A stretch of 64,000 nucleotides of DNA, from assembly GCA_028280845.1 (NCBI GenBank), contig JANQKZ010000045.1, positions 1-64,000 of the forward strand, in the 5' to 3' direction. This document shows positions 1 through 64,000 of the stretch, in pieces. Both the position numbers and the translations under genes were made by a program. This stretch comes from Opitutales bacterium. Lineage in GTDB: Bacteria > Verrucomicrobiota > Verrucomicrobiia > Opitutales > JABSRG01. The number at the start of each line of letters is the position of its first letter. Position 1 is the first letter of the stretch. A model generated the notes under the pieces. It had not been told where the DNA came from. It searched no databases and was given only the letters and a program-made list of their open reading frames with translations.

Positions 1-90
1 TTCGTCCGTCGCTCGCTTGCGAGCTATGGACGACACGGTGCGCTGTGCCCTCCATAGCCCGGAGGGCGTCGGAGGGCTGCTCCCCTGTTT
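1..90. repeat. REP-like palindromic repeat at window edge
   Basis: Two nested inverted repeats are visible. Positions 11-24 form a near-perfect GCTCGC-TT-GCGAGC palindrome inside a CGTCC/GGACG stem (3-32). GCTATGGA (23-30) then pairs with TCCATAGC (51-58). The segment is GC-rich compared with the next 400 bases. It resembles extragenic palindromes of the REP type. It may continue left of the window. Confidence 0.45.
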
Positions 91-156
91 GAGCCCACCT
101 GCGCCTCAATTTAAATGCAGATTGCTCTAGCCCTGAAATGCATCCCCCCTAAGCAA

Positions 157-185
157 AACAGCGAGGCCGAAATGACCTCGCTGTT
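157..185. terminator. Hairpin, probable bidirectional terminator
   Basis: A perfect 10-bp stem (AACAGCGAGG, 157-166, with CCTCGCTGTT, 176-185) closes a 9-base loop. On the minus strand it is followed by a short T-rich stretch. It could end transcription of the minus-strand gene that stops at 473, although it lies about 290 bases downstream, or of a gene left of the window. Apart from this hairpin and the repeat at 1-90, I see no gene in 1-472. Confidence 0.4.
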
Positions 186-472
186 CTACTTGGACTGACT
201 GACTTTTCTTAACGAACAGACTGACTACTTTTGACTCTTGCTCAAAAAATTTTACGGGGTATGCGGGGTAGACTACCTTGAAGGTGGGTAGAATTAATAA
301 ATCTCATGAATAGACCGTCAAATCCTTTTTTGTTAAATTTTCTCCAGATGAATTTACGAAGCCTATTTCATCTTTAGATCCCAATTAGGGTTCATCTGAA
401 TTTGTGAATAAATCGGCAAAAACTTCTCCCTCCGTGCTTTGTGTCGATGAAATCGTGGTTATAGAAAAATCC

Positions 473-1837
473 TTATCCACGGGGAAAGTCAGGACTGACT
501 TCTATTTCCTCACCAGGATTAATCGTAATGGGTTCATTATTGGCGGGCACCTCATCGTTTAAATAGAGCTGGCAAGTGATGGGGGCTGAGCCATCCGGAG
601 CCACCCAATCGAATTTTCCTATTTCCACAAATGATAATGGCGTCCCTTTATCTTGAGATAAACCCGGGCCAATCCCTCGAATATATAACTTGTTACCAAT
701 TCCAATTAAGATGTTTGCAATGATACGGGCCGGCTTTTCGTCTGGCACCTCCGGCGGAGCCTCGGCGGAGGATTGAATGATCTTATCCACAGGAGACGGG
801 TCTTCGCTTTTCCGCTCAACGCCCCCCATGGCCTTCTCCAGCATCCGGCGTTCAGCTGGAAGAAGGTCTTCATCGTCAAACAAGTCTTCCGGCTCAGAGG
901 TGGGCTCGGGGTCAGGTTCAGCCTCAGCTGTCGGTCTGGTCTCAGGCGATGACAGCTCTTGATGCGTTGCTTTCCCGATAATTTCATCCGGTGACTCCAT
1001 GACGACCTCTGCCGCTTCCGGAAGGGATTCTCCCTGGGAGTCCGCTTCGATTGCTTCCGATTGCCCAACAGACGATTCAACTTCCGCCTCCGGGACAGCA
1101 TTGGCTGGGGCCTCAGTTTCCATTTCAACCAGATGAGTCAGCTGGTTTCCCCGGGTGCTCAGACTATCCAGAGAGGATTTTAACCCATCTACCTCAACGC
1201 GGAGGTCTTCCTCAAGCTGGCTTAATCGGTCTAAAGTCGATTGCGAGATCCCCTTGAGATCATCATACCCTTCCTGGAGTTGATCCCATCGCTGAAGAGA
1301 CTTGGCTTCGCGGGCCTCTAGATCCGTTTCCCACTTTTCCCAGCGTGCGGACAAGCCGGAGTCGAGAGCCTCCTGGAACGAACCAAGCTGACTCTTTAAC
1401 TCCTGGGTCAGGGTCAGCAAAACCTGCACGCCCTGCTCTTCATTCACCTGAAAGGATTTTAGCTTGTCATCCATAAGCGAAGCCAAGCCCTCATAGGCGG
1501 AAAAAGTCCGCTCGACTCGCTTGGATTCTTCCCGCTGGGCATCCACAATAGCATAAACTTCGCGCACCATATGGTTCATCCGCTCATGCACCGCCTCCAA
1601 GGCGTTCGCCTCGTTCTCCTCATGGAGTTTCTGTTTCAGGTAAAATTCGATGATGAAAGGGGCCACCAACAAGAGTGCTCCGACGATAACGCCAAACACA
1701 CAGAAACCGATCTGCCAGGAATTCAGGTCGCCCCCGTTTCGCATTAAGATAAAGACGGCAAGGCCTAAAAGGAGAATATCTCCCAATAAAAAGGGCCACT
1801 TGTTAATGGAAGGTGGGGTACGGGTGGTAACATCCAT
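473..1837 (-). CDS. Two-TM coiled-coil protein of unknown function
   Basis: I do not recognise this 454-residue protein. The N-terminus has two hydrophobic segments (about residues 14-32 and 41-67) that should place it in the inner membrane. A long charged helical region follows (about 70-235, many E/K/Q/L, likely coiled coil). Next comes an acidic Pro/Glu/Ala-rich linker (240-340). A compact C-terminal domain (about 360-454) contains the string NILIGIGNKLYIRGIGPGLS and a predicted beta-rich end. The layout suggests a membrane-anchored scaffold whose C-terminal domain sits far from the membrane. It lies downstream of trpS on the same strand, separated by about 100 bases. Start is an ATG. Confidence 0.7.
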   Translation of the reverse strand: MDVTTRTPPSINKWPFLLGDILLLGLAVFILMRNGGDLNSWQIGFCVFGVIVGALLLVAPFIIEFYLKQKLHEENEANALEAVHERMNHMVREVYAIVDAQREESKRVERTFSAYEGLASLMDDKLKSFQVNEEQGVQVLLTLTQELKSQLGSFQEALDSGLSARWEKWETDLEAREAKSLQRWDQLQEGYDDLKGISQSTLDRLSQLEEDLRVEVDGLKSSLDSLSTRGNQLTHLVEMETEAPANAVPEAEVESSVGQSEAIEADSQGESLPEAAEVVMESPDEIIGKATHQELSSPETRPTAEAEPDPEPTSEPEDLFDDEDLLPAERRMLEKAMGGVERKSEDPSPVDKIIQSSAEAPPEVPDEKPARIIANILIGIGNKLYIRGIGPGLSQDKGTPLSFVEIGKFDWVAPDGSAPITCQLYLNDEVPANNEPITINPGEEIEVSPDFPRG

Positions 1838-1942
1838 AGCATTCAGAAGGCGTTAACTCCTTGTTAATTCGAAATTTCCGAACCTACAACCATGAAATTC
1901 AGACACACCTGAAGGATCCCTCACCGGTGAGGCAGGTTGGTC

Positions 1943-3004
1943 TTATCGCGGACGTTCCATAAACCCCACCTTGCGATAGACTTTGGCCAGGGTTTTGTAG
2001 GCCGTTTTTTGAGCCGCTTCGTTACCGGTCTTGATAACAGACTGTAGATAACCCTTGTCAGATACCAGGGCCTTGTATTTTGCCTGAACCGGCTCAAGGG
2101 CAGCAATCACCGCATCGGCAACAGCAGCTTTAAACTCGCCATATTGTTTCCCGGTAAACTGGTTTTCTGCCTGGTCAAGACTTTCCCCGGTCGAGGCCGT
2201 GTACATGCTGAGCAGGTTGCTGATTCCCGGCTTGTCCTCGCGCGCAACCACCTCCGTCCCAGAGTCGGTAACCGCGCTCATGATCTTCTTCTTCAACACG
2301 GCGGGTTCATCTAACAGGAAGAGCGTCGCATTTAGATTTTCATCACTTTTGGACATTTTCTTAGTCGGTTCCTGGAGCGACATGATACGGGCCCCCACCT
2401 TCCCCATATGCGGCTCCGGCACATTGAAGGTCTCTGAATAAGTAGCATTAAACCGCTGGGCTAAGTCCCGAGTCAGCTCCAGGTGCTGTCGCTGGTCTTC
2501 CCCGGTCGGAACCAGATGGGCATTGTAGAGTAAAATATCCGCAGCCATTAGCACCGGATAGTAGAGGAGCCCGGAATTCAGCGTCGCCCCCGGGCGGGCA
2601 CCTTCGTTCTTTATCCTCAAGTCATCCCCGCTTCCGATTTCAAACCCCAACTTACTCGCCTTTTCTTTAAACTGCGTCATGCGCTGCAAGTCACCGATCG
2701 GTGTCATACACCCAAGAACCCAGGCCAATTCAGTATGCCCGACGATATGCGATTGAACAAATAAGTGGGCTTTCTCCGGATCCAATCCACAGGCGATATA
2801 TTGGGCAATGCACTCAAGGGTGTTCCGCCGCAATTCGGCAGGGATGCCCTTTACCGTGATGGCGTGTTGGTCAACAATACCAAAGTAACATGTATAATCA
2901 TCCAGCAGAGCCACCCAGTTTTTGATAGCTCCAAGATAATTTCCCAGGGTAAGCTGCCCAGTCGGTTGTGCGCAGGTCAGGACAGTTGGACGTTGGTCAG
3001 ACAT
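1943..3004 (-). CDS. trpS: Tryptophanyl-tRNA synthetase
   Basis: Class I aminoacyl-tRNA synthetase that charges tRNA-Trp in the cytoplasm. At 353 residues the length is normal for bacterial TrpS. The N-terminus carries the PTGQLTLGNYLGA form of the HIGH signature (about residues 14-26), and KKMSKSDEN is a textbook KMSKS loop (about 214-222). The segment GIVDQHAIT and the ADILLYNAHLVPTGEDQ block are typical of the family. It starts at ATG 3004 and shares an intergenic region of about 300 bases with the divergent ACP-fusion gene. It is a housekeeping gene next to, but probably not part of, the polysaccharide locus. Confidence 0.96.
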   Translation of the reverse strand: MSDQRPTVLTCAQPTGQLTLGNYLGAIKNWVALLDDYTCYFGIVDQHAITVKGIPAELRRNTLECIAQYIACGLDPEKAHLFVQSHIVGHTELAWVLGCMTPIGDLQRMTQFKEKASKLGFEIGSGDDLRIKNEGARPGATLNSGLLYYPVLMAADILLYNAHLVPTGEDQRQHLELTRDLAQRFNATYSETFNVPEPHMGKVGARIMSLQEPTKKMSKSDENLNATLFLLDEPAVLKKKIMSAVTDSGTEVVAREDKPGISNLLSMYTASTGESLDQAENQFTGKQYGEFKAAVADAVIAALEPVQAKYKALVSDKGYLQSVIKTGNEAAQKTAYKTLAKVYRKVGFMERPR

Positions 3005-3112
3005 AAACCCTGGACTTTGCTGGACCCTATTTCGTTAAGCAACGGAATATTCATAAAACCCATCAAACCTCCTCAACGCCCATTTGTAAAAAATTGTGTA
3101 AATCTTTGATAT

Positions 3113-3127
3113 TGGCACAACTTTTGC
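3113..3127 (+). promoter_or_regulatory. Sigma-54 (RpoN) type -24/-12 promoter
   Basis: TGGCAC at 3113-3118, five bases, then TTGC at 3124-3127 matches the sigma-54 consensus TGGCAC-N5-TTGC at all fixed positions. GG and GC have the required 10-base spacing. Transcription would begin near 3138 and run toward the ACP-fusion gene at 3302, giving a leader of about 165 bases. Sigma-54 promoters need an enhancer-binding activator; I did not identify its site. Confidence 0.65.
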
Positions 3128-3259
3128 CTGATATTACACGATTAAACTGTTATAGTAGGACTATCGATATTGATTTATCAGAGCTATACAAAAAAATTGC
3201 CTTCATGATAAATATTTCGTTTTCTTAACGGTTTAACAGACAAACGAACAGATGAAATG

Positions 3260-3281
3260 GCACCCTGAGGAGGGTGCTTTT
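3260..3281 (+). promoter_or_regulatory. Terminator-like hairpin in leader, possible attenuator
   Basis: GCACCCT (3260-3266) pairs perfectly with AGGGTGC (3271-3277) around a four-base loop and is followed by TTTT. It lies between the sigma-54 type promoter and the GTG start at 3302. A 22-codon reading frame (ATG 3252 to TAA 3320) runs through it and overlaps the gene start. The position suggests attenuation or translational control, but the stem is short. It might equally terminate an unseen upstream transcript. Confidence 0.4.
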
Positions 3282-3301
3282 ACCATAGAACGGGTATTAC
3301 C

Positions 3302-4264
3302 GTGCCAGAAATACGATTAAAAGAAGAAGAAATCCAGGAGCTTAAAGATTCCTTGAAACGCTGCCCTTCGGAAACCTTCGAGGCAGCCCTTAAATATCGG
3401 GAAGACAACGACTTAAATCAAATTCCCATCATCGTAATGGGGATCGTTGAGCGTTATCTTGAGCCTGAAATGCGGCCGAAATTGAAAACCGGGGATGATA
3501 ACTTACTCCTCATTGACGATTTAGGCGTGGATTCCCTCACCATGATGGAGATCATTATCCTGGTTGAAGAAACGTTAGGAATTTCGTTTGAGAATCAGGA
3601 ATTGAGGGAAATCCGCACCATTGGGGATGTGAAGTTGTTTATGGATCGAAAGATACGCGGGAACCCTGAGGAGGATGGTGTGGAACGGACCAACCTGCTT
3701 CCCGAAGAGATCCTGATGGCCATGCCCCAGCAGCCTCCTTTCCTTTTCCTGCAATCGGCCAAAGTGGGCGAAACCGATGCCCTGGGGTCCTATAAGATTC
3801 AGGGAGATGAATTTTTCTTGCGGGGTCACTTCAAAGATAACCCTGTATTTCCCGCCTCCATTTTACTGGAAGCTCTCGGCCAGTTAGCCGTCCTTTACCT
3901 CTTGAAGTCCGAAAATCCTGAGCTGAAGGAAAGGGTAAAATTGGACTCCATCTTCTTCACCTCCTGCGACGGTATCCGCTGCCACAAAATCTGTAAGCCG
4001 GGAGATACCCTCGAGATGCGGGTAAAAACAAAACGGCTGCGTCACCCGCTCGCTACTTTCGAGGGAACGATCACGGCCAAAAATGATAAAGTGGCGTTCG
4101 CTGAAGAAATTACTCTGACCTTCGACCTGACTCCCGAAGAGAAAGAGGAAGCCCTGAATGGAGTGGATCATGATGCGAGCGGCGCCAATGGATCCCGTCT
4201 CGATCCTGCAGAGACCACCTTTCACCAGAATGGGCATTCCAATTCTCCTTTTGCCCGAAGTTAA
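3302..4264 (+). CDS. Acyl carrier protein / FabA-FabZ-type dehydratase fusion
   Basis: A 320-residue fusion. Residues about 60-120 form an acyl carrier protein with the phosphopantetheine site LGVDSLTMMEI (Ser78). Residues about 130-280 form a hot-dog dehydratase: GHFKDNPVFPASILLEALGQ carries the His (176) and Glu (190) with the 14-residue spacing seen in FabZ. The C-terminal 35 residues are a polar tail. A tethered ACP and dehydratase would process beta-hydroxyacyl chains in cis, probably for a dedicated lipid rather than bulk fatty acids. The start is GTG; no ATG is available before residue about 46. Two glycosyltransferases follow on the same strand, and an oxoamine synthase lies convergent just beyond them. 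Confidence 0.85.
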   Translation: MPEIRLKEEEIQELKDSLKRCPSETFEAALKYREDNDLNQIPIIVMGIVERYLEPEMRPKLKTGDDNLLLIDDLGVDSLTMMEIIILVEETLGISFENQELREIRTIGDVKLFMDRKIRGNPEEDGVERTNLLPEEILMAMPQQPPFLFLQSAKVGETDALGSYKIQGDEFFLRGHFKDNPVFPASILLEALGQLAVLYLLKSENPELKERVKLDSIFFTSCDGIRCHKICKPGDTLEMRVKTKRLRHPLATFEGTITAKNDKVAFAEEITLTFDLTPEEKEEALNGVDHDASGANGSRLDPAETTFHQNGHSNSPFARS

Positions 4265-4298
4265 TCGCTAACTGGGGCTTGGCCACCAATTGCAGGGC

Positions 4299-5546
4299 AT
4301 GGATGACATCGAACTGACCCGCTTCACCCGTCAGTTCAAAGTTGCTTATTTCTTCACGACCTTCCCCAAACCGAGTGAAACCTTTTTCCAGCGGGAAATA
4401 CGTTCACTTCTAACGCTTGGGCTGAGGCCGGAAATTCACTCCATCTACGGAGGGGCAAGGTCTTTCGAAAACTATCCCATTCAACAATTTGGATGGGTTG
4501 AAGGTCTCGCCTTCCCCCTATGGCTGATTTACTGGGGATTTAAAAAACCGAAAACGGTGCTGGCCACCCTCTACGATCTGCTGCGGCACCCGGCCACCTC
4601 ATGGTTGAACTTTCAGGAAATCTGGTTGGGAGCTCTGTTCGGCCTTTGCCGCAGTAAGCATCTGTCTAACAAAAACTTTAAGTGGATCCATGGAGTCTGG
4701 GCAACAATGCCGACTACGGCAGCCTGGGTGGCACACCGTCTGTCGGGAATTCCATACAGCATGGAAGCCCACGCCTATGATATATTTCAGCATGGCGGGG
4801 ACGGTCTCATTCGACAAAAATTGAAAGAGAGCGCGTTTGTGAGAACCTCCACTCAAACCGGTGCCAAACGCCTGAGCGAACTGGGAGCGAGTGAATCAAA
4901 GATCCGGATAATCTATAGGGGCATCCCCACTTCGCCTCAGCCTCCGGCGCTGAAAACGCTTCCAACTGAAGGACAGCTCCGGTTTCTTTCCATTGGGCGT
5001 TTTGTGGGGAAGAAAGGGTTTTTCCACCTTCTCGAGCTATTGTCCTACTTCAAATCTCAGAAGCTGGACTTTACCGCCACGATTGCAGGGGACGGTCCCC
5101 TGAGGGATCAGTTAATCCAATACCGGGACCGGCTCCAATTGCAAGAAGAGGTATCCTTCCCTGGCTTTCTGTCACAGGATGTTCTGAAACAGGAATTCAA
5201 GGCTGCCGATTTCTTCTTGTTTACCGGGCGAATCGCAGACGACGGGGACAGAGACGGACTCCCAAATGTCTTGTTGGAATCCGTAGAATGCGGACTGCCA
5301 ATCTTCACCACCCCGGTTGGTGCTGTATTGGAACTCATACAAGACCGGGAAACAGGCAGAGTATTCCACATTGAAGAAAGGCAGGCATGGTTGGAGGCGA
5401 TTTATGGATACCAAGAGTCTGAAAAGGAATATCAACACCTGCAAAAAGAAGCCTTCCTTAAATTATCGAAAGACTTTTCCCTCGAATCGAATATGCAGTC
5501 CTTGTTATCCGTGTTCTTTAAGTACTACGAGAACATGAGAACATGA
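4299..5546 (+). CDS. Group 1 (GT4-like) glycosyltransferase
   Basis: Cytoplasmic or peripheral GT-B glycosyltransferase, about 415 residues. The N-terminal half begins with the usual hydrophobic strand and a PKPSETFFQREIRSL segment common in exopolysaccharide GT4 enzymes. The C-terminal half has LSIGRFVGKKGFFHLLE, the AGDGPLRD loop, and a donor-site region DGLPNVLLESVECGLPIF with the E-x7-E style acidic pair. I chose ATG 4299 over the TTG nine bases upstream. It follows the ACP fusion by 34 bases and overlaps the next gene by four bases (ATGA), so all three probably form one operon. Donor and acceptor are unknown. Confidence 0.88.
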   Translation: MDDIELTRFTRQFKVAYFFTTFPKPSETFFQREIRSLLTLGLRPEIHSIYGGARSFENYPIQQFGWVEGLAFPLWLIYWGFKKPKTVLATLYDLLRHPATSWLNFQEIWLGALFGLCRSKHLSNKNFKWIHGVWATMPTTAAWVAHRLSGIPYSMEAHAYDIFQHGGDGLIRQKLKESAFVRTSTQTGAKRLSELGASESKIRIIYRGIPTSPQPPALKTLPTEGQLRFLSIGRFVGKKGFFHLLELLSYFKSQKLDFTATIAGDGPLRDQLIQYRDRLQLQEEVSFPGFLSQDVLKQEFKAADFFLFTGRIADDGDRDGLPNVLLESVECGLPIFTTPVGAVLELIQDRETGRVFHIEERQAWLEAIYGYQESEKEYQHLQKEAFLKLSKDFSLESNMQSLLSVFFKYYENMRT

Positions 5547-6613
5547 TTTATTGGGATAGCACCAAAAAGCTGAAACAGAAACACCGCTCTGGATTGCTGA
5601 GGGTGAGCGAACGCCTCGTCTCCAGTTTGAGAGTGAAAATGCCGGGTATGGTGGAAGAGGTCGTTTGGGTGTCTGCGGCCAGGAGTTTTTGTCGCCCTGC
5701 ATCCAGCCTGTTTCAAAAGACTACTAGAATCAATCTCAGGCCGGATGACTGGATCATTACCCCGGAAGTTTTTGGCGAAGACGAAAAGCCGGGGTTTACG
5801 GAATGGCTGGCCACCCGCCCTGCTCGGATTGCCGGGATCTTTCATGATAATATCCCCCTCTCTCACCCCGATATCACCTGGCCGAAAAGCGTGAAGCGGC
5901 ACCCGATCTACCTCAGCCTCCTCCGGCAAATGGATGTGGTCTTTGCTGCATCTGAGTTTTCGGCTGAAGCCTTTCGTTCCGCGTTTCCGGAAACAGCCAA
6001 ACTCCCCGATATCGTTCCATTAAAGTGGGGCGCTGATTTCTTCGCCGGGAAACGAGATAGTGATAAGCCGAATTCGGGCGGGTTCCTCACCGTAGGTATA
6101 TTAGAACCGAGGAAGAATCAGGAGTTGTTGCTGGATGCCATGGAAAGCATTTGGGATGAAGGCTTTCAGGTTCCGCTCAAGGTGTGCGGACGCATCAACC
6201 CCCACTTCGGCGAACCCATTGCGAAGCGAATACAGAAAATGCAACGAAGCTGTTATCCGGTGGAGCACATTCCCAACCTGAGTGACGGAGCATTGTGGCA
6301 GGCCTATCAAGACGCCTCCCTTTCCATTTTCCCATCGCAGGCTGAGGGCGCGGGCTTGCCCGTGATCGAATCACTCTGGGCCGGTTGTCCCGTCTTGGCC
6401 AACAACATCCCGCCTTTAAAAGAATATGGAAGGGGACCAGGGTGTGCCTTTTTCCAAACTAACTCCAGGAAAGACCTCATCCTCCAACTCAAATTCTGGC
6501 TGGAAGACGAAAACTACCGGAACACCCTGACCCAAGGAGCCCAGAAACGGACCATTCCGTTGTGGAGTCAAACCGCCGGGACGCTACTGGATAAACTGGG
6601 AATGGCTCAATAG
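5543..6613 (+). CDS. Group 1 (GT4-like) glycosyltransferase
   Basis: A 356-residue GT-B enzyme. The C-terminal Rossmann-like half carries LTVGILEPRKNQELLLDAM, typical of mannosyl/rhamnosyl GT4 proteins, and then FPSQAEGAGLPVIESLWAG with the nucleotide-sugar binding acidic residues. The N-terminal half is less conserved but contains GIFHDNIPLSHPD, a pattern of GT4 acceptor domains. Its ATG overlaps the stop of the upstream GT, indicating translational coupling. The 3' end overlaps the convergent oxoamine synthase gene by seven bases. It probably acts on the same glycan or glycolipid as its partner; specificity cannot be read from the sequence. Confidence 0.87.
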   Translation: MIYWDSTKKLKQKHRSGLLRVSERLVSSLRVKMPGMVEEVVWVSAARSFCRPASSLFQKTTRINLRPDDWIITPEVFGEDEKPGFTEWLATRPARIAGIFHDNIPLSHPDITWPKSVKRHPIYLSLLRQMDVVFAASEFSAEAFRSAFPETAKLPDIVPLKWGADFFAGKRDSDKPNSGGFLTVGILEPRKNQELLLDAMESIWDEGFQVPLKVCGRINPHFGEPIAKRIQKMQRSCYPVEHIPNLSDGALWQAYQDASLSIFPSQAEGAGLPVIESLWAGCPVLANNIPPLKEYGRGPGCAFFQTNSRKDLILQLKFWLEDENYRNTLTQGAQKRTIPLWSQTAGTLLDKLGMAQ

Positions 6614-7803
6614 TGCTTGAGCGCATAGTCCAGGGCTTCCTCGATTTTCAGAAAATCCGCTTTCGTATGGAGGGCTGATATTGACGTCCGGACCAAATCC
6701 TTCCCGGGGGGCACACCCGGAGCGATACTGATTACGGAGAAAACCCCTTTGTCATAAAGCGCTTTCCAAAAGTAATAAGCCTTTTCCTTCGTCCCGAGAA
6801 CGATGGGAATGGCTGGGGTCTCACTATTCCAGGTATCCAGTCCCCGGTCCTTCAGCATCTGATTATAGCGATGGGTATTCGCCCAAAGCCGTTCCAGGTG
6901 CTCTGGCTCATCTTGCATGACATCGAGGGCAGCCTCTGCGCATGCAGCCTGCACCGGGGAAATGGCTGCACTGAAAATAGTCTGCTTCGAGTGAGTCCTG
7001 ATATATTGTACCATGTCCCTCGAGCCCGCAACAAATCCCCCCGTGCTCGATAGCGCCTTGGAAAAACTCCCACACAAAACATCCACGTGCTCCGTCATTC
7101 CGAAATGATTGGCCGTGCCGCGCCCATTGTCCCCCAGCACGCCAAATCCATGCGCATCGTCCATGATGAGGAAGCAGGATTCCGTTTGGGCAATTTTAAC
7201 AAACTCCGGCAAGGGAGCGATATGGCCTTCCATGGAATACACGCCCTCGATCAACAAAATCTTGGGAACCTTCGACTTCTCGTACGACAGCACTTCGCGA
7301 AGATCCGCCGGGTTATTGTGGAGAAAGCGCTCGACCCGGGCATTCGATAACGAGATTCCGGACAACAAGGAAGAATGCACATTCTTATCCACCACGATGA
7401 GATCGCCACGCTGAGCAAAGCCCGCTATCGCCGACATACAGCTGAGGTATCCCGCTGAGTGCACATGGCAGGCCTCAACACCAAGAAAACCGGCCAGCTT
7501 TTCCTCCAATCGAAGGTGGAAAGACCGGGTGCCATTTGCTAGACGTGCGCCGGTCGTGCTGCTGCCCCACTCGTCCAGGGCTTTCTTACCCGCCTCGATC
7601 ACTTTGGGATGCGCGCCCAAGCCCAGGTAATCATTGCTCGCGAGCATGACCATTTCTTTCCCGTCAATCCACACTCTGGAACCCACTTGGCGCTCAAACG
7701 AATGGTAATACACATTGTACTTTTCCTGCATGCGAACCAGGGGGTCTCCCTTGGCTCGCTCAAGCACGATGTTCTTATTTTTTCTGGAAACAGGAAATAC
7801 CAT
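6607..7803 (-). CDS. PLP-dependent alpha-oxoamine synthase (BioF/KBL/serine palmitoyltransferase type)
   Basis: A 398-residue fold-type I PLP enzyme that condenses an acyl thioester with an amino acid with loss of CO2. Visible are the substrate-site motif ASNDYLGLGAHP (about 55-66), the stacking region HSAGYLSCM, DDAHGFGVLG (Asp215/His218) and the Schiff-base lysine in CGSFSKALSSTGG (Lys249). Family members include 8-amino-7-oxononanoate synthase, 2-amino-3-ketobutyrate ligase and bacterial serine palmitoyltransferase. No other biotin genes are nearby. An ACP-dehydratase fusion and a ketosynthase lie in this window, so a sphingolipid-like or amino-ketone lipid product is plausible (inference). 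Confidence 0.88.
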   Translation of the reverse strand: MVFPVSRKNKNIVLERAKGDPLVRMQEKYNVYYHSFERQVGSRVWIDGKEMVMLASNDYLGLGAHPKVIEAGKKALDEWGSSTTGARLANGTRSFHLRLEEKLAGFLGVEACHVHSAGYLSCMSAIAGFAQRGDLIVVDKNVHSSLLSGISLSNARVERFLHNNPADLREVLSYEKSKVPKILLIEGVYSMEGHIAPLPEFVKIAQTESCFLIMDDAHGFGVLGDNGRGTANHFGMTEHVDVLCGSFSKALSSTGGFVAGSRDMVQYIRTHSKQTIFSAAISPVQAACAEAALDVMQDEPEHLERLWANTHRYNQMLKDRGLDTWNSETPAIPIVLGTKEKAYYFWKALYDKGVFSVISIAPGVPPGKDLVRTSISALHTKADFLKIEEALDYALKHY

Positions 7804-7866
7804 GGCTACTCACTTCATGATCAGCACGATTCCCGCTGCTGCAAAGAAAATAGTGTCCCCCGAAAC

Positions 7867-8745
7867 CTAATACTTGGGTAATTGCGGCTGCGTGATCAGC
7901 AACCAGATCGCCTTCCAGAATTTCGTAAAATTATATCGCCACCACCGCCGGGCATAGCGTTGCAAATATTCCCGAGCCCATTCTCGCTTTCCCCACTCGA
8001 TGGTCGTCGCCTGCCACTTTTCTACAAAGCGATCCATGTTGGCATCATCATGCACCACCCGTCCGGGGGACACGCTTACATGATGCTGGATAATGCTGGT
8101 ATTGGCTACATAATGTTTATACCCGGCCTTGCGCAACCGCACGCAAAGATCGATATCCTCTGTTCCATTCCGGTAGCCTTCATCAAATCCGCCGATTTCT
8201 TCAAAAACGGATTTTCGCAGGACAATACAGGCCGCCGTCACCGCATACCATTCCCGGAACTCCCCCTTAGGAATTGCTTTCCTTCCTTTTCGGGCATGCG
8301 CGGGGCGTCCATTTCGATCAAAAAAAACGCCGGCATGATCCACCAATCCAGTGCTGGTGCTCATCTGGATATTCCCCACGATCCCGGCTTCCGGCAGCGT
8401 CTCGAGTCCTTTCAGCATGGGCTCCAACCATCTCCCGGTGAGAACGAGGTCATTATTGAGCAGGGCGAGCACTTCCCCCTTTGCTGCTTGCACTCCCCTG
8501 TTATTGGCCCCGGCATACCCCAGGTTTTCCGCATTCAGAATAACCCGGTAGGGTCCACCTAAAGTTGCTAAAAACTCCCGGGTCCCATCGCTACTGCCAT
8601 CATCTACCAGGATGACTTCGTAGTGGATTCCAACGCCATCTAAGGTCTCTTCGAGGCTAGCCAGATATGCCTTTGTGTAATCCAGGCAATTATACAAAGC
8701 AGTTACAACTGACAGTTCGGGATCCGCGGGCATGTTCCTGGACAT
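7867..8745 (-). CDS. Family 2 glycosyltransferase
   Basis: Single-domain GT-A inverting glycosyltransferase, 292 residues. It begins with ELSVVTALYNCLDYT and EVILVDDGSSDGTREF. The metal and nucleotide site is present as LALLNNDLVLTGRWLEPM (an NND variant of DXD), followed by the GGFDEGYRNGTEDIDLCVR motif typical of rhamnosyl-transferase-like GT2 enzymes. The C-terminal 50 residues are basic and aromatic and may touch the membrane. It heads a long run of minus-strand sugar genes and lies just downstream of rmlA, so a rhamnosyl donor is reasonable but unproven. There is a second Met at residue 5. Confidence 0.88.
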   Translation of the reverse strand: MSRNMPADPELSVVTALYNCLDYTKAYLASLEETLDGVGIHYEVILVDDGSSDGTREFLATLGGPYRVILNAENLGYAGANNRGVQAAKGEVLALLNNDLVLTGRWLEPMLKGLETLPEAGIVGNIQMSTSTGLVDHAGVFFDRNGRPAHARKGRKAIPKGEFREWYAVTAACIVLRKSVFEEIGGFDEGYRNGTEDIDLCVRLRKAGYKHYVANTSIIQHHVSVSPGRVVHDDANMDRFVEKWQATTIEWGKREWAREYLQRYARRWWRYNFTKFWKAIWLLITQPQLPKY

Positions 8746-8813
8746 TGAGGAAGTGCTCTTACCTTGTCAAAGACCCAGGGCTCCTCGAAGGGCAGGTGAT
8801 CACAAATTCAATC

Positions 8814-9719
8814 TCAAGCAAACGGTGGCTGGGACTGCCCCGAAACTTGCTGCTCGAGAAACTCCTTCAGGTACTGCCCATAACTGGACTTTCCGTAGAA
8901 CTGTATAGCCGCTTGCATGCCATCCACATCGATCCACCCTTTGCGAAAGGCGATTTCTTCCAGGCATGAGATCTTGAGGCCTTGCCGTTTCTCGATCACC
9001 TGCACGAAGTCGCCGGCTTCTATCAGATTCTCGTGCGTGCCTGTATCGAGCCAGGCAGTTCCCCGGCCAAGAATCTCCACCGTCAAACTTCCCTCATCAA
9101 GGTAGCAACGGTTCAGATCAGTAATTTCCAATTCACCCCGAGGACTCGGCTCCAACGCCTTCGCAAATGCCGATGCGCGTCCGTCATAGTAATAGATCCC
9201 GGGTATGGCATAATTGGACTTGGGTTCTACCGGCTTCTCTTCGAGAGAAATCGCTTTTCCCGTTTCATCAAATTCTACCACCCCATAGGCAGCCGGGTTG
9301 GACACATGATAGCCAAACACCGTTGCCCCAACCTCTTGTTCACTCGCCCGTTTCAAGCTGCCGACCAGATCATGGCCATAAAACAGATTATCTCCCAACA
9401 CCATGCAACTCGGAGCCCCTTGCAAAAAATCCTCCCCGATAATTAAGGCTTGAGCCAATCCCTCAGGCTTCGGTTGAGCGGCATAGGAGAATGTCATTCC
9501 AAATTGGGAGCCATCCCCTAAAAGACGCTCAAACAAAGGCAAGTCGTGCGGAGTAGAGATAATCAGCACCTCACGAATTCCCGACAACATCAGCATCGAC
9601 AACGGGTAATACACCATGGGTTTATCATAAACCGGCATCAGCTGCTTACTCACTGCCACAGTCAATGGATAAAGCCGAGTTCCCGACCCTCCAGCTAAAA
9701 TGATTCCTTTCCTATCCAT
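8814..9719 (-). CDS. rmlA: Glucose-1-phosphate thymidylyltransferase
   Basis: Makes dTDP-glucose from dTTP and glucose-1-phosphate, the first step toward dTDP-6-deoxysugars. The 301 residues match the family length. The N-terminal nucleotide-binding signature [15 protein letters not shown], the lysine in [12 protein letters not shown], and the [10 protein letters not shown] and [13 protein letters not shown] blocks are all present. It lies directly downstream of rmlB on the same strand, with a fragment of the intergenic inverted repeat (9725-9756) between them. It supplies the substrate for the dehydratase and then the NRS/ER-type enzyme. Confidence 0.96.
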
Positions 9720-9724
9720 TAGTC

Positions 9725-9756
9725 CTATTCACCACGGAGATCACAGAGAACACAAA
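9725..9756 (-). repeat. Solo arm of the CACGGAG/CACAGAG intergenic repeat
   Basis: The short motif TTCACCACGGAGATCACAG, followed by AGAACACAAAG, lies between rmlB and rmlA. It is one arm of the inverted repeat family found complete at 13706-13800, 14752-14834 and 15891-16050. Only one arm is recognisable here. Confidence 0.65.
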
Positions 9757-9794
9757 GTAATTTTCCTGAATTCATGCCTTCCTTAGAGAAGGAT

Positions 9795-10859
9795 TCAACC
9801 AGTTCCCAGTCGCTCGCGATTGTATCGCTTTTCAGCAATAGCCCTACACCAAGGTTCGTTGCCCAGATACCATTGGATGGTCTTTTGGATCCCGGTTTCA
9901 AAAGTCTCTGCAGGGCTCCATCCCAACTGGGATTGGATCTTCCCGCAGTCGATCGCATAGCGTCGATCATGCCCTGGACGGTCCGTGACAAAGACCTTTT
10001 GGGTCTTATAAGACGTTCCATCTGTCCGGGGTCGCAGCCCATCCAGGATCTCGCAAATCGTATCCACAATTTCGATATTCGGCTTCTCGTTCAGTCCTCC
10101 AATGTTATAGGTCTCTCCAACTTTGCCCGACTCTAGGACCGCAAGAATTCCAGCGCAATGATCCTCTACATAAAGCCAGTCTCGTATGTTCATTCCATCG
10201 CCGTAAATCGGCAGCTCCTTGCCCTCAATCGCGTTGAGGATCATGAGGGGAATGAGCTTTTCAGGAAACTGATACGGACCGTAATTGTTCGAGCAATTGG
10301 TGGTCAGCACAGGCAGCCCGTAAGTGTGTAAAAATGCGCGAACAATGTGATCGCTACCCGCCTTCGAGGCTGAATAAGGACTGTTCGGCTCATATTTTTG
10401 CTCCTCATGGAATAGCGGATCTTCAGGCCCCAGGCTGCCATACACTTCATCGGTGGATACATGAAGGAACCGAAACTTTTCCTTTTTCTTCCCCTCCAGT
10501 TTTGACCAATAATGCCGACTGGCATTCAACAACCGGAGCGTACCAATAATGTTGGTTTGAAAAAACGGCTCGGGCGAATCGATCGACCGGTCCACATGGC
10601 TTTCAGCGGCAAAATTGACAATTGCGTCTACCTGGCGCTCCCAGAGTATTTTCGAAACCAGGGCTTCATCCCCGATATCCCCTTTCACAAATTGATAATT
10701 CGGATCGCCTTCCAGATCGTTCAGGTTATCCGGGTTTCCGGCATAAGTCAGGATATCAAGATTGATCAAACGGACAGGATTATCTGAGCCCGCCAGGCAA
10801 TACCGGATAAAATTTGAGCCGATAAACCCGGCCCCGCCAGTAACAAGAATGGTTTTCAT
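9795..10859 (-). CDS. rmlB: dTDP-glucose 4,6-dehydratase
   Basis: Extended short-chain dehydrogenase/reductase, 354 residues, converting dTDP-glucose to dTDP-4-keto-6-deoxyglucose. It shows the NAD-binding TGGAGFIGSNFIRYCL start, the AAESHVDRSIDSP signature, HVSTDEVYGSLG with the catalytic Thr-Asp-Glu triad of 4,6-dehydratases, YSASKAGSDH with the YxxxK pair, and TNCSNNYGPYQFPEKLIP. It sits between the NRS/ER-type gene and rmlA in the same transcriptional direction, completing the conventional first half of the rhamnose pathway. Confidence 0.96.
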   Translation of the reverse strand: MKTILVTGGAGFIGSNFIRYCLAGSDNPVRLINLDILTYAGNPDNLNDLEGDPNYQFVKGDIGDEALVSKILWERQVDAIVNFAAESHVDRSIDSPEPFFQTNIIGTLRLLNASRHYWSKLEGKKKEKFRFLHVSTDEVYGSLGPEDPLFHEEQKYEPNSPYSASKAGSDHIVRAFLHTYGLPVLTTNCSNNYGPYQFPEKLIPLMILNAIEGKELPIYGDGMNIRDWLYVEDHCAGILAVLESGKVGETYNIGGLNEKPNIEIVDTICEILDGLRPRTDGTSYKTQKVFVTDRPGHDRRYAIDCGKIQSQLGWSPAETFETGIQKTIQWYLGNEPWCRAIAEKRYNRERLGTG

Positions 10860-10876
10860 TGGGGTTGTAGTTGAAT

Positions 10877-11809
10877 TCAGGAATGCTCAGGCACCCAATT
10901 CTGTAAAGCTTCTTCTATTGCTTTTTCCACCGGGCGAAGGGAAATACCGGCCGAAGCCAGTTTCGAGCTGTTCAGGACTGTATTAGAGCGTGGGGTCTTA
11001 GCTGCTTTAAGCATGAACTCGTCCTCATTCTCAAAAAAGGAGAAGTGCTTTCCACTGGAGGCTAACAACTGGCCCAACTTGCTGGCTTGTATCATGTCGA
11101 CGACTTGGCGGGTATCAATATGACCAGGGTTGGTTACATTATAGATCCCGAAAGGAACCCGTTTTTCCCACGTGGCCCAACACCCATAAATGAAATCGTC
11201 CAGGTTGGAAATGGAATTCTCAGCCACCAGGAGCCGGTCATACCGCATGAGTTTAGTGAGAAAATTCCTGGGACTGTCAAGATGGTCGAATGGGATCCTT
11301 AACCGCCATACATACCCCGATGGCTGACTTTCATGCACCCACTTCGTTCCATCCGAGCTTTCCCTATAGCCGATGGCTTCCTCACCCAGTGCTTTGGTTC
11401 CGCTGTAAAAACTGCAGTTATTTTGCCGGAATGAGAAATTCGGGGCGTCCTCTTCGGTGAAGCCCTGACCATCCTGGCGGCGCCCGGAAAAGATACAACC
11501 GCTGGAGACATGCCCCCAGGGAATTCCAGCAGCTTCACATTCCTCACGCATGAGCCCGGGCAGGATAGCATTACCAAGTAGGCAATTGGCCTTGTCCAAC
11601 TCTGCTGCATCAACATTAGGTTTTCCGGTGTATCCGGCGGCATTCACCAAGAATTCGGGTCGGTATTCAGAAAGAGCCTGTTTTAACCCGCCCCGGGTGG
11701 TGTAATCTATCTGGTTCCGGCTCAAGCCATACACCTCCACCCCCTGGGACTTTAAATATTGGAGCATGCGGTTCCCTACATACCCGGTTGATCCTAGTAA
11801 CAAAATCAT
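10877..11809 (-). CDS. NRS/ER-like 4-keto-6-deoxyhexose 3,5-epimerase/4-reductase
   Basis: A 310-residue extended SDR. It keeps LLLGSTGYVGNRMLQ for NAD(P) and the YxxxK pair in FYSGTKALGEE. Several segments match, as I recall them, the plant/eukaryotic nucleotide-rhamnose synthase/epimerase-reductase (NRS/ER, UER1): NAAGYTGKPNVDAAE, SSGCIFSG, GFTEEDAPNF, SPRNFLTKLMRYDRLL, YNVTNPG and the late APRSN-like KTPRSNTVLNSSKL. That enzyme does both epimerisation and reduction. No rmlC is seen in this window, so a bifunctional enzyme would complete the dTDP-L-rhamnose route. A plain RmlD-type reductase with rmlC elsewhere is the alternative. It ends 17 bases before rmlB. Confidence 0.75.
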   Translation of the reverse strand: MILLLGSTGYVGNRMLQYLKSQGVEVYGLSRNQIDYTTRGGLKQALSEYRPEFLVNAAGYTGKPNVDAAELDKANCLLGNAILPGLMREECEAAGIPWGHVSSGCIFSGRRQDGQGFTEEDAPNFSFRQNNCSFYSGTKALGEEAIGYRESSDGTKWVHESQPSGYVWRLRIPFDHLDSPRNFLTKLMRYDRLLVAENSISNLDDFIYGCWATWEKRVPFGIYNVTNPGHIDTRQVVDMIQASKLGQLLASSGKHFSFFENEDEFMLKAAKTPRSNTVLNSSKLASAGISLRPVEKAIEEALQNWVPEHS

Positions 11810-11810
11810 A

Positions 11811-12608
11811 TCACCTACGAAAAGTTTGGTCTGAGCTGCCTTTCAATTTAAGCTCCTGCTCGTTTGTCGCTTTTGAATAGTCCCCGTGACTGAAATACTT
11901 CTCAAGCCATAAATACATCACGATAAAGAAGTATCGACTCCCCATTTCCTTGATTCTCAATTTGGATTTCCCGGTCGTTCGGTTGGTCCACCGAATCGGA
12001 ACAATAGTGTAGGTATACCCTCGGATAACGGCTTTCAGGGGAAGCTCCACCGTGATATTAAAATGTGGGGATAAAATGGGCTGGCACCCCTCGATTACAG
12101 TTCGCCGATAGGCCTTGAACGCATTGGTCGTATCGTTGAGACCATGACGAAAGAGCAACCGAATGAACCCGTTGGCCCAGCGGTTCAGGATGAACTTGAG
12201 CTTTGGGTAATCACTTACTCGGCTCCCCGAGATAAATCGGCTTCCAAATACACATTCATACCCCTTTGAAAGTTGCTCCCAATATGAAACCACATCTTCA
12301 GGAGAGTCGGAGGCGTCCGCCATATAAATGACCACCGCATCCCCAGTGGCTTTTTCCAGGCCAAAGCGAACGGCTCGTCCAAAGCCGTTCAGCCCTGCAT
12401 TCTGATACGGCTTCAACTCCGCGATTTCCTTCCGCAGATCCCCTAGAATCTCCCAGGTAGAATCGGTGCTGCCATCATCCACCACCACAAGCTCATGAGG
12501 GATGCCCGCTGATTTAAGTGCCTCTGAAAGAGCCGTTAACGTAGAGGATAAACACCCTTCCTCATCTCGGGCCGGAATGATAAGCGATAATAATCGAAGC
12601 GGTTTCAC
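11811..12608 (-). CDS. Family 2 glycosyltransferase (DPM1-like)
   Basis: A 265-residue GT-A enzyme of the dolichol/polyprenyl-phosphate sugar transferase type. The motifs are LSLIIPARDEEGCL, LVVVDDGSTDSTWEIL, YMADASDSPEDVVSYW (the DXD equivalent) and FGSRFISGSRVSDYP. A C-terminal WTNRTTGKSKLRIKEMGSRY block is typical of DPM1-like proteins. No C-terminal membrane anchor is obvious. It starts with GTG overlapping the stop of the upstream epimerase by four bases and ends two bases before the NRS/ER gene, so the genes are tightly coupled. Confidence 0.87.
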   Translation of the reverse strand: MKPLRLLSLIIPARDEEGCLSSTLTALSEALKSAGIPHELVVVDDGSTDSTWEILGDLRKEIAELKPYQNAGLNGFGRAVRFGLEKATGDAVVIYMADASDSPEDVVSYWEQLSKGYECVFGSRFISGSRVSDYPKLKFILNRWANGFIRLLFRHGLNDTTNAFKAYRRTVIEGCQPILSPHFNITVELPLKAVIRGYTYTIVPIRWTNRTTGKSKLRIKEMGSRYFFIVMYLWLEKYFSHGDYSKATNEQELKLKGSSDQTFRR

Positions 12609-13696
12609 GGATTATACTTTCCTAGCGATAACTCCAACCACTCAGGGTGGTTTTCGGCGAAGCCAGCAATCTCATCCAGGATCTCGGGCAGGGTTTTCGC
12701 TATCTTAAACTTCCAATTCTCTATAGCTAAAGTTGAGTCTAACACAATCCATGGCAGGTCAAACGGACGACTTTCCTGAGCTTGCTCAACAAGGTGCGGC
12801 CCCCACCGCTGTTCGCACCAAGTCGACAGTTCCGCCAGAGACATGGAGTGTTCCACCCCTCCGGAGAAGTTGGCAATTCGGGGAACATCCACCCGATCCT
12901 CAGTCATTTGCTGAAGGAGCACAGGAACCAGATCGTCGGGATGCAGGCAGTCCCTGACTTGAAATCCCGAGCCCCCGAACCCAATATATTTCAAGGGTCG
13001 CTTATGAAACCAGCTGTGCAGCCAAAAGGAAAAGATCCCCTGCTGTGGATGCCCGAATTGGCCGGCCCCTGCCATCACTCCACACCGATTGATCCAGACA
13101 GGAAATCCAAAGGCCGCCCCATACTCCAACGCCATCTGCTCTGAGGCCACCTTCGTGGCCCCATACAAGGAAACAGGAGCTTGAGTAGAGAAATTCTCCG
13201 ATATTCCTGAACTGGAAAAACCCACTAAGTCATTGGCAGAGTCTTGGGGAGTAAATCTAGCCCTCCCACTTTCACCTTCCACCTTCACCTCGATTCCAGC
13301 CAAAGGCGGAATCGAATATACCCGACTCGTCGACAGCAAAATAAACCCCGCATTCACCCGCTTACAGTATTCCAGAATGTTGATGGTTCCATACAGGTTG
13401 TGCTGCACCAATTCCAGGCTGGAGGTCTTCTCGTCTACCCCAGCTAGTACGCTGGGCTGGGCCGCGGCGTCGATTACGAAGTCGGCTGGAGGCAAATCCG
13501 CCAACATGTCCGAGTCCCGTATATCTCCAACCCGCACATCCACTCCCAACTCTCGCAAAGGCACTAAGTTCACCCGACTTCCATCCCGACAGAGATTATC
13601 AACCCCAACAATCTGCTCAATCTGAGATGCTTCTACGAGGCGTTTAGCCAAACAGCTCCCAACAAATCCACAAATGCCTGTAATCAGAATTTTCAT
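12605..13696 (-). CDS. NAD-dependent nucleotide-sugar epimerase (CDP-paratose 2-epimerase-like)
   Basis: Extended SDR of 363 residues. ITGICGFVGSCLAKRL binds NAD, AAAQPSVLAG follows, LLSTSRVYSIPPL carries the active-site Ser/Thr, and VSLYGATKVASEQMA carries YxxxK. An inserted region around GISENFSTQAPVSLYG resembles CDP-tyvelose/paratose 2-epimerases (RfbE family). The exact sugar is unknown, since no CDP-glucose pathway genes are seen here. It is coupled to the DPM1-like GT downstream (GTGA overlap). Its upstream side carries a complete inverted repeat. Confidence 0.8.
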   Translation of the reverse strand: MKILITGICGFVGSCLAKRLVEASQIEQIVGVDNLCRDGSRVNLVPLRELGVDVRVGDIRDSDMLADLPPADFVIDAAAQPSVLAGVDEKTSSLELVQHNLYGTINILEYCKRVNAGFILLSTSRVYSIPPLAGIEVKVEGESGRARFTPQDSANDLVGFSSSGISENFSTQAPVSLYGATKVASEQMALEYGAAFGFPVWINRCGVMAGAGQFGHPQQGIFSFWLHSWFHKRPLKYIGFGGSGFQVRDCLHPDDLVPVLLQQMTEDRVDVPRIANFSGGVEHSMSLAELSTWCEQRWGPHLVEQAQESRPFDLPWIVLDSTLAIENWKFKIAKTLPEILDEIAGFAENHPEWLELSLGKYNP

Positions 13697-13705
13697 TTAA
13701 GAAAC

Positions 13706-13800
13706 GTTCACCAAGGAGACCACAGAGAATTAACGTTAGCTATCACATCGAAATGATTTGAACAGGGCTCCGTGGTCTCAGTGTCCTCTGTGGTGAAATA
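13706..13800. repeat. Intergenic inverted repeat, complete copy
   Basis: The left arm (13706-13730, GTTCACCAAGGAGACCACAG) and the right arm (13765-13799, containing CTCCGTGGTCTCAGTGTCC then CTCTGTGGTGAA) are imperfect reverse complements separated by about 35 bases. It fills the space between the epimerase and the GDP-fucose synthase genes. It belongs to the same family as 14752-14834 and 15891-16050. Confidence 0.8.
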
Positions 13801-13801
13801 A

Positions 13802-14740
13802 TCAATCTCTAAACACCCCCTGCTCCAGAGCCCATTGATAGGTCCGCTGGAGTCCATCCTCCAAAGGTATCTTTGGCTCCCATCCCGTCGCCAGCATTTT
13901 CGAAGAATCTAACAACTTCCGAGGCGTCCCATCGGGCATCGAAGTATCATTAACGAGCGGACCGTCAAAGCCCACCACCGCTTTCATCAGCTCGCTCAAC
14001 TCCTGGATGGTCACATCTGAACCGTAACCTACATTAATGGTTTCCGATTCATCATAGGTCTCCAACAGACGCACAACGCCCTCCGCCAAATCATCCACAT
14101 GGAGAAATTCACGGCGAACCTGTCCGGTCCCCCAAACCGTCACCGCATCCCGGTTTTCCTGCTTTGCTTGGTGAAACCGCCGCATCATTCCGGGAATCAC
14201 ATGGCTGAACTCCGGATGAAAATTATCGCCCGACCCATAGAGGTTACACGGCATCGCAGAGATAAATCGCCGCCCTTTTTGCCGATGGATAAACTCGCAC
14301 AGTTTTAAGCCTGCAATCTTCGCAAGCGCATACCCTTCATTAGTGGGCTCCAGAGAGCTGGTCAGGAGCGAATCCTCCCGAATGGGCTGTGGGGCGTGTT
14401 TAGGATAAATGCAGCTACTCCCTAAGAAGAGGAGGCGCTCGACCTCATGTTGCAAGGCCCCGTAGATCACATTATTCTGGATCATCAGGTTTTCATACAT
14501 GAACTCCACCTGCTGCGTCCGATTCGCATGAATCCCTCCTACCTTCGCCGCCGCCAACACTACATGCTGGGGCCGCTCGTTATCGAAAAACCGGTGGACC
14601 GACTGCTGATCAATTAAATCCACCTCCTCCCGCGACCGGGTGAGCACGTTGGAATACCCCCGCCGCTCCAGGGCGCGAACCACACCGGACCCTACCATTC
14701 CCCGATGCCCCGCCACAAAAATCCTATCAGCCTTATCCAT
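13802..14740 (-). CDS. fcl: GDP-L-fucose synthase
   Basis: Bifunctional 3,5-epimerase/4-reductase that turns GDP-4-keto-6-deoxymannose into GDP-L-fucose. About 312 residues, normal length. Seen are FVAGHRGMVGSGVVRAL for NADP binding, AAKVGGIHAN, FLGSSCIYPKHAPQP with the active-site Ser/Cys region, YALAKIAGLKLCE with YxxxK, and MPCNLYGSGDNFHPE. I chose ATG 14740 because the 12 residues of the longer frame are encoded by the adjacent inverted repeat. It pairs functionally with the GMD gene at 17036-18046. Confidence 0.93.
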   Translation of the reverse strand: MDKADRIFVAGHRGMVGSGVVRALERRGYSNVLTRSREEVDLIDQQSVHRFFDNERPQHVVLAAAKVGGIHANRTQQVEFMYENLMIQNNVIYGALQHEVERLLFLGSSCIYPKHAPQPIREDSLLTSSLEPTNEGYALAKIAGLKLCEFIHRQKGRRFISAMPCNLYGSGDNFHPEFSHVIPGMMRRFHQAKQENRDAVTVWGTGQVRREFLHVDDLAEGVVRLLETYDESETINVGYGSDVTIQELSELMKAVVGFDGPLVNDTSMPDGTPRKLLDSSKMLATGWEPKIPLEDGLQRTYQWALEQGVFRD

Positions 14741-14751
14741 AATCCATTCTC

Positions 14752-14834
14752 TTACCACGGAGGACACAGAGAACACAGAGAAAACTTATAAAAATCACAC
14801 CCTCAGTGGTCTCTGTGTCCTCCGTGGTGAAAAA
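14752..14834. repeat. Intergenic inverted repeat, complete copy
   Basis: The left arm at 14752-14784 (ACCACGGAGGACACAGAG, then AACACAGAG) and the right arm at 14801-14834 (CTCTGTGTCCTCCGTGGTG) are near-perfect reverse complements around a 16-base AT-rich centre. It occupies the whole space between fcl and the next epimerase. This is the cleanest copy of the family. Confidence 0.85.
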
Positions 14835-14836
14835 CA

Positions 14837-15886
14837 TTAAACCCTCCCCTGCATCGCCTCCACAATTTGCCGCACCGTCTCCTCCAGACTCACCGATATG
14901 TCCCAATTGGGGTAGTGATCCCGCATTTTCCTCAAATCGCTGTAGTAGCAGATATGGTCCCCGATCCGGGCTTCCTCTGAATATTGGTAGACCTGCTCCT
15001 TCCCGGAAAACTGTTCGGCCAATTTAAAGGCCTCCAGGATCGAGCAGGAATTGGCCTTCCCGCCGCCGATGTTGTAGACTTCCCCGCTCCGGGGGGCATC
15101 GATGAAGGCCTCAATAAAGCGGGCTACATCGAGGGAATGGATATTATCGCGGACCTGCTTCCCCTTATATCCGAAAATCGTGTATTCCTTCCCGATCAGG
15201 TTACACTTTACCAGGTAGCTCAGGAACCCATGGAGTTCCACTCCACTATGATTAGGTCCCGTCAGGCAGCCTCCCCGCAAGCAACACGTCGGCATATTAA
15301 AATATCGCCCATACTCCTGCACTACCACGTCCGAGGCCACTTTGGACGCTCCAAACAGGGAATGTTTCGATTGGTCGATTGAGTAAGTTTCAGGAATCCC
15401 ATGCTCATAATCCGGATCGTCATAGTCCCAGCGCGTCGCTAATTCCTTCAATTGGATCGTATTCGGACGGTCTCCATAGACCTTATTCGTCGACATATGA
15501 GCAAAGGGCGCTTCCGGGCATGCCTGCCGGGTCGCCTCGATCATGTTCAGCGTCCCCACCGCATTCGTATCGAAGTCATCAAAGGGAATCGCCGCCGCCC
15601 GATCGTGCGAGGGCTGGGCTGCGGTATGCACCACCGCATCCGGTTTCAGCGCTTTCAGTAGGTCCAACACTCCCTGCCGATCCCGGATGTCGACTTCATG
15701 GTGCTGAAACCCGGCCAGATCCTGCTCAAGCCGTTTCTGGTTCCACCGGGTATCTCCCTGTGGACCAAAAAACACCGCCCGTTGGTTATTGTCCATCCCA
15801 TGAATGGCCCAACCTTTCCCAGAAAAATAACTGCACACCTCAGACCCAATCAGCCCACTCGAGCCAGTAACCAGCAACTTTTTCAT
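14837..15886 (-). CDS. NAD-dependent nucleotide-sugar epimerase (CDP-paratose 2-epimerase-like)
   Basis: Extended SDR, 349 residues. It has [16 protein letters not shown], the long insertion after strand 2 (YNNQ-type region with [11 protein letters not shown]), [27 protein letters not shown] and the YxxxK-region variant [32 protein letters not shown] is very characteristic of the CDP-tyvelose 2-epimerase-like family. In this copy the motif Tyr appears to be replaced by Phe (LFGASK); the nearby Tyr in the [11 protein letters not shown] segment may serve instead. It is the second protein of this type in the cluster. Its substrate cannot be assigned. Confidence 0.8.
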
Positions 15887-15890
15887 TGTC

Positions 15891-16050
15891 CCATTTCACC
15901 ACAGAGCCCACAGAGAGCACAGAGAAAACTGAAAAAAGTTGAGGAAGCCTGTGGGCAGCCCAAGGCTTTTACAACCAGCCGAAACCACCACTCAGCTAAA
16001 GTCGTTTATCGTCACTATCTCTGTGTCCTCCGTGTGCTCTGTGGTGCAAA
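15891..16050. repeat. Intergenic inverted repeat with wide spacer
   Basis: The left arm lies at 15891-15930 (TTTCACCACAGAGCCCACAG, then AGAGCACAGAGAAAAC). The right arm lies at 16015-16050 (CTCTGTGTCCTCCGTGTGC, then TCTGTGGTGC). They are inverted, with about 85 bases between them. The right arm forms the last codons of the GT2 gene that ends at 16015. Confidence 0.75.
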
Positions 16051-16731
16051 AAGATTGTACTTCAGAATCGCCCAGATCGCCCGGAAGCCATCCTTCCACC
16101 CGATCTTTTTCCCCTCCGCGTAAGTCCGTCCGTAATAACTGATGCCCACCTCATAGATCCGCCAATCCCCCTTCGCCACCTTGGCCGTAATTTCCGGTTC
16201 AAACCCAAACCGGTTTTCCTGAATTTCGATCCCCTCCAGGACCTCCCTACGAAATACCTTAAAACAGGTCTCCATATCGGTCAGATTGATGTTGGTCATC
16301 ATATTGCTCAACCAGGTCAAAAACCGGTTGCCCACCATGTGCCAATAATACACCACCCGGTGCGCCTGCCCTCCGGCAAACCGCGACCCATACACGACAT
16401 CCGCCTTCCCCTCCAAGATGGGCTTTAACAGGATTGGATACTCCTGCGGATCATACTCCAGATCCGCATCCTGAATGATCACGACATCTCCGGTGGCGGC
16501 CGCAAATCCAGTCCGCAAGGCCGCCCCCTTGCCCCGGTTCTGGTCGTGGCGATAGACCTGAAGATCAAATTTGTGACCGAGACCCTCCAATAAAGCAGAG
16601 GTCCCATCCGTTGACGCATCATCAACGATCAAGATCTCTTTATCTTCCACAGAACTCGACCAAACTGCCTCCACAATCGTTTCAATGGTGGCCTCCTCGT
16701 TATAGCAAGGAATGACTATACTAACCTTCAC
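16015..16731 (-). CDS. Family 2 glycosyltransferase (polyprenyl-phosphate type)
   Basis: A 238-residue GT-A enzyme: [64 protein letters not shown] (DAD metal site) and [18 protein letters not shown]. These are hallmarks of dolichyl-phosphate-glucose/mannose synthase-like proteins, which transfer a sugar to a polyprenyl phosphate at the inner membrane. Starts at GTG. The last eleven residues ([11 protein letters not shown]) are encoded by the arm of the intergenic inverted repeat, so the natural C-terminus was probably replaced by repeat insertion. Confidence 0.87.
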
Positions 16732-17035
16732 AAGGATATCAATTTAGTGTCAAGGTGGCTAAGGAGCAAAATAGGATGTTTACTTAGTTATTGGCAGATT
16801 CATCTACTTGCAGAATTGCATTATGACCATTCTTCTGTCGATGGCTTAAATTGTCCCTTCTGCATTACCTGAACCATTTTGATAAGAATCCAAGGACCTA
16901 GGTTAATTATTTTATGAAATAAAAAAAGCAGTTTTTGACTGTATCACTTTTGGTGATTACTGCGCATTTTTGACTGCGAACCACAATCCTTAGGAGCCAT
17001 TGACCTTAAAAAGCTTAAGACTGGATCATTGGAAT
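16732..17035. other. Non-coding gap
   Basis: About 300 bases between two minus-strand genes, where GC content drops into the AT-rich block. I see no gene, no strong hairpin and no recognisable promoter here. A TTTTTGACTG string occurs twice within about 50 bases (around 16930-16975). Confidence 0.5.
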
Positions 17036-18046
17036 TTAAGGTTCCATACTCTTTTTCTCTAATTCAGCTACTTTAATATCAGAATCCACCATAAGCCGAG
17101 CAAGACCAGTCATATCTGTCTGGGGCTCCCAACCCAACTTAACCTTTGCCTTATTGTAGCACCCAATCAACAGGTCCACTTCAGCAGGCCGTAAGAATCG
17201 AGGATCGAAGCGAACATATTTCTCCCAATCCAAGCCAGCATATTCGAAGGACTCCACGAGCCATTCCTTTACGGTGTGAGTTTCGTTCGTAGCAACGACA
17301 TAATCGTCAGGCTTGTCTTGCTGAAGCATAAGCCACATGGCCTCAACATACTCCTTAGCATAACCCCAGTCTCGTTTTGAATCCAGGTTCCCCAAGGTCA
17401 GATGATGTTGAGTACCAGCTTTTATACGACCAACTGCCCGGGTTATTTTCCTGGTAACAAACTGTTCTCCCCGACGGGGAGATTCATGGTTAAACAGAAT
17501 TCCCGAACAGGCGAAAAGATTGTAGCTCTCCCGGTAGTTAACCGTCAGCCAATGCCCCATGACCTTGGCGCAAGCATAGGGTGACCGGGGCCAAAAAGGT
17601 GTTTCTTCTGTCTGGGGCACCTCTTGGACCTTTCCGAACATTTCGGAAGAGGATGCCTGATAAAACCGAACCTTCTTTCCAATCCCCGACTCGATAATAG
17701 CTTCAAGAAGGCGGGCCGTCCCAGTCCCAGTTACATCACAGGTATACTCGGGTATATCAAAGCTAACCCGGACATGACTTTGAGCCGCCAGGTTATAGAC
17801 TTCATCCGGCTGAATTTCGTAAAGTAGCTTGGTCAGACGGGTAGCATCAGCTAAATCCCCATAGTGCAGGTAAAAACGATCTCTACGCTCGTCGGCGTAG
17901 TCACCGATATGGTCGATCCGAGACCGATTCAGGGTGCTGGCACGACGGACTAACCCGTGGACCTCATAACCTTTTTCGAGAAGCAACTCGGCCAAGTAAC
18001 TTCCATCCTGGCCGGTTATACCTGTAATAAATGCACGCTTGGTCAT
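17036..18046 (-). CDS. gmd: GDP-mannose 4,6-dehydratase
   Basis: Converts GDP-D-mannose to GDP-4-keto-6-deoxymannose. From ATG 18046 the protein is 336 residues. It starts [20 protein letters not shown], the diagnostic GMD N-terminus. It then shows [48 protein letters not shown] (Ser-Glu catalytic pair), [19 protein letters not shown] (YxxxK), [19 protein letters not shown] and [21 protein letters not shown] rejected the frame's upstream Met, 36 codons earlier, because it overlaps the neighbouring gene and lacks homologous sequence. It feeds the GDP-fucose synthase at 13802-14740. Confidence 0.95.
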
Positions 18047-18104
18047 CAAAATAAAGAGGCCATATAAGATTCCGGTGGGGACAAACAGCAAGGATATAAA
18101 AAGC

Positions 18105-19103
18105 TTACTCTTCTGTAAAGGGAGGCCGTGTGGCCTTATCCATCTCAGAGTCAACCATCCTGCAGATCGTTTCCTCGAAACTGACCTTAGCCTTCCAATC
18201 TAGAAGCCGAGCAGCCTTGGAGGGGTTCCCGCAAAGGGCCATAGGCTCTACCTTGGTCGTCAACCCAGGGCTATGTTCAACGTAATCATTCCAACTCAGA
18301 CCGACATGGCCGAAGGCCACTGAGATCACATCCTCAACTGAATGGAGCTTGCCGGTGGCGATCACAAAATCATCCACGGACTCCATTTGTAGCATACGCC
18401 ACATGGCATCTACATAATCAGGGGCCCATCCCCAATCTCGCCGTCCACTGAGATTTCCTAGCTTTAATACCTTCTGCTTGCCATTCTTGATCCGGGCCGC
18501 CGCCTTGGCGATTTTCATGGTCACAAATTGGTCAGACCGGCGAGGCGACTCATGGTTAAATAATATCGCGCTACAGGTCTGCAACCCATAGGCGGTCCGA
18601 TAAATCCGCCCCATTTGCATGGCAAAAGCCTTTGCAGCTCCATATGGAGTTGATGGATTAAGGGGAACCATTTCATCCTGAGGAGCATAGGGAGGAGACC
18701 CAAACGCTTCACTGCTACTGGCAAATAATATCCTAGGAGGATTGTTCACCTGCCGCAAAGCTTCAAGCAGCTTCAAAGTGGCCATTCCTATACTATCCAG
18801 TGTCTCTATGGGAAACTGTAGACTTAACCGAGGACTGGATACTCCAGCCAAGTGGTAAAGTTCATCTGGCTTCACCCTGTTTAAGATATCTATCAAACGA
18901 TGGATCTCTTCCAGAGACCCAGGATAGAGGAATAAACGTTGATCAATGATATCGGGGTCATAGGCGATATGCCGAATTAAGCTGGTCTTCAACTTATCGG
19001 GGGTATGGACAAGACCATGCACCTCGTATCCCCTATCCAATAGTATATCCGCTAAATAGCTTCCGTCTTGACCGGTAATTCCAGTAATAAAGGCTCTTTT
19101 CAT
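18105..19103 (-). CDS. GMD-like short-chain dehydrogenase (paralogue of gmd)
   Basis: A 332-residue relative of its downstream neighbour: [67 protein letters not shown] and [20 protein letters not shown]. However, the early segment that contacts the GDP-mannose base and tetramer partners (RASTLNR in GMD) is replaced by [11 protein letters not shown], and AAQSHV becomes AGVSSPR. This fits a GDP-4-keto-6-deoxymannose reductase (Rmd) or a dehydratase for another nucleotide sugar. Both catalytic Ser-Glu and YxxxK are retained. It lies 58 bases upstream of gmd on the same strand. Confidence 0.8.
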
Positions 19104-19249
19104 TTGTGCTCAAAACCCAAGACAGCGGACATCACCCTGATTGTAAATTTGATTTTTATAGACCCATTACTACCAATAATCTGTCTCATATGATAAACAC
19201 CGAAACTAAGTGTTACTAGAAGGCATTCACGGGACTACTGTTCAGACCT

Positions 19250-22200
19250 CTACAAAGAACTCTTAATCTTGGTCTCTTGGCCAGAGACCCTCGGGGGAAA
19301 TGCCAGTGAAAAATCTTCCCGATCTATAGTTAAATTTGGATTGTAGGCTGGATCTCCTTTAATAAGTTCAGCCCAAGATCTTTGGAGATATCGCAACTCT
19401 TGCCCAAACCGGGATTGTTTCTCAAAGTCATCCTCCAAGCCTCTTGAAAGAGACTCATGATGAATTAATTCAGCGAAAGGGGTATATACTACCCTGTATC
19501 CTGCTCTTCTGACCCTCAGGCAGAAATCAACATCATTAAATGCGACCTTTAGGTCCTCGTCATTTAAACCACCAACTTGATTCCACACTGATTTTCGAAA
19601 AAACATGCAAGCTCCAGTCACGGCAGAAAAGTTTTGGACAAGATTAGCTCGATTCATTTGCACCCCAACATCTCGATTTAAATACTTGAATGCATGGCCA
19701 GCGCCACCTCCTGGGCCTAAAATTACTCCCGCATGTTGAATTCTCTCATCAGGATAGAGCAATTTGCAACCGACCACCCCAACTTCTGGCCTCATTGCCT
19801 GGCTTACCAATTCCATTAGCCAGTCTTTGGATATCACTTCCAGATCATTATTTAATAGGCCAACAACTTCACCGGAAGCCTTCCTGACCCCAAAGTTATT
19901 GATAGCCGAGAAATTAAATTCCCCAGGAAAATCAAGGACCCTTATTGACTGCTGTTTTAATAAATCTAGATAATTAATGGTTTGCCGCTCCGAAGAGCCA
20001 TTATCCACCACCAAAATTTCTATATTCGGGTATTCGGTTTTTTCAATTAATCCATCAATGATTACGCGCAGAAGATCTAGCCTATCCTTAGTCGGTATAA
20101 TTACAGTTACCTTAGGTTTATCAGAGGGTAGTGACCATTGAATCCTATAATACTGCCCGTCAGGACTTACTGCCTCTCCAAACTGTTTGGTCCGGACTAA
20201 ATGATCATTTAAAGCCTCAATGCCAGCTTTTATGGCATAGGACTTTTCACCCCTGTCAAAGGCAGTAGAACCGCTGATCGCACGCCAATGATATAGGATA
20301 TGGGGAATGTGAACGATCTCTTCCGGACTACAAATTTCGGTAACACGCATGAGTAAGTCCCAATCCTGGCATCCCACTCTTAAAGGATTCAGCTCTCCAG
20401 CTAGTTTTTGGACTGATGCTTCAACAAGGGTGAAATGAGAAATATAATTCTGACTCAAAAATAAATCTGGATTCCATTCTGGTTTAAAAAAAGGATCAAA
20501 TCGACGACCTGATAAATCGACTTTATCTTCGTCGGAATAAAAAAGCTTTCCCGTTGGATTGGAATTAATGGTCTCAACAAACTTTAAAAGTGTATGAGGA
20601 CGAAGCAGATCATCATGATCCAGGAAACCGACGTAATCTCCATTGGCTAGGTTCAAAGCGCTATTCGTTGCTCTCGAAATATGACCATTCTGGGACCGAT
20701 GAATCACCTTAATCCGTTGATCCTTAGCTACATATTTTTCCAAAAGGGAAGCCACGTGAGATTCTGTTGAAGCATCATTAGCTATGCAAAGCTCCCAATG
20801 GGGATATATCTGGTCCAAGACTGAATCGATACAGGCCTCCAATAGAACCTCTGGTGTATTAAAAACCGGAACTACAATGGAAATAAGTGGTTTCTCCACC
20901 AGATTATTTAAAACTATCGAATACAAATCCATTTTTGATTCATCAATGGTATCATAAGCTATAACCCACTGTTGGTAGAGTCGCTCAGCGGTTAGAGATG
21001 AGGGCAATTTTGAATCCTCAAAATAAGCGGTCGTTCGTCGAACTAATTCAAAAGGTTCACTACCATATGGCTTCACCCAAATGCCGAACTCGTACAATCC
21101 CTCTTCGATCGGAATTTCCCCTACAAAACCGCACAATTTGGCCGAGTCTGATGAATAATCTAATCCTTCCAAGGCCTCTTCTCTAGGCTGATTCAACTGG
21201 CACCTTTTTGATTTCGTAGCAGACCGAATCTCGATCCATTCAGCAGGTCTAATTTGGTCGTCAAGAAACCAACCCGCTACAGTGCACACGGGGGAGTCCA
21301 GCAAGACGATTCGATTGGAAGGGATGTCAATGAGATACCGAATATCATCGGGGTGATTCAAACGCTCATCGTGAACGCTCGAAATAATCTCAAGTAAGCG
21401 TCTTTCAACTAGGAGCTCCGTTTGATTGCTTTTCAGGATTGGTTGTTCAGATTGAGTGATTTGGACGGAAGGCAGTTCAATAAAGGGTTTCAAGGCCTTA
21501 AACAACGGGTGTTTCTGAACTTTTCTGCGCCAATTTAATTCTGCTTCGTATCTTTGATGAAAATTCGTATACTTTTGGAAAATTTCGCGCTCCCTGTCTC
21601 GGTAGTCTTTCTCCACTGATTTCAATTGTAAGGCAACCGCCCTAAGCCTCTGTAATAATTCCCTTTGTTCGGCCTTATGATCGACTAACAAATTGAGCAG
21701 ATATTCCAAGTTCTCCTGTTTCTTAATAAGTAAGTTCGACAACTCTACACGACTAGGAAGATTCTCTCCAAGCTGTGATGGCATAGAATAATTTCTAATT
21801 CTATCCATTTCCTCATCCAAAGCATTGAGGGTTAACTTATAAGTTGGGTCCTCAACAGGAAACTGCCGCAATCCAGTTAAAATAATTTTTAATAAAGGAG
21901 GTGTGTTACTTTTGAACGGGCCCCATCCTCGGTTTATCCGTTGGGCATGTCGCTGGTAAAAGGTAAGTAATCCTGCAACATTGCGGGTAGTGTCAAAGTA
22001 CTTCCGATGAGCGGCAAATCCTTTCATTTGCCACTCTGCAGTCCTCTTTTTGTCAAAACTCAGCAATGCCTCAGCCAGACTCTCAGGACTCATATCGTCA
22101 AGTAACTGCCCAGGAAACTCTTCCTCATTTATTAATGATCCAAGGTTGGTTTTTCCCATAACAACTGGAATACCCAGAAAAAATAACTCAGGTAATTTTG

Positions 22201-23047
22201 ATGGCAGCCGGTGGTCATTAAAAATCCCCGGGGAACCTGGCTGAATAACAAGGTCAACCTTTTTGATCAGGGTCCCAAGCCAATTCCTGGGAACCCAACC
22301 TAGATGGATTTCCCAATCCAAATTCAATGAACTAACTAATCGAATAAAATCACCACTGTCTTTACCGGTTCGAATTAGGCGTATTTTCCTACCCATTTTA
22401 CACGCTATATCTATGGCTTGATAGAGATCAAAAACCTCGCCTGAATTAAACTCATGGGTATTTCCAAAATAGCCCATAATTAACTCAGTGGAACCTACTT
22501 TGTTGAGTTCCTTTTCCACCCTCAGGGGCAAAGGATCAGTTCCGATTGTGTCTCCATGAATTCCGGGAAACAATTGAAAAGAGTCTAAATTCCCCGGCAT
22601 GAATGAACCCAATGCTGGAATGATGGTAGTTACCCCTTGAACCAAGGATAAAAAAACTGAACTGATATTTGGATCACTCCAATTCTTTCTACTTTCAGTA
22701 GACGTCGCTTCAAAGAGAAAAAACTCGGGATCTTCGAAATGAACAATTATCGGGATATTTGGATACAGATCCAAGATCTGGGACACGAATTCCAGAATCA
22801 TGCCACGAGGAGACCAGCAGTGTATTAAATCGGGGACAAAGGCGGACTCGTTTAATTTTAAACGCCTGATAAAATCTGGGTAGTCCCACACATCTTGTGG
22901 ATTCCAAAAAGTACGTTGATCAGGGGGCAACAAACTAACCGCAATTTCACAAGTGCACCCCATCTGGGTTAACCCTTTGGAAAAGGTCTGAATTTGGTAG
23001 AAGCTGTTCGAATCGACTGGGGTATGAGTGACAAATAAAACTTTCAC
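19250..23047 (-). CDS. Three-domain glycosyltransferase (GT4-like + GT2 + GT2)
   Basis: About 1265 residues. An N-terminal GT-B-like domain (about 1-385) begins KVLFVTHTPVDSNS and includes YFGNTHEFNSGEVFDLYQ and a PSKLPELFFLGIPVVMGK donor-side motif. Then comes a helical linker (about 430-520) and a beta-rich module (about 570-690, with VAGWFLDDQIRPAEWIEIRS). GT2 domain 1 (about 720-950) has ISIVVPVFNTPEVLLEACID and the DHDD metal motif. GT2 domain 2 (about 980-1230) has VTVIIPTKDRLDLLRVIIDG, an NNDLEV metal motif and FNDVDFCLRVRRAGYR. Several linkages may be made by one polypeptide. I prefer GTG 23047 to TTG 23056. Confidence 0.85.
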   Translation of the reverse strand: MKVLFVTHTPVDSNSFYQIQTFSKGLTQMGCTCEIAVSLLPPDQRTFWNPQDVWDYPDFIRRLKLNESAFVPDLIHCWSPRGMILEFVSQILDLYPNIPIIVHFEDPEFFLFEATSTESRKNWSDPNISSVFLSLVQGVTTIIPALGSFMPGNLDSFQLFPGIHGDTIGTDPLPLRVEKELNKVGSTELIMGYFGNTHEFNSGEVFDLYQAIDIACKMGRKIRLIRTGKDSGDFIRLVSSLNLDWEIHLGWVPRNWLGTLIKKVDLVIQPGSPGIFNDHRLPSKLPELFFLGIPVVMGKTNLGSLINEEEFPGQLLDDMSPESLAEALLSFDKKRTAEWQMKGFAAHRKYFDTTRNVAGLLTFYQRHAQRINRGWGPFKSNTPPLLKIILTGLRQFPVEDPTYKLTLNALDEEMDRIRNYSMPSQLGENLPSRVELSNLLIKKQENLEYLLNLLVDHKAEQRELLQRLRAVALQLKSVEKDYRDREREIFQKYTNFHQRYEAELNWRRKVQKHPLFKALKPFIELPSVQITQSEQPILKSNQTELLVERRLLEIISSVHDERLNHPDDIRYLIDIPSNRIVLLDSPVCTVAGWFLDDQIRPAEWIEIRSATKSKRCQLNQPREEALEGLDYSSDSAKLCGFVGEIPIEEGLYEFGIWVKPYGSEPFELVRRTTAYFEDSKLPSSLTAERLYQQWVIAYDTIDESKMDLYSIVLNNLVEKPLISIVVPVFNTPEVLLEACIDSVLDQIYPHWELCIANDASTESHVASLLEKYVAKDQRIKVIHRSQNGHISRATNSALNLANGDYVGFLDHDDLLRPHTLLKFVETINSNPTGKLFYSDEDKVDLSGRRFDPFFKPEWNPDLFLSQNYISHFTLVEASVQKLAGELNPLRVGCQDWDLLMRVTEICSPEEIVHIPHILYHWRAISGSTAFDRGEKSYAIKAGIEALNDHLVRTKQFGEAVSPDGQYYRIQWSLPSDKPKVTVIIPTKDRLDLLRVIIDGLIEKTEYPNIEILVVDNGSSERQTINYLDLLKQQSIRVLDFPGEFNFSAINNFGVRKASGEVVGLLNNDLEVISKDWLMELVSQAMRPEVGVVGCKLLYPDERIQHAGVILGPGGGAGHAFKYLNRDVGVQMNRANLVQNFSAVTGACMFFRKSVWNQVGGLNDEDLKVAFNDVDFCLRVRRAGYRVVYTPFAELIHHESLSRGLEDDFEKQSRFGQELRYLQRSWAELIKGDPAYNPNLTIDREDFSLAFPPRVSGQETKIKSSL

Positions 23048-23056
23048 GGATTCCAA

Positions 23057-23556
23057 GAAACGGGTTTACAAACCAAAAAACTACTAATGCACCAATTTTC
23101 CAAGACAACTGAAGAGCTGAACCATTTCGTCTTGGATTAATGATATTTATTCAAGGAAGATCAATATTACCCCATCAGACTCCAAAATTTCATTCCACGA
23201 AACCATTCAAACCTCAAATCAAATAAAAATTTGTTGCCCAAATTGGGTAAAACCCTCTGACATAAATTTAGTGGATGGATCTTAAAAGTTGAAAGACAGC
23301 AAAAGAAGAACCACGTAAATTCTAAAATTTCAGATTGCAGGACCCTAAGTTGAGGAAGACTAATTATTATAAGCAGATTTAAAGCGAGTTACCAAAACGA
23401 AAACTCAGTATCGGCCCACAACAGGACACCAAAATAACAACCCATTCTGATTATATTGCCAAAAATGATTGAATCGAAGACCACGATTTGGGCATCAAAA
23501 ACCTCAATTGACCACATAGCGCACAGATTATTTTTGCAACATCATTAAAACTTAAA
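23057..23556. other. Divergent non-coding region
   Basis: About 500 AT-rich bases between the minus-strand triple glycosyltransferase and the plus-strand FkbM gene. It must contain promoters for both directions, but no clear -35/-10 pair, sigma-54 element or riboswitch-like fold stood out. I see no convincing small gene in it. Confidence 0.5.
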
Positions 23557-24408
23557 ATGCATTTTCTACTTCAATCCCTAAAAGTAAAAGACTTCGATCA
23601 AATTCTCCGAGCCTACAAAAGGGCAGAAATCTCTATCGGTAATGCGATTGACGGAGGGGCAGGTTCAGGAACTACGGCAACCAAAATTTTGAATGAACTA
23701 AGTCCCCAGGATAAAGTTTTTGCGTTTGAACCGTTTAATGGAAACCACCGCTTTTTCAAAGGGCTTGATGACCGGATCATTTTGCACAAAAAAGCCCTTT
23801 ATGAACGAGAAACCACCATGAATTTATCAATTCCTGGTGTGGTCGAAGAGAACAGCGCATGGGGAAAACGAGGTCTTACTGGGTATTCATCAGGAGGACA
23901 CCTATCTGAAAACGCCCCAAGAAATGAATATGACATGGAGGTTTCCTGTGTAGCTGCTGATCCGTTTTTGTCGAATGAAGACCGTATAGGATTCGTAAAG
24001 CTGGATCTTCAAGGAGGCGAGTTGGCGGCACTCCGAGGTATGAAAAATATCATGAAGGACTCCTTTTTTGCTTGGGTTGAGTACGGACCGAAAATGTCCA
24101 CTCCAGATCTACTCAAAGAATTAGCTGACCAAAATTTTCTTTTATTTGATACAGAATATATTTTCAGAGGTAACCCAAACCAAACGGCAAAAGAGATATT
24201 TGAAGTAACTAGGGAAGGAGGAGCCCTATCGAGTGGAACTACCGTTTGGAGAGGATTCAAAAAGAAGCCTTGGGGCAATTACTCTAGAGAAATTTTCACC
24301 TACCAAGAGCAGCTCAATCTGGTTCAAACAGATTTATTTTGCCTAAACAGACGATTTACAGAGGAGTTTCTGCAAGCCTTGCCAAATATTATCCAACCCT
24401 CCATTTGA
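23557..24408 (+). CDS. FkbM-family methyltransferase
   Basis: SAM-dependent O-methyltransferase of the FkbM type, 283 residues. The SAM-binding start is AIDGGAGSGTTATKIL (motif I, around residue 30-45), with FAFEPFNGNHRFF as the acidic ribose-binding loop. The post-motif DRIGFVKLDLQGGELAALRGM matches the family's F-hK-hDxEGxE pattern, with Gln replacing Glu. Family members methylate sugar or polyketide hydroxyls. It opens the plus-strand run of glycan genes after the divergent region. It is distinct in sequence from the FkbM domains in the two larger proteins nearby. Confidence 0.85.
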   Translation: MHFLLQSLKVKDFDQILRAYKRAEISIGNAIDGGAGSGTTATKILNELSPQDKVFAFEPFNGNHRFFKGLDDRIILHKKALYERETTMNLSIPGVVEENSAWGKRGLTGYSSGGHLSENAPRNEYDMEVSCVAADPFLSNEDRIGFVKLDLQGGELAALRGMKNIMKDSFFAWVEYGPKMSTPDLLKELADQNFLLFDTEYIFRGNPNQTAKEIFEVTREGGALSSGTTVWRGFKKKPWGNYSREIFTYQEQLNLVQTDLFCLNRRFTEEFLQALPNIIQPSI

Positions 24409-24435
24409 TCGAATTTATGTTCAGTTTTTGAGACT

Positions 24436-25590
24436 ATGGATAATAGAAAGCTCATCATAAATTGTGTTAAACTACCCTTTGGAAGCACACTGGGAGTTGC
24501 AGGATTTTTATTAAATCTATGCGTGGCCCTTTCTCGAGAATGTGAATTAATTTTTGTCTTGAAAGAGATTGATTCCTTCCAAAATAGCCCTGCTCGCCCA
24601 TCAATTGAAAAGATGGCAACTGAAATTTACTCATTTGAAGAAGCATCAGTGCTCTCAGAAAACTGGAAAGATAAATGCATTGAGATTTTGCCACACCACT
24701 TCCAAGGCTCCTTGTTTTGTGATAGGTCTATTCTTATATGCCATGACTTGCATGCTTTCGACATACCTTGGAAGTACAATGATGCAATTCGGGAAGAGTT
24801 TCGGCAAAACTTAATTACTGCAAGTGCGGTTGTGACTGAGTTCCCCAGAACATACTATAGAGTAGAAGAAATCGCTGGGATAACACTAAAAAACCTATTT
24901 ATGGTGGAAAGTCCTTTGATGATGGATACCAGCATATTTTCAGGTAAGCGCTCCAAGAAGAAGAATCCACAACCAGAAAATTTAACCTTCATTTTTCCTG
25001 CCCAACTGCAGATCCACAAAAACCATGAATCCCTAATTCGCGCTTTGTCATCTGTTAAGGAGAAATATAATAATGTGCAGATTATCTGCCCTGGATCTAG
25101 CTTCAAAAAAGACTATACCGAGAAACTTCATGAATTGGCCCGAGAATTTGGAGTCGAAAATAATATTACCTTCCCCGGTCGTATTACAGACGAGGAACTC
25201 CTGGACTTGTATGATACTTGTGATGGGGTCATAATTCCGAGTATGGCCGAAGGAGGAGCATATGTTGCATTCGAAGGCATCGCCGCCGGGAAGCCTGTTG
25301 CTGTAAATAAAATTGAATCTTCAGAAATGCACCTAATGGCTGTGGGCGCAGAAGTAATTTGGTTCGATTCTGAAAACGTCTCAGATACCGAAAACGCTAT
25401 TATAAATCTAATTCAAATTAATGGAGAAGACTGGTATCACCGGAATTCTATTGCAAGGGATAGAATCTCACAAATGACATGGGATAAAGTGGCAGCCAAA
25501 ATAGAGATACTTATTAGTTGGCTAAATGCAGAGAGAGATAGACCAACCTTAGAGGTGAATAAAGACGGTTGGAATATAGAATATATTTAA
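24436..25590 (+). CDS. Group 1 (GT4-like) glycosyltransferase
   Basis: A 384-residue GT-B protein. The acceptor half includes ICHDLHAFDIPWKYNDAIRE. The donor half contains IFPAQLQIHKNHESLIRALS, ITFPGRITDEELLDLYDTCD and VIIPSMAEGGAYVAFEGIAAG, where the acidic residues bind the nucleotide sugar. The order and spacing are those of mannosyltransferase-like GT4 enzymes. It follows the FkbM gene by 27 bases and precedes the DUF115 gene by about 50, so one transcript is likely. Confidence 0.85.
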   Translation: MDNRKLIINCVKLPFGSTLGVAGFLLNLCVALSRECELIFVLKEIDSFQNSPARPSIEKMATEIYSFEEASVLSENWKDKCIEILPHHFQGSLFCDRSILICHDLHAFDIPWKYNDAIREEFRQNLITASAVVTEFPRTYYRVEEIAGITLKNLFMVESPLMMDTSIFSGKRSKKKNPQPENLTFIFPAQLQIHKNHESLIRALSSVKEKYNNVQIICPGSSFKKDYTEKLHELAREFGVENNITFPGRITDEELLDLYDTCDGVIIPSMAEGGAYVAFEGIAAGKPVAVNKIESSEMHLMAVGAEVIWFDSENVSDTENAIINLIQINGEDWYHRNSIARDRISQMTWDKVAAKIEILISWLNAERDRPTLEVNKDGWNIEYI

Positions 25591-25638
25591 TTTTAACTAT
25601 TCCACATAATCAAAATCAGCAAATCAAAAACTGCAACA

Positions 25639-27123
25639 ATGCCCCAAGACTACCTTCCCGAGGAAAATCAATTAATTATCAATGATGGATTTGCTGCCAA
25701 GGGTGCATTTTATTTATCAATATTGTTAAACGAGGAATCTTCTCCCTCTGACAAAGCTGGAGCCCTTCTAAATATACTTGAAGATCTAGATAATATACTT
25801 ACCTCGATTTCAGCCGAGGAGCGTATAACGATAATGGATTGCCTAAATCAATCCCTCAGCAATGTCTCATCTGTGGATTTTGATAGCTTCAAACTTAACC
25901 CAGATAATTGCAATTTGGACTCAAGCTTAATCGATGGAACGACAATCAAGAGGGCCATCATTTCTGGATCCCCGAAGAATGAGAGTCCAACAGTTATTGC
26001 CCAAGGAAGATTGCACAGTGGCCTTGAATACATCTTCCGCACGGAATATACGTTTATGTCCAAGGATAGAGCCTTTTTGGAGGTCGTAAACTCCTCCTCC
26101 ACTGAAGTTTTGAGGTCCGTGCATCTTAACGACGGATATAACCAAATTGTATCTTTAAAGATTTCAACCCTGGAAGAAAGTGAAGACATCCTTTTCAGTA
26201 TTCGAATATCTAATCATTCCACCCATGATCCAGTTTTATGGTATCAGACTACAGTTTGGGGCTCCCAAGAATCCAGGAACTCGATGCCTTTCGCAGAGTC
26301 CTTAACACAGTCTTTTCGCAAAAAAAGGATCAACGAGAAGAAGGGGATTCTCAAGCCTGTAACTAATGAGCCTTTAACCATGGAAGATGTTACCCAGCTT
26401 AACTCCCTTCGAAACAAATACGCTGGGGAGAGGATTTTTATAATGGGAAATGGTCCAAGCTTGAACAACACACCGCTTGAGCTTCTAAAAGATGAGTACG
26501 TTTTCGGTTTGAATCGAGTAGGTTTGCTATTTGAGAGAATATCTTGGCGGCCTACATTTTTCACCGCGTTTGATATTAGGGTGGTTCCGGATAATAAAGA
26601 AGAGTTTCTCAATTTAGATATCCCTTATAAGTTCTTTTCAGCCAGGTACAAGACCTTATTCGGTAGAGATAAATTTCACTATTGGTACCATACAAAAGGT
26701 TTTTATGATGGATTTGAATCCTGCTTTAATAAAAACGCTATATACTCAGGTTTTGGCGGGGGCGGAACCATTGCCATAATAGCGACTGAATTGGCATTTT
26801 TGATGGGATTTCGAGAAATTTATCTAATCGGAACTGATGTATCATATACTATTCCACCAAACGTAATCCAATCAGGTAAGGACGAGTTTGGAAATGGATT
26901 CAAACTCAATCTCGAGAGCACCGAGGATAATGACCCAAATCACTTCGACCCTAGGTATTTTGGGAAGGGGAAGAAGTGGCATAACCCAAATGTCAGAGAT
27001 ATGAAAATCGGATTTTCTAGAGCTGCTTCCTATATCCAACAGAGGGGAGGGTCTCTCCTCAATGCAACGGTGGGCGGAGACTTGGATGAGGTTTCCAGAG
27101 TTAATTTCCGGGATCTTTTCTAA
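25639..27123 (+). CDS. MptE/DUF115 (Maf-like) domain protein
   Basis: A 494-residue protein. The first 240 residues are unrecognised and partly beta-rich. The remainder is a 6-hydroxymethylpterin-pyrophosphokinase-MptE-like/DUF115 domain. It starts with RIFIMGNGPSLNNTPLELL and contains ISWRPTFFTAFDIRV, FGGGGTIAIIATELAFLMGF, IYLIGTDVSYTIP and DPNHFDPRYFGKGKKWH. DUF115 occurs in Maf proteins that glycosylate flagellin with CMP-activated nonulosonic acids, so a glycosyltransferase role is likely here. The C-terminal half is closely similar to residues 55-275 of the protein at 35416-37329. The function is not proven. Confidence 0.78.
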   Translation: MPQDYLPEENQLIINDGFAAKGAFYLSILLNEESSPSDKAGALLNILEDLDNILTSISAEERITIMDCLNQSLSNVSSVDFDSFKLNPDNCNLDSSLIDGTTIKRAIISGSPKNESPTVIAQGRLHSGLEYIFRTEYTFMSKDRAFLEVVNSSSTEVLRSVHLNDGYNQIVSLKISTLEESEDILFSIRISNHSTHDPVLWYQTTVWGSQESRNSMPFAESLTQSFRKKRINEKKGILKPVTNEPLTMEDVTQLNSLRNKYAGERIFIMGNGPSLNNTPLELLKDEYVFGLNRVGLLFERISWRPTFFTAFDIRVVPDNKEEFLNLDIPYKFFSARYKTLFGRDKFHYWYHTKGFYDGFESCFNKNAIYSGFGGGGTIAIIATELAFLMGFREIYLIGTDVSYTIPPNVIQSGKDEFGNGFKLNLESTEDNDPNHFDPRYFGKGKKWHNPNVRDMKIGFSRAASYIQQRGGSLLNATVGGDLDEVSRVNFRDLF

Positions 27124-27133
27124 GGCTATATAT

Positions 27134-30100
27134 ATGAATGTCTTATACGATATTACGACTTTGGGGAAAATCCATTGTACACCCAAAGTAAAGCCAACAG
27201 GAATACACAAGGCCACCGAGGCATTGGGTATAGCAATAGGGAACCAGGAGAATATAAATTTATTTCTCTCATCGCACCCTCACCTTTTAGCACAAACCTT
27301 TAAATATTTAGAAGATACAGGCATATTCTCAACCGACCAATTCCTCCTTTCCGGCTTGCCGAACCCGTCAAGTGGTCACTACACAAAAATTGCAGCAAAC
27401 TCAGGAAAATTTAACTTCGGAAATTTAAAGCAATTCACTTCAGAATACTTCGCCAATAGTTACATTCCTGAAGAAGTTTTTAATTCAGGACTAATTGATG
27501 TTTATCACCTCAATTGGCGGGGGAATGATAAATTACCAGAACACAGTTTCCCCAATATAGTTCTAACTGTGTTTGATGTTATTGCCATCAAACACCCGGA
27601 ATGGTTCGTGAGACCTGGGCAATTAAACCTACATGGCCAGTACTTAAATACCTTCATTAAGTCAGTTAGACCCTGGCACACCATCGCCGTGAATACCGAA
27701 AGTGTAAAAAGGGATCTGCTTTCCCTTTTCCCTCATATTTCCATAGAACAAATTTTCGTAGTTCCCCTCGCAGTCTCATCTAAGTTTGGTGCCGTTCCCT
27801 CTTTTGACGAAATCGATGCTGTAAGGCTCAAATATAATATCCCGTCGGGCCGCAAATATATCCTTAGCGTAAATACCCTAGAGCCTCGGAAAAACACAAT
27901 ATCAGTTACTAAAGCATTTTCGATTTTGGCCCAGGAGTATGAAATAGATGATTGTTGCTTAGTTCTAGCTGGTTCAAAGGGTTGGCTTTCAGAAGACCTT
28001 TTGGCCCTCGATAATAATAGCTTCGGTAAAGGAAATGCTTCCATTCATATTACCGGGTATGTCGATGACGAGGATCTACCTACCCTGTATTCGGGTGCAT
28101 CCCTGTTTTGTTACCCCTCCCTTGATGAGGGCTTTGGGTTGCCCGTCTTGGAGGCAATGAGAGCCGGCGTACCTGTCTTGACCTCAAATTGCCCTCCCTT
28201 GAAAGAGACCGCCGGAGATGGAGCAGAATTTGCAGAGCCCATGAATGTAAATGAGCTAGCGGAAAAAATGTTCCAAATTCTTACTGAAGAAAAGACATCT
28301 ATTGCCCTTAAAGAACGAGGACTAAAAAGAGCAGAAACTTTTACCTGGGATTCCAGCGCAAAGAAAATGGTCGATGTATACCAGAAAATCACCGCGCGGA
28401 GAAAACCCGGTAATAAATCCTCCTTAAAAAACCTTATCCCTTTAAGCCGGGATCTCAATGAAAGTAAGACAGCATACAGAAACTCTGTCGTGGAAAATAA
28501 AAATAACCTAAAATTCATTTCGAACGAATATCAGGAGAGCCGTGTTTTCATTGTGGGAAACAGCCAGGGTATACCCACAGTGGACCTGCAACCCCTGCAT
28601 AAGGAATTCACATTTGCTTTAGACGGTTTCTATCTCGAATACGGAAATCTGGACTGGAAACCTTCTTTTTATTTAGCCCAAAACAATACCCAGGACCCGG
28701 AAATAATTCGGACGCTTAACGGGCTTACAGGTTCGAAGTTCTTTTTTGAAGATAGCTTTAGAGGCTACCTTAGGGATGGTCCCGGAGTATTTTATTTTTC
28801 CCGAGATTCCAACCATAAAGAAACTTCCGATTTAGCAGCTTATGACTTCGAATTGGCTGACGGACTACAGGGACCAGGCTGTCCTCTGTGTTCAGCCATT
28901 CAGTTAGCTGTGTTCATGGGATTCAGTGAAATTTACCTCTTGAATTGCAGGCTCGAATACACGGCATGGCATGAAAGCTTCCGTAAACTTATGGAACAAA
29001 AAGGCAGATACATTGCCATTAATGCCTTTAACGGGAACAATCCCATTTACCATCAGTTTGATTACTACTCAACTTTCTTAGAAGAGCTCATCCTAAAATT
29101 CAATCGACTGGAACGGGCCACCCTGGATGAAACTCAAGCTATTTCCTTCCTATTGGATTCTGATTATTGTGATAAAGGAACTATGGTCGATGTTGGAGCT
29201 CACCGAGGTCATAGTGCTAAGCACTTTAGCCACAAAAATTGGACAATCTTCTGCTTTGAACCGGACCCTGCAAACCGGGAACATCTCCTCAGAAGGTTTG
29301 GTAAAGCATGGAATGTAATCATCGATAACAGAGCAGTCAGTGACCATGAGGCAGAGGATGTATCCTTTTTTACGTCGGAGGAGAGTACGGGGATTAGTGC
29401 CCTACACTCCTTTCGGGACTCCCACACATTATCTAATAGAGTCAATGTAACAACCGTCAAAAATCTTCTCGAAGAGTATGGGATCGAATCGGTAGATTTC
29501 CTAAAAATTGATGTTGAAGGATTCGACTTCAACGTGCTCAAAGGCGTCCCTTGGGAGAAAGTCAGGCCTGAAGTGATTGAGTGCGAGTTTGAGGATGCTA
29601 AAACTCTGAAGATGGGGCACACTTGGAGAGATATTGCTCAATTTCTAAAGGAAAAAGGATATACCATCTACATCAGCGAATGGCACCCCATTACTCGATA
29701 TGGAATCCCTCATGATTGGAACCGCTTGGTCCCCTGGCCCGAAAAAGATGTTCCTAGTGAATCATGGGGCAACATTCTTGCTTTTAAAAACGACCCAGGC
29801 TACGGAGCAATTTCAAATGCTTTCAGAAATGTAATTTCGTTTAATCCGAAAACTGAACCCCCTACTCTATACAAGGAATCAGAACCAAATAAACCTAATA
29901 AGTGGACTCCAATTTCCGATTCATGGGATGTCGACAACTCCAATGGGTTAGTGATTTTGGGAAATGGCCCTTCCTTAAAGAATATAGACCTAAACTTACT
30001 TTCTTCACTCGAAACAGTGGGAATGAATGCAGCTTATCGCCATTGGGAAGCAATTAATTGGTTTCCCACCTATTATTGCTGCCTTGATTCCGTCGTCGTC

Positions 30101-33100
30101 GAGTCGCATGCAAAGGAAATATTAAGTTTGATCAATAATCGGAACGAAAATGGCATAAAACTGTTTTTCTTACATAGTAATATTTTAGAGGTATATCCGG
30201 AGATTGAGAAAATCCCTATAGTTTTGATCTTCGAGAAAGTCTATCAAGATCCCCCTTTTAAAGATCTAAAACACACTACAACTGGGGCTGGTGCGGCAAT
30301 CCTTGGGATGGCTTTAGGTTATAACCATATCTTTCTTCTCGGGGTTGATTGTAATTATGTTGAGCAGATAAATGAGGCAGTAGTAGTGGAAGACCAGACG
30401 TTGGAAATTACTTCTACCCCAGAGAATAACCCTAATTATTACTTTGAAGGCTACCAGGTCGCAGGCGATAAATTTCAAATCCCCAATTCACTCCCGAATC
30501 TACATAAGAAAAGTTGGGAGAACGTATATACAATTGCCAAAAACCTTGGAGTGGAGGTAACGAATTGCAACAGCCAAAGTCGTGTAGATGTTTTCAAATT
30601 CGCTGATTGGAGAGAATTACCTGAGCTCCCTGTCCTGCCTCAGGCAATCGTTCAAAAGGAAGAGAACGAATCCCTTGTAGTAAATGCCAAAAAGATAGCT
30701 CAGGTTTCGTCTCAGACCATCGTATTTCAAAATACTATCAATGTCATAGTAACTAACCTCCAGCCTAAAAAGGGATTTTCTATTTCTTTTATGTTCGAGG
30801 CCGGAAAGTCTACTCTTCTACCGCTTACTTGGGAATGTGAAATTAATGGAGAGAAAGTCGACTTAATCTTAAATCCAAGAACTATCCCATACTTATACAC
30901 CCTCGATCTCCCCTTTCAATTAACAGGCCGAAATTGTAGTATCAAAATATCCAATCCACGTCCCACCTTTAGCACAAGAAATTCTAAGGATACCAATACA
31001 TGTCGTGTTTTTTGCTTTAGGTTTCACTCCGAAGATCAGACCCCCTTGCCGTTACCATTGTTCAATGGCATAAATTACCTTCTTTCTAATCAGGATGTTG
31101 CAGAAGCGATTTTGGGGAAAACGATGAAAAGTGCTTATTTTCATTACTGTAATTTCGGTTTCAAAGAGGGGCGCAGGATATTCCCGGACATCACTCTAAA
31201 TGGAAACTCAGGTACATTAGAGCAATATGTGAAAGCTACTTTTGATGGTGTAACCTATTTGAGCGAGAATCCTGACGTTCGTGAATCTGTTTTAAAAGGA
31301 AAATCTCCTTCAGGATTACACCACTTTCTCAATCATGGTAAAATTGAAGGAAGAACTCCTCCCATTCAAAAAAGCGGTTCGGTAATCCTTGGAACTTCCA
31401 CCGATTACTTTAACCAAAAATTGGAAGATTGCACAAATGAAATTGAACAACTTCGAACTGCACTGAACGAAGAGCGCAATAGAACGGCTCTAAACAAGGC
31501 CCAGCAGGAAAAGCAAATCCATGAATTAACCATAGATGCTAAAAGAAGCCACAACTGGAACACTCACCAAGAGCAAGATATCCTTACCTTATTCAGTGAG
31601 ACTCGAGGCTTGAAACGAAAATTGGAAGCCGCGAAAAAAGCAGCGGCACTCACATTAAAAAGGGAGATTGATAAGATTTGGAATCAAATCACAGATAAAG
31701 TTAAATCCCTCGAATTTAAATTGAGTAATAATGAGTCTCTTATTTCGTCCCTGCAACTCAGAGTCTCCTCCCTCACCTCCTTCATCGAAGAAAAAAACTC
31801 CTATTTAGAGAAAGAAGTTCAGCTTGGTAAGAACCAACACCTACACTTAAATAAAAAGCTTTTAGACTTTGAGAATACTGCAATTTCAAAGCTGACCACC
31901 CTTAAGCGAGAACTAAATGAGAGAGCGCATCGTTGGGAAAAAATTATCCTAGATTTTCAGGAGATCAAAAAGAATTCCGCAGACCATTTTTCATCCCTAT
32001 CGAAGAAGGTTTCGGAGAACCAAAATTATACCGAAAATTCCGTAAAGAATATAAAGGAAGTCTACGAGAAGCAATTCGCGTCTATCAGGAGGGATTTAAA
32101 TGCAAACAAGGAACAGGGTAGAACTACACAGGAGCAACTTTCGAAGTCTTTTTCCACCTCTGTGGAACAGGCCAAGAAGATAGAAGAAACTATACAGGAG
32201 GAAACAAAGCGGAACGATGCCCTTAAATTGGCTCTTAATGAAACACAGGACCAGTTCCACCAAATTGCCAATAGCATAAAGAAACAATTTGTCACTGAAT
32301 TATCCTCTCAGAAAAGACTTTTAGGTAACTTAATTAAAACTGAGCGGTCAGAACGAATTCTCGATTTTGCTAGAAGAGATTCAACAGGGCAATTCCCACA
32401 AAAAATAATAATCCAAATTACAATCCCTCGTTGCGGAAGCACCTGGGTGATGGATTCCTTAAGGTGTCATCCCGCAATTTTTATGGAGCCGACAGCTCTA
32501 ATATTTAAACAATTAAACTTGATGGGAGGAAGATACCCTTCGGGCCTATCTAACCTGGATGATGCTGTTAAACCTATTGAAGTTAACAGTGCAAGGAATA
32601 TTGGGGTTAAAATCCCAGAATTCACTGTCAAAGATTTAGATAAAGAGATACTGGGCCCTATGACTTCCGAGCCCTATGCTTTGGAAAAAGTTCACCCACA
32701 ATTCTTCGACTTTCAAGCAGACGCGTTTTTGAAAAAAGTAGAGGAGTTCGAATCCAAATACCGAGTTCACTTCGTTTTCATTTATCAGTATCGCGATCCT
32801 AAGGCAGCCATTCTTTCATTCCTACGTTATAAAAAACGCGATTCTAAGTGGTTCAGAAATTTCCCTGATAATGAAGTCTTTGAATACTATTATAAATCCT
32901 ATGAATCCCTATTAACCCTAGCTCGGAAGAAGAAAGGAATTGTGGTGACTCTTGAGGGAATAAAACAAAATCATAAAGGTATTCTTACAAAAATATTTGA
33001 TTCGCTTTGGGAGCCCAATCCAGCATCCGAATCTATAGCATCTTACGCAAATAATGTTACCCGTCGAAGTAAACGGTTAAAATCGACTTTCCTCCAAGAG

Positions 33101-33217
33101 GAATCACTTCAAAAAAAGGAAGACAATTTTGAAGCTCTGTTCATGCAACATGCGGAACAAATGAAAGCCATTTACAAGTGTTATCACTCCTTGAATAGAT
33201 TTAAGCAGCTTTCATAA
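27134..33217 (+). CDS. Giant multidomain glycan-assembly protein (GT4, DUF115, FkbM, DUF115, coiled coil, sulfotransferase-like)
   Basis: 2027 residues from ATG 27134; the frame opens earlier, but that start lies inside the previous gene. Order: GT4 (1-425; YILSVNTLEPRKNT, DEGFGLPVLEAMRAG); DUF115-like (465-650; VFIVGNSQGIP, a degenerate GNGPSL); FkbM methyltransferase (670-890; MVDVGAHRGHSAKHF, FLKIDVEGFDFNVLKG); DUF115 (935-1160; VILGNGPSLKNI); a beta-rich module (1180-1300); two NPDV/EGR-type repeats (about 1309-1349 and 1369-1409); a long coiled coil (1425-1740); and a sulfotransferase-like end (1755-2027) with the P-loop-like IPRCGSTWVMDSLRCHP. No signal peptide. Probably a cytoplasmic multi-enzyme scaffold building and modifying one glycan unit. 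Confidence 0.82.
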   Translation: MNVLYDITTLGKIHCTPKVKPTGIHKATEALGIAIGNQENINLFLSSHPHLLAQTFKYLEDTGIFSTDQFLLSGLPNPSSGHYTKIAANSGKFNFGNLKQFTSEYFANSYIPEEVFNSGLIDVYHLNWRGNDKLPEHSFPNIVLTVFDVIAIKHPEWFVRPGQLNLHGQYLNTFIKSVRPWHTIAVNTESVKRDLLSLFPHISIEQIFVVPLAVSSKFGAVPSFDEIDAVRLKYNIPSGRKYILSVNTLEPRKNTISVTKAFSILAQEYEIDDCCLVLAGSKGWLSEDLLALDNNSFGKGNASIHITGYVDDEDLPTLYSGASLFCYPSLDEGFGLPVLEAMRAGVPVLTSNCPPLKETAGDGAEFAEPMNVNELAEKMFQILTEEKTSIALKERGLKRAETFTWDSSAKKMVDVYQKITARRKPGNKSSLKNLIPLSRDLNESKTAYRNSVVENKNNLKFISNEYQESRVFIVGNSQGIPTVDLQPLHKEFTFALDGFYLEYGNLDWKPSFYLAQNNTQDPEIIRTLNGLTGSKFFFEDSFRGYLRDGPGVFYFSRDSNHKETSDLAAYDFELADGLQGPGCPLCSAIQLAVFMGFSEIYLLNCRLEYTAWHESFRKLMEQKGRYIAINAFNGNNPIYHQFDYYSTFLEELILKFNRLERATLDETQAISFLLDSDYCDKGTMVDVGAHRGHSAKHFSHKNWTIFCFEPDPANREHLLRRFGKAWNVIIDNRAVSDHEAEDVSFFTSEESTGISALHSFRDSHTLSNRVNVTTVKNLLEEYGIESVDFLKIDVEGFDFNVLKGVPWEKVRPEVIECEFEDAKTLKMGHTWRDIAQFLKEKGYTIYISEWHPITRYGIPHDWNRLVPWPEKDVPSESWGNILAFKNDPGYGAISNAFRNVISFNPKTEPPTLYKESEPNKPNKWTPISDSWDVDNSNGLVILGNGPSLKNIDLNLLSSLETVGMNAAYRHWEAINWFPTYYCCLDSVVVESHAKEILSLINNRNENGIKLFFLHSNILEVYPEIEKIPIVLIFEKVYQDPPFKDLKHTTTGAGAAILGMALGYNHIFLLGVDCNYVEQINEAVVVEDQTLEITSTPENNPNYYFEGYQVAGDKFQIPNSLPNLHKKSWENVYTIAKNLGVEVTNCNSQSRVDVFKFADWRELPELPVLPQAIVQKEENESLVVNAKKIAQVSSQTIVFQNTINVIVTNLQPKKGFSISFMFEAGKSTLLPLTWECEINGEKVDLILNPRTIPYLYTLDLPFQLTGRNCSIKISNPRPTFSTRNSKDTNTCRVFCFRFHSEDQTPLPLPLFNGINYLLSNQDVAEAILGKTMKSAYFHYCNFGFKEGRRIFPDITLNGNSGTLEQYVKATFDGVTYLSENPDVRESVLKGKSPSGLHHFLNHGKIEGRTPPIQKSGSVILGTSTDYFNQKLEDCTNEIEQLRTALNEERNRTALNKAQQEKQIHELTIDAKRSHNWNTHQEQDILTLFSETRGLKRKLEAAKKAAALTLKREIDKIWNQITDKVKSLEFKLSNNESLISSLQLRVSSLTSFIEEKNSYLEKEVQLGKNQHLHLNKKLLDFENTAISKLTTLKRELNERAHRWEKIILDFQEIKKNSADHFSSLSKKVSENQNYTENSVKNIKEVYEKQFASIRRDLNANKEQGRTTQEQLSKSFSTSVEQAKKIEETIQEETKRNDALKLALNETQDQFHQIANSIKKQFVTELSSQKRLLGNLIKTERSERILDFARRDSTGQFPQKIIIQITIPRCGSTWVMDSLRCHPAIFMEPTALIFKQLNLMGGRYPSGLSNLDDAVKPIEVNSARNIGVKIPEFTVKDLDKEILGPMTSEPYALEKVHPQFFDFQADAFLKKVEEFESKYRVHFVFIYQYRDPKAAILSFLRYKKRDSKWFRNFPDNEVFEYYYKSYESLLTLARKKKGIVVTLEGIKQNHKGILTKIFDSLWEPNPASESIASYANNVTRRSKRLKSTFLQEESLQKKEDNFEALFMQHAEQMKAIYKCYHSLNRFKQLS

Positions 33218-33230
33218 CTGAAAGAATAAA

Positions 33231-33926
33231 CTACTCCATAGAATGGGCCCGGTGTATTTCCTTTGTCAGGGCAAACAGCTCTGCCACTACCCAACCCGTT
33301 TGATCATCTATATCCTGGGACTCCATTGGAGGGGTAGGGAACAGAATGGGGGTTTTACCAATCCTCGCCCGAGTCGCCTCAAAACTTGAAGAACTAAAAA
33401 TATATAGATTTGAGTTTTCTTCGTACCACGGCTCCAAATCCTGTGTGCGGATTAGGTTTTCAGGATCGTGATTCACAGGTGAACCGTTATCTCGATAAAA
33501 TCGTGTTTGATAACGATTCACGGTAAACAAACTATCCTTTCCCTCTGCCAATCCATTTTGATATTCCTTTAAAGCCAGTCTGATAGACTCAGAACTCAAA
33601 AGGGGATTGGTCGTATGTGTCATCAAGTAGGTTTCAGCTGAAATAGCTTGAATATCATCCTTTATTATTGAGTTCATACTCACAAAATCACCGCAGATAT
33701 CTGGCTTCCGATCTCGTATCAAGACTTTCTCCGAATCGAATAAACCATTTGAAGCCAATATATCTCTTGCATCGGTGTTGATGACTATCTGATCGATTTC
33801 ATTAACGCTTAGTAAAGTGCCAAGAATCCACCGAAATAGTGGCTTACCCGCAAATTCTCGAAAATTCTTCCCCTTAACCCGCTCACTATGGGCCTTCATG
33901 GGAAGTAAAGCTACGATTTTCTTCAT
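33231..33926 (-). CDS. CMP-sugar synthetase (NeuA/acylneuraminate cytidylyltransferase family)
   Basis: A 231-residue nucleotidyltransferase. The N-terminal ALLPMKAHSERVKGKNFREF is the CTP-binding signature of CMP-NeuAc/CMP-Kdo synthetases, and FAGKPLFRWILGTLL follows. Asp residues in VINTDARDIL and the THTTNPLLSS segment match the family. It activates an acidic ulosonic or related sugar with CMP. Its ATG overlaps the stop of the upstream cytidylyltransferase-like gene by four bases. It converges on the giant glycan protein, 13 bases away. The sugar is unknown; the neighbouring aldolase may make it. Confidence 0.85.
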   Translation of the reverse strand: MKKIVALLPMKAHSERVKGKNFREFAGKPLFRWILGTLLSVNEIDQIVINTDARDILASNGLFDSEKVLIRDRKPDICGDFVSMNSIIKDDIQAISAETYLMTHTTNPLLSSESIRLALKEYQNGLAEGKDSLFTVNRYQTRFYRDNGSPVNHDPENLIRTQDLEPWYEENSNLYIFSSSSFEATRARIGKTPILFPTPPMESQDIDDQTGWVVAELFALTKEIHRAHSME

Positions 33927-34600
33927 ATGTCTTGATTGGGAGAATTGTTTAATTCGCTTATTAAGGTGTCCATGCGCTCTAGGACGTGGTAGTCCAAATT
34001 TTCAGGAAAACCCACCTCCATGAAGTGAGGATTTACACCACTGCGAGTCTTGGTCTTTCGAAACACCTCCGCGTTAAATAAATAAAAAGTTGAGTTCTCT
34101 TCCATATAAGGAACCATCCGGTGTGTTCGCTGCAACTTTAGCGGATGGTGATTAACTGGAACATAGCCAAAAGCTTCCTCTCTCCAAAACCGAGCCCTTA
34201 CTCGGTTAGCCCCAATAACGGCATCATATGGAGAATTCATTTTGAGGAAGTCGAACCCTTTCTCAACTGTTGTAGACTGAAGAAAAGGGAAGGTGACATG
34301 AATTTGTCCAACCGGTTCATGGCGTATTCTCGAATAATCAAGAAAATAGGAGATTAGATTGTCAACTGAGGTATGGGGATCAATCAAATCGGGATCGCGT
34401 AAATAGGGTATGACATGACTAAGATTCGCGTCATGCTGTATCGATTCAATTAACTGGGGAGAGTCTGTATCAACGAATAATTTAAAACCGGAAAACCGCG
34501 ACAAAGTATGGCGCCACAACGGCTGCCCTTGGAACTCTACATGGTTTATGCTTGGATTAATATTCGATTGAAATTCAATCGGAATAAAAAGCACTCTCAT
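33923..34600 (-). CDS. Divergent cytidylyltransferase-like protein
   Basis: 225 residues, related to its downstream neighbour: the ELNNS end, THRMVPYMEENSTFYLFNAE and QLHVTFPFLQS-type segments line up with the neighbour's RTQDLEPWYEENSNLYIFSS and THTTNPLLSS. The N-terminal CTP-binding motif is degenerate: MRVLFIPIEFQSNINPSINH lacks the usual R-x-x-S-K-x-x-x-x-K. Either it uses a different nucleotide contact, or it is a non-catalytic subunit of a heteromer with the 33231-33926 product. It is coupled on both sides by four-base overlaps (ATGA) with the aldolase and the synthetase. Confidence 0.7.
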   Translation of the reverse strand: MRVLFIPIEFQSNINPSINHVEFQGQPLWRHTLSRFSGFKLFVDTDSPQLIESIQHDANLSHVIPYLRDPDLIDPHTSVDNLISYFLDYSRIRHEPVGQIHVTFPFLQSTTVEKGFDFLKMNSPYDAVIGANRVRARFWREEAFGYVPVNHHPLKLQRTHRMVPYMEENSTFYLFNAEVFRKTKTRSGVNPHFMEVGFPENLDYHVLERMDTLISELNNSPNQDI

Positions 34601-35355
34601 TTCGAATTCCTCAAATCAGCCCTAATTTTGGATAAGGCTTCTAAACTCCTTTGCTGAATAATTGTAATATCCAAACTCAAGGCAATAAGTTGATATCCTT
34701 CCTGAAGACGGAGGAGAACTTCTTTAGGATCAGGTTGAACAACATGAATCCCTGCTATTACTCCTTTGTCCTTACAGGTTTTTAGTATTTTATTTCGAGC
34801 TTCTATATAATCCGGATGATCAAATTGGGCAGCAATCCCCATTGAGGCCGATAAATCGTAAGGCCCTATGAAAACGGCATCAATACCCTCTACCGATAAG
34901 ATATCTTCGAGATTTTGGACTGCTTCGATGTGTTCAATCTGAACTGAGACCAAAAGCTCCTGATTTGCATTCTGAAAATGCTCCTCTACCTTCAGGCCAT
35001 ATTCGTTTGCCCTGCAAAATCCTACCCCGCGTTTTCCTAACGGCGGGTAATATACTGCATCCACTAAAAGTTCTGCCTCCTCCCTGGTCGTAACGAGGGG
35101 GCAAATTATTCCTTTGGCTCCAGCATCGATATAACGCTTCACCAGCGCATAGTCTACCCCATGGAGACGAACAAAAGGCATGCATTCAGGGTTTCCAGAT
35201 TTAATTGCCTGAAACATTGTTTGGGTCTCTGGTAGATCCACCGCCGAATGTTCAGCGTCAACACAAAGAAAATCATATCCACATTCAGCCATCATTTCAG
35301 AAATAATGGGGCTTCCAGAATTTATCCAACTACCGATCAGTACTTTGCTCAACAT
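34597..35355 (-). CDS. HpcH/HpaI-family pyruvate aldolase
   Basis: A 252-residue class II aldolase of the 2-keto-3-deoxy-L-rhamnonate aldolase (RhmA)/HpaI type. The TIM-barrel motifs are IGSWINSGSPIISEMMA, DFLCVDAEHSAVDL (metal-adjacent Glu/His), PFVRLHGVDYALVKRYIDAG, GIICPLVTTREEAE, VSVQIEHIEAVQNLEDIL (metal Glu) and DAVFIGPYDLSASMG. Such enzymes reversibly condense pyruvate with an aldehyde to give 2-keto-3-deoxy acids. Sitting first in an overlapping operon with two CMP-sugar synthetase-like genes, it may make an ulosonic acid for activation rather than degrade one. That role is inference. Confidence 0.85.
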   Translation of the reverse strand: MLSKVLIGSWINSGSPIISEMMAECGYDFLCVDAEHSAVDLPETQTMFQAIKSGNPECMPFVRLHGVDYALVKRYIDAGAKGIICPLVTTREEAELLVDAVYYPPLGKRGVGFCRANEYGLKVEEHFQNANQELLVSVQIEHIEAVQNLEDILSVEGIDAVFIGPYDLSASMGIAAQFDHPDYIEARNKILKTCKDKGVIAGIHVVQPDPKEVLLRLQEGYQLIALSLDITIIQQRSLEALSKIRADLRNSK

Positions 35356-35415
35356 AAGGTTCTATTTTCGCTTAATAGGACGGGGAACAGACTTCAGTCT
35401 CCCCAGTTTTAAGGG

Positions 35416-37329
35416 TTAGGACTCCTTGGAGTCTTGAATAGCCTTTAACTCTTTTAACATCTCTTCTTTTTCAGCGTTCAACTTCTCCACATCCTGTAAC
35501 AGGCCATGGATTCGCTTATTTTTGAGGCGTTCAATCCTTTTCGCTTCCGCTGAAACCTCCTTAAGGGATGCTGGTAGGCCCATTTTTGATCTTAATCCCT
35601 CTGCATTTTCCATTGAGAGTAAACAGGTTACAGAAGAAAGATTGGTTGTGGAGATGGGCTGACGGAAGGCTAGTATATTGCCCCATGCATCCTCATCACT
35701 AATTTTACAGGGCCATTGTTTCAGACCCTTCCAAGAATGTTTCATTCCATAGCGTTCTATAGGGTGCCACTCGCTGATATAAAGGAGATATCCCTGATCG
35801 ACCAAAAATTGGCAAACATCAGTATAGGTGTATCCAAGAGGTATGGTCTTTTTCTCATCAAATTCACAAACAATGAATTCAGGATGAAATTTCTTCCAAT
35901 TATTACCTTTTAGTACCATGAAATCAAAACCCTCCGTGTCTACCTTTAGAAAATTAATTTCAGGAATCTTGTTTCGGCATAAGAAGGACGACAGGGTGTG
36001 AACTGAGACTGTGGCCTTTTCCTTATGAGAATCAAGAAACGGAGACAGTCCGCTTACCCCACTACTAACTTCAGATCCGAAAAAGGCCACTTCACTTTCC
36101 TCCCTATCAGAAATCGCACAAGAGAATACTTGATAATTCCAATCTTGTTTTATTCTTCGCTGGAGGATCTCCCTATTGTCGGGATCAGGTTCACATGAAA
36201 CCACATTCCAACCATTTTCCGCAAATGGAATCGATGAATTACCATGGTGAGCGCCCACATCAACCATGGTTCCTTGGGTTTCGGATAAGTGTAGTATTAT
36301 TTCACTCTCATCAACTTGAACCTTACTTTCCCTTTCGAAGGGACCTACTAAGAATTCATTAATCTCAGGTAAGATAAAACCGCTACTCTCGGAAGTAGCT
36401 TTCTCCTCGAAAGTGAATTGGTTAGAATCGCTTTTCCTGTAAAGATCTCCTGATGGAAACAAACTCAAAAAGTCTACCCGCTCAAACACCTCAAGTTTTC
36501 CTCCCACTGTAGAATTGAAAATTCTCCTGCCGGCCCTAGAAATCCCAAATTTGCATTGCTCATATCCCTGTATCATCCGGGGCACATTCGGATCATGCCA
36601 TTTTCTGCCTTTACCAAAATAACTCGGGTCAAAATGGTTGGGATCATCATCAGCAGTACTTTCTAATCGGAAACCAATTCCACTCCCGAACTTGTCATCG
36701 CCCGAATCCAATACAGTATCAGGAATTGTATAATTGGCGTCACAACCAATTAGGTAAATCGGATCGAAGCCCATATGAAATGCAAGCTGAATAGCACTTC
36801 CGGTCACCGACCCAGCACCACGGATGCCACCGGTAGCATCGGTCGCAAACCTGGCCTGCTCTCCGGTTGCAGTACAGTGATGATACCAATATACATCGTT
36901 GTCGTCATCCAGTAACCCACGAAACCGCTCTGGATAAAATTTGGTTACCCCAGACAAACCCATTATTTCATCAGCGACATCAGATCCGACCCGCCAATCC
37001 ACGACAGTGTAAAAAGTAGGTCTCCAAGATATCTTTGGGTATATTAAGTAAAATCGATTGGAGCAAAATGTGAATTCATTCTTCAATAATTCCAAAGGCA
37101 TTTTATTTAGGCTAGGTCCGTTACCTACTACAAATATTCGTTTACCTTTGAAACTATCTTTAAGGGTGGCCAGTTTATCTAGATCCTCTTGAGGGGTGGG
37201 AATACACTTGTATACATCATAGAATCGTTCTCTCTCCAGTGCCCACGAATCCCGGTATTCCCGGCTTCCAGGCTGCCCCTTAAGGTTTTTTTCAATCAAA
37301 TTCCAAGCTGCATTTAGATCACTAGACAT
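35416..37329 (-). CDS. DUF115 (Maf-like) and FkbM methyltransferase fusion with coiled-coil tail
   Basis: 637 residues. DUF115 domain at about 55-275: RIFVVGNGPSLNKMPLELL, ISWRPTFYTVVDWRV, GAGSVTGSAIQLAFHMGF, IYLIGCDANYTIPD, DPNHFDPSYFGKGRKWH. FkbM domain at about 355-560: MVDVGAHHGNSSIPFAENG, VVSCEPDPDNREIL, FLKVDTEGFDFMVLKG, WHPIERYGMKHSW. The last 50 residues are a charged helix (likely coiled coil). Both domains resemble those in the proteins at 25639 and 27134, so it is a trimmed version of the giant protein's centre. The predicted role is glycosyl transfer plus methylation of one residue in the same glycan. Confidence 0.82.
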   Translation of the reverse strand: MSSDLNAAWNLIEKNLKGQPGSREYRDSWALERERFYDVYKCIPTPQEDLDKLATLKDSFKGKRIFVVGNGPSLNKMPLELLKNEFTFCSNRFYLIYPKISWRPTFYTVVDWRVGSDVADEIMGLSGVTKFYPERFRGLLDDDNDVYWYHHCTATGEQARFATDATGGIRGAGSVTGSAIQLAFHMGFDPIYLIGCDANYTIPDTVLDSGDDKFGSGIGFRLESTADDDPNHFDPSYFGKGRKWHDPNVPRMIQGYEQCKFGISRAGRRIFNSTVGGKLEVFERVDFLSLFPSGDLYRKSDSNQFTFEEKATSESSGFILPEINEFLVGPFERESKVQVDESEIILHLSETQGTMVDVGAHHGNSSIPFAENGWNVVSCEPDPDNREILQRRIKQDWNYQVFSCAISDREESEVAFFGSEVSSGVSGLSPFLDSHKEKATVSVHTLSSFLCRNKIPEINFLKVDTEGFDFMVLKGNNWKKFHPEFIVCEFDEKKTIPLGYTYTDVCQFLVDQGYLLYISEWHPIERYGMKHSWKGLKQWPCKISDEDAWGNILAFRQPISTTNLSSVTCLLSMENAEGLRSKMGLPASLKEVSAEAKRIERLKNKRIHGLLQDVEKLNAEKEEMLKELKAIQDSKES

Positions 37330-37462
37330 ACAAAAACATTTAATTTTGAATAAATTCCTTTCAGAAGGAGGACTTTCTTTTAGTGGTATAGTTTATGAAG
37401 AGAATTTTTAAATCATAAACCTCCAACATCGTAGCAGTAATTGTAAATTTTTGTTCAGAGAT

Positions 37463-38881
37463 TTATTTCACCTTCCTGAATTCTGTTTCCACTTTGCTGA
37501 TAATATCGGAGTAGATTTTGCCCCAATCCCTCGGAGATGGTTTGGATTCCGACGTCAACCTCCCAAATTTTAGTTTTGCTTCCACAGACTCTTCCCAACG
37601 GTTCATTTCAGCTAAGATTCTAGATAACAACTCAAAGCAAGGAGAAAAATTGGGATTTAATTTAATTGCTGTGAGAGCCGAACTTAAGGCATCTTCAAAC
37701 TGAGCATTGATATGTTGAAGGGAGGCAAGCTGGAAGTACCTGTCTGGGTTTTCTGGTTCAAGGTCAACAGCAGACTTTAGGGCGATTACAGCTTCCTCAT
37801 TGCGTCCCAACCTTTGCATTAATGTTCCCTTTTGGCTAAGGAGAATTGGATGATTTGGATTCCACCCCAATACTCTTTCCAAAACCTCAATCGCATCTTC
37901 CAAACGACCAAGCTGAAACAAGCAATTTAAATAGGGCGGATAAAAAGCCAAATTCTGCTCATCTAGGTATATTGCCTTTTGATGGAATTCTAAGGAATCA
38001 TTCCACTTTCCCAACTGAAAGAAAAGGACGCCCAAGCGGTGACAAACAGTAGCTTCATCTTCAATTCGATCGGATTGATCAATCTGCTCGTGGAGCTCTT
38101 TCAGAATTAAATTTAATCTCCGCTTCAATGTTTGATTGGAGTCTCCCTCCAATTCTTGGGGGAGTTTCAAAACGTCATCTAAGTCAGATCCGTATGAACT
38201 CAACCTAGCAGTTTTTGGAATATCGGCCGCTGGAAAGTAGGCTTTTAATGCGTCATCTAAGTTGTCAAAAACCTGCATCTGGCCGTCTTTTAGGAGGATA
38301 CCGTGCTCGCAAAAATCTCTTACAATCGCGGCACTATGCGAAACCATGATTACATTGCAGGTTGATCGTTTTTCATCCAAGGTATTCCTAGCTTTCTCCC
38401 GGAAATGCCTATCTCCGACAGAAGTCAATTCATCAATAAGTAGATATTCGAAATCAAAAGCCATACTTAGGCTGAAATTGAGGCGCCCATTCATACCCGT
38501 TGAATAGTATCCTATGGGCTCTTCAAAGTACTTCCCCAATCCTGACAACTCCTTAATGGTTTCGAGGGTGTCCTCAATTTTAACCTTGTTCAACCCATAA
38601 ATCCTGCAAACCAGATCGCAGTTTTCCCTACCTGTCAGGTGACCGATAAATCCGCCGGCAATCCCAAGAGGCCAACTCATAGTTTTATCACAGATTACCC
38701 GCCCACTATCAGGATAATCGATCCCTCCTAAAATCCTTAAAAGCGATGACTTTCCTGCCCCGTTTGGCCCTAAAATGGCAATATTTGCATTCTCAGGAAA
38801 ATCGACAGTTATATCCTTAAATATATAATGTCTGCCATTATTAATCCGGTAGGATTTCGTTAAATTTTCGATCCGAAACAT
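37463..38881 (-). CDS. Polysaccharide ABC exporter ATPase with TPR tail (KpsT/Wzt-like)
   Basis: 472 residues. The ATPase (1-225) has Walker A ILGPNGAGKSSLLRILGG, a signature region reading STGMNGRLNFSLSMAFDF as in KpsT-type proteins rather than LSGGQ, Walker B YLLIDEL with SVGDRHF, and the switch histidine in VSHSAAIV. Residues about 280-460 contain several tetratricopeptide repeats, for example ALKSAVDLEPENPDRYFQLA and ALTAIKLNPNFSPCFELL. Wzt proteins may carry a glycan-recognition domain at this place; a TPR array is unusual and may bind protein partners. It begins one base after the permease stop. Confidence 0.88.
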   Translation of the reverse strand: MFRIENLTKSYRINNGRHYIFKDITVDFPENANIAILGPNGAGKSSLLRILGGIDYPDSGRVICDKTMSWPLGIAGGFIGHLTGRENCDLVCRIYGLNKVKIEDTLETIKELSGLGKYFEEPIGYYSTGMNGRLNFSLSMAFDFEYLLIDELTSVGDRHFREKARNTLDEKRSTCNVIMVSHSAAIVRDFCEHGILLKDGQMQVFDNLDDALKAYFPAADIPKTARLSSYGSDLDDVLKLPQELEGDSNQTLKRRLNLILKELHEQIDQSDRIEDEATVCHRLGVLFFQLGKWNDSLEFHQKAIYLDEQNLAFYPPYLNCLFQLGRLEDAIEVLERVLGWNPNHPILLSQKGTLMQRLGRNEEAVIALKSAVDLEPENPDRYFQLASLQHINAQFEDALSSALTAIKLNPNFSPCFELLSRILAEMNRWEESVEAKLKFGRLTSESKPSPRDWGKIYSDIISKVETEFRKVK

Positions 38882-38882
38882 A

Positions 38883-39617
38883 TCAGCGGAGGCGAATGGT
38901 TCCTGAAGTCAATAGCTTCTTCTCTTTCCATCTGTAAGCCAGGATCCCCACAAACAGTGAGGAGAAGGATACCAAGCTAAGGTAAGCAATCGATTGAAAA
39001 GGCATTTCATAATTCAGGAACAGGTTAACCCTCAGGAATTCAATTACATGAAGAACAGGATTCCACTGCAGGTAGACTATGTATCTATCTGGAACTTCTA
39101 TGGTTGGAAAGAATACCCCGGAAATAAGGAAAAGAGGCCTAATCAATATGGGCATAATCTTCTCAGACTCCCGGAACAGAGGTCCAATTACAGCCATAAT
39201 TAAGCCCAACCCTAAACAAAACAGGAAAAATAATGCAAGGATGCCTAGTGTACCAGAAATACTGCTGAGTGCGAATTGAACTCCAAATGTATAAAAAACA
39301 CTTAAGATAAAAACACCTGCGACGAAATAGATTGCAAATTCTAGACAAAGTCGAGCAAGGACACAATGGTAAGGTTTAACGTGCCGATAGGTGAATAAGC
39401 TATGGTTGGCACTTACCGAGGTGAGGGACTGCATCAAAGTTCCTGAAAACAAAAGGAAGGGAATAATCCCGGAACAAAAAAAGATGGGAAAGGAAAGACC
39501 TGCGATATCACTTGACCCAAAGGCCATTCGAATAATTGAAAACGCTCCTACGTAACCGAGAGGCTCAAGGATCGCCCAGGAATACCCCAATTTATACCTC
39601 CCAAACCGGCTTTTCAT
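38883..39617 (-). CDS. Polysaccharide ABC exporter permease (KpsM/Wzm-like)
   Basis: ABC-2 type inner-membrane permease, 244 residues from the first ATG, with about six hydrophobic segments. It carries the conserved N-terminal KSRFGRYKLGYSWAILEPLG amphipathic entry motif and the late GVFFPTIEVPDRYIVYLQWN and NPVLHVIEFLR segments of KpsM-type proteins. It moves the finished, lipid-linked glycan across the inner membrane with the ATPase encoded next. Start problem: the frame is open for about 30 further codons upstream and reads LNREREILS-like residues typical of the family (actual: NRERDILSALIIRE), but has no ATG, GTG or TTG. Confidence 0.88.
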   Translation of the reverse strand: MKSRFGRYKLGYSWAILEPLGYVGAFSIIRMAFGSSDIAGLSFPIFFCSGIIPFLLFSGTLMQSLTSVSANHSLFTYRHVKPYHCVLARLCLEFAIYFVAGVFILSVFYTFGVQFALSSISGTLGILALFFLFCLGLGLIMAVIGPLFRESEKIMPILIRPLFLISGVFFPTIEVPDRYIVYLQWNPVLHVIEFLRVNLFLNYEMPFQSIAYLSLVSFSSLFVGILAYRWKEKKLLTSGTIRLR

Positions 39618-39826
39618 CTCCCGGATTATTAGAGCAGATAGGATGTCCCTTTCCCTATTCAGGAAAGAAATTAAATTATTTAACTGTGCCTTTATTTCTC
39701 GTGATCGTCTTTTTCAATTAGCTTCCAAACCTAGAAGCCAATGGCTTACTTAATTTTTCAGGTGGAACATTTGCCGATTGTTTTGTCAACGTTTCAAGAA
39801 GACGATTGACGGTAAATAGGTTCCCT
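39618..39826. promoter_or_regulatory. Divergent promoter region between exporter and efflux operons
   Basis: About 200 bases separate the minus-strand KpsM-like gene from the plus-strand TolC-like gene. The AT-rich block ends here. Promoters for both directions are expected. I see no clear consensus elements, and part of this stretch may actually code for the N-terminus of the permease. Confidence 0.35.
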
Positions 39827-41167
39827 ATGGATCATCGGCTAAACTTAAATTCGATGAGACTTATCCAAATTTTCTTTTTATTTTTGTTCCTGACACCGGG
39901 CATTTTGATTTCTACTCCGATTGATGAGCTGAACACGATTCTGGAATCAACAAGTGAACTAGCTCCCACATCCATTATTCGACGAATGGATATCGAACAA
40001 ACCGGCGAAAATTTTTTCATAGCTCGTGCTCAACGACTTCCATCCCTGACTGCAGATATCCAGTTTAACACCACGGCTGAAGACCGAGAGGATGTAGAAG
40101 ATGTTATTTGGCGAACCCGCCCCTTTAATCGTATTTCAGCATCCCAGCCCCTGTATCACTGGAATGCCTTATTGCGAGCCCAGCAGATCGCAGAGCTCCA
40201 AGGGAAATATTCTGAACTGAATTACGCCCTCTCCCTAAGAAACCTTCAACAGGAGGTGAGGAACCTCTACTTCCAGATTTTGGAGTTGGAAATGACCAAG
40301 TATATCGCAGAAGCCCGAGTCGAATCGGATAAGCGGCTGGTCGAAACCCGGGAACAGAGTTTGGAACTGGGACGCACCTCATCGGAAAGTTATCTGGAAG
40401 CGGTGAGCCGGTTACAAAATGATCAAACTCGTTTTTACGAAGCAGCCAAACGGGTGGAGTCCACCCGGTCTCGGCTAAAAATTCGAAGTGGCTACTCCGA
40501 ACCCGTCATCCAAGATATGCAGGCGGTTATCGATGCTTTACTGGAGGCTCCGCTTCCCGAATGGAATCCAACGGCTCCGAGTGAAGAGGAATTGACCAAT
40601 GAGGAAGTGCTACGCTTTGAAAATCTCGCTGAACAAGCCGATAAAGAGCGCGACATTCATCGGAGCCGGACTCGCCCCAAACTCAATCTCCTAATATCCG
40701 CTTTTCAGGATGAGGTGAATAGCATCGGAACGTCTGAGGGCATTACCCGGACCAATTTCTTTTTTGGCGTCCGCATCGCATGGGAAATCTTTGATGGATG
40801 GGAGGCCGATGCGCGCGTCCGCCAGGCCAACATCAAGAAACGCCGCTACGAATTCGAAATGGATCAGGCAAAAATCCAGCTGCTGGATACCATCGAACTT
40901 CTTCTCCAGGAATTGGACTTTGCCAAGCAGGCGATTGAGAACCGTAAAGGTCAACTCAAGTACCTCGACGAGCGGGTAGCGAAGTATGAATTAGAAGTCC
41001 AGCAAGGCCGCCGGACGGAGAATCAATTGAAAGATGTGATGATTTCCCGAGACCAGGGCCTTTTTACACTCGTCCAGGCTCATGTGGATTTTCATTTGCT
41101 CTACGCCCAACTGCATGATCTTTTAACGGGAACCGAGCGACTCGCCGAGTTTCTCACTGAGAGTTAA
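39827..41167 (+). CDS. TolC-like outer-membrane efflux channel protein
   Basis: About 446 residues. A hydrophobic signal sequence (RLIQIFFLFLFLTPGILIS) is followed by two repeated halves rich in long helices (for example RNLQQEVRNLYFQILELEMT and RVESDKRLVETREQSLELGR). This is the TolC/OEP pattern that makes a trimeric outer-membrane barrel and periplasmic tunnel. FFFGVRIAWEIFDGWEADAR is the usual second strand-helix entry. ATG 39827 or ATG 39854 are both possible; the latter gives the neatest signal peptide. It is first in an operon with an HlyD-type adaptor and an ABC permease/ATPase. Confidence 0.88.
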   Translation: MDHRLNLNSMRLIQIFFLFLFLTPGILISTPIDELNTILESTSELAPTSIIRRMDIEQTGENFFIARAQRLPSLTADIQFNTTAEDREDVEDVIWRTRPFNRISASQPLYHWNALLRAQQIAELQGKYSELNYALSLRNLQQEVRNLYFQILELEMTKYIAEARVESDKRLVETREQSLELGRTSSESYLEAVSRLQNDQTRFYEAAKRVESTRSRLKIRSGYSEPVIQDMQAVIDALLEAPLPEWNPTAPSEEELTNEEVLRFENLAEQADKERDIHRSRTRPKLNLLISAFQDEVNSIGTSEGITRTNFFFGVRIAWEIFDGWEADARVRQANIKKRRYEFEMDQAKIQLLDTIELLLQELDFAKQAIENRKGQLKYLDERVAKYELEVQQGRRTENQLKDVMISRDQGLFTLVQAHVDFHLLYAQLHDLLTGTERLAEFLTES

Positions 41168-41180
41168 TTTGTCCTGTTTC

Positions 41181-41252
41181 TTCTACCACAGAGATCACGG
41201 AGACCTGGAAGATCCTTTCCTCGATACCCTTGCCTCCCCTTCTCTGTGACCT
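41181..41252. repeat. Degenerate intergenic inverted repeat
   Basis: The left arm TTCTACCACAGAGATCACGG (41181-41200) is a clear family member. The right arm is reduced to CTTCTCTGTGACCTC near 41239-41252. It lies between the TolC-like gene and the HlyD-like gene and overlaps the upstream end of the latter's open frame. Confidence 0.5.
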
Positions 41253-41284
41253 CAAGCGAAGCGGGTGATGAATTCGATTTTTTT

Positions 41285-42406
41285 ATGAAGTGGCTGATAC
41301 GCAGCATTTTAGTCTTAGTCTTAGCAGGTGGAATCTATTTCCTGATCGCTCCCAATCTGGCGACCGAGGTGGTGGTCAGCCAGAGCAAACGCGGGACCGC
41401 CATCAATGCGGTTCCTGGGAATGTGGAGGTTTATACCGGGCTCACCACCTCCATTCGGTGCGAGGTAAACGGCAGAGTTCAGGAGGTGATCAAGCCCCCA
41501 AATTCTGAGGCCAGACAGATCAAGAAAGGTACTCCCATCGTCATTCTCGATACGACGGAGATCGATAACACCATCGCTATTGTGGAAGCAGACCTGAAAG
41601 AGGGCCAACGATTACTGGCCCAGGAATCGCAATATGTCCCCATCATTGAAGGCATCCGTGATGAGTTGCAGGACCAGGAAGAATTATTGGCCGCAGGTCG
41701 CATCGCGGAAGCGGACGTGGACCGAACCCGCCAAAATCTCAGACGGCATGAGAATCTCCTAAATTCCGAACGCATTCGCTTGGAACGCCTCGTCGAGCGA
41801 AACCAGGCCCTCCTCAATACACATCTTTTAAATCGAGAAAAGCACACCATTACCGCAACTGTTGATGGCACCCTCGATGCCACCTTCGTCTTTGTGGGGG
41901 ATTACATTCGGGTCAATCACCGCGTGGCCGAAATCGCATCCAATTCTATGCGAGTCATCGTCGATGTGAGTGAGGAAGATCTCGACGGGTTGAAAAAGGA
42001 GCAACCCGTCACCGTGCGCCTCCTGGCTTACGGGAATCAACTTTTCCAGGGCACGGTATCCTGGCTAGCCTTCAAAGCAGACCCGAACACAAAACGACGA
42101 AGTATACGCGTAAACCTGGATATCCCCCGCGATATGCTGGTCGCCGGCCTGACGGGTCAGGCCACCATTGTAAAAGGAGAACGGGAAAACGCCATCCTCG
42201 TCCCCCGGAGGGCCCTGGTGGGGCGTAATCTCATGGTGGTGAGGGATGGCCGGGTCGAAGTCCGTGAAGTGACCATCGGCTACCTGGGTATCGGACAGGC
42301 CGAAATCCTCGAAGGCCTCGAAAATGATGAACTCGTGATCGTGGAAACCCCACACATCTACGAAGACGGTCAACGGGTGAAAGTGGATCAAGTTGTACCC
42401 TTCTGA
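41285..42406 (+). CDS. HlyD/RND-type periplasmic adaptor (membrane fusion protein)
   Basis: 373 residues from ATG 41285. One N-terminal membrane segment (KWLIRSILVLVLAGGIYFLI) anchors it in the inner membrane. Lipoyl-like halves (VEVYTGLTTSIRCEVNGRVQ and ITATVDGTLDATFVFVGDYI) surround a long helical hairpin (about 95-180). A beta-barrel with VTVRLLAYGNQLFQGTVSWL and the membrane-proximal VPRRALVGRNLMVVRDGRVE segment follow. It links the FtsX-type permease to the TolC-like channel. The frame's earlier GTG at 41246 lies in repeat sequence and was rejected. Confidence 0.88.
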   Translation: MKWLIRSILVLVLAGGIYFLIAPNLATEVVVSQSKRGTAINAVPGNVEVYTGLTTSIRCEVNGRVQEVIKPPNSEARQIKKGTPIVILDTTEIDNTIAIVEADLKEGQRLLAQESQYVPIIEGIRDELQDQEELLAAGRIAEADVDRTRQNLRRHENLLNSERIRLERLVERNQALLNTHLLNREKHTITATVDGTLDATFVFVGDYIRVNHRVAEIASNSMRVIVDVSEEDLDGLKKEQPVTVRLLAYGNQLFQGTVSWLAFKADPNTKRRSIRVNLDIPRDMLVAGLTGQATIVKGERENAILVPRRALVGRNLMVVRDGRVEVREVTIGYLGIGQAEILEGLENDELVIVETPHIYEDGQRVKVDQVVPF

Positions 42407-42410
42407 TTTC

Positions 42411-42843
42411 ATTCACCACGGAGATCACAGAGGACACAGAGTGGACATCAATTTGTTAACAGAGAAAGTGATTGGATGTGCAATTACTGTTCACAAGGAA
42501 CTCGGCCCAGGCTTGCTTGAATCCACTTATGAATCATGCCTTGCATATGAATTGGAACACTCTGAATTAGAATTTTCCCGCCAGATACCCCTTCCCATTC
42601 AGTATAAAAGCATTCAAATCGACTGTTCTTACCGGCTAGACCTTGTGGTCGAAAATTCCCTGCTTCTTGAATTAAAAAGCGTTGAGAAATTAGAAAGAAT
42701 TCACGAAGCCCAGATTCTGACTTATCTGAAACTAGGTGGGTTTTTTACTGGCCTCCTCATAAACTTTAACGTCCCGCTCCTCAAAGATGGCATTAAGCGC
42801 TTTAAAATGTAACTCCGTGTCCTCTGCGCCCTCCGTGGCGAAC
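42411..42843 (+). mobile_element. Candidate cassette: GxxExxY gene framed by inverted repeat arms
   Basis: The left arm at 42411-42441 (ATTCACCACGGAGATCACAG, then AGGACACAGAGTGG) and the right arm at 42813-42843 (CTCCGTGTCCTCTGCGCCC, then TCCGTGGCGAAC) are imperfect reverse complements of each other and of the repeats at 13-16 kb. The only gene between them is the GxxExxY gene; its GTG start lies in the end of the left arm and its stop abuts the right arm. The unit interrupts an efflux operon between the adaptor and the permease genes. The mobility claim is inference. Confidence 0.5.
42441..42812 (+). CDS. GxxExxY family protein
   Basis: 123 residues, with the signature GPGLLESTYESCLAYEL that names the family (G-x-x-E-x-x-Y). 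RLDLVVENSLLLELKSVEKL has the D-x(n)-E-x-K arrangement of PD-(D/E)XK nuclease-like folds, and IHEAQILTYLKLGGFFTGLL and the NFNVPLLKDGIKRF end are typical. The family's biochemical function is not established as far as I know. It is unrelated to the efflux genes around it. The GTG start at 42441 lies inside the left inverted-repeat arm, so the frame's apparent N-terminal 16 residues from TTG 42393 are repeat-encoded and were rejected. Confidence 0.85.
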   Translation: MDINLLTEKVIGCAITVHKELGPGLLESTYESCLAYELEHSELEFSRQIPLPIQYKSIQIDCSYRLDLVVENSLLLELKSVEKLERIHEAQILTYLKLGGFFTGLLINFNVPLLKDGIKRFKM

Positions 42844-42848
42844 ATAAA

Positions 42849-44090
42849 ATGAAAACCAACCTGGAGATTGCCTGGCGCTTCATAACGTCGAGGAAACGCG
42901 CCATGGCCATGACGCTGTGCGGAGTAATCTTCGGTGTCGGCTTCTTCATCATCACCCAGGCGCAGACCTCCGGCTTTGAGCGCTTCTTTATCCAGACAAT
43001 TCTGGGGACCAATGGGGCCATCCGGATCACCGACCGATTTCAGGACACGATGCTCAGCATGGAAGCCCTATCGCAATCGGGCTCGACCTTTCGTATCAAG
43101 ACCGAGGGCATTGAGCGGGAAAAAGGCATCACCTACCCCGATACCGTCATTCCCATCGTCAAACAGTACCCGGAGGTTATTGGGGTTTCCGAAATCCTCG
43201 ACCGGCGAACCGATGTCTCCAGCCGTTCCAACGAAGAAACCGGACGCATCTTCGGCATCCGTCTGGCGGACCACCTGACTGTCTCCAACCTGGGCGACCA
43301 GATCACTTTGGGGAGCATTCAGGATTTTGAGGCCGATTCGAGTACGGTTATCCTCGGAGGCAAGCTGGCTTTCCGGCTCAATGTTACGGTGGGCGACTTT
43401 ATCAACGTAGACGGAAAGAATGAGACCCGCCGCTACCGTGTAGCTGGAATTTTTGAATCCGGGGTAGACATCATCGACCGCGAGCGGGTCTACATGCAGC
43501 TCTCCGAATCGCGCTCTCTCATGGAGATTCCCTTTGGGGAAACTATTCTGCAGGTCGCCATTCGTAGCCCGGAAAAAGCCCCGGACCTGGCTATCCAAAT
43601 GTCCAACGAGCTGCAACACATTGTGCAAAGTTGGCAGGAACGGGAAAAGGTCTGGCTCGATGTCTTTATGGCTCTACGATATTCGGCTGCCCTCACCGTT
43701 TCGACCATCATCCTGCTGGCGGGCATCGGTATGTTCAATACCCTTGCCATGATGGTAATCGAAAAGACCCGGGAGATCGCCATCCTCCGCTCTATGGGCT
43801 ACACCCAGCAGGATATCACCCAGATTTTCGTCTTCCAGGGGATCATCATCATGATTGCCGGTATCCTGCTCGGCTGGGCCTTTGGAGCACTCGCCACCTT
43901 CGGGGTATCTAAAATCCCTCTCCGCATCCGCGGAATATTCCGCACCGACTCCTTCGTTGTGAATTGGGACTGGAATCACTACCTGGCCGCTGGGGCTGTG
44001 GCCGTCATCGTCGTCTTCATCGCCAGCCTCATTCCGGCCCGCCGCGCCGCCGAAGTGGAACCGGCCACCATCATCCGAGGCAGCAGCTAG
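42849..44090 (+). CDS. ABC transporter permease (FtsX/MacB/DevC-like)
   Basis: 413 residues. The N-terminal membrane segment is near 19-38. A large periplasmic domain (about 45-275) contains PEVIGVSEILDRRTDVSSRS. Three C-terminal membrane segments follow: TVSTIILLAGIGMFNTLAMM, IFVFQGIIIMIAGILLGWAF and YLAAGAVAVIVVFIASLIPA. The coupling motif EKTREIAILRSMGYTQQDI and the closing RRAAEVEPATIIRG are diagnostic of FtsX-like permeases in MacB, LolC and DevC systems. These extrude lipids, lipoproteins or glycolipids to the TolC channel. Its ATPase is encoded just downstream. Confidence 0.9.
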   Translation: MKTNLEIAWRFITSRKRAMAMTLCGVIFGVGFFIITQAQTSGFERFFIQTILGTNGAIRITDRFQDTMLSMEALSQSGSTFRIKTEGIEREKGITYPDTVIPIVKQYPEVIGVSEILDRRTDVSSRSNEETGRIFGIRLADHLTVSNLGDQITLGSIQDFEADSSTVILGGKLAFRLNVTVGDFINVDGKNETRRYRVAGIFESGVDIIDRERVYMQLSESRSLMEIPFGETILQVAIRSPEKAPDLAIQMSNELQHIVQSWQEREKVWLDVFMALRYSAALTVSTIILLAGIGMFNTLAMMVIEKTREIAILRSMGYTQQDITQIFVFQGIIIMIAGILLGWAFGALATFGVSKIPLRIRGIFRTDSFVVNWDWNHYLAAGAVAVIVVFIASLIPARRAAEVEPATIIRGSS

Positions 44091-44125
44091 GGGTAATTTA
44101 AGTCGACAGTTTAAGTTTTTTCAGT

Positions 44126-44857
44126 GTGAGCCACGACATCCAACAACCAGAAGCCAGAAGCCAGAAGCCAGAAGCCAGAGGCGCCGTCCTGTCTTGCTCA
44201 GGTATTCACTGCTATCTTGGGGAGGGAGAACTGCGTAACCATGTGCTACGAGGAGTCAGCTTGAATTTAATGCCGAATGAGTTGTGTTCCATTGTCGGCC
44301 CCAGCGGATGTGGAAAGAGCTCCCTGCTCTACCTGCTCGGGCTGTTGGACCGGGTCGACGAAGGTGAGATCTGGATCCATGGAAAAGAGCTGGCCGCCGC
44401 CTCCGATACCGCTCGGACCGAGGCCCGAAATCATTACTTGGGATTCATCTTTCAGTTTCATTTCCTGCTACCCGAATTTACCGCGCTCGAAAATGTAATG
44501 ATGCCTATGAAAAAGACGGGGAGACTGGGGGTCGCTGAAATGGAATCTAAGGCCCACGATTTGCTCATGGAAATGGGTCTGGGAGACAAATCGAGGCGCT
44601 TGACGACACAATTGTCGGGAGGCGAACAGCAACGGGTCGCCGTCGCCCGCGCCCTGGCCAATGACCCGGATGTCATCCTTGCCGACGAGCCTACCGGTAA
44701 CCTTGATATCAAGAATTCCAACCAGGTTTTCGACCTGATGCAGAAGGTTGCGGAGGAACGGGGCCAGGCCGTCCTCATGGTGACGCACAACCTGGACCTG
44801 GCAGAACGGGCGCACCGCATTTACCGCATGCAGGATGGTGAATTCCTCCGGTCCTGA
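44126..44857 (+). CDS. ABC transporter ATPase (LolD/MacB/DevA-like)
   Basis: 243 residues with Walker A IVGPSGCGKSSLLYLLGLLD, Q-loop FIFQFHFLLPEFTALENVMM, signature TQLSGGEQQRVAVARALAND, Walker B ILADEPTGNLD and switch MVTHNLDLAERA. This is the LolD-type ATPase partner of FtsX-like permeases. It begins at GTG 44126. Codons for residues about 8-19 are a tandem run of the heptamer CCAGAAG (44147-44180), so the extreme N-terminus is low-complexity and probably recent. Changes in copy number would shift the frame unless initiation happens further in. Confidence 0.9.
   Translation: MSHDIQQPEARSQKPEARGAVLSCSGIHCYLGEGELRNHVLRGVSLNLMPNELCSIVGPSGCGKSSLLYLLGLLDRVDEGEIWIHGKELAAASDTARTEARNHYLGFIFQFHFLLPEFTALENVMMPMKKTGRLGVAEMESKAHDLLMEMGLGDKSRRLTTQLSGGEQQRVAVARALANDPDVILADEPTGNLDIKNSNQVFDLMQKVAEERGQAVLMVTHNLDLAERAHRIYRMQDGEFLRS
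44147..44180 (+). repeat. Heptanucleotide tandem repeat (CCAGAAG)n
   Basis: Four exact copies of CCAGAAG (44147-44174) and a partial fifth lie at the 5' end of the LolD-like ATPase gene. Seven is not a multiple of three, so gain or loss of a unit would change the reading frame of the start region. Confidence 0.8.
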
Positions 44858-44907
44858 GCTCGCTACTCCTAACAAGAAGAAACGGAGGCTTGGAAGACCC
44901 TTTGAAA

Positions 44908-44970
44908 CTACGGAATACACGAATTTCACGGAAATCTATATTCCGTATTTTCTGTGCCTTCCGTAGGGAT
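44908..44970. repeat. Second type of intergenic inverted repeat
   Basis: The left arm ACTACGGAATACACGAATTT, then CACGGAA (44908-44932), and the right arm TTCCGTATTTTCTGTGCC, then TTCCGTAGGGAT (44940-44970), are imperfect reverse complements. The style resembles the CACGGAG/CACAGAG family but the sequence differs. It lies between the efflux operon and a membrane-protein gene. Confidence 0.65.
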
Positions 44971-45091
44971 TATAGGATAAACGCTTGAACGCCCCAGGGC
45001 CCTGGAAATTCTAAAGATTAGCCGAAAAACAAACAGCCCCCACATAGATAAAGACCTTCCCGACATCGTCGGGAAGTTAAGCCGTTGGGCC

Positions 45092-46447
45092 TTGATTGCC
45101 CTATCCATCATTCTGTTCCTGTCTCACTTGGCTGAAATTCCCTACCGCAGTGCACTCCGGGGATGGGACAACAGCTTTTATTTCTTCTGGGTCCGCTCAG
45201 CCGTGATCGATGGGGATTGGGACTTCGCTAACGACTTGGCTGAAGCCAATACCATTGCGGACAAGGATCAGGACCGGGCCGCTGCCATGCCCAAAACAGA
45301 AATAGGGTTGATTCCGAATAAATACGGAATTGGCTGGGGGCTCCTGACCCTGCCCTGGTTTCTGGCAGCGGACCTCCTGGTTCGCGCCTTGAACACCTTC
45401 GGGCTGTCTGTAGCCAGGGATGGGTTTGGACCGATCTACCAGATAATCTGCCTCGTGGGTCACTTCCTCTATGCCTTCATTGGACTCTATTTTGCATTTC
45501 AGGTTTTACGCCGCTTCTTCCCAACAGCCATCACCAGCGTTACGTTGCTTGCCATCTGGTCCGGGTCTCCCCTGATCTTTTACCAGACCATCAACCTGGG
45601 CATGAGTCACAACCTCGTTTTCGGTTTAACGGCGCTTTCCCTTTACCTCGCGTTCAGAATAAGAGACCAAAGCGATCATCCATCGATTGGGAATTGGCTG
45701 CTGCTAGGAGCCACGGCCGGCACGCTGATCATTGTCCGGTACCCCGCAGGGCTTTATCTCCTGCTTCCACTCGCCATTGTGCTCCCATCGTTTTTCCAGG
45801 ACCCCATTTCCAGAAAACAGGCGTTGCTCAGCATCCCGGCTTTCCTGGCTCCCATAGCCGCCCAGATGGTCGCCTGGAAGCAGGTGTTTGGAAAGTGGAT
45901 CGTCTTTTCCTATGGCCTCGAAGACAAAGGATTTTCTTGGACGAGCCCCAAACTCTGGGAAATCCTCTTTTCTGCAAACCACGGGTTCTTTTACTGGCAT
46001 CCGCTCCTCCTCCTCGGCTTCGCGGGCTTTTGCATCTTTTTCTTCCCACGCTATAAAATTTGGGCCTGGGGGCTCCTCAGTTTTGGCTTAATGACCTACC
46101 TGAATGCGAGCTGGAGCTCTTGGAACCTCGCCTCCTCCTTCGGCTACCGAGGCCTGGAAATAGGGTGGATTATCGGACTGATCGGATTGGCCTCCCTGCT
46201 GCAATTCTTTCTAGATCGTCCTGTCCCCACGCGTGTAATCCTTGGATTGTGCCTGTTCCTGGGCCTCTGGAATCTGAATCTTTCGATCCTCTACCGCTTT
46301 GAGGTTGTGAGTAGAAACGGCCCCGTTACCTATGAAGAGACGCTCTCCACCTCAGCCTCTTTCTACCCACAATTGATTCACGCCTTGCTGGAGGGAGAAT
46401 CCATTTACGATTGGGAGCCCCCGGAGCGGAAAAAGCAGGTGGATTGA
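45092..46447 (+). CDS. Polytopic membrane protein, possible GT-C-type protein
   Basis: 451 residues with about ten hydrophobic segments, for example IALSIILFLSHLAEI, LLPLAIVLPSF, FFYWHPLLLLGFAGFCIFFF and IGWIIGLIGLASLLQFFLD. The first extracytoplasmic loop contains RGWDNSFYFFWVRSAVIDGD, with acidic residues where GT-C glycosyltransferases often place a catalytic Asp. No exact family is recognised. The start is TTG; the frame is open further upstream but offers only CTG-type alternatives, so a few residues may be missing. It converges on the GT4 gene at 46461, 13 bases away. Confidence 0.7.
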   Translation: MIALSIILFLSHLAEIPYRSALRGWDNSFYFFWVRSAVIDGDWDFANDLAEANTIADKDQDRAAAMPKTEIGLIPNKYGIGWGLLTLPWFLAADLLVRALNTFGLSVARDGFGPIYQIICLVGHFLYAFIGLYFAFQVLRRFFPTAITSVTLLAIWSGSPLIFYQTINLGMSHNLVFGLTALSLYLAFRIRDQSDHPSIGNWLLLGATAGTLIIVRYPAGLYLLLPLAIVLPSFFQDPISRKQALLSIPAFLAPIAAQMVAWKQVFGKWIVFSYGLEDKGFSWTSPKLWEILFSANHGFFYWHPLLLLGFAGFCIFFFPRYKIWAWGLLSFGLMTYLNASWSSWNLASSFGYRGLEIGWIIGLIGLASLLQFFLDRPVPTRVILGLCLFLGLWNLNLSILYRFEVVSRNGPVTYEETLSTSASFYPQLIHALLEGESIYDWEPPERKKQVD

Positions 46448-46460
46448 GCGAAGGTATCCG

Positions 46461-47540
46461 TCAAGTAAACAAACCAAATGTCGCCCGGGTCTGCGCCTCA
46501 GGAGTCGTAAACGATTCTGCGTATTGGCGAGCCTGCTCAGAATAGCGGTGACGCCGTTCACCATCTGCGGCCAAGTTGAGTATCGATTGCGCGAAGGCAT
46601 CAACATCTCCGGGCTTCACCAAAATCCCCGATTTTCCATCAACCAGGGTTTCTCCGACTCCAGCGACATCAAACGCAATCACGGGGAGCCCTGCCTGTTG
46701 CGCTTCTTGAATCGCGTTGGGGTAGGACTCTTCCATCGACGAGGATACATAGAGGTCTGCGGCCACCAACCATGGCCCCACCGGGTTCTGGTATCCGGCA
46801 AAGATTACGTCTTCCTCCAGCCCCAATCGTTGGGTCAAGCGAAGGGTGGCCGGCAGGAGTGGACCGCGACCCAATAATATCAGCCGACTCCGCTGGCTGA
46901 GTTTACCTTTGACCAAGGCCATCGCCTGAAGCAGCGCCACATGGTTTTTCCCAGGAACAAAAGCTGCCGCATATAGGAGCAACAACTCTCCTTCCCGGGC
47001 CTCCAGCTCCCCGCGTTTTTTCACTCTCCACTCAGTTATCTGTCGAGGATCCACCCGCTTTAATAGGGCGTTTTTTATAATGGAAATCTTGTTCTCCTCG
47101 AAACCGTGCTTGAGCAAAATATCCTTCGCCCAACTCGAGTTCGCGATGATCCCATCACACGCGCGCAGGCTCTTCCAATACCTGCCGGGCAAGGGTCTTC
47201 CGGTCCGCATCGTGGCCATGACTTTTAAATTCGGAAATGCAGCTTTAATCCGGTATCCGAGACAGTTCGCACATCTGCCCATCAGGACCACCCCGTCCGG
47301 TTGCTCTCTGTTCAATACCTGCCTCCATCCTGGCGCCCAGAAATTGACTCCCGTGTCAATGGGCTGAAGCGCTCGGGTTCGAATGCCTTTCACCGTCGCC
47401 TTAGCCATGAGGGTTCCCCCCGGCCTAAAGGTCACCACGACCACATCATGCCCCAACTTCTTTCCCTCCTCCGCAATGAGGAGAGAATGATGCTCAGTCC
47501 CTCCCACCCGGAGATAGTCCTGAAAAATAAGCAGGCGCAT
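46461..47540 (-). CDS. Group 1 (GT4-like) glycosyltransferase
   Basis: A 359-residue GT-B enzyme. The N-terminal acceptor domain begins RLLIFQDYLRVGGTEHHSLL, the Gly-rich loop of GT4 proteins. The C-terminal donor domain has LLYAAAFVPGKNHVALLQAM, LILLGRGPLLPATLRLTQRL, VIFAGYQNPVGPWLVAADLY and SSMEESYPNAIQEAQQAGLP with the conserved acidic pair. WaaG- and PimA-like proteins share this layout. It is followed upstream (same strand, 14 bases) by the ketosynthase gene, so the two may be co-transcribed and serve one glycolipid. Confidence 0.87.
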   Translation of the reverse strand: MRLLIFQDYLRVGGTEHHSLLIAEEGKKLGHDVVVVTFRPGGTLMAKATVKGIRTRALQPIDTGVNFWAPGWRQVLNREQPDGVVLMGRCANCLGYRIKAAFPNLKVMATMRTGRPLPGRYWKSLRACDGIIANSSWAKDILLKHGFEENKISIIKNALLKRVDPRQITEWRVKKRGELEAREGELLLLYAAAFVPGKNHVALLQAMALVKGKLSQRSRLILLGRGPLLPATLRLTQRLGLEEDVIFAGYQNPVGPWLVAADLYVSSSMEESYPNAIQEAQQAGLPVIAFDVAGVGETLVDGKSGILVKPGDVDAFAQSILNLAADGERRHRYSEQARQYAESFTTPEAQTRATFGLFT

Positions 47541-47554
47541 AGGCTCGATGGCAA

Positions 47555-48826
47555 TTAGACCTTTTTCAGAACGACCGACACATTAGCGCCGCCAAATCCA
47601 CTGCTATTGCTGATAGCAACTGCCGGTGCGTTGGAAACCGTTTCTCGTAATATATTCAGGCCTGCAGCCTCATCATCCAATTCGGTAATATTCGCCGAAC
47701 CCGGGGAAAATCCACCCTTGAGGGAGAGGGCGGTTACGCCGGCCTCGAGGGCACTCGCCATAGACAATCCATGGCCATGCAGAGCCTTCGTGCTACTGAT
47801 ATGTGGGCCCGTCCCATTGACCCCAAAGACCGACTTCAAAGCTTTCATTTCGGCCAGGTCCCCGAAGGGCGTGGACGGCGCATGTGCATTCACATAATCC
47901 ACTTGGGGCGGATCTACTTCTGCGACGCGGAGTGCAGTTTCGATGGCACGCTTCAAGCCTTCGCCTTCTGGCTCAGGCAACACCGGGTTATACCCGTCAC
48001 TCGATTGCGCCCATCCAATCATCTCACAATAAGGATCGACCCCACGCTCGGAAAGGGCAGCTTCAGACTCGAGAATGAGGGTAGCCGCCCCACCCGTGCC
48101 GACAAACCCATCCCTGCTTTTATCAAAGGGCCTTGAGGCAAAACCGGGATCTTTGTTGACAGAGAGGGCTCGCATCCCGGCAAAGGGCAGGATACAGTCC
48201 TCATTTCCATCCTCGGCACCAACCACAATCATCCGCTGCTGGCGACCCGACCGGATCTCATCAAACGCATAGCCCAAAGCATGCCCGGAGGATGCGCAGG
48301 CGGACACATATCCACAACTGGAGCCTTTAATTTTCAGGTGAGCCACCAAGCTAAAATTCAAGGTGCCCGCGATGGTGGCCACAATGCCTTTGGGATTCAC
48401 CCGATCGACCCCCACCTTGCGCATCCGATTCAGGAAATGCCCCATCATGCCAATACTACCAGCACTAGCAGTGAACAGCCCGGTCTCGGGATTACTCACC
48501 TGCCCGGGGTCTAGTCCAGCATCTTCGATGGCCTGGGTCACGGAGCACAGTGCATATAGGCCATGCGGAGAAAGCCCGCGGATAAGACTCAAAGGAAAGC
48601 GGTAGGTATCGGGATAGGTCCAATCCTCGGAATCCATTTCGCGGGTATCAAACCCCTTCACCGTGGCTAACACACTGATGGGAGACCGGGGAGAATTCGT
48701 AAACTCATAGGGCACCACTCCGTGCTTTAAATGAAGGAGACTATCCTTTACCGAGGATTGGTCGTTTCCAATGCTGGTAATGAAACCCAGACCGCTGATG
48801 AATACTCGCTTCGACATAGCTTGCAT
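47555..48826 (-). CDS. Beta-ketoacyl-ACP synthase (FabF-like)
   Basis: A 423-residue condensing enzyme of the KAS II type. The Cys-His-His triad is intact: CGYVSACASSGHALGY (Cys177), YVNAHAPSTPFGDLAE (His) and STKALHGHGLSMASALEAG (His, with the preceding Lys), and the glycine-rich ISNSSGFGGANVSVV closes the protein. It elongates an ACP-bound acyl chain with malonyl-ACP. In this context, beside glycosyltransferases and away from other fab genes, it probably serves a special lipid. It may work with the ACP-dehydratase at 3302. ATG 48826 or ATG 48817 are both possible. Confidence 0.9.
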   Translation of the reverse strand: MQAMSKRVFISGLGFITSIGNDQSSVKDSLLHLKHGVVPYEFTNSPRSPISVLATVKGFDTREMDSEDWTYPDTYRFPLSLIRGLSPHGLYALCSVTQAIEDAGLDPGQVSNPETGLFTASAGSIGMMGHFLNRMRKVGVDRVNPKGIVATIAGTLNFSLVAHLKIKGSSCGYVSACASSGHALGYAFDEIRSGRQQRMIVVGAEDGNEDCILPFAGMRALSVNKDPGFASRPFDKSRDGFVGTGGAATLILESEAALSERGVDPYCEMIGWAQSSDGYNPVLPEPEGEGLKRAIETALRVAEVDPPQVDYVNAHAPSTPFGDLAEMKALKSVFGVNGTGPHISSTKALHGHGLSMASALEAGVTALSLKGGFSPGSANITELDDEAAGLNILRETVSNAPAVAISNSSGFGGANVSVVLKKV

Positions 48827-48895
48827 GTCTAAATCCTTAAGCTGTAAGTTTTTCCCTTCGGAAGCAATCCTTTCCCTTGTTCCCTCCAGCCAGCT

Positions 48896-50035
48896 TTGGA
48901 CAAACCATTACCAGTCACGCTTCTAACCCATGAGTTTGCACCGTATAAGGGTGGTGCGGCCACGGTCTGTGAGGAATTAGCCCTGGCGGCAACCGGATTG
49001 AATATTCCCATCACAGTATGGGCCCCGGAAACGGCAAGGCCCACGCCGAGCACCCCCTACCCCGTCCGTCGACTGAACCTGCCTGCAAACCGAAACTGGT
49101 GGACACGCTTTCAATTCAGAAAGGCATTTTCAACCCAGATCCTCCCCCATCTGAAGCCAGACACCCTGCTCCATCTCGCCGAACCCGGCCCCCTGGAAGC
49201 GTGGATGGCTCACCAGGACAGGCCGGCCTTCAAAGCATTTCATGGCCGCCTGCTCCTCACCTTTCATGGGAGTGAGTTGCTGCGAGCTATCCGCTCAACC
49301 GGTAAAAAGAAACGACTGGGTCAGGTTATTCAGGCAGCCAAACGAGTTCACGTCCTCTCAGATTTCACAAAAAACATGTGTCTCGAGGCTTATCCCTGGG
49401 CCAGTGAAAAGGTGCTGGTCGCCCCCGGCGCCCCGCGAAGCTTCCTTTCGGTGAAGGCCATTTCGAGTCTCCTTCCTCAATTTCCTCGGGAGAAAGTACA
49501 TTTTCTTCAAGTCGGCAGAATCCATCCCCGAAAAGGGCAGGATTTTATTTTAGATGTCATCTCCCAGCTTCCATCCGCTATCAAAGAGCAGGTTGAGCTA
49601 TGGATGGTGGGTCCAATCATCAAGCAAGGCTATTTTAAGCAATGCGCCAGACGGGCTCAGGCTTCCGGAGTCCGAACCCACTTCATTCATGGAGCGAGCG
49701 GAGCGCTGTTGGACGAGATATACCGAAGGTCTGATCTCTTTTTGCTGCCCAGCCGTGCCTATAAAAACAGTGTCGAAGGTTTCGGCCTGGTCAATCTGGA
49801 GGCGAGCCAGGCTGGTTTACCCATCCTGGCCCACCGCTGGGGAGGCATTGAATCCACCGTCTGCCATGAAGAAACCGGGGTGCTTATCGAGCCAAACCAA
49901 AAAGCCGCCTGGGTGGAGGCAATGACGCATCTGGTCCAAAACCCCGAAATCCGAATGAAAATGGGGGGGGCGGCTAAAGCCTTTGCGCAATCCTTTTCCT
50001 GGACCCGGACCGCTCAGCGGGTTTACGCGCCTTGA
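48896..50035 (+). CDS. Group 1 (GT4-like) glycosyltransferase
   Basis: A 379-residue GT-B protein, starting at TTG with PVTLLTHEFAPYKGGAATVC, the glycine-rich acceptor-domain loop. Further on are LLTFHGSELLRAIRSTGKKK, HVLSDFTKNMCLEAYPW, the donor-domain start FLQVGRIHPRKGQDFILDVI, and LPSRAYKNSVEGFGLVNLEA with AGLPILAHRWGG. All are typical of GT4 mannosyl/glucosyltransferases. It is divergent from the ketosynthase gene and its 3' end overlaps the convergent GNAT gene by 13 bases. Confidence 0.87.
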   Translation: MDKPLPVTLLTHEFAPYKGGAATVCEELALAATGLNIPITVWAPETARPTPSTPYPVRRLNLPANRNWWTRFQFRKAFSTQILPHLKPDTLLHLAEPGPLEAWMAHQDRPAFKAFHGRLLLTFHGSELLRAIRSTGKKKRLGQVIQAAKRVHVLSDFTKNMCLEAYPWASEKVLVAPGAPRSFLSVKAISSLLPQFPREKVHFLQVGRIHPRKGQDFILDVISQLPSAIKEQVELWMVGPIIKQGYFKQCARRAQASGVRTHFIHGASGALLDEIYRRSDLFLLPSRAYKNSVEGFGLVNLEASQAGLPILAHRWGGIESTVCHEETGVLIEPNQKAAWVEAMTHLVQNPEIRMKMGGAAKAFAQSFSWTRTAQRVYAP

Positions 50036-50577
50036 CCCGCCCACTCACGCTTCAACAGGGCGAATACATCATGATCCACAAACGTCGTGTAGAGCCATTC
50101 CGCCTCTTTCAAACACCCCTCGTAGCGAAACCCCACGACTTCTGCAACCCTCCTGCTCCGGATGTTGCCGGGGGCTACTCGAATTTCTAAACGGTTCAAG
50201 TTCATCTCCTTAAAGGCAAAACCGGTCAGACCACGTACTACCGTGCGCATAATCCCCTGGCCTTGATAGGACTCTCCAAGCCAATAGCCCAAACAAGCCA
50301 GTCGATTGATTGTATCGATCCCGTGCAGATCCACGACCCCCACCACGGTTTCCCGTTGAAAGATCACAAAGGTGATCCCCGTTTTGTCCCGCTGTTTCTT
50401 CTGGGCAAGCTGAATAAAACGGTGGGTGTCCTCTACGGTTTTCACCCCATCCAACCAGGGCAACCACTCTCGCAAGACCCTGCGAGATCGGTCTGTTTCT
50501 TCAAATACGGCGGGGGCATCCGCTTCCCGCACAGGCTGGAGAAGGATCCCTCTTTCTAAAATTAAAGGTAATGGCAT
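50023..50577 (-). CDS. GNAT acetyltransferase (RimJ/RimL type)
   Basis: 184 residues from ATG 50577. The family pattern is clear: ERGILLQPVREADAPAVFEE at the start, ITFVIFQRETVVGVVDLHGI, the acetyl-CoA binding LGYWLGESYQGQGIMRTVVR (the Q/R-x-x-G-x-G/A loop) and the RIEIRVAPGNIRSRRVAEVV-like LEIRVAPGNIRSRRVAEVVG. Relatives acetylate N-terminal residues of ribosomal proteins, or antibiotics and small amines. The substrate is unknown. I rejected the 15-residue N-terminal extension of the open frame as non-homologous. Confidence 0.88.
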   Translation of the reverse strand: MPLPLILERGILLQPVREADAPAVFEETDRSRRVLREWLPWLDGVKTVEDTHRFIQLAQKKQRDKTGITFVIFQRETVVGVVDLHGIDTINRLACLGYWLGESYQGQGIMRTVVRGLTGFAFKEMNLNRLEIRVAPGNIRSRRVAEVVGFRYEGCLKEAEWLYTTFVDHDVFALLKREWAGQGA

Positions 50578-50783
50578 GAAAAATGGTCCATTAATAGTTC
50601 TTCTTAATATGCGTAAAATCAATCACCTGGCTCCGTGATTCTGTAAAAACGTGAATCACTTTGTAACAAAAGCTTCACATCCATGACAAGAGACACAAAA
50701 TGCCAGCCTTGATCTCTCACCGTTGGTCTCACCTCAAAATAATGGGACCTAACATTGTTTAACGCTCAACAAACTCAGTATAA

Positions 50784-53210
50784 ATGAATCCATTGGACCA
50801 CGTGTCGCGAAAGATCCTAATCGGCCTGTTTGTTTTGATTCCGGGCCTGTTTCTAGTCGCCCAGGAAAGTACAAACCAAGACGAAGATGAAATCGAGGAG
50901 CTCGAAGCCTTTATTGGTAACGATGTTCCAATTGAAGACAGCATCCTTCCCACTACACGGCCTTTCGAATCTGTTTATGGCCTGAATCGTAACATTCTGG
51001 AAACACCCAGAAACGTAACGATTATTTCCCGTGAGCAACTGGATGCAATCGGTGTCTCCGATGTTCGTGACTTCACGAAACTCACCACCAGTGCCTATAC
51101 CCGGACTAACTTCGGCGCTCCGACTACCCCGGATATTCGCACGCAAATTGCCGACCAATATATTAACGGGGTCCGCCGCGGCCTTACCAGTAACGGGAAC
51201 GGCCTTCCGGTCAACTTTAACGCCGTTGAATCCGTCAACATCCTGAAGGGCCCGGCCACCGTCGTACACGGTAGTTCCCAGTATGTAGGTGGTTACATCG
51301 ACTTGATTACCAAGCGTCCGTTTTTTGATAAAGCCCGGGGAAGCGTGTCCATCACGGCTTACGACTGGGGCAAGCTTGCCTGGAATATCGATTACGGTGC
51401 TCCCATCAATAAAAACTCCGCTTTCCGCTTTTCCTACTCCGGCCAATATGACAGCGAAGGGTACTACGAGAATGAAGAGCGCAACCTGCACGCGATTTAC
51501 GGTGCATATAGCTATAAGTCAGATGGTAACTACGAGCTATTTGTGAATGGTGAGATCCTCTGGGGCCGCTACACCGAAAACTTCGGCTACAACCGGGTCA
51601 CCCAGGCCTTGATCGACCGCCGCGAATACAGCACTGGCACCAACGTCAACAACGGCACCGTGGCGACCCCGGATGATCCGCAGAACGCCACGAATACGGT
51701 TTCAGGTTTCCCGGTGCAAAATGTCATCGCATGGACCGGTTCTACTCAAATCGGCACCCGCCAACGCCTGCTCGCCCCAGGCGACAATTCCGATGGGTTC
51801 AATTTCTCCGTTCAGGCCATCCAAACCTGGGATATTGACGACGACTCCGCTTTCGTCAACAACACCTACTTCAACTACATCAAGCGGGATACGCTGAGCT
51901 CCTACCTCTACAGTGAAATCATCGATCCGGCCTGGATGATTGAAAACCGCTTCGAATACCGGAATAACAACATTGAAGCCGACTGGATCTTCTCAAAGAT
52001 CAATACCGGAGTGGCCATCCGCTACCAGCAGGTCAAGGCATACAATGATTTCTTCAACGAACCGGCCGCCGTTTGGGACCTCATCAAACAAATCGCCGGT
52101 GTAGACTACACCCGCTCCACGAATTATCCCGGGTTCGGATCAGCCCCCGTCCCCGGTTGGGAAGGTCGCTTTGCCACCGCCGGATTTATCAACGGCGATA
52201 CGGGGGATTCCAGCGCGCTGAACATAGGCCCCTTCATCCAATGGGTGGGTTATCTTGGAGAAAATGAGAATGTCATCATCGACTTGGGTGGGCGTTACGA
52301 GTGGATGGACACCGACTATGACGATCCCCTCGCCCGCGACGCCCTCTTCACCCCACTCCCTGATGGATTCTCCCAAAGCTTTAGCGAGTGGCTCTACAAC
52401 TACAATGCCAGCCTGACCTGGAAGATTAACGAATCCTTCCGCCTTTATGGCACCTACCAGGAGAGCCAGAACCCTGCCGGCGCTGTGGGAAATGGTGGCG
52501 GAATCGCTGGCGGGATCACCGCCGAGGACCTGAAGACGGAAGCCAAACTCGTTGAAGGGGGGGCCAAGTTCTCCTTCCTCGAAAATACGCTCTTCGCCAG
52601 CGTGGCCGTCTATAACCAGGAACGGGTAAACCGGAACCAGGACGGCAGCACCAACAATTTCGATACCACCGGCTTTGAGTTCGAGACAAACTACCAGCCC
52701 AACCACAACTTCTATGTCACCTTTGGCTTCACCGCCTTTGATGCAAAAACTGACTCTCCCGAATTCTACGTCACCAACACCACCACCATGTGGGACCCGG
52801 ATGCGAATGGCGGACAGGGGGCTGAGGTTCCCCGTGTCGATTTCGGGTCCTTCGTCGGGAACTGGATTGCCCAGGGCTCTCCCGAGCTCAAGGTACAAGG
52901 TGTTCCGAATTACATCACCAATGCCTTGGTCAACTACAAGATGGATAATGGTTTTGGATTCAACCTCGGGGCTGTGTTCACCGGTAGGATCAAGCAGAAC
53001 ACCCGAGGGACCCTGTACATTCCGGATCAATATTCCTTCAACGGAGCCGTCTACTACGAGGCTGAGAAATGGGCCGCCCGCCTCAATATCTACAACCTCA
53101 CCAATGAACGGAATTGGGCCCCTCCTAACGCAGTGTACGGGGATGAGTCCATCCTCCTCGAGCCCGGCCGCCAACTGGAGCTGACCGTTAGCTACTTCTG
53201 GGGCGACTAA
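50784..53210 (+). CDS. TonB-dependent outer-membrane receptor
   Basis: 808 residues. A signal peptide (ILIGLFVLIPGLFLVAQE) is followed by an acidic spacer. The plug domain (about 70-175) shows ETPRNVTIISREQLDAIGVS, NGVRRGLTSN and SVNILKGPATVVHGSSQYVG, typical of siderophore-receptor-like plugs. A beta-barrel of about 600 residues follows, rich in alternating aromatic strands. The last residues ELTVSYFW end in an aromatic residue close to the C-terminus, as outer-membrane proteins require, although GD follows. It imports an iron chelate or another large nutrient using TonB energy. It is monocistronic, ending in a strong terminator. Confidence 0.93.
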   Translation: MNPLDHVSRKILIGLFVLIPGLFLVAQESTNQDEDEIEELEAFIGNDVPIEDSILPTTRPFESVYGLNRNILETPRNVTIISREQLDAIGVSDVRDFTKLTTSAYTRTNFGAPTTPDIRTQIADQYINGVRRGLTSNGNGLPVNFNAVESVNILKGPATVVHGSSQYVGGYIDLITKRPFFDKARGSVSITAYDWGKLAWNIDYGAPINKNSAFRFSYSGQYDSEGYYENEERNLHAIYGAYSYKSDGNYELFVNGEILWGRYTENFGYNRVTQALIDRREYSTGTNVNNGTVATPDDPQNATNTVSGFPVQNVIAWTGSTQIGTRQRLLAPGDNSDGFNFSVQAIQTWDIDDDSAFVNNTYFNYIKRDTLSSYLYSEIIDPAWMIENRFEYRNNNIEADWIFSKINTGVAIRYQQVKAYNDFFNEPAAVWDLIKQIAGVDYTRSTNYPGFGSAPVPGWEGRFATAGFINGDTGDSSALNIGPFIQWVGYLGENENVIIDLGGRYEWMDTDYDDPLARDALFTPLPDGFSQSFSEWLYNYNASLTWKINESFRLYGTYQESQNPAGAVGNGGGIAGGITAEDLKTEAKLVEGGAKFSFLENTLFASVAVYNQERVNRNQDGSTNNFDTTGFEFETNYQPNHNFYVTFGFTAFDAKTDSPEFYVTNTTTMWDPDANGGQGAEVPRVDFGSFVGNWIAQGSPELKVQGVPNYITNALVNYKMDNGFGFNLGAVFTGRIKQNTRGTLYIPDQYSFNGAVYYEAEKWAARLNIYNLTNERNWAPPNAVYGDESILLEPGRQLELTVSYFWGD

Positions 53211-53240
53211 TCCTCAGACGATTTACTAGGCAAACCATAA

Positions 53241-53270
53241 AACCGGCGCAGATCCCCGCGCCGGTTTTTT
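53241..53270 (+). terminator. Rho-independent terminator
   Basis: AACCGGCGC (53241-53249) pairs perfectly with GCGCCGGTT (53258-53266) around an eight-base loop, followed by a run of six T. It lies 30 bases after the TonB-receptor stop codon and should end that transcript. Confidence 0.92.
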
Positions 53271-53276
53271 ATGGTA

Positions 53277-53460
53277 CCCGGCCAACTTGCAAGCAAGTGG
53301 CCCTACAAATTCATCCCATTCCACCGTAGGGCCCGCTGCTCGTCAGCGTGGCTTAACCAACCAAACACCTTCCCCCCTTCTCCACCCAATTAGCTAGCAG
53401 GTTGGCCCAGCAAACCGATTCATCTTCATCGTTGGGCCCGCTGCTCGCCAGCTGGGCCTG
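53277..53460. repeat. RAYT-flanking direct repeat, copy A
   Basis: A 184-base unit nearly identical to 54020-54202. It contains several REP-like stem-loops, for example GGCCAACTTGCAAGCAAGTG pairing on itself and GCCCGCTGCTCGTCAGCG with GGC. It abuts the stop codon of the RAYT gene. It should be read together with copy B as the REP substrate of that transposase. Confidence 0.85.
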
Positions 53461-54000
53461 CTAGAATAACAATGGGTCTTTAACTTTATCAATCCACTCA
53501 GGATACGGGAAACCGCCCTCACGCAATTTAGCTTCAAAAGGAAAAGGAGGTTTTGAATCTAGAAGATAATGGGGCCATCTCTCATCCGGACCAATAAGAC
53601 CAGCTCGGTAGGGGTTTAGGAACATATAAAGAGCATATGCTTCGACACTCTCATCTGCTCTTATTCTCCGATCGAAAAAGTTATCCTGCCACTGAAATAC
53701 CTTCGGGTTACTAATCCTTAGAGAAAACTTCATTTGTCGAACCATGGAACCAATTCCTGTTTCTGATCTAAGTGAAAATAACCAATGAACATGGTCAGGC
53801 ATCAACATGAAGGAGATTGTTTTACATCCTCCGCCTTTGGATAGCTTTTCGATTCTATCCTTACCTGATTGAAAGCTCTTAATATCTGCCAGACACCGAA
53901 TCCTATTCTTCGTGTTGAAAGTAACAAAGTATGTCGCTCCAATGGCTGAAATGCGGCCTTTCCTAAGTTCAGTCGTTTTACGGTGATTTCCTCCTCCCAT
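53461..54000 (-). CDS. REP-associated tyrosine transposase (RAYT, Y1 HUH type)
   Basis: 179 residues from ATG 54000. The frame begins further upstream, inside the repeat; that part is not homologous. GATYFVTFNTKNRI is the usual first strand. MPDHVHWLFSL is the HUH metal site (His70, His72). MVRQMKFSLRIS follows, and ALYMFLNPYRAGLIG matches the catalytic tyrosine region (Tyr125). WQDNFFDRRIR is the typical W-x-x-x-F/Y-x-D-R segment. RAYTs cut and move REP palindromes. It is bounded by two copies of a 184-base unit full of REP-like hairpins, which are probably its substrates. Confidence 0.92.
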   Translation of the reverse strand: MGGGNHRKTTELRKGRISAIGATYFVTFNTKNRIRCLADIKSFQSGKDRIEKLSKGGGCKTISFMLMPDHVHWLFSLRSETGIGSMVRQMKFSLRISNPKVFQWQDNFFDRRIRADESVEAYALYMFLNPYRAGLIGPDERWPHYLLDSKPPFPFEAKLREGGFPYPEWIDKVKDPLLF

Positions 54001-54019
54001 ACCCAGAAGACAAGAAATT

Positions 54020-54202
54020 CCCGGCCAACCTGCAAGCAAGTGGCCCTGCAAATATTCATCCCATTCCACCGTAGGGCCCGCTGCTCGTCAGCGTGGCTTA
54101 ACCAAGCAAACACCTTCCCCCCTTCTCCATCCAATTAGCTAGCAGGTTGGCCCTATAAACCGATTCATCTTCACCGCAGCGTCCGCGGCTCGCCAGCTGG
54201 GC
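54020..54202. repeat. RAYT-flanking direct repeat, copy B
   Basis: The second copy of the unit at 53277-53460, in the same orientation, with scattered substitutions, mostly near its right end (for example CGCAGCGTCCGCGGC against CGTTGGGCCCGCTGC). The same REP-like stems are present. Together the copies bracket the RAYT gene as a roughly 930-base element. Confidence 0.85.
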
Positions 54203-54211
54203 TGACATCCC

Positions 54212-55270
54212 TCACCCCCCGGGTAATTCTTCCTCATACTCCCCCCACCCGTCAACCAACGCCCGAACTACAATACCTCCCACTTTCTGGGCGGCATCGA
54301 GGCTGGGAATATATCCGGAGTAGCTTCCAAGTTTTTCACCAGCCAAGCTCTCGGCTGCCGTACCCTTCGGCCATTGCATGGAGTAATTACTTGCCGTCCG
54401 CAGGACCATTGCGCGGTCCACGTCGACCTTTCCAGCCCGATCGAGAAAGGACAAGGCCTGGAGCACACCGGTGTCTTCCATTGCCGTTGTGACAAAGTTA
54501 CCCTGCCCTTCCGTGTAATATGCCACCCAATCATTGGCCCAGGCATTCATCAGTTCACCGTGCCAATAGTTCATCGCGGCAAGTTGATCGCCCTTGAGCA
54601 CAAATGGAGCGCGTTGGCCCTCTGGATAGCCGACAAATTTCTTCCGACGTACCTCCATCTCAGGCGTGTCCATCAGGGGAGTGTCCTGAGTTAACTCGAA
54701 AGCCCAATTCACCAGCCCCGGGTCGAGCCGGTACACATGGCCGCTCAAAGTGGTTTCCAAAGGAAGCTCGAAGGGAGTCGATTTTCTCAGCGGAATCCGT
54801 CCGGTTTCCCATCCCGCGGGGGCTTCCCGGATATCAATGGAGTGGCTCAAGTCCCCATCCACGACCCACTCTGCCCAGGCCGCACTTCCCAGGGACATAT
54901 CAGTGGGGTCAGCCCCGGAAATCCCAGCCATCAGCCAATAGGCTTTAGATAAATCGAATCGGGGATCCATCCCGAGGGCCATAATGGAACTGGCCGATCG
55001 CGCCGTCCCCACCCCGGTACAGATCGCGAGAATACCGTCTTCGTGGTAACGTAGGGGCCGGTATCCATGGTCGAACGGCAGGGATTCAGGGAGCGGCATC
55101 CGTTCCACCCAGTTCTGCAATTCTCCGGGAGTATCGCCGGTATCTTCACCCACTTCAAAGAACGTGACTATTACTACTTTTATGGGGACTGGTGGTTCTA
55201 CCCAACCCGGACAAGTGGAAAGCCCTGACAGGAGAGCCACAACGGCACTAGTATAAAGATGCTTCATCAT
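54212..55270 (-). CDS. NUP-family (purine nucleoside permease-like) exported protein
   Basis: 352 residues with an N-terminal signal sequence (HLYTSAVVALLSGLSTCPG). The body matches the NUP family: IKVVIVTFFEVGEDTGDTPG, YHEDGILAICTGVGTARSAS, DLSKAYWLMAGISGADPTDM, TAMEDTGVLQALSFLD and MVLRTASNYSMQWP. NUP proteins were named after a fungal nucleoside transporter, yet their fold resembles purine nucleoside phosphorylases. The GTAR and MEDTG motifs here fit a nucleoside-binding enzyme in the periplasm better than a permease, since no other membrane segments are seen. Substrate unknown. Confidence 0.8.
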   Translation of the reverse strand: MMKHLYTSAVVALLSGLSTCPGWVEPPVPIKVVIVTFFEVGEDTGDTPGELQNWVERMPLPESLPFDHGYRPLRYHEDGILAICTGVGTARSASSIMALGMDPRFDLSKAYWLMAGISGADPTDMSLGSAAWAEWVVDGDLSHSIDIREAPAGWETGRIPLRKSTPFELPLETTLSGHVYRLDPGLVNWAFELTQDTPLMDTPEMEVRRKKFVGYPEGQRAPFVLKGDQLAAMNYWHGELMNAWANDWVAYYTEGQGNFVTTAMEDTGVLQALSFLDRAGKVDVDRAMVLRTASNYSMQWPKGTAAESLAGEKLGSYSGYIPSLDAAQKVGGIVVRALVDGWGEYEEELPGG

Positions 55271-55334
55271 GCCAGGTTAGTAGCAGGAATGAATCCATCA
55301 AGGCAGCAAACTCGGGGAAGGGTGGATTTCCTTA

Positions 55335-55877
55335 CTACTCTGAATTTATCTGGCTACCAAACACAGCCTCAGCCTCTCCCTGATTATAGAAAACCGCTAA
55401 CAAAACCCCCAAAAGGTTATCGCTTGTAACCAGGTCCGGATCTGGAGCAGGATTGTTTAAGCCTTGGACGACCCATCCTCCGTCCCATTTTTCCATCAAC
55501 CGATGAATCACGGGCTCACCCGTCTTCATCGTGTAGCCTACATCCATCCCCACCTCCAGGTCACCAAAATCGATGGGTTTTAAAACCACGATCGTTCCCT
55601 CGGTGAGGACGGGCGCCATAGAATTCCCACGCACTGTCCCGATGAAGACATCCCCCTCTCGTATTTTGACAATTCGAGCCGCCGAATAGGCCGTGGAAGC
55701 ATCCGAAGCCCCTGCCGCACTGGGGGGGCGTAATCCGCTCGCACCAGGGTTGGTCTCGCAGCCCAATAGGCCAAAAATTAGGCAAAGCCCCACAAGAATC
55801 TGCCAAATTCGCCTGATCTCTCGAGAATCTAATAGGATGGCATTAGCCGTGCTGTTCTTGGCGGGTCTCAAATCCAA
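55335..55877 (-). CDS. Signalase-like (S26/S24) protein with lipobox
   Basis: 180 residues starting at TTG. A membrane segment ends in a lipobox-like FGLLGC (Cys40), so it may be a lipoprotein. The rest is a signal-peptidase-like fold: VRGNSMAPVLTEGTIVVLKP with Ser86, EPVIHRLME with His125 (the Ser-His dyad of signalase type S26B rather than Ser-Lys), and QGLNNPAPDPDLVTSDNLLG like the TKGDxN-D...G end of signalases, but with Leu where Asp is expected. It may be an active protease on a special substrate, or a degenerate one. It is divergently transcribed from a paralogue 116 bases away. Confidence 0.72.
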   Translation of the reverse strand: MDLRPAKNSTANAILLDSREIRRIWQILVGLCLIFGLLGCETNPGASGLRPPSAAGASDASTAYSAARIVKIREGDVFIGTVRGNSMAPVLTEGTIVVLKPIDFGDLEVGMDVGYTMKTGEPVIHRLMEKWDGGWVVQGLNNPAPDPDLVTSDNLLGVLLAVFYNQGEAEAVFGSQINSE

Positions 55878-55993
55878 AAAATCGTTGCTTAAATCACCGT
55901 AGAGCAGATATTCAGTTCATAAAGTTTTTTCAATTATTACCCTTTTCTCTCACGCATTATTTATCTCAATGTTCCTGTCAGGATATCCGGCGC
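55878..55993. promoter_or_regulatory. Shared promoter region of the signalase-like pair
   Basis: About 115 AT-rich bases separate two divergent paralogous genes, which suggests common control. I see no clear operator palindrome or consensus promoter. Confidence 0.35.
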
Positions 55994-56476
55994 ATGTCGG
56001 GAAATAAAACGTTTATTCTCTGTCTTTTTACCAGCCTGGTTGCCACCTCCCTGTCGGCCTCTCATCACACCACCAGGGCAGCATGCAACGGCGAGAGGTC
56101 TTGTACCGTTTCCCTGGCCAAAAGCGTTCTCCCCCTCAATCCCAACTGGAAACTTATGAAGTGCGAAGGGAGATCCATGGAGCCCTTTCTTTCACCAGAA
56201 GACCTCGTCATCGTGGACCATGGAAATCTGGACCAGTTGAAGGTAGGTATGCTGGTCGTATTCCGTTCCCGCACCGGGGAATCCATCCTCCACCAGGTTA
56301 TTGAAATAAGCGCCGAGGGGCTGCTGACCAAGGGCTCCCGAAACGAGACCGAGGATGCCGACCCGATTACCCATGAAAATTATATAGGGCATGTGGTTGC
56401 GGTGTTTCACCTGCAACCCGGTGAACTGGTATGCTTTGCCAATCTCCCGGTAGCCTTTTGTAAAATCCAGGATTAA
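55994..56476 (+). CDS. Signalase-like (S26/S24) protein, exported paralogue
   Basis: 160 residues with an N-terminal signal sequence (TFILCLFTSLVATSLSA). The fold signature is CEGRSMEPFLSPEDLVIVDH (Ser61), LKVGMLVVFRSRTG, ESILHQVIEI (His100) and LTKGSRNETEDADPITHENYIG, which follows the S26B pattern TKGDxN-x-D but with Ser for Asp. Both active-site positions (Ser, His) are present. It is 116 bases from, and divergent to, the similar protein at 55335-55877. Two small secreted signalase-like proteins side by side are unusual; the substrate is unknown. Confidence 0.72.
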   Translation: MSGNKTFILCLFTSLVATSLSASHHTTRAACNGERSCTVSLAKSVLPLNPNWKLMKCEGRSMEPFLSPEDLVIVDHGNLDQLKVGMLVVFRSRTGESILHQVIEISAEGLLTKGSRNETEDADPITHENYIGHVVAVFHLQPGELVCFANLPVAFCKIQD

Positions 56477-56482
56477 CCGGAA

Positions 56483-56944
56483 TCACTTTTTGATCGTGAT
56501 TTTCTGCTCGGTGGTTCCGGATTCTACGCTAAACTTAGCGTCTTCAAAATCCGCTGGACCAAAACGCTTCCGAGCATTGTTCGAAAACCCGTAAGGTTCT
56601 TGGGGGATCATAAACAACCCCGTATCCAGTTCCTCGTTGTCATTCTCATCGAGGAAAAGACTGATCGCATATTCCCCGACGGGAACATTGGAAAAAATGA
56701 CCACGGCAGGCAGTTCATCTACCCGCTGCGCAGCTCCGCGGAAAGGGTCTTCTTTTAACCACTCTTCCGGATCTACAAACAGGGCCACGCGTAAGATGCC
56801 ATTCATACCCGCCTCCCCGGATACTTCCACCAACACGCGACCGGTAGCCCCAGTGGATACCTCACTCTGTGCTTCAGCGTGCACATCTAAAAGCAAAGCA
56901 GAGGAGAGAATAACCCATTGAAAAATGCGGCGCATTGGTATCAT
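56483..56944 (-). CDS. DUF2141-family exported protein
   Basis: 153 residues. The signal sequence is FQWVILSSALLLDVHAEAQ. The mature part is DUF2141-like: NGILRVALFVDPEEWL, VIFSNVPVGEYAISLFLDEN, DNEELDTGLFMIPQEPYGFS and NNARKRFGPADFEDAKFSV. The family is a small beta-sandwich found in the envelope of many Gram-negative bacteria; its function is not known. There is a second Met at residue 4. The gene converges with the signalase-like gene (six-base gap) and diverges from the S4-domain gene only 13 bases away. Confidence 0.85.
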   Translation of the reverse strand: MIPMRRIFQWVILSSALLLDVHAEAQSEVSTGATGRVLVEVSGEAGMNGILRVALFVDPEEWLKEDPFRGAAQRVDELPAVVIFSNVPVGEYAISLFLDENDNEELDTGLFMIPQEPYGFSNNARKRFGPADFEDAKFSVESGTTEQKITIKK

Positions 56945-56957
56945 TAGAAAAGACCTT

Positions 56958-57356
56958 ATGGAAAATGTTCAGGAAATCCGTGCCGATAAATACCTCTGGG
57001 CGGTTCGCGTATTTAAAACCCGTTCACAGGCAAGTGAGGCGTGTAAGGGCAACTTGGTGAAAATTGAAGGAAAAGCAATTAAGCCCTCACGATTGCTCCG
57101 CCCCGGAGATTTGCTCGATATTGAGAAGGATATTGCCGTGCGCCGCTTGCGCGTCATTGCACTCCCTAAGTCCAGACTTGGCGCAAAGCTGGTGGATGAA
57201 TACCGGGAAAATCTGACTCCGGATACTCCTCGAACGAAACTTGACTTTTTGTACTATCCCACAGCCGAACGGGATCGAGGGGCCGGCCGGCCAACGAAAA
57301 AGGAACGCCGGGAAATTGAGACGCTTCTGGATGATTCCGAACAGAATCGCCTTTAA
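56958..57356 (+). CDS. hslR: S4-domain RNA-binding protein (Hsp15-like)
   Basis: About 132 residues from ATG 56958; the longer open frame would overlap the divergent neighbour. The S4 domain is clear: IRADKYLWAVRVFKTRSQAS, EACKGNLVKIEGKAIKPSRL and LRPGDLLDIEKDIAVRRLRV. The tail contains GAGRPTKKERREIETLL, as in Hsp15, which rescues stalled 50S subunits carrying peptidyl-tRNA. It is probably expressed alone. The approximate orthology to HslR rests on length, the S4 domain at the N-terminus and the GRPTKKxRR tail. Confidence 0.85.
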   Translation: MENVQEIRADKYLWAVRVFKTRSQASEACKGNLVKIEGKAIKPSRLLRPGDLLDIEKDIAVRRLRVIALPKSRLGAKLVDEYRENLTPDTPRTKLDFLYYPTAERDRGAGRPTKKERREIETLLDDSEQNRL

Positions 57357-57392
57357 GACGGATCGTAAAAGGAATCCGAAACCAAATCCTCT

Positions 57393-57438
57393 GGCAGGGT
57401 TCGACCTGGGTCACGACTCAACACTGGGCTACCCTGCC
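57393..57438. repeat. Inverted repeat downstream of the S4-domain gene
   Basis: GGCAGGGT (57393-57400) pairs with ACCCTGCC (57431-57438). The 30-base spacer also has partial complementarity. There is no T-tract, so I read it as a REP-like hairpin rather than a terminator. The rest of 57357-57560 shows nothing recognisable. Confidence 0.4.
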
Positions 57439-57560
57439 TCAAGGTTACGGCCAAAATCAGGCCCTACGCTTTCCAAAATCTGAAATGAGGGGGACGCACC
57501 CTCCGTATAGTCTAGCCGTGGAATCCTTTTAGAACCGGTAACTACTATATAACCCTTATA

Positions 57561-58076
57561 CTAGAACTTGGCGGCCAGGCCAGGAGGTAGAGCCATTTGA
57601 AGAATCCGGGTAAAACCCTTACGTCCGCGGCGACCTCGACGCAGGAGAAAATCATCAAATGCCGAGTCACCCATTAATTTCTTTTCAATCAGGGTTTGGG
57701 CCTCTCGCCGATGATCTTCCGAAGTAAAATAATCCCGGATCTTCTGGAGTTCCCCTCCATCTAGCCAGATCCCTCCACATTCCGGACACTCATCAATTTC
57801 CAGATCGATATCCTCTCCAAAGTTGTAGCGGATCATTGCCGTTCCATCCACGGGGCAATGACGGGTCATCCGTTCAGGGAGCAGGAGCCCCTTATCAATG
57901 GGAATATTCAGGAGGGCCTCTCCCGCTTGTTCGTGGGCCTCATCCACATGCTCCAATTCCCCCTTGTCGAACCATATACCACCACAGCCTTTCCAGCCTA
58001 CGTCGACCTTTACACCACCAAGATCAATCTCTTTGAGGGGCAATCCGGATACTGGACTCTTCAATTTACGGCTCAT
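57561..58076 (-). CDS. TFIIB-type zinc-finger protein (zf-TFIIB)
   Basis: About 171 residues from ATG 58076. The C-terminal finger has the family form CPVDGTAM...ECPECGGIWLDGGELQKI (two Cys pairs and the GGIWLD motif). An N-terminal counterpart reads CGGIWFDKGELEHVDEA with only part of the cysteine set (SPVSG precedes it), so it is probably a degenerate second finger. Small zf-TFIIB proteins of this kind are widespread and uncharacterised. A short basic tail (RRGRRGRKGF) follows. Divergent from the MscS gene. Confidence 0.82.
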   Translation of the reverse strand: MSRKLKSPVSGLPLKEIDLGGVKVDVGWKGCGGIWFDKGELEHVDEAHEQAGEALLNIPIDKGLLLPERMTRHCPVDGTAMIRYNFGEDIDLEIDECPECGGIWLDGGELQKIRDYFTSEDHRREAQTLIEKKLMGDSAFDDFLLRRGRRGRKGFTRILQMALPPGLAAKF

Positions 58077-58197
58077 ACGTCCTATCAGCCTGTCCAATAC
58101 CTAAAGTCTGACAAGTGTTAAGCGTGTTCTTCCGGAGACCTTTCTCCAGAAATCTCCCAACTTGCCTAGATACCTCCAAATCGTAAATCTGGAGATT

Positions 58198-59103
58198 ATG
58201 AATTTGCCATACTTTCTCGCCCAGGCACAGGGGGAAACAGCTACGAGCGATGAGCCCAGCCCTAAGCTCTTTGATCAGGCCGAGCAGTCCTTTATTGCCG
58301 TTGAACAGCTGATGGAGGAAGCCCTTTCCTTTGTCGTGGCCTATGGATTCCAGATCCTGGGTGCGGTCATCCTCTTATCACTGGGAATCTGGATCGCGCA
58401 GAAACTGTCCGACATCGTCCTCAAAATCTGCGAGGGGAGAAAATTCGATATCACCCTTAGCCGGTTTCTAGCCTCGGTAGTGCGGATTACCACCCTGGTC
58501 TTTGTTTTCGTCATCGTCCTCAACCAGTTTGGGATCACCATCACTCCCTTTATTGCCGCCATCGGGGCGGGTGCTTTCGGTATCAGTCTGGCAATCCAAG
58601 GCCCCATTTCCAATATCGGAGCCGGTCTCTCTCTAATTGTTTCCCGCCCTTTCAAGGTGGGGGAGACCCTGACCATTCATGATCGCAGCGGAATTGTGGA
58701 AGATATCAAGCTGGCCTGGACGATAATTAAGACAGAGGACGGGGAACTCATCACGATCCCGAATCGACAAGTCGTCGGTGAAATTTACGAGAATACTTTC
58801 CAAAGCAAGTTGTATGAGGGAATCATTGGGATCCCATACGGCCAGGACCCCAGGGAAGCGATCGATATCATTCAAACCGCCATTTCGGGAATCGACTTGG
58901 TCATGAAAGATCCACCCCCTCAGGTCGGTATTCACGAGTTTGCGGATTCTTCAATCAATATTGGCTATCGAACCTGGGTCCCCACCCTCCAGTATCATGA
59001 GATCCGATATAAGATAAATCTGACTGTGTTTGAATCGCTCAAGGCCAGTCAAATCGAGGTACCATTTCCTCAACGTGAGGTTCGACTCCTTAATGAAAAA
59101 TAA
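58198..59103 (+). CDS. MscS-family mechanosensitive channel
   Basis: 301 residues from ATG 58198. Three membrane segments: one near 45-70 (FVVAYGFQILGAVILLSLGI), one near 95-115 (ITTLVFVFVIVLNQFGI), and the pore-lining helix with the glycine/alanine pattern FIAAIGAGAFGISLAIQGPI. The beta domain (VSRPFKVGETLTIHDRSGIV, ITIPNRQVVGEIYENTF) and the alpha/beta C-terminal domain follow. It opens under membrane tension to release solutes after osmotic downshift. Length is near the E. coli MscS value. I rejected the earlier TTG start at 58162. Confidence 0.92.
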   Translation: MNLPYFLAQAQGETATSDEPSPKLFDQAEQSFIAVEQLMEEALSFVVAYGFQILGAVILLSLGIWIAQKLSDIVLKICEGRKFDITLSRFLASVVRITTLVFVFVIVLNQFGITITPFIAAIGAGAFGISLAIQGPISNIGAGLSLIVSRPFKVGETLTIHDRSGIVEDIKLAWTIIKTEDGELITIPNRQVVGEIYENTFQSKLYEGIIGIPYGQDPREAIDIIQTAISGIDLVMKDPPPQVGIHEFADSSINIGYRTWVPTLQYHEIRYKINLTVFESLKASQIEVPFPQREVRLLNEK

Positions 59104-59128
59104 CCTACTCCACTGTTCGCCTCATGCT

Positions 59129-60505
59129 ATGAGAAAACCCCCATCCCCATTTCGACTATCACGCATTCCACTCACCCTGTTCATCTTCTTGCTCGGGGTT
59201 TCCTGCCAGGTTACCACCGGAGCAAATTCCCCACCAGAGAGCATTTCCGTCTCCAGGTCCGAATATCAGGACGGATTTCACGGCTTCTGGCTAGCCCAGT
59301 GTATCGCCAACTGGACTGGACTGATCACAGAAATGGATAAAATCGGGGGAGCTGGGATTGATGGAAAAGGGGCCGGGTTTTATACCCGGGAGGATTGGGG
59401 GCAACCCGATCAACCCAACATATGGGGAACCCTGGCCACCCACTCCAAGACCATCGACTTCCATTTGGTCGGCCCGGATCAGATCTGGGGCGCAGACGAC
59501 GACACGGACATCGAATATATGTATCAACACATCATTTCCCGGCATGGAGAGGCCCTCCTCACCCCCGAACAGATTCGGGATGGATGGCTTACCCATATTT
59601 ACTCCGACGAAGATACCCCATTCAGCTGGGATGGTGGTGAAACTCCGGAAAACTTCCTCTGGGTCTCCAACCAGCGGGCATTTGATCTCATGCAGGAGGG
59701 GATGCTTCCCCCAGATACCAGTGATCCGAAAAATAATCCCCATTATGAAATGATCGATGCCCAGCTGACGACCGAGATTTTCGGACTCTACGCTCCGGGC
59801 CGTCCTGATATTGCTCTTAAACTCGCCCACCTTCCAATCCGAACGACCGCCCGGAAAAACGCTGCCTGGATTTCCGAGTTCTATGTCGTCATGCATAGCC
59901 TGGCCGCGGCAGTCCCCCCCGAGTTATCGATGAAGGAAAAAGTGTTCTGGTTGGCTGAACAGGCCAGCGTGACCCTACCCCGGGGGTCTACGGCTGCTGC
60001 CATGTATGATTTCGTCAAAGATCAGTATAGTTCGGGGGTCACCTGGGAAGCGGCCAGAGATGCAATCCAGTTACGCTACCAGGAAGATCAGGCCGATGGA
60101 TACGATTGGGCGACCAAAGATGAGACCTGCCACGGCTGCTTCGCCGCCGGTATCAACTTTGCCGCCAGCCTGGTCAGCTTGTTCTATGGCGAGGGCGATC
60201 TCAAGGAAACCATCAAGATAGGAACCTTGGCCGGCTGGGATTCAGACAACCCAACAGCGACCTGGGGTGGACTCATCGGGTTCATGATCGGCAAAACCGG
60301 AGTCCAGGAAGTGTTCGGCCAGGAGCTCTCCAACCGGTTCAATATCCATCGCACGCGGGGCCGCTTTCCCTCAGGCCAGGATACCTTCAACCAGATGGCT
60401 AGGACTGGCGTCCTCATCGTAGACCAAGTCGTCCGCGACCACATCGGGGGTGAGATCGATCAGATGAACCATGCATGGGTTATCCCCGCGAGCCCGAAAA
60501 AATGA
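59129..60505 (+). CDS. ADP-ribosylglycohydrolase-family lipoprotein
   Basis: About 458 residues from ATG 59129 (ATG 59093 is an alternative that overlaps the MscS gene). The signal sequence ends in a lipobox (LFIFLLGVSC), placing it in the envelope. The core resembles the DraG/ADP-ribosylglycohydrolase fold: GFWLAQCIANWTG (a diverged GxxxGxAxGD start), WGADDDTDIEYMYQHI (metal Asp pair), and the C-terminal GWDSDNPTATWGGLIGFMIG (second metal site). ADP-ribosyl substrates are unlikely outside the cytoplasm, so it may hydrolyse another glycoside or nucleoside. Prediction of catalysis rests on the conserved Asp residues. Confidence 0.8.
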   Translation: MRKPPSPFRLSRIPLTLFIFLLGVSCQVTTGANSPPESISVSRSEYQDGFHGFWLAQCIANWTGLITEMDKIGGAGIDGKGAGFYTREDWGQPDQPNIWGTLATHSKTIDFHLVGPDQIWGADDDTDIEYMYQHIISRHGEALLTPEQIRDGWLTHIYSDEDTPFSWDGGETPENFLWVSNQRAFDLMQEGMLPPDTSDPKNNPHYEMIDAQLTTEIFGLYAPGRPDIALKLAHLPIRTTARKNAAWISEFYVVMHSLAAAVPPELSMKEKVFWLAEQASVTLPRGSTAAAMYDFVKDQYSSGVTWEAARDAIQLRYQEDQADGYDWATKDETCHGCFAAGINFAASLVSLFYGEGDLKETIKIGTLAGWDSDNPTATWGGLIGFMIGKTGVQEVFGQELSNRFNIHRTRGRFPSGQDTFNQMARTGVLIVDQVVRDHIGGEIDQMNHAWVIPASPKK

Positions 60506-60553
60506 ACATTTTTATTCCGAATTTAGGACTTGGGCCTTAGAACTTACGAAGTC

Positions 60554-60626
60554 GGGGCTGTAGCTCAGTTGGAAGAGCGCGTCGTTCGCAATGACGAGGT
60601 CGCCAGTTCGAATCTGGTCAGCTCCA
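60554..60626 (+). tRNA. tRNA-Ala (anticodon CGC)
   Basis: The cloverleaf folds fully. The acceptor GGGGCTG (60554-60560) pairs with CAGCTCC, giving the G3-U70 alanine identity pair. The D stem is GCTC/GAGC. The anticodon stem CGTCG/TGACG has loop TTCGCAA, giving anticodon CGC. The T arm is GCCAG-TTCGAAT-CTGGT. The discriminator is A at 60626. CCA is not encoded. A REP-like hairpin follows at once. Confidence 0.93.
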
Positions 60627-60661
60627 TACCACTCCGGGCTTCAGCCCGGCTGGTGGTATGA
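60625..60661. repeat. Palindrome after tRNA-Ala
   Basis: CATACCAC and GTGGTATG enclose CCGGGC-TTCA-GCCCGG, so nearly the whole 37 bases fold into one long stem. No T-run follows. It is REP-like and may also help end or process the tRNA transcript. Confidence 0.7.
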
Positions 60662-60833
60662 AAGCCTCGCCGGAGCCCCAGCGAAGGCGGGCAGCACGCC
60701 AAATGCACCAAAACCTCCTCCTTCAGCTAACCTTCCCCAAAAGGAACCAGGTCCCCTTCCCACCTGTATGTTTAAAAGCGATGGCACGTTTCCCATTGCA
60801 ACCCCCGCATTCCCGTTCATCTATTCATCTCAT

Positions 60834-61901
60834 ATGCATAAAAAGATCCTGTTAGCCCTCCCTCTTCTGGTACTCACAAGTCTGGTGTTTACCAGTTGCG
60901 CCAGAAAACCGAAGACCCTTGTTGCCCGAATGGAGACGTCCCACGGTACTATCGTTATGGAGTTGTTCGAAGAGAAGACCCCTATCACAGTGGAAAACTT
61001 CGTTGGGCTGGCGGAAGGAACCAAGACCTGGACCACCCCCGAAGGAGAGGAGAAAAATGACCCCTTTTACAACGGGCTCACCTTTCACCGTGTCATCAAG
61101 GATTTCATGATTCAGGGAGGCTGCCCCCAGGGAACGGGGGAAGGCGGCCCGGGTTACTCCTTCCAGGACGAGTGTTATGAGGGGCAGATGGAGCCTCTTG
61201 CAGGCGAGATTGTAGACGAGGATATGGCCGGCCAGGTGTTCTCCCTCCTCATCCTTCCCCACCTTCAGGCCAATGGAGGTAGTAGCCCCATCCCGGAAAT
61301 CGCCGAGCTGTTCGAAGCCATGAATGCTATGCGCTCCTTCCAACCTCTGGTTGGAAAGACTGTGGAAGCACTCCAGACCACCCTGGGCTCCGAAGAACCC
61401 TTGTCTCACTTTGTGCCAACCTTATCTCCCATTAGCGGCAAGATTGAGGATGAGGAAACCGCCAATACCGTATTCCGCACCGTACTCCTGCCCCACTTTC
61501 AAGAACATGACTTAAGCAGTCCCATACCAGAGCTTCAAGCGCTGCTAGAACAGATTCAAGCTTCTCAAAATGCGGATCCGCTTATGGGGAAAACAGTCGA
61601 GGAACTCAAAAGCCTGGCCGGATATGAGGGCGAGGTAGGCCAAAAGAAAATTCTGGGCAAAGTAGAATATGGCACCTTGTGTATGGCAAATGCCGGCCCC
61701 AATACCAATGGATCACAATTTTTCATTGTAACCAAAGAAGACGGAGCCGCCTGGCTAGATGGTAAACATACCGTATTTGGGCGCGTTATCGAAGGGATGG
61801 AAGTCGCCCTCGCCATTCAGGAAGTGGAAACTGAAGCCGCCGATAAGCCCGTAGAGCCCGTAGAGATCATCTCCATCACGATCGAGCGAATCCGGATTTA
61901 A
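60834..61901 (+). CDS. Cyclophilin-type peptidyl-prolyl isomerase with duplicated insert
   Basis: 355 residues from ATG 60834. A signal sequence ([18 protein letters not shown]) with a lipobox-like Cys22 suggests envelope anchoring. The cyclophilin core is present: [33 protein letters not shown], then after a large insert [20 protein letters not shown] and [13 protein letters not shown]. The insert (residues 120-270) lies where other cyclophilins have a short loop. It consists of two related 62-residue units (124-185 and 202-263), each ending in a GKTVE-type helix. It probably folds envelope proteins; the insert may bind clients. The open frame's N-terminal 81 residues overlap the tRNA and were rejected. 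Confidence 0.88.
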
Positions 61902-62048
61902 CCCATCCCCCATATCCACTACCCCGGATCACAAATCGCGAATCCCGGCCCCCACATCTCGTATCGCCCCCCCCTCAGGAGGCCAAAAGACGAATTAATT
62001 CCACAGGCCGGCCTTGCCCTTTTGATATACAACCCTCACCGTTCCCCC

Positions 62049-63062
62049 ATGACAGCTTCTCATTCCCCTGCTTCCCTTTGGCGTGGCAGAGGCCTCCTCC
62101 TCGCGCTTCCCTTGTTTCTCATCCTGTCCCTCACCGGGCGTGCCGAGACCCTCAATCTCGTTTCGGACATCTGGCCGCCATTTACCAACCATAGTGATCA
62201 ACCCCGCTTCGCCATCGTTCTGGTTCTCAATGCACTACAACGTGCCGGCTTCGAGGGGAAACCAGTTATCGTTGAAGATTGGCAAGGCGCAATCGACCAA
62301 ATTGCCATGGGCAAATATGAGGGGAGTGCAGCGCTCTGGTTTACTGAGGAGAGGGAGCAATTCCTCCAGTTTTCCAACCCCTACCTGGAAAACCGACTGG
62401 TCCTGGTAGGGCCAAGTGGCGCCAACGTCAATACATCCCGTTTCGAAGAGCTTGCCGGCAAACGGATCGCCATCGTCGGCAGCTATGCATACGGCGATGA
62501 AGTTCAGGCCGCATCCGATGTAGATTGGGTGACCGGGAAAAACGACCAGGACAACCTGGAAAAGCTGCTAAAAGGCGAGGTCGATTATATGCTGGCAGAC
62601 GAACTACTTATGCAAGTTGTGCTCGAAAATCAAAGCGAGGAAGCCAACCGCTATCTCGCAGTCGGCACCACTCCCCTTCTCACCCGAAAACTCTACTTTG
62701 CCCTCAACAAATCGGTTACTAATGCCGACGGCATTATTGAAGGGTTCAATCAGGCTATTCAATCCATGATCGCAGATGGGACTTACAATCGCATTCTACA
62801 GCTCAGCTGGATCCGCGCAGATGTTGATGGGGATGGCCGCCTCGAATTGGTTGCTGCCGGTGACCGCATGGGGGGATTTGCTCCCAGTCGAGCTTATTCG
62901 ATCCCCATGCCCGCATCCGCGAAACAGTCCAGTGGTGTGGAGCGTTATTGGATCGGAGGTCGACTTTATGAATCCTGGGAAGACGTTCCTGACGACCACA
63001 AAGAGGATCGCTACGTCACCCGTGCCTCGACCGGAGTTGGCTTGCTGGAATTCAGGTTTTAA
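62049..63062 (+). CDS. Periplasmic solute-binding protein (SBP family 3-like) with extra C-terminal module
   Basis: 337 residues from ATG 62049. The signal peptide is RGLLLALPLFLILSLTGRA. The binding domain (about 35-250) has the family-3 pattern: LNLVSDIWPPFTN, GAIDQIAMGKYEGSAALWFT, FSNPYLENRLVLVG, ELAGKRIAIVGSYAYG and KLLKGEVDYMLADELL. No permease or ATPase gene is adjacent, so it may act as a sensor or orphan receptor. The last about 80 residues are unusual: DVDGDGRLEL (from residue 258) fits an EF-hand-like calcium loop, followed by a WIGGRLYESWEDVPD segment. I did not identify that module. Confidence 0.85.
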   Translation: MTASHSPASLWRGRGLLLALPLFLILSLTGRAETLNLVSDIWPPFTNHSDQPRFAIVLVLNALQRAGFEGKPVIVEDWQGAIDQIAMGKYEGSAALWFTEEREQFLQFSNPYLENRLVLVGPSGANVNTSRFEELAGKRIAIVGSYAYGDEVQAASDVDWVTGKNDQDNLEKLLKGEVDYMLADELLMQVVLENQSEEANRYLAVGTTPLLTRKLYFALNKSVTNADGIIEGFNQAIQSMIADGTYNRILQLSWIRADVDGDGRLELVAAGDRMGGFAPSRAYSIPMPASAKQSSGVERYWIGGRLYESWEDVPDDHKEDRYVTRASTGVGLLEFRF

Positions 63063-63081
63063 AGCACTCACCCCAAAAGTG

Positions 63082-63106
63082 TAGCCCACCCGTGAGGCTA
63101 TTTCTT
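63082..63106 (+). terminator. Weak terminator-like hairpin
   Basis: TAGCC (63082-63086) pairs with GGCTA (63096-63100), with a possible inner CAC/GTG pair, followed by TTTCTT. It lies 20 bases after the solute-binding protein stop codon. The remaining bases to 63316 show no gene. Confidence 0.4.
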
Positions 63107-63316
63107 GCAGAGTGTTTTATTTAGATTTTGCAGCTAGGAAATTAGATTCCTGCGCGAATTTTACCTGCAATTCATCGTTCAGGAAATCTTCTCCCACATT
63201 TTAGGATCTTTTGCTTGCGGAAGGCCAAACCGGTCGGGCAAAACTATCTATTTTACATGCAGGGAATCCCCTCTGTCATATATCCTACCTAACCCATTCA
63301 TTCCCTATTCTTTTCC

Positions 63317-64000
63317 ATGAATACTATCTCCTTTATGTCTGCTAATTTTGTTGCACGCCAGATCGACTATCATATGTCGGACGGCTGGATGCAGGGAGAC
63401 GATGCCACCAACACATGGTTCGCTCCGTTAGCCACCTTTGAGGAGCGTTTGGATGAGATGTTGGGGGAAGTCGCTGACTTGGGCTTTAGGGCAATCGATA
63501 TCTGGTCCGCTCACCTGAATTATCAATGGGCGACCCCCGCTCATATCGCGATCGCAAAAAAGCTATTGGAGACGCATGAGCTCCTGCCGGTTAGCTACGC
63601 TGGTGGCTTTGGGGAAACACCAGCTGAGTTGGAGGCTGCATGCAGGTTGTGCCGTGAGCTGGAAATACCCGTCTTGGGAGGAAGTATGCCCTTGCTCCAG
63701 AGCGACCGTGAGACCGCAGTCTCCATTTTACGCAAGCATGGGCTACAGTATGGATTTGAGAATCACCCGGAGGCTACCCCGGAGGAAGTATTGGCCAAAC
63801 TGGGAGAAGGCGATGAAGACGTCATCGGAGTTGCCCTGGATACGGGCTGGTTTGCTACCCAGGGCTTTGATGCCCTTGAGGCCTTGAAACAATTGGCGCC
63901 CCGCTTGAAACACTTTCATCTCAAAGACATTAAAGCCCCCCGCGAAGAGAAAACGGGGTATATGTTTATCGACATGGGTCATGAAACCTGTGCCCTTGGG
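63317..64000 (+). CDS. Sugar phosphate isomerase/epimerase-like TIM barrel, truncated by window end
   Basis: An open frame of 228 codons from ATG 63317 with no stop before the window ends. It is a xylose-isomerase-like TIM-barrel (AP endonuclease 2 superfamily) protein. The repeated strand-helix pattern is visible in GFRAIDIWSAHLNYQWATP, LLPVSYAGGFGE, the GFENHPEATPEEVL metal-binding Glu/His segment, VIGVALDTGWFATQG (metal Asp) and LKHFHLKDIKAPREE (metal His). Such enzymes isomerise or epimerise sugars, inositols or their derivatives. The N-terminus has no signal peptide, so it is cytoplasmic. Specificity is unknown. Confidence 0.85.
   Translation, partial: MNTISFMSANFVARQIDYHMSDGWMQGDDATNTWFAPLATFEERLDEMLGEVADLGFRAIDIWSAHLNYQWATPAHIAIAKKLLETHELLPVSYAGGFGETPAELEAACRLCRELEIPVLGGSMPLLQSDRETAVSILRKHGLQYGFENHPEATPEEVLAKLGEGDEDVIGVALDTGWFATQGFDALEALKQLAPRLKHFHLKDIKAPREEKTGYMFIDMGHETCALG

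Follow-up and report, generated by a model that had tools for sequence, protein, structure and literature searches.

Within the window (the whole stretch of 64,000 nucleotides that was analysed), one reading frame encodes P0001, a protein that joins, in this order, a GT4 module, a degenerate DUF115/Maf-like domain, an FkbM module, a GT42-like domain (the second DUF115), a beta-rich stretch, two NPDV...EGR repeats, a coiled coil and a sulfotransferase. With moderate confidence, we read P0001 as a one-chain polymerase or assembly enzyme in which a coiled coil serves as ruler and the sulfotransferase adds a terminal cap to a glycan that leaves through the neighbouring ABC-2 transporter.

The frame occupies positions 27134-33217 of the forward strand (2027 amino acids and a stop), and an ORF check found no stop inside it, exactly as an earlier note on this DNA had described. 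The remaining two frames of the same strand include 125 and 168 stops across the gene, their longest open runs being 73 and 66 codons, so a 2027-codon frame is not a chance event. An alternative ATG at 27062 would give a protein of 2051 amino acids; 27134 is the likelier start because it lies 10 bases past the stop of the preceding gene. The modules that the earlier note had listed (GT4, two DUF115 domains, FkbM, two repeats, a coiled coil and a sulfotransferase-like end) were all recovered by profile, BLAST or sequence analysis, and family matches were found for modules other than GT4 and FkbM. Its claim that a single chain combines a transferase, a methyltransferase, a sulfotransferase and a ruler-like coiled coil is thus supported at the level of modules.

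Modules of P0001

The GT4 module includes the EX7E motif, EGFGLPVLE (residues 332-340, positions 28127-28153). The FkbM module is full-length, matching PF05050 with 73 bits (profile positions 1-172 of 173) and TIGR01444 with 81 bits against a cut-off of 37.7; its SAM loop is VDVGAHRGHS (685-694), and it is 44-45% identical to the FkbM modules of two relatives (L052 and L054).

Table 1 Features of P0001 and its gene neighbourhood. Residues are numbered along P0001, nucleotides along the window.
Feature	Residues	Nucleotides	Strand	Evidence
GT4 glycosyltransferase module	1-424	27134..28405	+	Pfam Glycos_transf_1 (aa 231-398, 1.8e-30); GT4 matches of PDB phmmer
DUF115-like domain 1, degenerate	~453-640	28490..29053	+	Homology to other DUF115 ORFs; alignment column counts
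FkbM methyltransferase module	~670-888	29141..29797	+	PF05050 (aa 686-844, 4e-20); TIGR01444 (1e-22)
Putative GT42/CstII-like CMP-sugar transferase domain	~923-1165	29900..30628	+	CstII profile, structure comparison, PHROG
Beta-rich linker domain	~1175-1310	30656..31063	+	Sequence inspection
Two NPDV...EGR repeats	1315-1347, 1375-1407	31073..31354	+	Sequence positions
Coiled coil	1413-1722	31370..32299	+	Heptad score, proline-free run, periodicity
PAPS-type sulfotransferase domain	~1757-2020	32402..33193	+	Sulfotransfer_1, phmmer, Foldseek
Multi-module glycosyltransferase, 1268 aa		19250..23056	-	Two GT2 modules and a weak GT4-like stretch
FkbM methyltransferase, 283 aa		23557..24408	+	Domain scan
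GT4 glycosyltransferase, 384 aa		24436..25590	+	Domain scan
DUF115 (MptE-like) protein, 494 aa, upstream of and co-directional with P0001		25639..27123	+	PF01973 (2.3e-14)
CMP1, CMP-sugar (PseF-like) cytidylyltransferase		33231..33926	-	CTP_transf_3 (3e-18); below PseF equivalog cut-off
Second cytidylyltransferase-like protein, diverged		33923..34600	-	CTP_transf_3 (0.004, below cut-off)
HpcH/HpaI-family 2-keto-3-deoxy aldolase		34597..35355	-	2.5e-35; counterpart in L062
DUF115 + FkbM protein, 637 aa, paralogue of P0001 aa ~430-890		35416..37329	-	Pfam, BLAST
ABC exporter ATPase (TagH/Wzt-like), C-terminal TPRs		37463..38881	-	Best with TagH/Wzt models
ABC-2 polysaccharide export permease (KpsM/Wzm-like)		38883..39617	-	PF01061 (1.6e-14); KpsM model, 126.6 bits

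The first DUF115 domain gave no Pfam match (PF01973) in the full-length scan. By BLAST it is homologous to the DUF115 + FkbM neighbour (32% over 157 amino acids, 9e-25) and, within the bacterium's order, to many DUF115 proteins. The earlier note had called its motif degenerate and that of the second domain intact, and the two do read GNSQGIP (475-481) and GNGPSLK (943-949). In the first domain the motif set (GNGPSL, GxD, NHF...Y) is missing P, S, N and D as well as the final N; Arg replaces the Asp of GxD, and the NHF block is deleted. Among 28 aligned sequences it is the sole or near-sole exception at the columns for P, S, N, D, Y and N. With nearly every conserved residue gone, this domain is probably structural.

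The second domain retains the whole motif set except the His and Phe of NHF, its further motifs being GVD (1070-1072), NPNYYF (1099-1104) and LHKKSW (1123-1128). Profile comparison with the sialyltransferase CstII gave 1.8e-8 at about 18% identity over the alignment, with GNGPSLK and GVD in register with the CMP-binding motif and GxD of CstII. The His of LHKKSW, a candidate for the catalytic His (His188 in CstII), is found in 13 of 14 members and lies at a helix start, as would be expected of that residue; the CstII profile alignment stopped short of it. An AlphaFold2 model of the domain (pLDDT 88.2) matched CstII in Foldseek (2.5e-7) and in VIA (Z 14.1, rmsd 4.0 over 200 residues, 1ro7), and Maf 5mu5 with a VIA Z of 12.9. 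A PHROG sialyltransferase was matched at 2e-8, and PF01973 (aa 937-1077) at 7e-5 and 23.1 bits, under the Pfam gathering cut-off of 34.6. The label MptE/DUF115 (Maf-like) given in the earlier note stands as distant homology; judged by profile and model, the domain is better described as a putative GT42/CstII-like CMP-sugar transferase, not as MptE or strictly Maf. Its donor is probably a CMP-activated ulosonic acid, as judged only from genomic association with cytidylyltransferases.

The beta-rich stretch found no family in the Pfam scan and resembles the matching region of L056 at chance level; a carbohydrate-binding role for it would be a guess. The NPDV...EGR repeats are matched in other large proteins (L036-L042). 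The coiled coil, put at about 300 residues in the earlier note, is an unbroken heptad segment of 310 residues within a proline-free run of 344; its hydrophobic periodicity is 4.86, whereas 500 shuffles reached at most 1.74, and as a single continuous helix it would be about 46 nm long. A convincing transmembrane segment was not found in P0001, in contrast to several analogues that have one.

When the C-terminal domain was scanned alone, it passed the Sulfotransfer_1 cut-off (23.6 bits versus 22); in the full-length scan, Sulfotransfer_3 at 1764-1931 (0.009, 16.7 bits) failed its cut-off of 27. The domain includes a 5'-PSB-like motif, IPRCGSTW (1764-1771), and a 3'-PB-like motif, YRDPKAAILS (1886-1895), and matches the CurM sulfotransferase by phmmer (0.0077). 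Its structural model is moderate (pLDDT 58). The first 23 Foldseek matches of this model (best 1.5e-5) consist only of sulfotransferases and the related retinol dehydratase, and unrelated P-loop kinases appear at equal Z among its VIA matches. APS kinase, which is required for PAPS, is encoded in the genome.

Gene neighbourhood and relatives in other genomes

P0001 lies in a low-GC surface-glycan island of about 20 kb (19.2-39.6 kb) that also encodes an ABC exporter, CMP-sugar genes, an aldolase and other transferases. The domain scan recognised no carbohydrate-binding module (CBM) at the C-terminus of the exporter ATPase, where TPRs are found in its place.

The full architecture was not found in the genomes of 35 relatives, in 372 genomes of its own order (searched with the C-terminal 1131 amino acids), or in genome contigs searched with the whole protein. 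When the sulfotransferase domain was used to search the class, the phylum, plasmids and viral contigs, one relative was returned (L051); in phages, the middle modules had two weak matches. The nearest relative of the sulfotransferase, in L062 of the same order, is a separate gene encoding 252 amino acids without a coiled coil, located beside an exporter; the same run of genes encodes Wzm-like and Wzt-like proteins, counterparts of the aldolase (59%) and of CMP1 (67%), and a DUF115 protein. Homologues of CMP1 are present within the fetched loci at six of the ten GT42-subgroup loci (L053, L055, L056, L058, L060 and L061), and ABC polysaccharide exporters adjoin the GT42-subgroup genes in L055, L060 and L063; the GT42-like subgroup, CMP-transferases and ABC exporters are found side by side in several phyla.

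Such loci encode other giant proteins, of 1615-2748 amino acids, in which a glycosyltransferase block is followed by a helical or coiled stretch and then by a sulfo- or methyltransferase. P0003 is arranged as DUF115-GT4-TM-coiled coil-sulfotransferase and P0002 as DUF115-GT2-DUF115-TM-helical stretch-sulfotransferase; we claim no coiled coil in P0002, as a simple power spectrum gave no significant heptad periodicity there. The giants of L053 and L054 end in a coiled coil and Methyltransf_24. A modifying enzyme past a long coiled coil thus recurs with unrelated types, namely two sulfotransferase subgroups and Methyltransf_24. Relatives with similar building logic come from cyanobacteria, Alphaproteobacteria, Phycisphaerae and Anaerolineae. 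The earlier note had named a module order conserved in other genomes as support; homologous parts and a similar building logic were found there, the identical order was not. We tentatively suggest, with less confidence than for P0001 itself, a widespread and undescribed kind of one-chain assembly line that combines GT42-like CMP-ulosonate transferase modules with other glycosyltransferases and methyltransferases, a coiled-coil ruler and a far-end cap enzyme from unrelated families (sulfotransferases, in at least two recruitments, or Methyltransf_24); chain-end sulfation would then fix the length.

Comparison with known systems

WbbB of Klebsiella pneumoniae O12 combines polymerisation, termination and length control of an ABC-exported glycan in a single protein (PMC11231755). 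Like P0001, it carries polymerising glycosyltransferases and a capping enzyme on one chain with a coiled coil; unlike in P0001, the Kdo cap is added by an N-terminal GT99 and GT102/GT103 are C-terminal, whereas in P0001 the order is reversed, the glycosyltransferases belong to other families, an FkbM module is present and the cap position is taken by a sulfotransferase. ORF6 of K. pneumoniae O7, composed of a methyltransferase-kinase, an immunoglobulin-like CBM, a coiled coil and two GT2 modules (PMC11231755), is likewise a large multi-module protein with terminator and polymerising glycosyltransferases on opposite sides of the coiled coil, but its catalytic modules differ, its order is reversed and its modification is methyl-phosphate rather than the predicted sulfate. 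The exact module order of P0001, a layout unknown to the earlier note, did not turn up elsewhere in the searches described above, yet WbbB and O7 ORF6 are arrangements of this kind. WbdD of E. coli O9a resembles P0001 in using a coiled coil as a molecular ruler with the modifying enzyme at its far end, but it has no polymerase and adds a methyl-phosphate cap.

For single modules, CstII and Cst-I (CAZy GT42) share the fold and the CMP-binding GNGPS motif with residues 923-1165 but are free-standing and act on lipo-oligosaccharide. Maf/MptE-like proteins (PF01973) are distantly homologous to both DUF115 domains, and 5mu5 is among the VIA matches; P0001 differs from them in falling under the Pfam cut-off, in its degenerate first domain and in lacking a visible flagellar context. 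In the ABC-dependent O-antigen cluster of Aeromonas salmonicida, a sulfotransferase, ORF19, lies between Wzt and WbbB (PMC4483657); in contrast to that of P0001, it is a separate, unfused protein of 216 amino acids with unproven function.

P0001 shares with WbdD, WbbB and O7 ORF6 an extended coiled coil, glycosyltransferases opposite the modifying enzyme and a neighbouring ABC exporter. In terminated O-antigen systems a C-terminal CBM of the exporter ATPase reads the cap, and the P0001 locus differs in encoding an ATPase without one; we therefore class P0001 as working like these proteins and not as a proven member. No documented sulfate cap, and no described case of a sulfotransferase with a coiled coil or an O-polysaccharide, was found in the open-licence literature searched.

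Proposed mechanism and alternatives

In the mechanism that we infer, including the identity of donor and acceptor, sulfate as cap rather than decoration and length control, the N-terminal half would be a synthesis block whose GT4 and GT42-like modules add sugars, with the neighbouring aldolase and cytidylyltransferase supplying the probable CMP-ulosonic acid donor. The FkbM module would O-methylate a sugar, with the degenerate DUF115 domain as a structural partner; this methylation is probably not terminal, since FkbM lies on the glycosyltransferase side of the coiled coil. The coiled coil would oligomerise P0001 and hold the sulfotransferase at a distance of up to about 46 nm from the synthesis block, so that only chains long enough to span it would be sulfated, and thereby capped and fixed in length, as by methyl-phosphate or Kdo with WbdD and WbbB.

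Alternatively, as the earlier note suggested, a one-chain polymerase might add methyl and sulfate to every repeat, the coiled coil being an oligomerisation or docking scaffold that sets no length. Many sulfotransferases modify internal sugars. The position of FkbM within the synthesis block, the free-standing sulfotransferase of L062 and the exporter ATPase without a cap-reading module are all consistent with this alternative, which we nevertheless consider less likely: the recurrence of unrelated modifying enzymes beyond a long coiled coil argues against it, as does the rule of the known systems that the enzyme distal to the coiled coil is the terminator. By analogy, the likelier substrate of the module past the coiled coil is the chain end, not each repeat. 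Several observations weigh against the ruler-and-cap reading: the missing cap-reading CBM, the lack of a sulfate cap in the literature searched, the frequency of internal sulfation, the position of FkbM on the glycosyltransferase side, the moderate sulfotransferase model, the lack of a convincing TM segment in P0001 and the helical stretch of P0002 without significant heptad periodicity.

The DUF115/Maf-like domains, with the VIA match to 5mu5, and the PseF-like cytidylyltransferase could also suit a Maf-kind enzyme that transfers a short decorated oligosaccharide onto flagellin or another protein. We regard this as improbable, given that the second DUF115 domain fits CstII better and that the neighbours are polysaccharide-export genes; the flagellar reading was set aside because no flagellin or flagellar genes were found among the window genes scanned. 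A group-2-like capsule polymerase with a KpsMT exporter and no chain terminator appears just as improbable. The permease scores best with KpsM, but no KpsM score reaches the equivalog cut-off, and TagH/Wzt models give the ATPase its best scores; a group 2 identity of the exporter was set aside because the poly-Kdo linker synthases KpsC/KpsS (PF05159) are absent from the 97.7% complete genome. Finally, the failure to find an identical architecture might suggest separate genes fused by an assembly or sequencing error, a concern that the earlier note had raised. Such an artefact is very improbable, because comparable fusions are present in independent assemblies (L053, L054, L059 and L060); the single uninterrupted frame and the similar GC and GC3 of all modules also argue against it.

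Length control by a coiled-coil ruler and a chemical cap has been worked out in Klebsiella and E. coli for a small number of serotypes, whose caps are methyl, methyl-phosphate or Kdo. A sulfotransferase as cap enzyme would be new; known rulers carry a methyl-, kinase- or sugar-adding one. If the capping reading of P0001 is true, the ruler-and-cap principle would come to include sulfation and a CMP-sugar transferase fold, for which we found no such proteins described. P0001 offers a directly testable system in which coiled-coil length can be related to glycan length within one polypeptide.

Reading frame and modules of P0001

P0001 is encoded by one uninterrupted frame of 2027 residues, and the remaining two frames of its strand are stop-rich throughout. 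The start lies 10 bases past the stop of the upstream gene; an alternative start at 27062 would give a longer protein. The module list in the earlier note proved right, and P0001 is a real, unusual protein.

Positions of P0001 modules and of features in the window and in locus L062
Feature	Position	Strand	Pfam match
P0001	27134-33217	+
GT4	aa 231-398		1.8e-30, over cut-off
DUF115 domain 1	aa about 453-640
FkbM	aa 686-844		4e-20, over cut-off
MptE-like (DUF115 domain 2)	aa 937-1077		7e-5, under cut-off
Coiled coil	aa 1413-1722
Sulfotransfer_3	C-terminus		0.009, under cut-off
Low-GC stretch	19250-39617
Aldolase-cytidylyltransferase genes	33231-35355	-
Second cytidylyltransferase-like	33923-34600	-
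Exporter ATPase	37463-38881	-
Aldolase-cytidylyltransferase genes, L062	11962-13933
Two further sulfotransferases, L062	342-1193 and 5975-6931	-

DUF115 domain 1 has homology to a large number of DUF115 proteins. When 28 domains were aligned, it stood alone or almost alone in departing from the consensus at six features: the GNGPSL Pro and Ser, a conserved Asn, the Asp of GxD (replaced by Arg), the NHF...Y segment (deleted as a whole) and the final Asn. Because of these losses the domain is most likely non-catalytic. DUF115 domain 2 belongs to a distinct subgroup in which NPNYFF...H..SW replaces NHF. A 14-member profile of this subgroup matched CstII (1.8e-8), which was also the first match of the AlphaFold2 model (pLDDT 88, pTM 0.87) in Foldseek (2.5e-7) and VIA (Z 14.1; Maf 5mu5, Z 12.9), and PHROGs independently assigned a sialyltransferase. 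Given these matches, we name it a predicted GT42-like domain, not MptE or Maf.

The coiled coil is one unbroken heptad segment inside a 344-residue proline-free run. Its hydrophobic periodicity (peak near 3.57 residues) exceeded that of all 500 shuffles, and as a single helix it would be about 46 nm long. No convincing transmembrane segment was evident in P0001. Scanned by itself, the C-terminal domain passed the Pfam cut-off for Sulfotransfer_1, and both PAPS-site motifs are present; its sole close relative, in locus L051, is over the Sulfotransfer_3 cut-off. Top Foldseek matches of its moderate AlphaFold2 model (pLDDT 58) include human tyrosylprotein sulfotransferase and Stf0. In VIA, unrelated P-loop kinases equal sulfotransferases in score, so the fold match is supportive and by itself not decisive.

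A low-GC glycan island

From about 20 to 40 kb, the window has a GC content of 0.40-0.42, versus 0.47-0.54 in the flanks. The low-GC stretch coincides with glycan and exporter genes and looks like an exchanged surface-polysaccharide locus. Besides P0001 it encodes a multi-module GT2, FkbM, GT4 and DUF115 proteins, two cytidylyltransferase-like proteins, an HpcH/HpaI aldolase, and an ABC ATPase and permease. Its DUF115-FkbM gene is a paralogue of the middle part of P0001. The second cytidylyltransferase-like protein is diverged, overlaps the first and is possibly inactive or of other specificity. The best models were TagH/Wzt for the ATPase and KpsM for the permease, all under equivalog cut-offs. 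KpsC/S are absent from the source genome, which contains APS kinase and O-antigen-ligase-like (Wzy_C) genes.

The HpcH/HpaI aldolase and PseF-like cytidylyltransferase (CMP1) stay together in two genomes of the order, that of the window and that of L062, where a YhcH/DUF386 gene joins them. A pathway that uses the aldolase to make a CMP-activated ulosonic acid is possible. Instead of an aldolase, the neighbours of the CMP1 homologues in loci L055, L056, L058 and L060 are a 2-hydroxyacid-dehydrogenase-like gene (an assignment tested in L060) and a gene assigned to SDR by inspection, which suggests a different sugar-acid pathway.

Relatives and giant analogues

The same gene was found in none of the genomes searched: 35 relatives, 372 genomes of the order (queried with the C-terminal 1131 aa) and the genome contigs (whole protein). 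Nor did any other protein of its class have a PF01973 match at E <= 1e-6 in a frame of >901 residues. Ten loci were found to contain the GT42-like subgroup; they come from Phycisphaerae, Anaerolineae, Proteobacteria and one cyanobacterium, and six of them have CMP1 homologues; ABC polysaccharide exporters adjoin it in L055, L060 and L063.

L062 carries, unfused and in one run, a permease, ATPase, sulfotransferase relative, YhcH-family gene, aldolase (59% identity to that of the window), CMP1 (67%) and DUF115 gene. P0001 may thus be a portion of a cluster of this kind that has become fused in a single gene. The two further sulfotransferase genes of L062 point to a multiply sulfated glycan there. 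NPDV...EGR repeats, of which P0001 has two, also form multi-copy arrays in L036, L038, L041 and L042, in InlB-repeat-like proteins (open frames of about 2250-2460 aa) from one genus of the order.

Module order of giant analogues, several of which have a transmembrane segment (TM)
Locus	Length	Modules
L053	2056 aa	GT2-DUF115-GT4-TM-coiled coil-GT42-like-coiled coil-GT42-like-coiled coil-Methyltransf_24
L054	2748 aa	GT2-GT42-like-GT2-GT42-like-FkbM-TM-coiled coil-Methyltransf_24
L059 (P0003)	1615 aa	GT42-like-GT4-TM-coiled coil-Sulfotransfer_1
L060 (P0002)	1963 aa	DUF115-GT2-DUF115-TM-helical stretch-Sulfotransfer_1

The periodicity of the P0002 helical stretch was not significant. By inspection, the P0002 and P0003 sulfotransferases have a common GHHKCA motif and that of P0001 differs, which suggests separate recruitment.

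Relation to ruler and terminator proteins

Coiled-coil proteins serve as rulers in ABC-dependent O-antigen synthesis; in every case characterised, the end away from the polymerising GTs carries the terminator (PMC11231755). P0001 shares this geometry, with its sulfotransferase where the terminator would be. Computation establishes its modules, geometry and context; we infer that the sulfotransferase would put on sulfate as a chain cap, that P0001 would control glycan length and, likewise, which sugars its modules would use. Cap-reading Wzt typically carries a C-terminal CBM, whereas the window ATPase has TPR repeats fused in that place, which may dock the assembly enzyme rather than read the glycan. 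What speaks most strongly against counting P0001 as a strict member of this group is the missing exporter CBM, and P0001 is therefore placed as working like ruler/terminator proteins.

The layout was unfamiliar to the earlier note; since one-chain polymerase/terminators are already known, P0001 is less alone than the note suggests. What is new is its set of modules, the placing of a sulfotransferase at the capping position, and the recurrence of this logic across phyla.

Follow-up and report, generated by a model that had tools for sequence, protein, structure and literature searches.

The closest described counterparts of the locus reported here are the REP/REPIN hairpins and their RAYT transposases, in which the gene is flanked by inverted palindromic repeats, the class of the repeat is coupled to the clade of the protein, and dispersed empty doublet hairpins occur in an abundance that follows the presence of the gene (PMC2817692, PMC3116915). 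Another relevant element is the intervening sequence (IVS) of the Coxiella 23S rRNA, which is 428 nt long, contains one ORF and is regarded as selfish (PMC4990558). Here we describe a cassette of comparable compactness whose only gene encodes a GxxExxY protein. In the open-access literature that we searched, TIGR04256/PF13366 appears only as a name, with no mention of the arm sequences, and the arms, cassette structure and hairpin relatives are undescribed, although an earlier account elsewhere is possible.

The window, that is, the whole stretch of 64,000 nt of an Opitutales bacterium that was analysed (contig JANQKZ010000045.1, assembly GCA_028280845.1), carries this cassette between the adaptor and permease genes of an efflux operon (Table 1). 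As claimed in the original prediction, the GxxExxY gene is framed exactly by inverted arms. Each arm measures 31 nt and consists of TTCRCC plus three tandem 7-nt CRCNGAG cores at 9-nt spacing, and the repeat search found the two arms to be 84% complementary, with 369 nt between them. The codons also lie where they had been placed, the start in the left arm and the stop abutting the right one: the GTG at 42441 begins within the left arm and shares its final bases, and the TAA (42810-42812) reaches into the right arm by one base. According to the ORF list, GxxExxY is the only credible ORF of the cassette, and no DDE or HUH transposase was found in the unit.

Table 1. Positions of the cassette, its neighbours, the hairpins of the window and elements of other genomes named in the text.
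Feature	Position	Strand	Description
Single arm	9731..9757	+	3 cores, partner absent
Empty hairpin between nucleotide-sugar genes	13707..13797	.	
Empty hairpin	14754..14828	.	arms 27 nt, 93% complementary
Empty hairpin	15894..16049	.	arms 32 nt, 84% complementary
Degenerate empty hairpin, gap before adaptor	41185..41255	.	same grammar; ACCACAGAGATCACGGAG ... CTTCTCTGTGACCT, by eye
Efflux adaptor gene, 5' of cassette	41246..42406	+	
Whole cassette	42412..42842	.	431 bp, arm to arm
Left arm	42412..42442	+	TTCACC, then 3 tandem 7-nt cores CACGGAG-AT-CACAGAG-GA-CACAGAG
GxxExxY gene	42441..42812	+	TIGR04256 / PF13366 PDDEXK_3; GTG start, TAA stop
Right arm, inverted	42812..42842	-	minus-strand reading CACGGAG-GG-CGCAGAG-GA-CACGGAG
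Permease gene, 3' of cassette	42849..44090	+	
MITE-borne hairpin copies	G038 L174-L193; G093 L306-L311; G128 L314-L317		
Four-helix-bundle element, leuB-like/alaS gap	L264, G048:C89:21189-21506		
Bacteroidota pair of units	L089:2766-3415 / L105:2766-3415		650 bp, GxxExxY gene and upstream hairpin

Adaptor and permease genes were predicted to be normally adjacent and to have been split by the cassette, and the relatives agree with this. Homologues of the adaptor occur in 77 of the 177 genomes of the order, and in all relatives inspected (29/29) the distance from adaptor to permease is -11 to 122 nt, with a median of 14 nt, versus 442 nt in the window genome. The operon without the cassette, comparison with which had been proposed at the outset, thus exists in these relatives as a short gap devoid of hairpins. 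Once positions 42412-42842 are removed, 11 nt are left between the adaptor stop and the permease start, and the inserted unit is therefore bounded by the arms. Together, the widened gap and this short remainder identify the cassette as a lineage-specific insertion into the efflux operon. Moreover, the GC content of the gene is 0.41, versus 0.54 and 0.56 in its neighbours, and the best named relative of its product comes from a betaproteobacterial MAG (66% identity), above the best relative within the order (at most 59%, among the relatives aligned in the first alignment). Low GC and this order of relatives suggest that the gene arrived horizontally.

The window protein matches the profiles TIGR04256 (149.6 bits, E 4e-44, cut-off 35) and PF13366 PDDEXK_3 (145.7 bits, E 1e-42, cut-off 22), and alignments of relatives show conservation of E27, D67, E77-x-K79 and Q91-xxx-Y95. 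Its structure was predicted with a pLDDT of 97; the solved folds closest to the model are Cas4 (Z 9.6), followed by the Hjc resolvase and restriction enzymes, while a sequence search retrieved no solved homologue. The nuclease-like D-x(n)-E-x-K pattern of the original prediction is borne out by the conserved D67 and E77-x-K79 and by the PD-(D/E)XK fold of the model, from which the protein is a predicted nuclease with fold and motif intact. In most measurable GxxExxY pairs dN/dS was 0.05-0.12, and in one divergent pair 0.52, which indicates purifying selection on the protein; hence, a working enzyme would matter to the element. No relative of the window protein was found in the phage collection, nor among the viral contigs scanned with this single protein, and 7 of 72,556 plasmid records contained a match.

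Within the window, the motif CACNGAGNNCACNGAG, when up to two mismatches are allowed, has 23 matches, whereas 100 shuffles averaged 2.9 and never exceeded 9; of its strict copies, 17 genome-wide, 14 lie in the window. The repeat of the cassette had been said to occur also as empty hairpins, and three of these are real (13707-13797, 14754-14828 and 15894-16049). At the degenerate hairpin before the adaptor, recognised by eye, the repeat search reported no pair. The hairpins occupy several gaps of the nucleotide-sugar operon and the gap 5' of the adaptor gene, and the empty ones have arms in common and unrelated loops. Since arms are shared and loops are not, the hairpins are not deletion copies of one element. 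The proposal of a full-length element with MITE-like solo relatives is supported in part: the cassette runs from arm to arm, and empty hairpins of its grammar go with the gene (see below). We also noted that positions 18000-40000 have a low GC content (0.40 vs 0.51) and lie between two hairpin-bearing regions, all window hairpins being outside this segment, on either side of it.

Framing by arms extends well beyond this locus. A profile search gave eight GxxExxY matches in the window genome, some of them decayed, and the other genes are flanked by inverted arms of different sequence and the same plan. The same CACGGAG/CACAGAG arms, which were to be looked for around other GxxExxY genes according to the original prediction, are therefore not universal. 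Within the order, 30 of 34 GxxExxY loci exceed the 95th percentile of cross-locus arm pairings. Among 77 loci of named genomes, 51 passed the arm threshold, versus 6 of 540 shifted positions within the same loci, which served as controls. Most of these homologues are framed; about one third of the 77 loci have no clear arms in this test. The set covers Pseudomonadota, Acidobacteriota, Bacteroidota, Ignavibacteriota, Planctomycetota, Verrucomicrobiota, Chloroflexota, Cyanobacteriota, Omnitrophota, Spirochaetota, Nitrospinota and Hydrogenedentota, plus Methanosarcinales archaea. Inverted arms thus frame GxxExxY genes in at least 12 phyla, among them archaea.

These arms are not a single repeat but follow a variable grammar: a 7-nt core (CRCNRAG and variants) recurs in tandem about three times, mostly at intervals of 8-10 nt, and the arms read (TTA)AC-CRCNRAK-NN-... 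Within G-type arms, which are the most frequent class, the left and right arm match in 98-99% of cases at fixed core positions, in 73% at core position 4 and in 57% in the spacers, versus 34% expected for the spacers. From these agreements, the cores are conserved more strongly than pairing requires, with pairing partly kept. Mismatches between arms, read on the gene strand, show no excess of G-U wobble (135 vs 144, p 0.63), and this lack of bias speaks for a function of the arms at the DNA level.

Several loci showed arms or arrays of other kinds. Two sister species share a site that holds a near-identical GLREKTYE-type element (L046, G048:C55; L204, G032:C11), with long arms, TGACTTGGA, that lack the CRCNRAK grammar. 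The GLSEEIYQ-type genes L201, L203 and L205 of G032 have CGCTTAA arms, with more copies of the repeat arrayed in their flanks. In Colwellia, Pseudoalteromonas and Psychromonas (L088, L108 and L061), several hairpins form a tandem array that adjoins the GxxExxY gene and resembles BIME/REPIN clusters. Furthermore, genes for four-helix-bundle proteins (TIGR02436; L134-L163) lie inside inverted arms at 16 of 26 loci, versus none of 104 shifted controls; their arms consist of tandem 7-8-nt repeats of other grammars (GGCTGTG, AGTGGCT, AATGATG, GAACATC).

The type of arm follows the type of protein. Arm cores end in G around genes for GPGLLES-type proteins, in A around those of the FKNGFLEKVYE type, and in T around those of the LKPGLDEKLYE and HEK(I/P)YE types, and further clades have other cores; the arm threshold of this survey had settings different from those of the 77-locus controls, and the figures of the two are not comparable. 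When a three-state arm label was placed on the tree of GxxExxY proteins of one order, 5 changes were needed, versus 13-23 in 500 shuffles, which indicates that arm type tracks protein subfamily. Different arm types occur together in one genome, and thus arm type belongs to the element rather than to its host. The coupling could nevertheless reflect mere linkage of arms and gene, not recognition.

Empty hairpins of the arm grammar go with the GxxExxY gene. With a strict paired-arm pattern, hairpins were found in 44 of the 177 genomes, and a reversed-pattern control gave 0 matches in all genomes. The gene is present in 40 of these 44 genomes versus 33 of the 133 others, and, among genomes of at least 3 Mb, in 33/33 versus 26/36 (p=0.001). 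The relation between repeat and gene drawn in the original prediction thus stands for the 40 carriers but not for the four hairpin-bearing genomes from which the gene is absent. G-type hairpins go with G-type genes (p 0.00015) and not with T-type genes, and T-type hairpins had no specific association with T-type genes (p 0.15). A type-specific association in general was accordingly rejected, as it holds for the G-type only.

To follow individual sites, congeners were searched for the sequences that flank elements of G031, G032 and G038, and at four sites the element was absent there. In the gap between leuB-like and alaS, G032 has a T-type GxxExxY element, whereas its sister G048 has a four-helix-bundle element whose arms are very unlike those of G032 (L264); in another gap G048 carries just a small hairpin, built on a further repeat. 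One hairpin, intact in G020, is represented in G038 by its left arm with a GxxExxY element after it, and the target sites of L206 and L207 have neither element nor hairpin in G020. The gatB/gatA gap holds elements in five genomes (L026, L029, L031, L231 and L200) and the leuB-like/alaS gap in three (L202, L126 and L264); their occupants belong, depending on the genome, to different GxxExxY subfamilies or are four-helix-bundle elements, and both gaps are apparent hot spots. Element sites are, therefore, polymorphic and reused.

Target duplications, for which a search had been recommended together with the prediction, were not found above chance at 105 loci, where the longest direct repeat averaged 3.59, versus 3.49 in shuffled pairs. 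In G038, G093 and G128, near-identical copies of hairpins lie centrally in three families of larger MITEs with ends of their own. The MITE of G038 is about 140 nt long, with ends CTAGAGCATTTTAA..TTTAAACTGCCCTAG; these outer ends were not found at the GxxExxY loci of G038. Multi-copy identical hairpins were for this reason rejected as proof of mobility driven by GxxExxY. In the Bacteroidota pair L089 and L105, the units are 87% identical within unrelated flanks and have outer ends CTACTC..GAGTAG and 9-10-nt direct repeats, which suggests that this unit was moved by another transposase.

As the simplest reading of these data, we infer that the arm units are read by the nuclease that they frame, and that this enzyme favours spread to intergenic sites or replacement there. 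The lone gene would supply a small PD-(D/E)XK nuclease, and each end would be an arm of 7-nt recognition units in tandem, paired with the arm at the other end. The protein would bind these units, probably as a dimer or oligomer, and would cut or resolve DNA at the arms, whether this is duplex, a cruciform that has been extruded or a hairpin of single-stranded DNA. The element may then settle in intergenic gaps or replace resident hairpins, as may, in trans, hairpins that consist of arms only, spreading by a RAYT/REPIN-like or homing-like route without target duplication. We lean, with some reserve, towards the cassette being such a compact selfish, or once selfish, element, a PD-(D/E)XK nuclease together with the paired arms that it reads.

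Were gene and arms instead passengers, carried along by recombination or other transposons while the nuclease does other work, such as defence or the control of hairpins as binding sites, it would be understandable that larger MITEs of three genomes have hairpins of the grammar in their middle and that the L089/L105 unit has outer TIR-like ends and direct repeats. We consider this rather unlikely, given that the window locus is bounded by the arms with 11 nt left over, that the ends of the G038 MITE are missing from the GxxExxY loci of that genome, that the 105 loci show no excess of target duplications, and that arm type follows protein subfamily. Homing only, in which the nuclease would cut existing hairpins at orthologous gaps and the cassette would be copied in by recombination, with no transposition to new sites, strikes us as quite improbable: the L206 and L207 targets have no hairpin in the congener G020, and the relatives of the window operon have short, hairpin-free gaps. 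It would nevertheless account for the reuse of the gatB/gatA and leuB-like/alaS gaps by different subfamilies, for the G038 element placed after the left arm of a hairpin whole in G020, and for the missing target duplications.

A function at the RNA level, with the arms forming an RNA stem as in 23S rRNA intervening sequences or in attenuators and terminators, and with a protein that acts on RNA or is incidental, seems very improbable to us. Placement in operon gaps, and the occurrence in similar frames of four-helix-bundle genes, which are related to the IVS protein, are in its favour, but arm mismatches have no G-U-compatible excess, core positions are kept beyond pairing need, and the protein has the fold of PD-(D/E)XK DNA nucleases. 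Finally, that an ordinary gene is flanked by accidental repeats is scarcely credible; nothing beyond the loci without clear arms agrees with it, and motif shuffles, cross-locus pairings, shifted positions, the reversed-pattern control (0) and tree shuffles all speak against it. This static reading is refuted by the multi-phylum arm test (51/77 vs 6/540).

The arm framing of GxxExxY genes suggests a class of tiny mobile elements that has so far gone undescribed. A broader and more tentative proposal, to which we give somewhat less than even chances, is that GxxExxY cassettes constitute a new class of mobile element of bacteria and archaea, in which a lone PD-(D/E)XK nuclease with subfamily-specific units mobilises itself and empty hairpins and needs neither a transposase nor a target duplication, the four-helix-bundle cassettes with their other arm grammars being a parallel branch. 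If the reading as a nuclease-bearing selfish element is true, a widespread family without a settled function would gain a testable role, and the intergenic hairpins common in environmental genomes (CACAGAG..., CGCAAAG... and CACGGAT... arms) would have one explanation. Mobility driven by a PD-(D/E)XK nuclease on its own would add a new mechanism to those of the DDE, HUH, serine and tyrosine enzymes. The coupling of arms and protein predicts that each subfamily binds its own arm type.

Like MITEs and insertion sequences, GxxExxY elements have inverted ends, an intergenic position and empty relatives; they differ in having no detected target duplication and no DDE or HUH transposase, and, unlike for MITEs, near-identical non-autonomous copies are not seen in the window, where hairpin loops are unrelated. 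The window cassette shares with the 23S rRNA IVS and its S23/four-helix-bundle ORF a length of about 430 bp and one small ORF, but it lies between efflux genes, its ORF is of the PDDEXK_3 family, and it gives no RNA-pairing signal. Homing endonuclease elements are marked by sites that are occupied, empty or replaced among relatives and by insertion where the enzyme cleaves; for GxxExxY elements, reuse and replacement of sites were observed. RAYT/REPIN is the best analogy, with an unrelated enzyme: here, too, the gene is flanked by inverted repeats that recur as empty hairpins, arm class is coupled to protein clade (5 changes vs at least 13 in 500 shuffles), hairpin abundance follows the gene at least overall (type-specifically for the G-type only), and hairpin clusters adjoin the gene in the Colwellia, Pseudoalteromonas and Psychromonas loci. 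However, RAYT is a Y1 HUH tyrosine transposase and the GxxExxY protein a predicted PD-(D/E)XK (PDDEXK_3) enzyme; REP is a palindrome tagged with GT(A/G)G, and the GxxExxY arm repeats a 7-nt CRCNRAK core about three times in tandem; and GxxExxY cassettes occur in many phyla, archaea included, often with several subfamilies per genome and a low copy number of hairpins.
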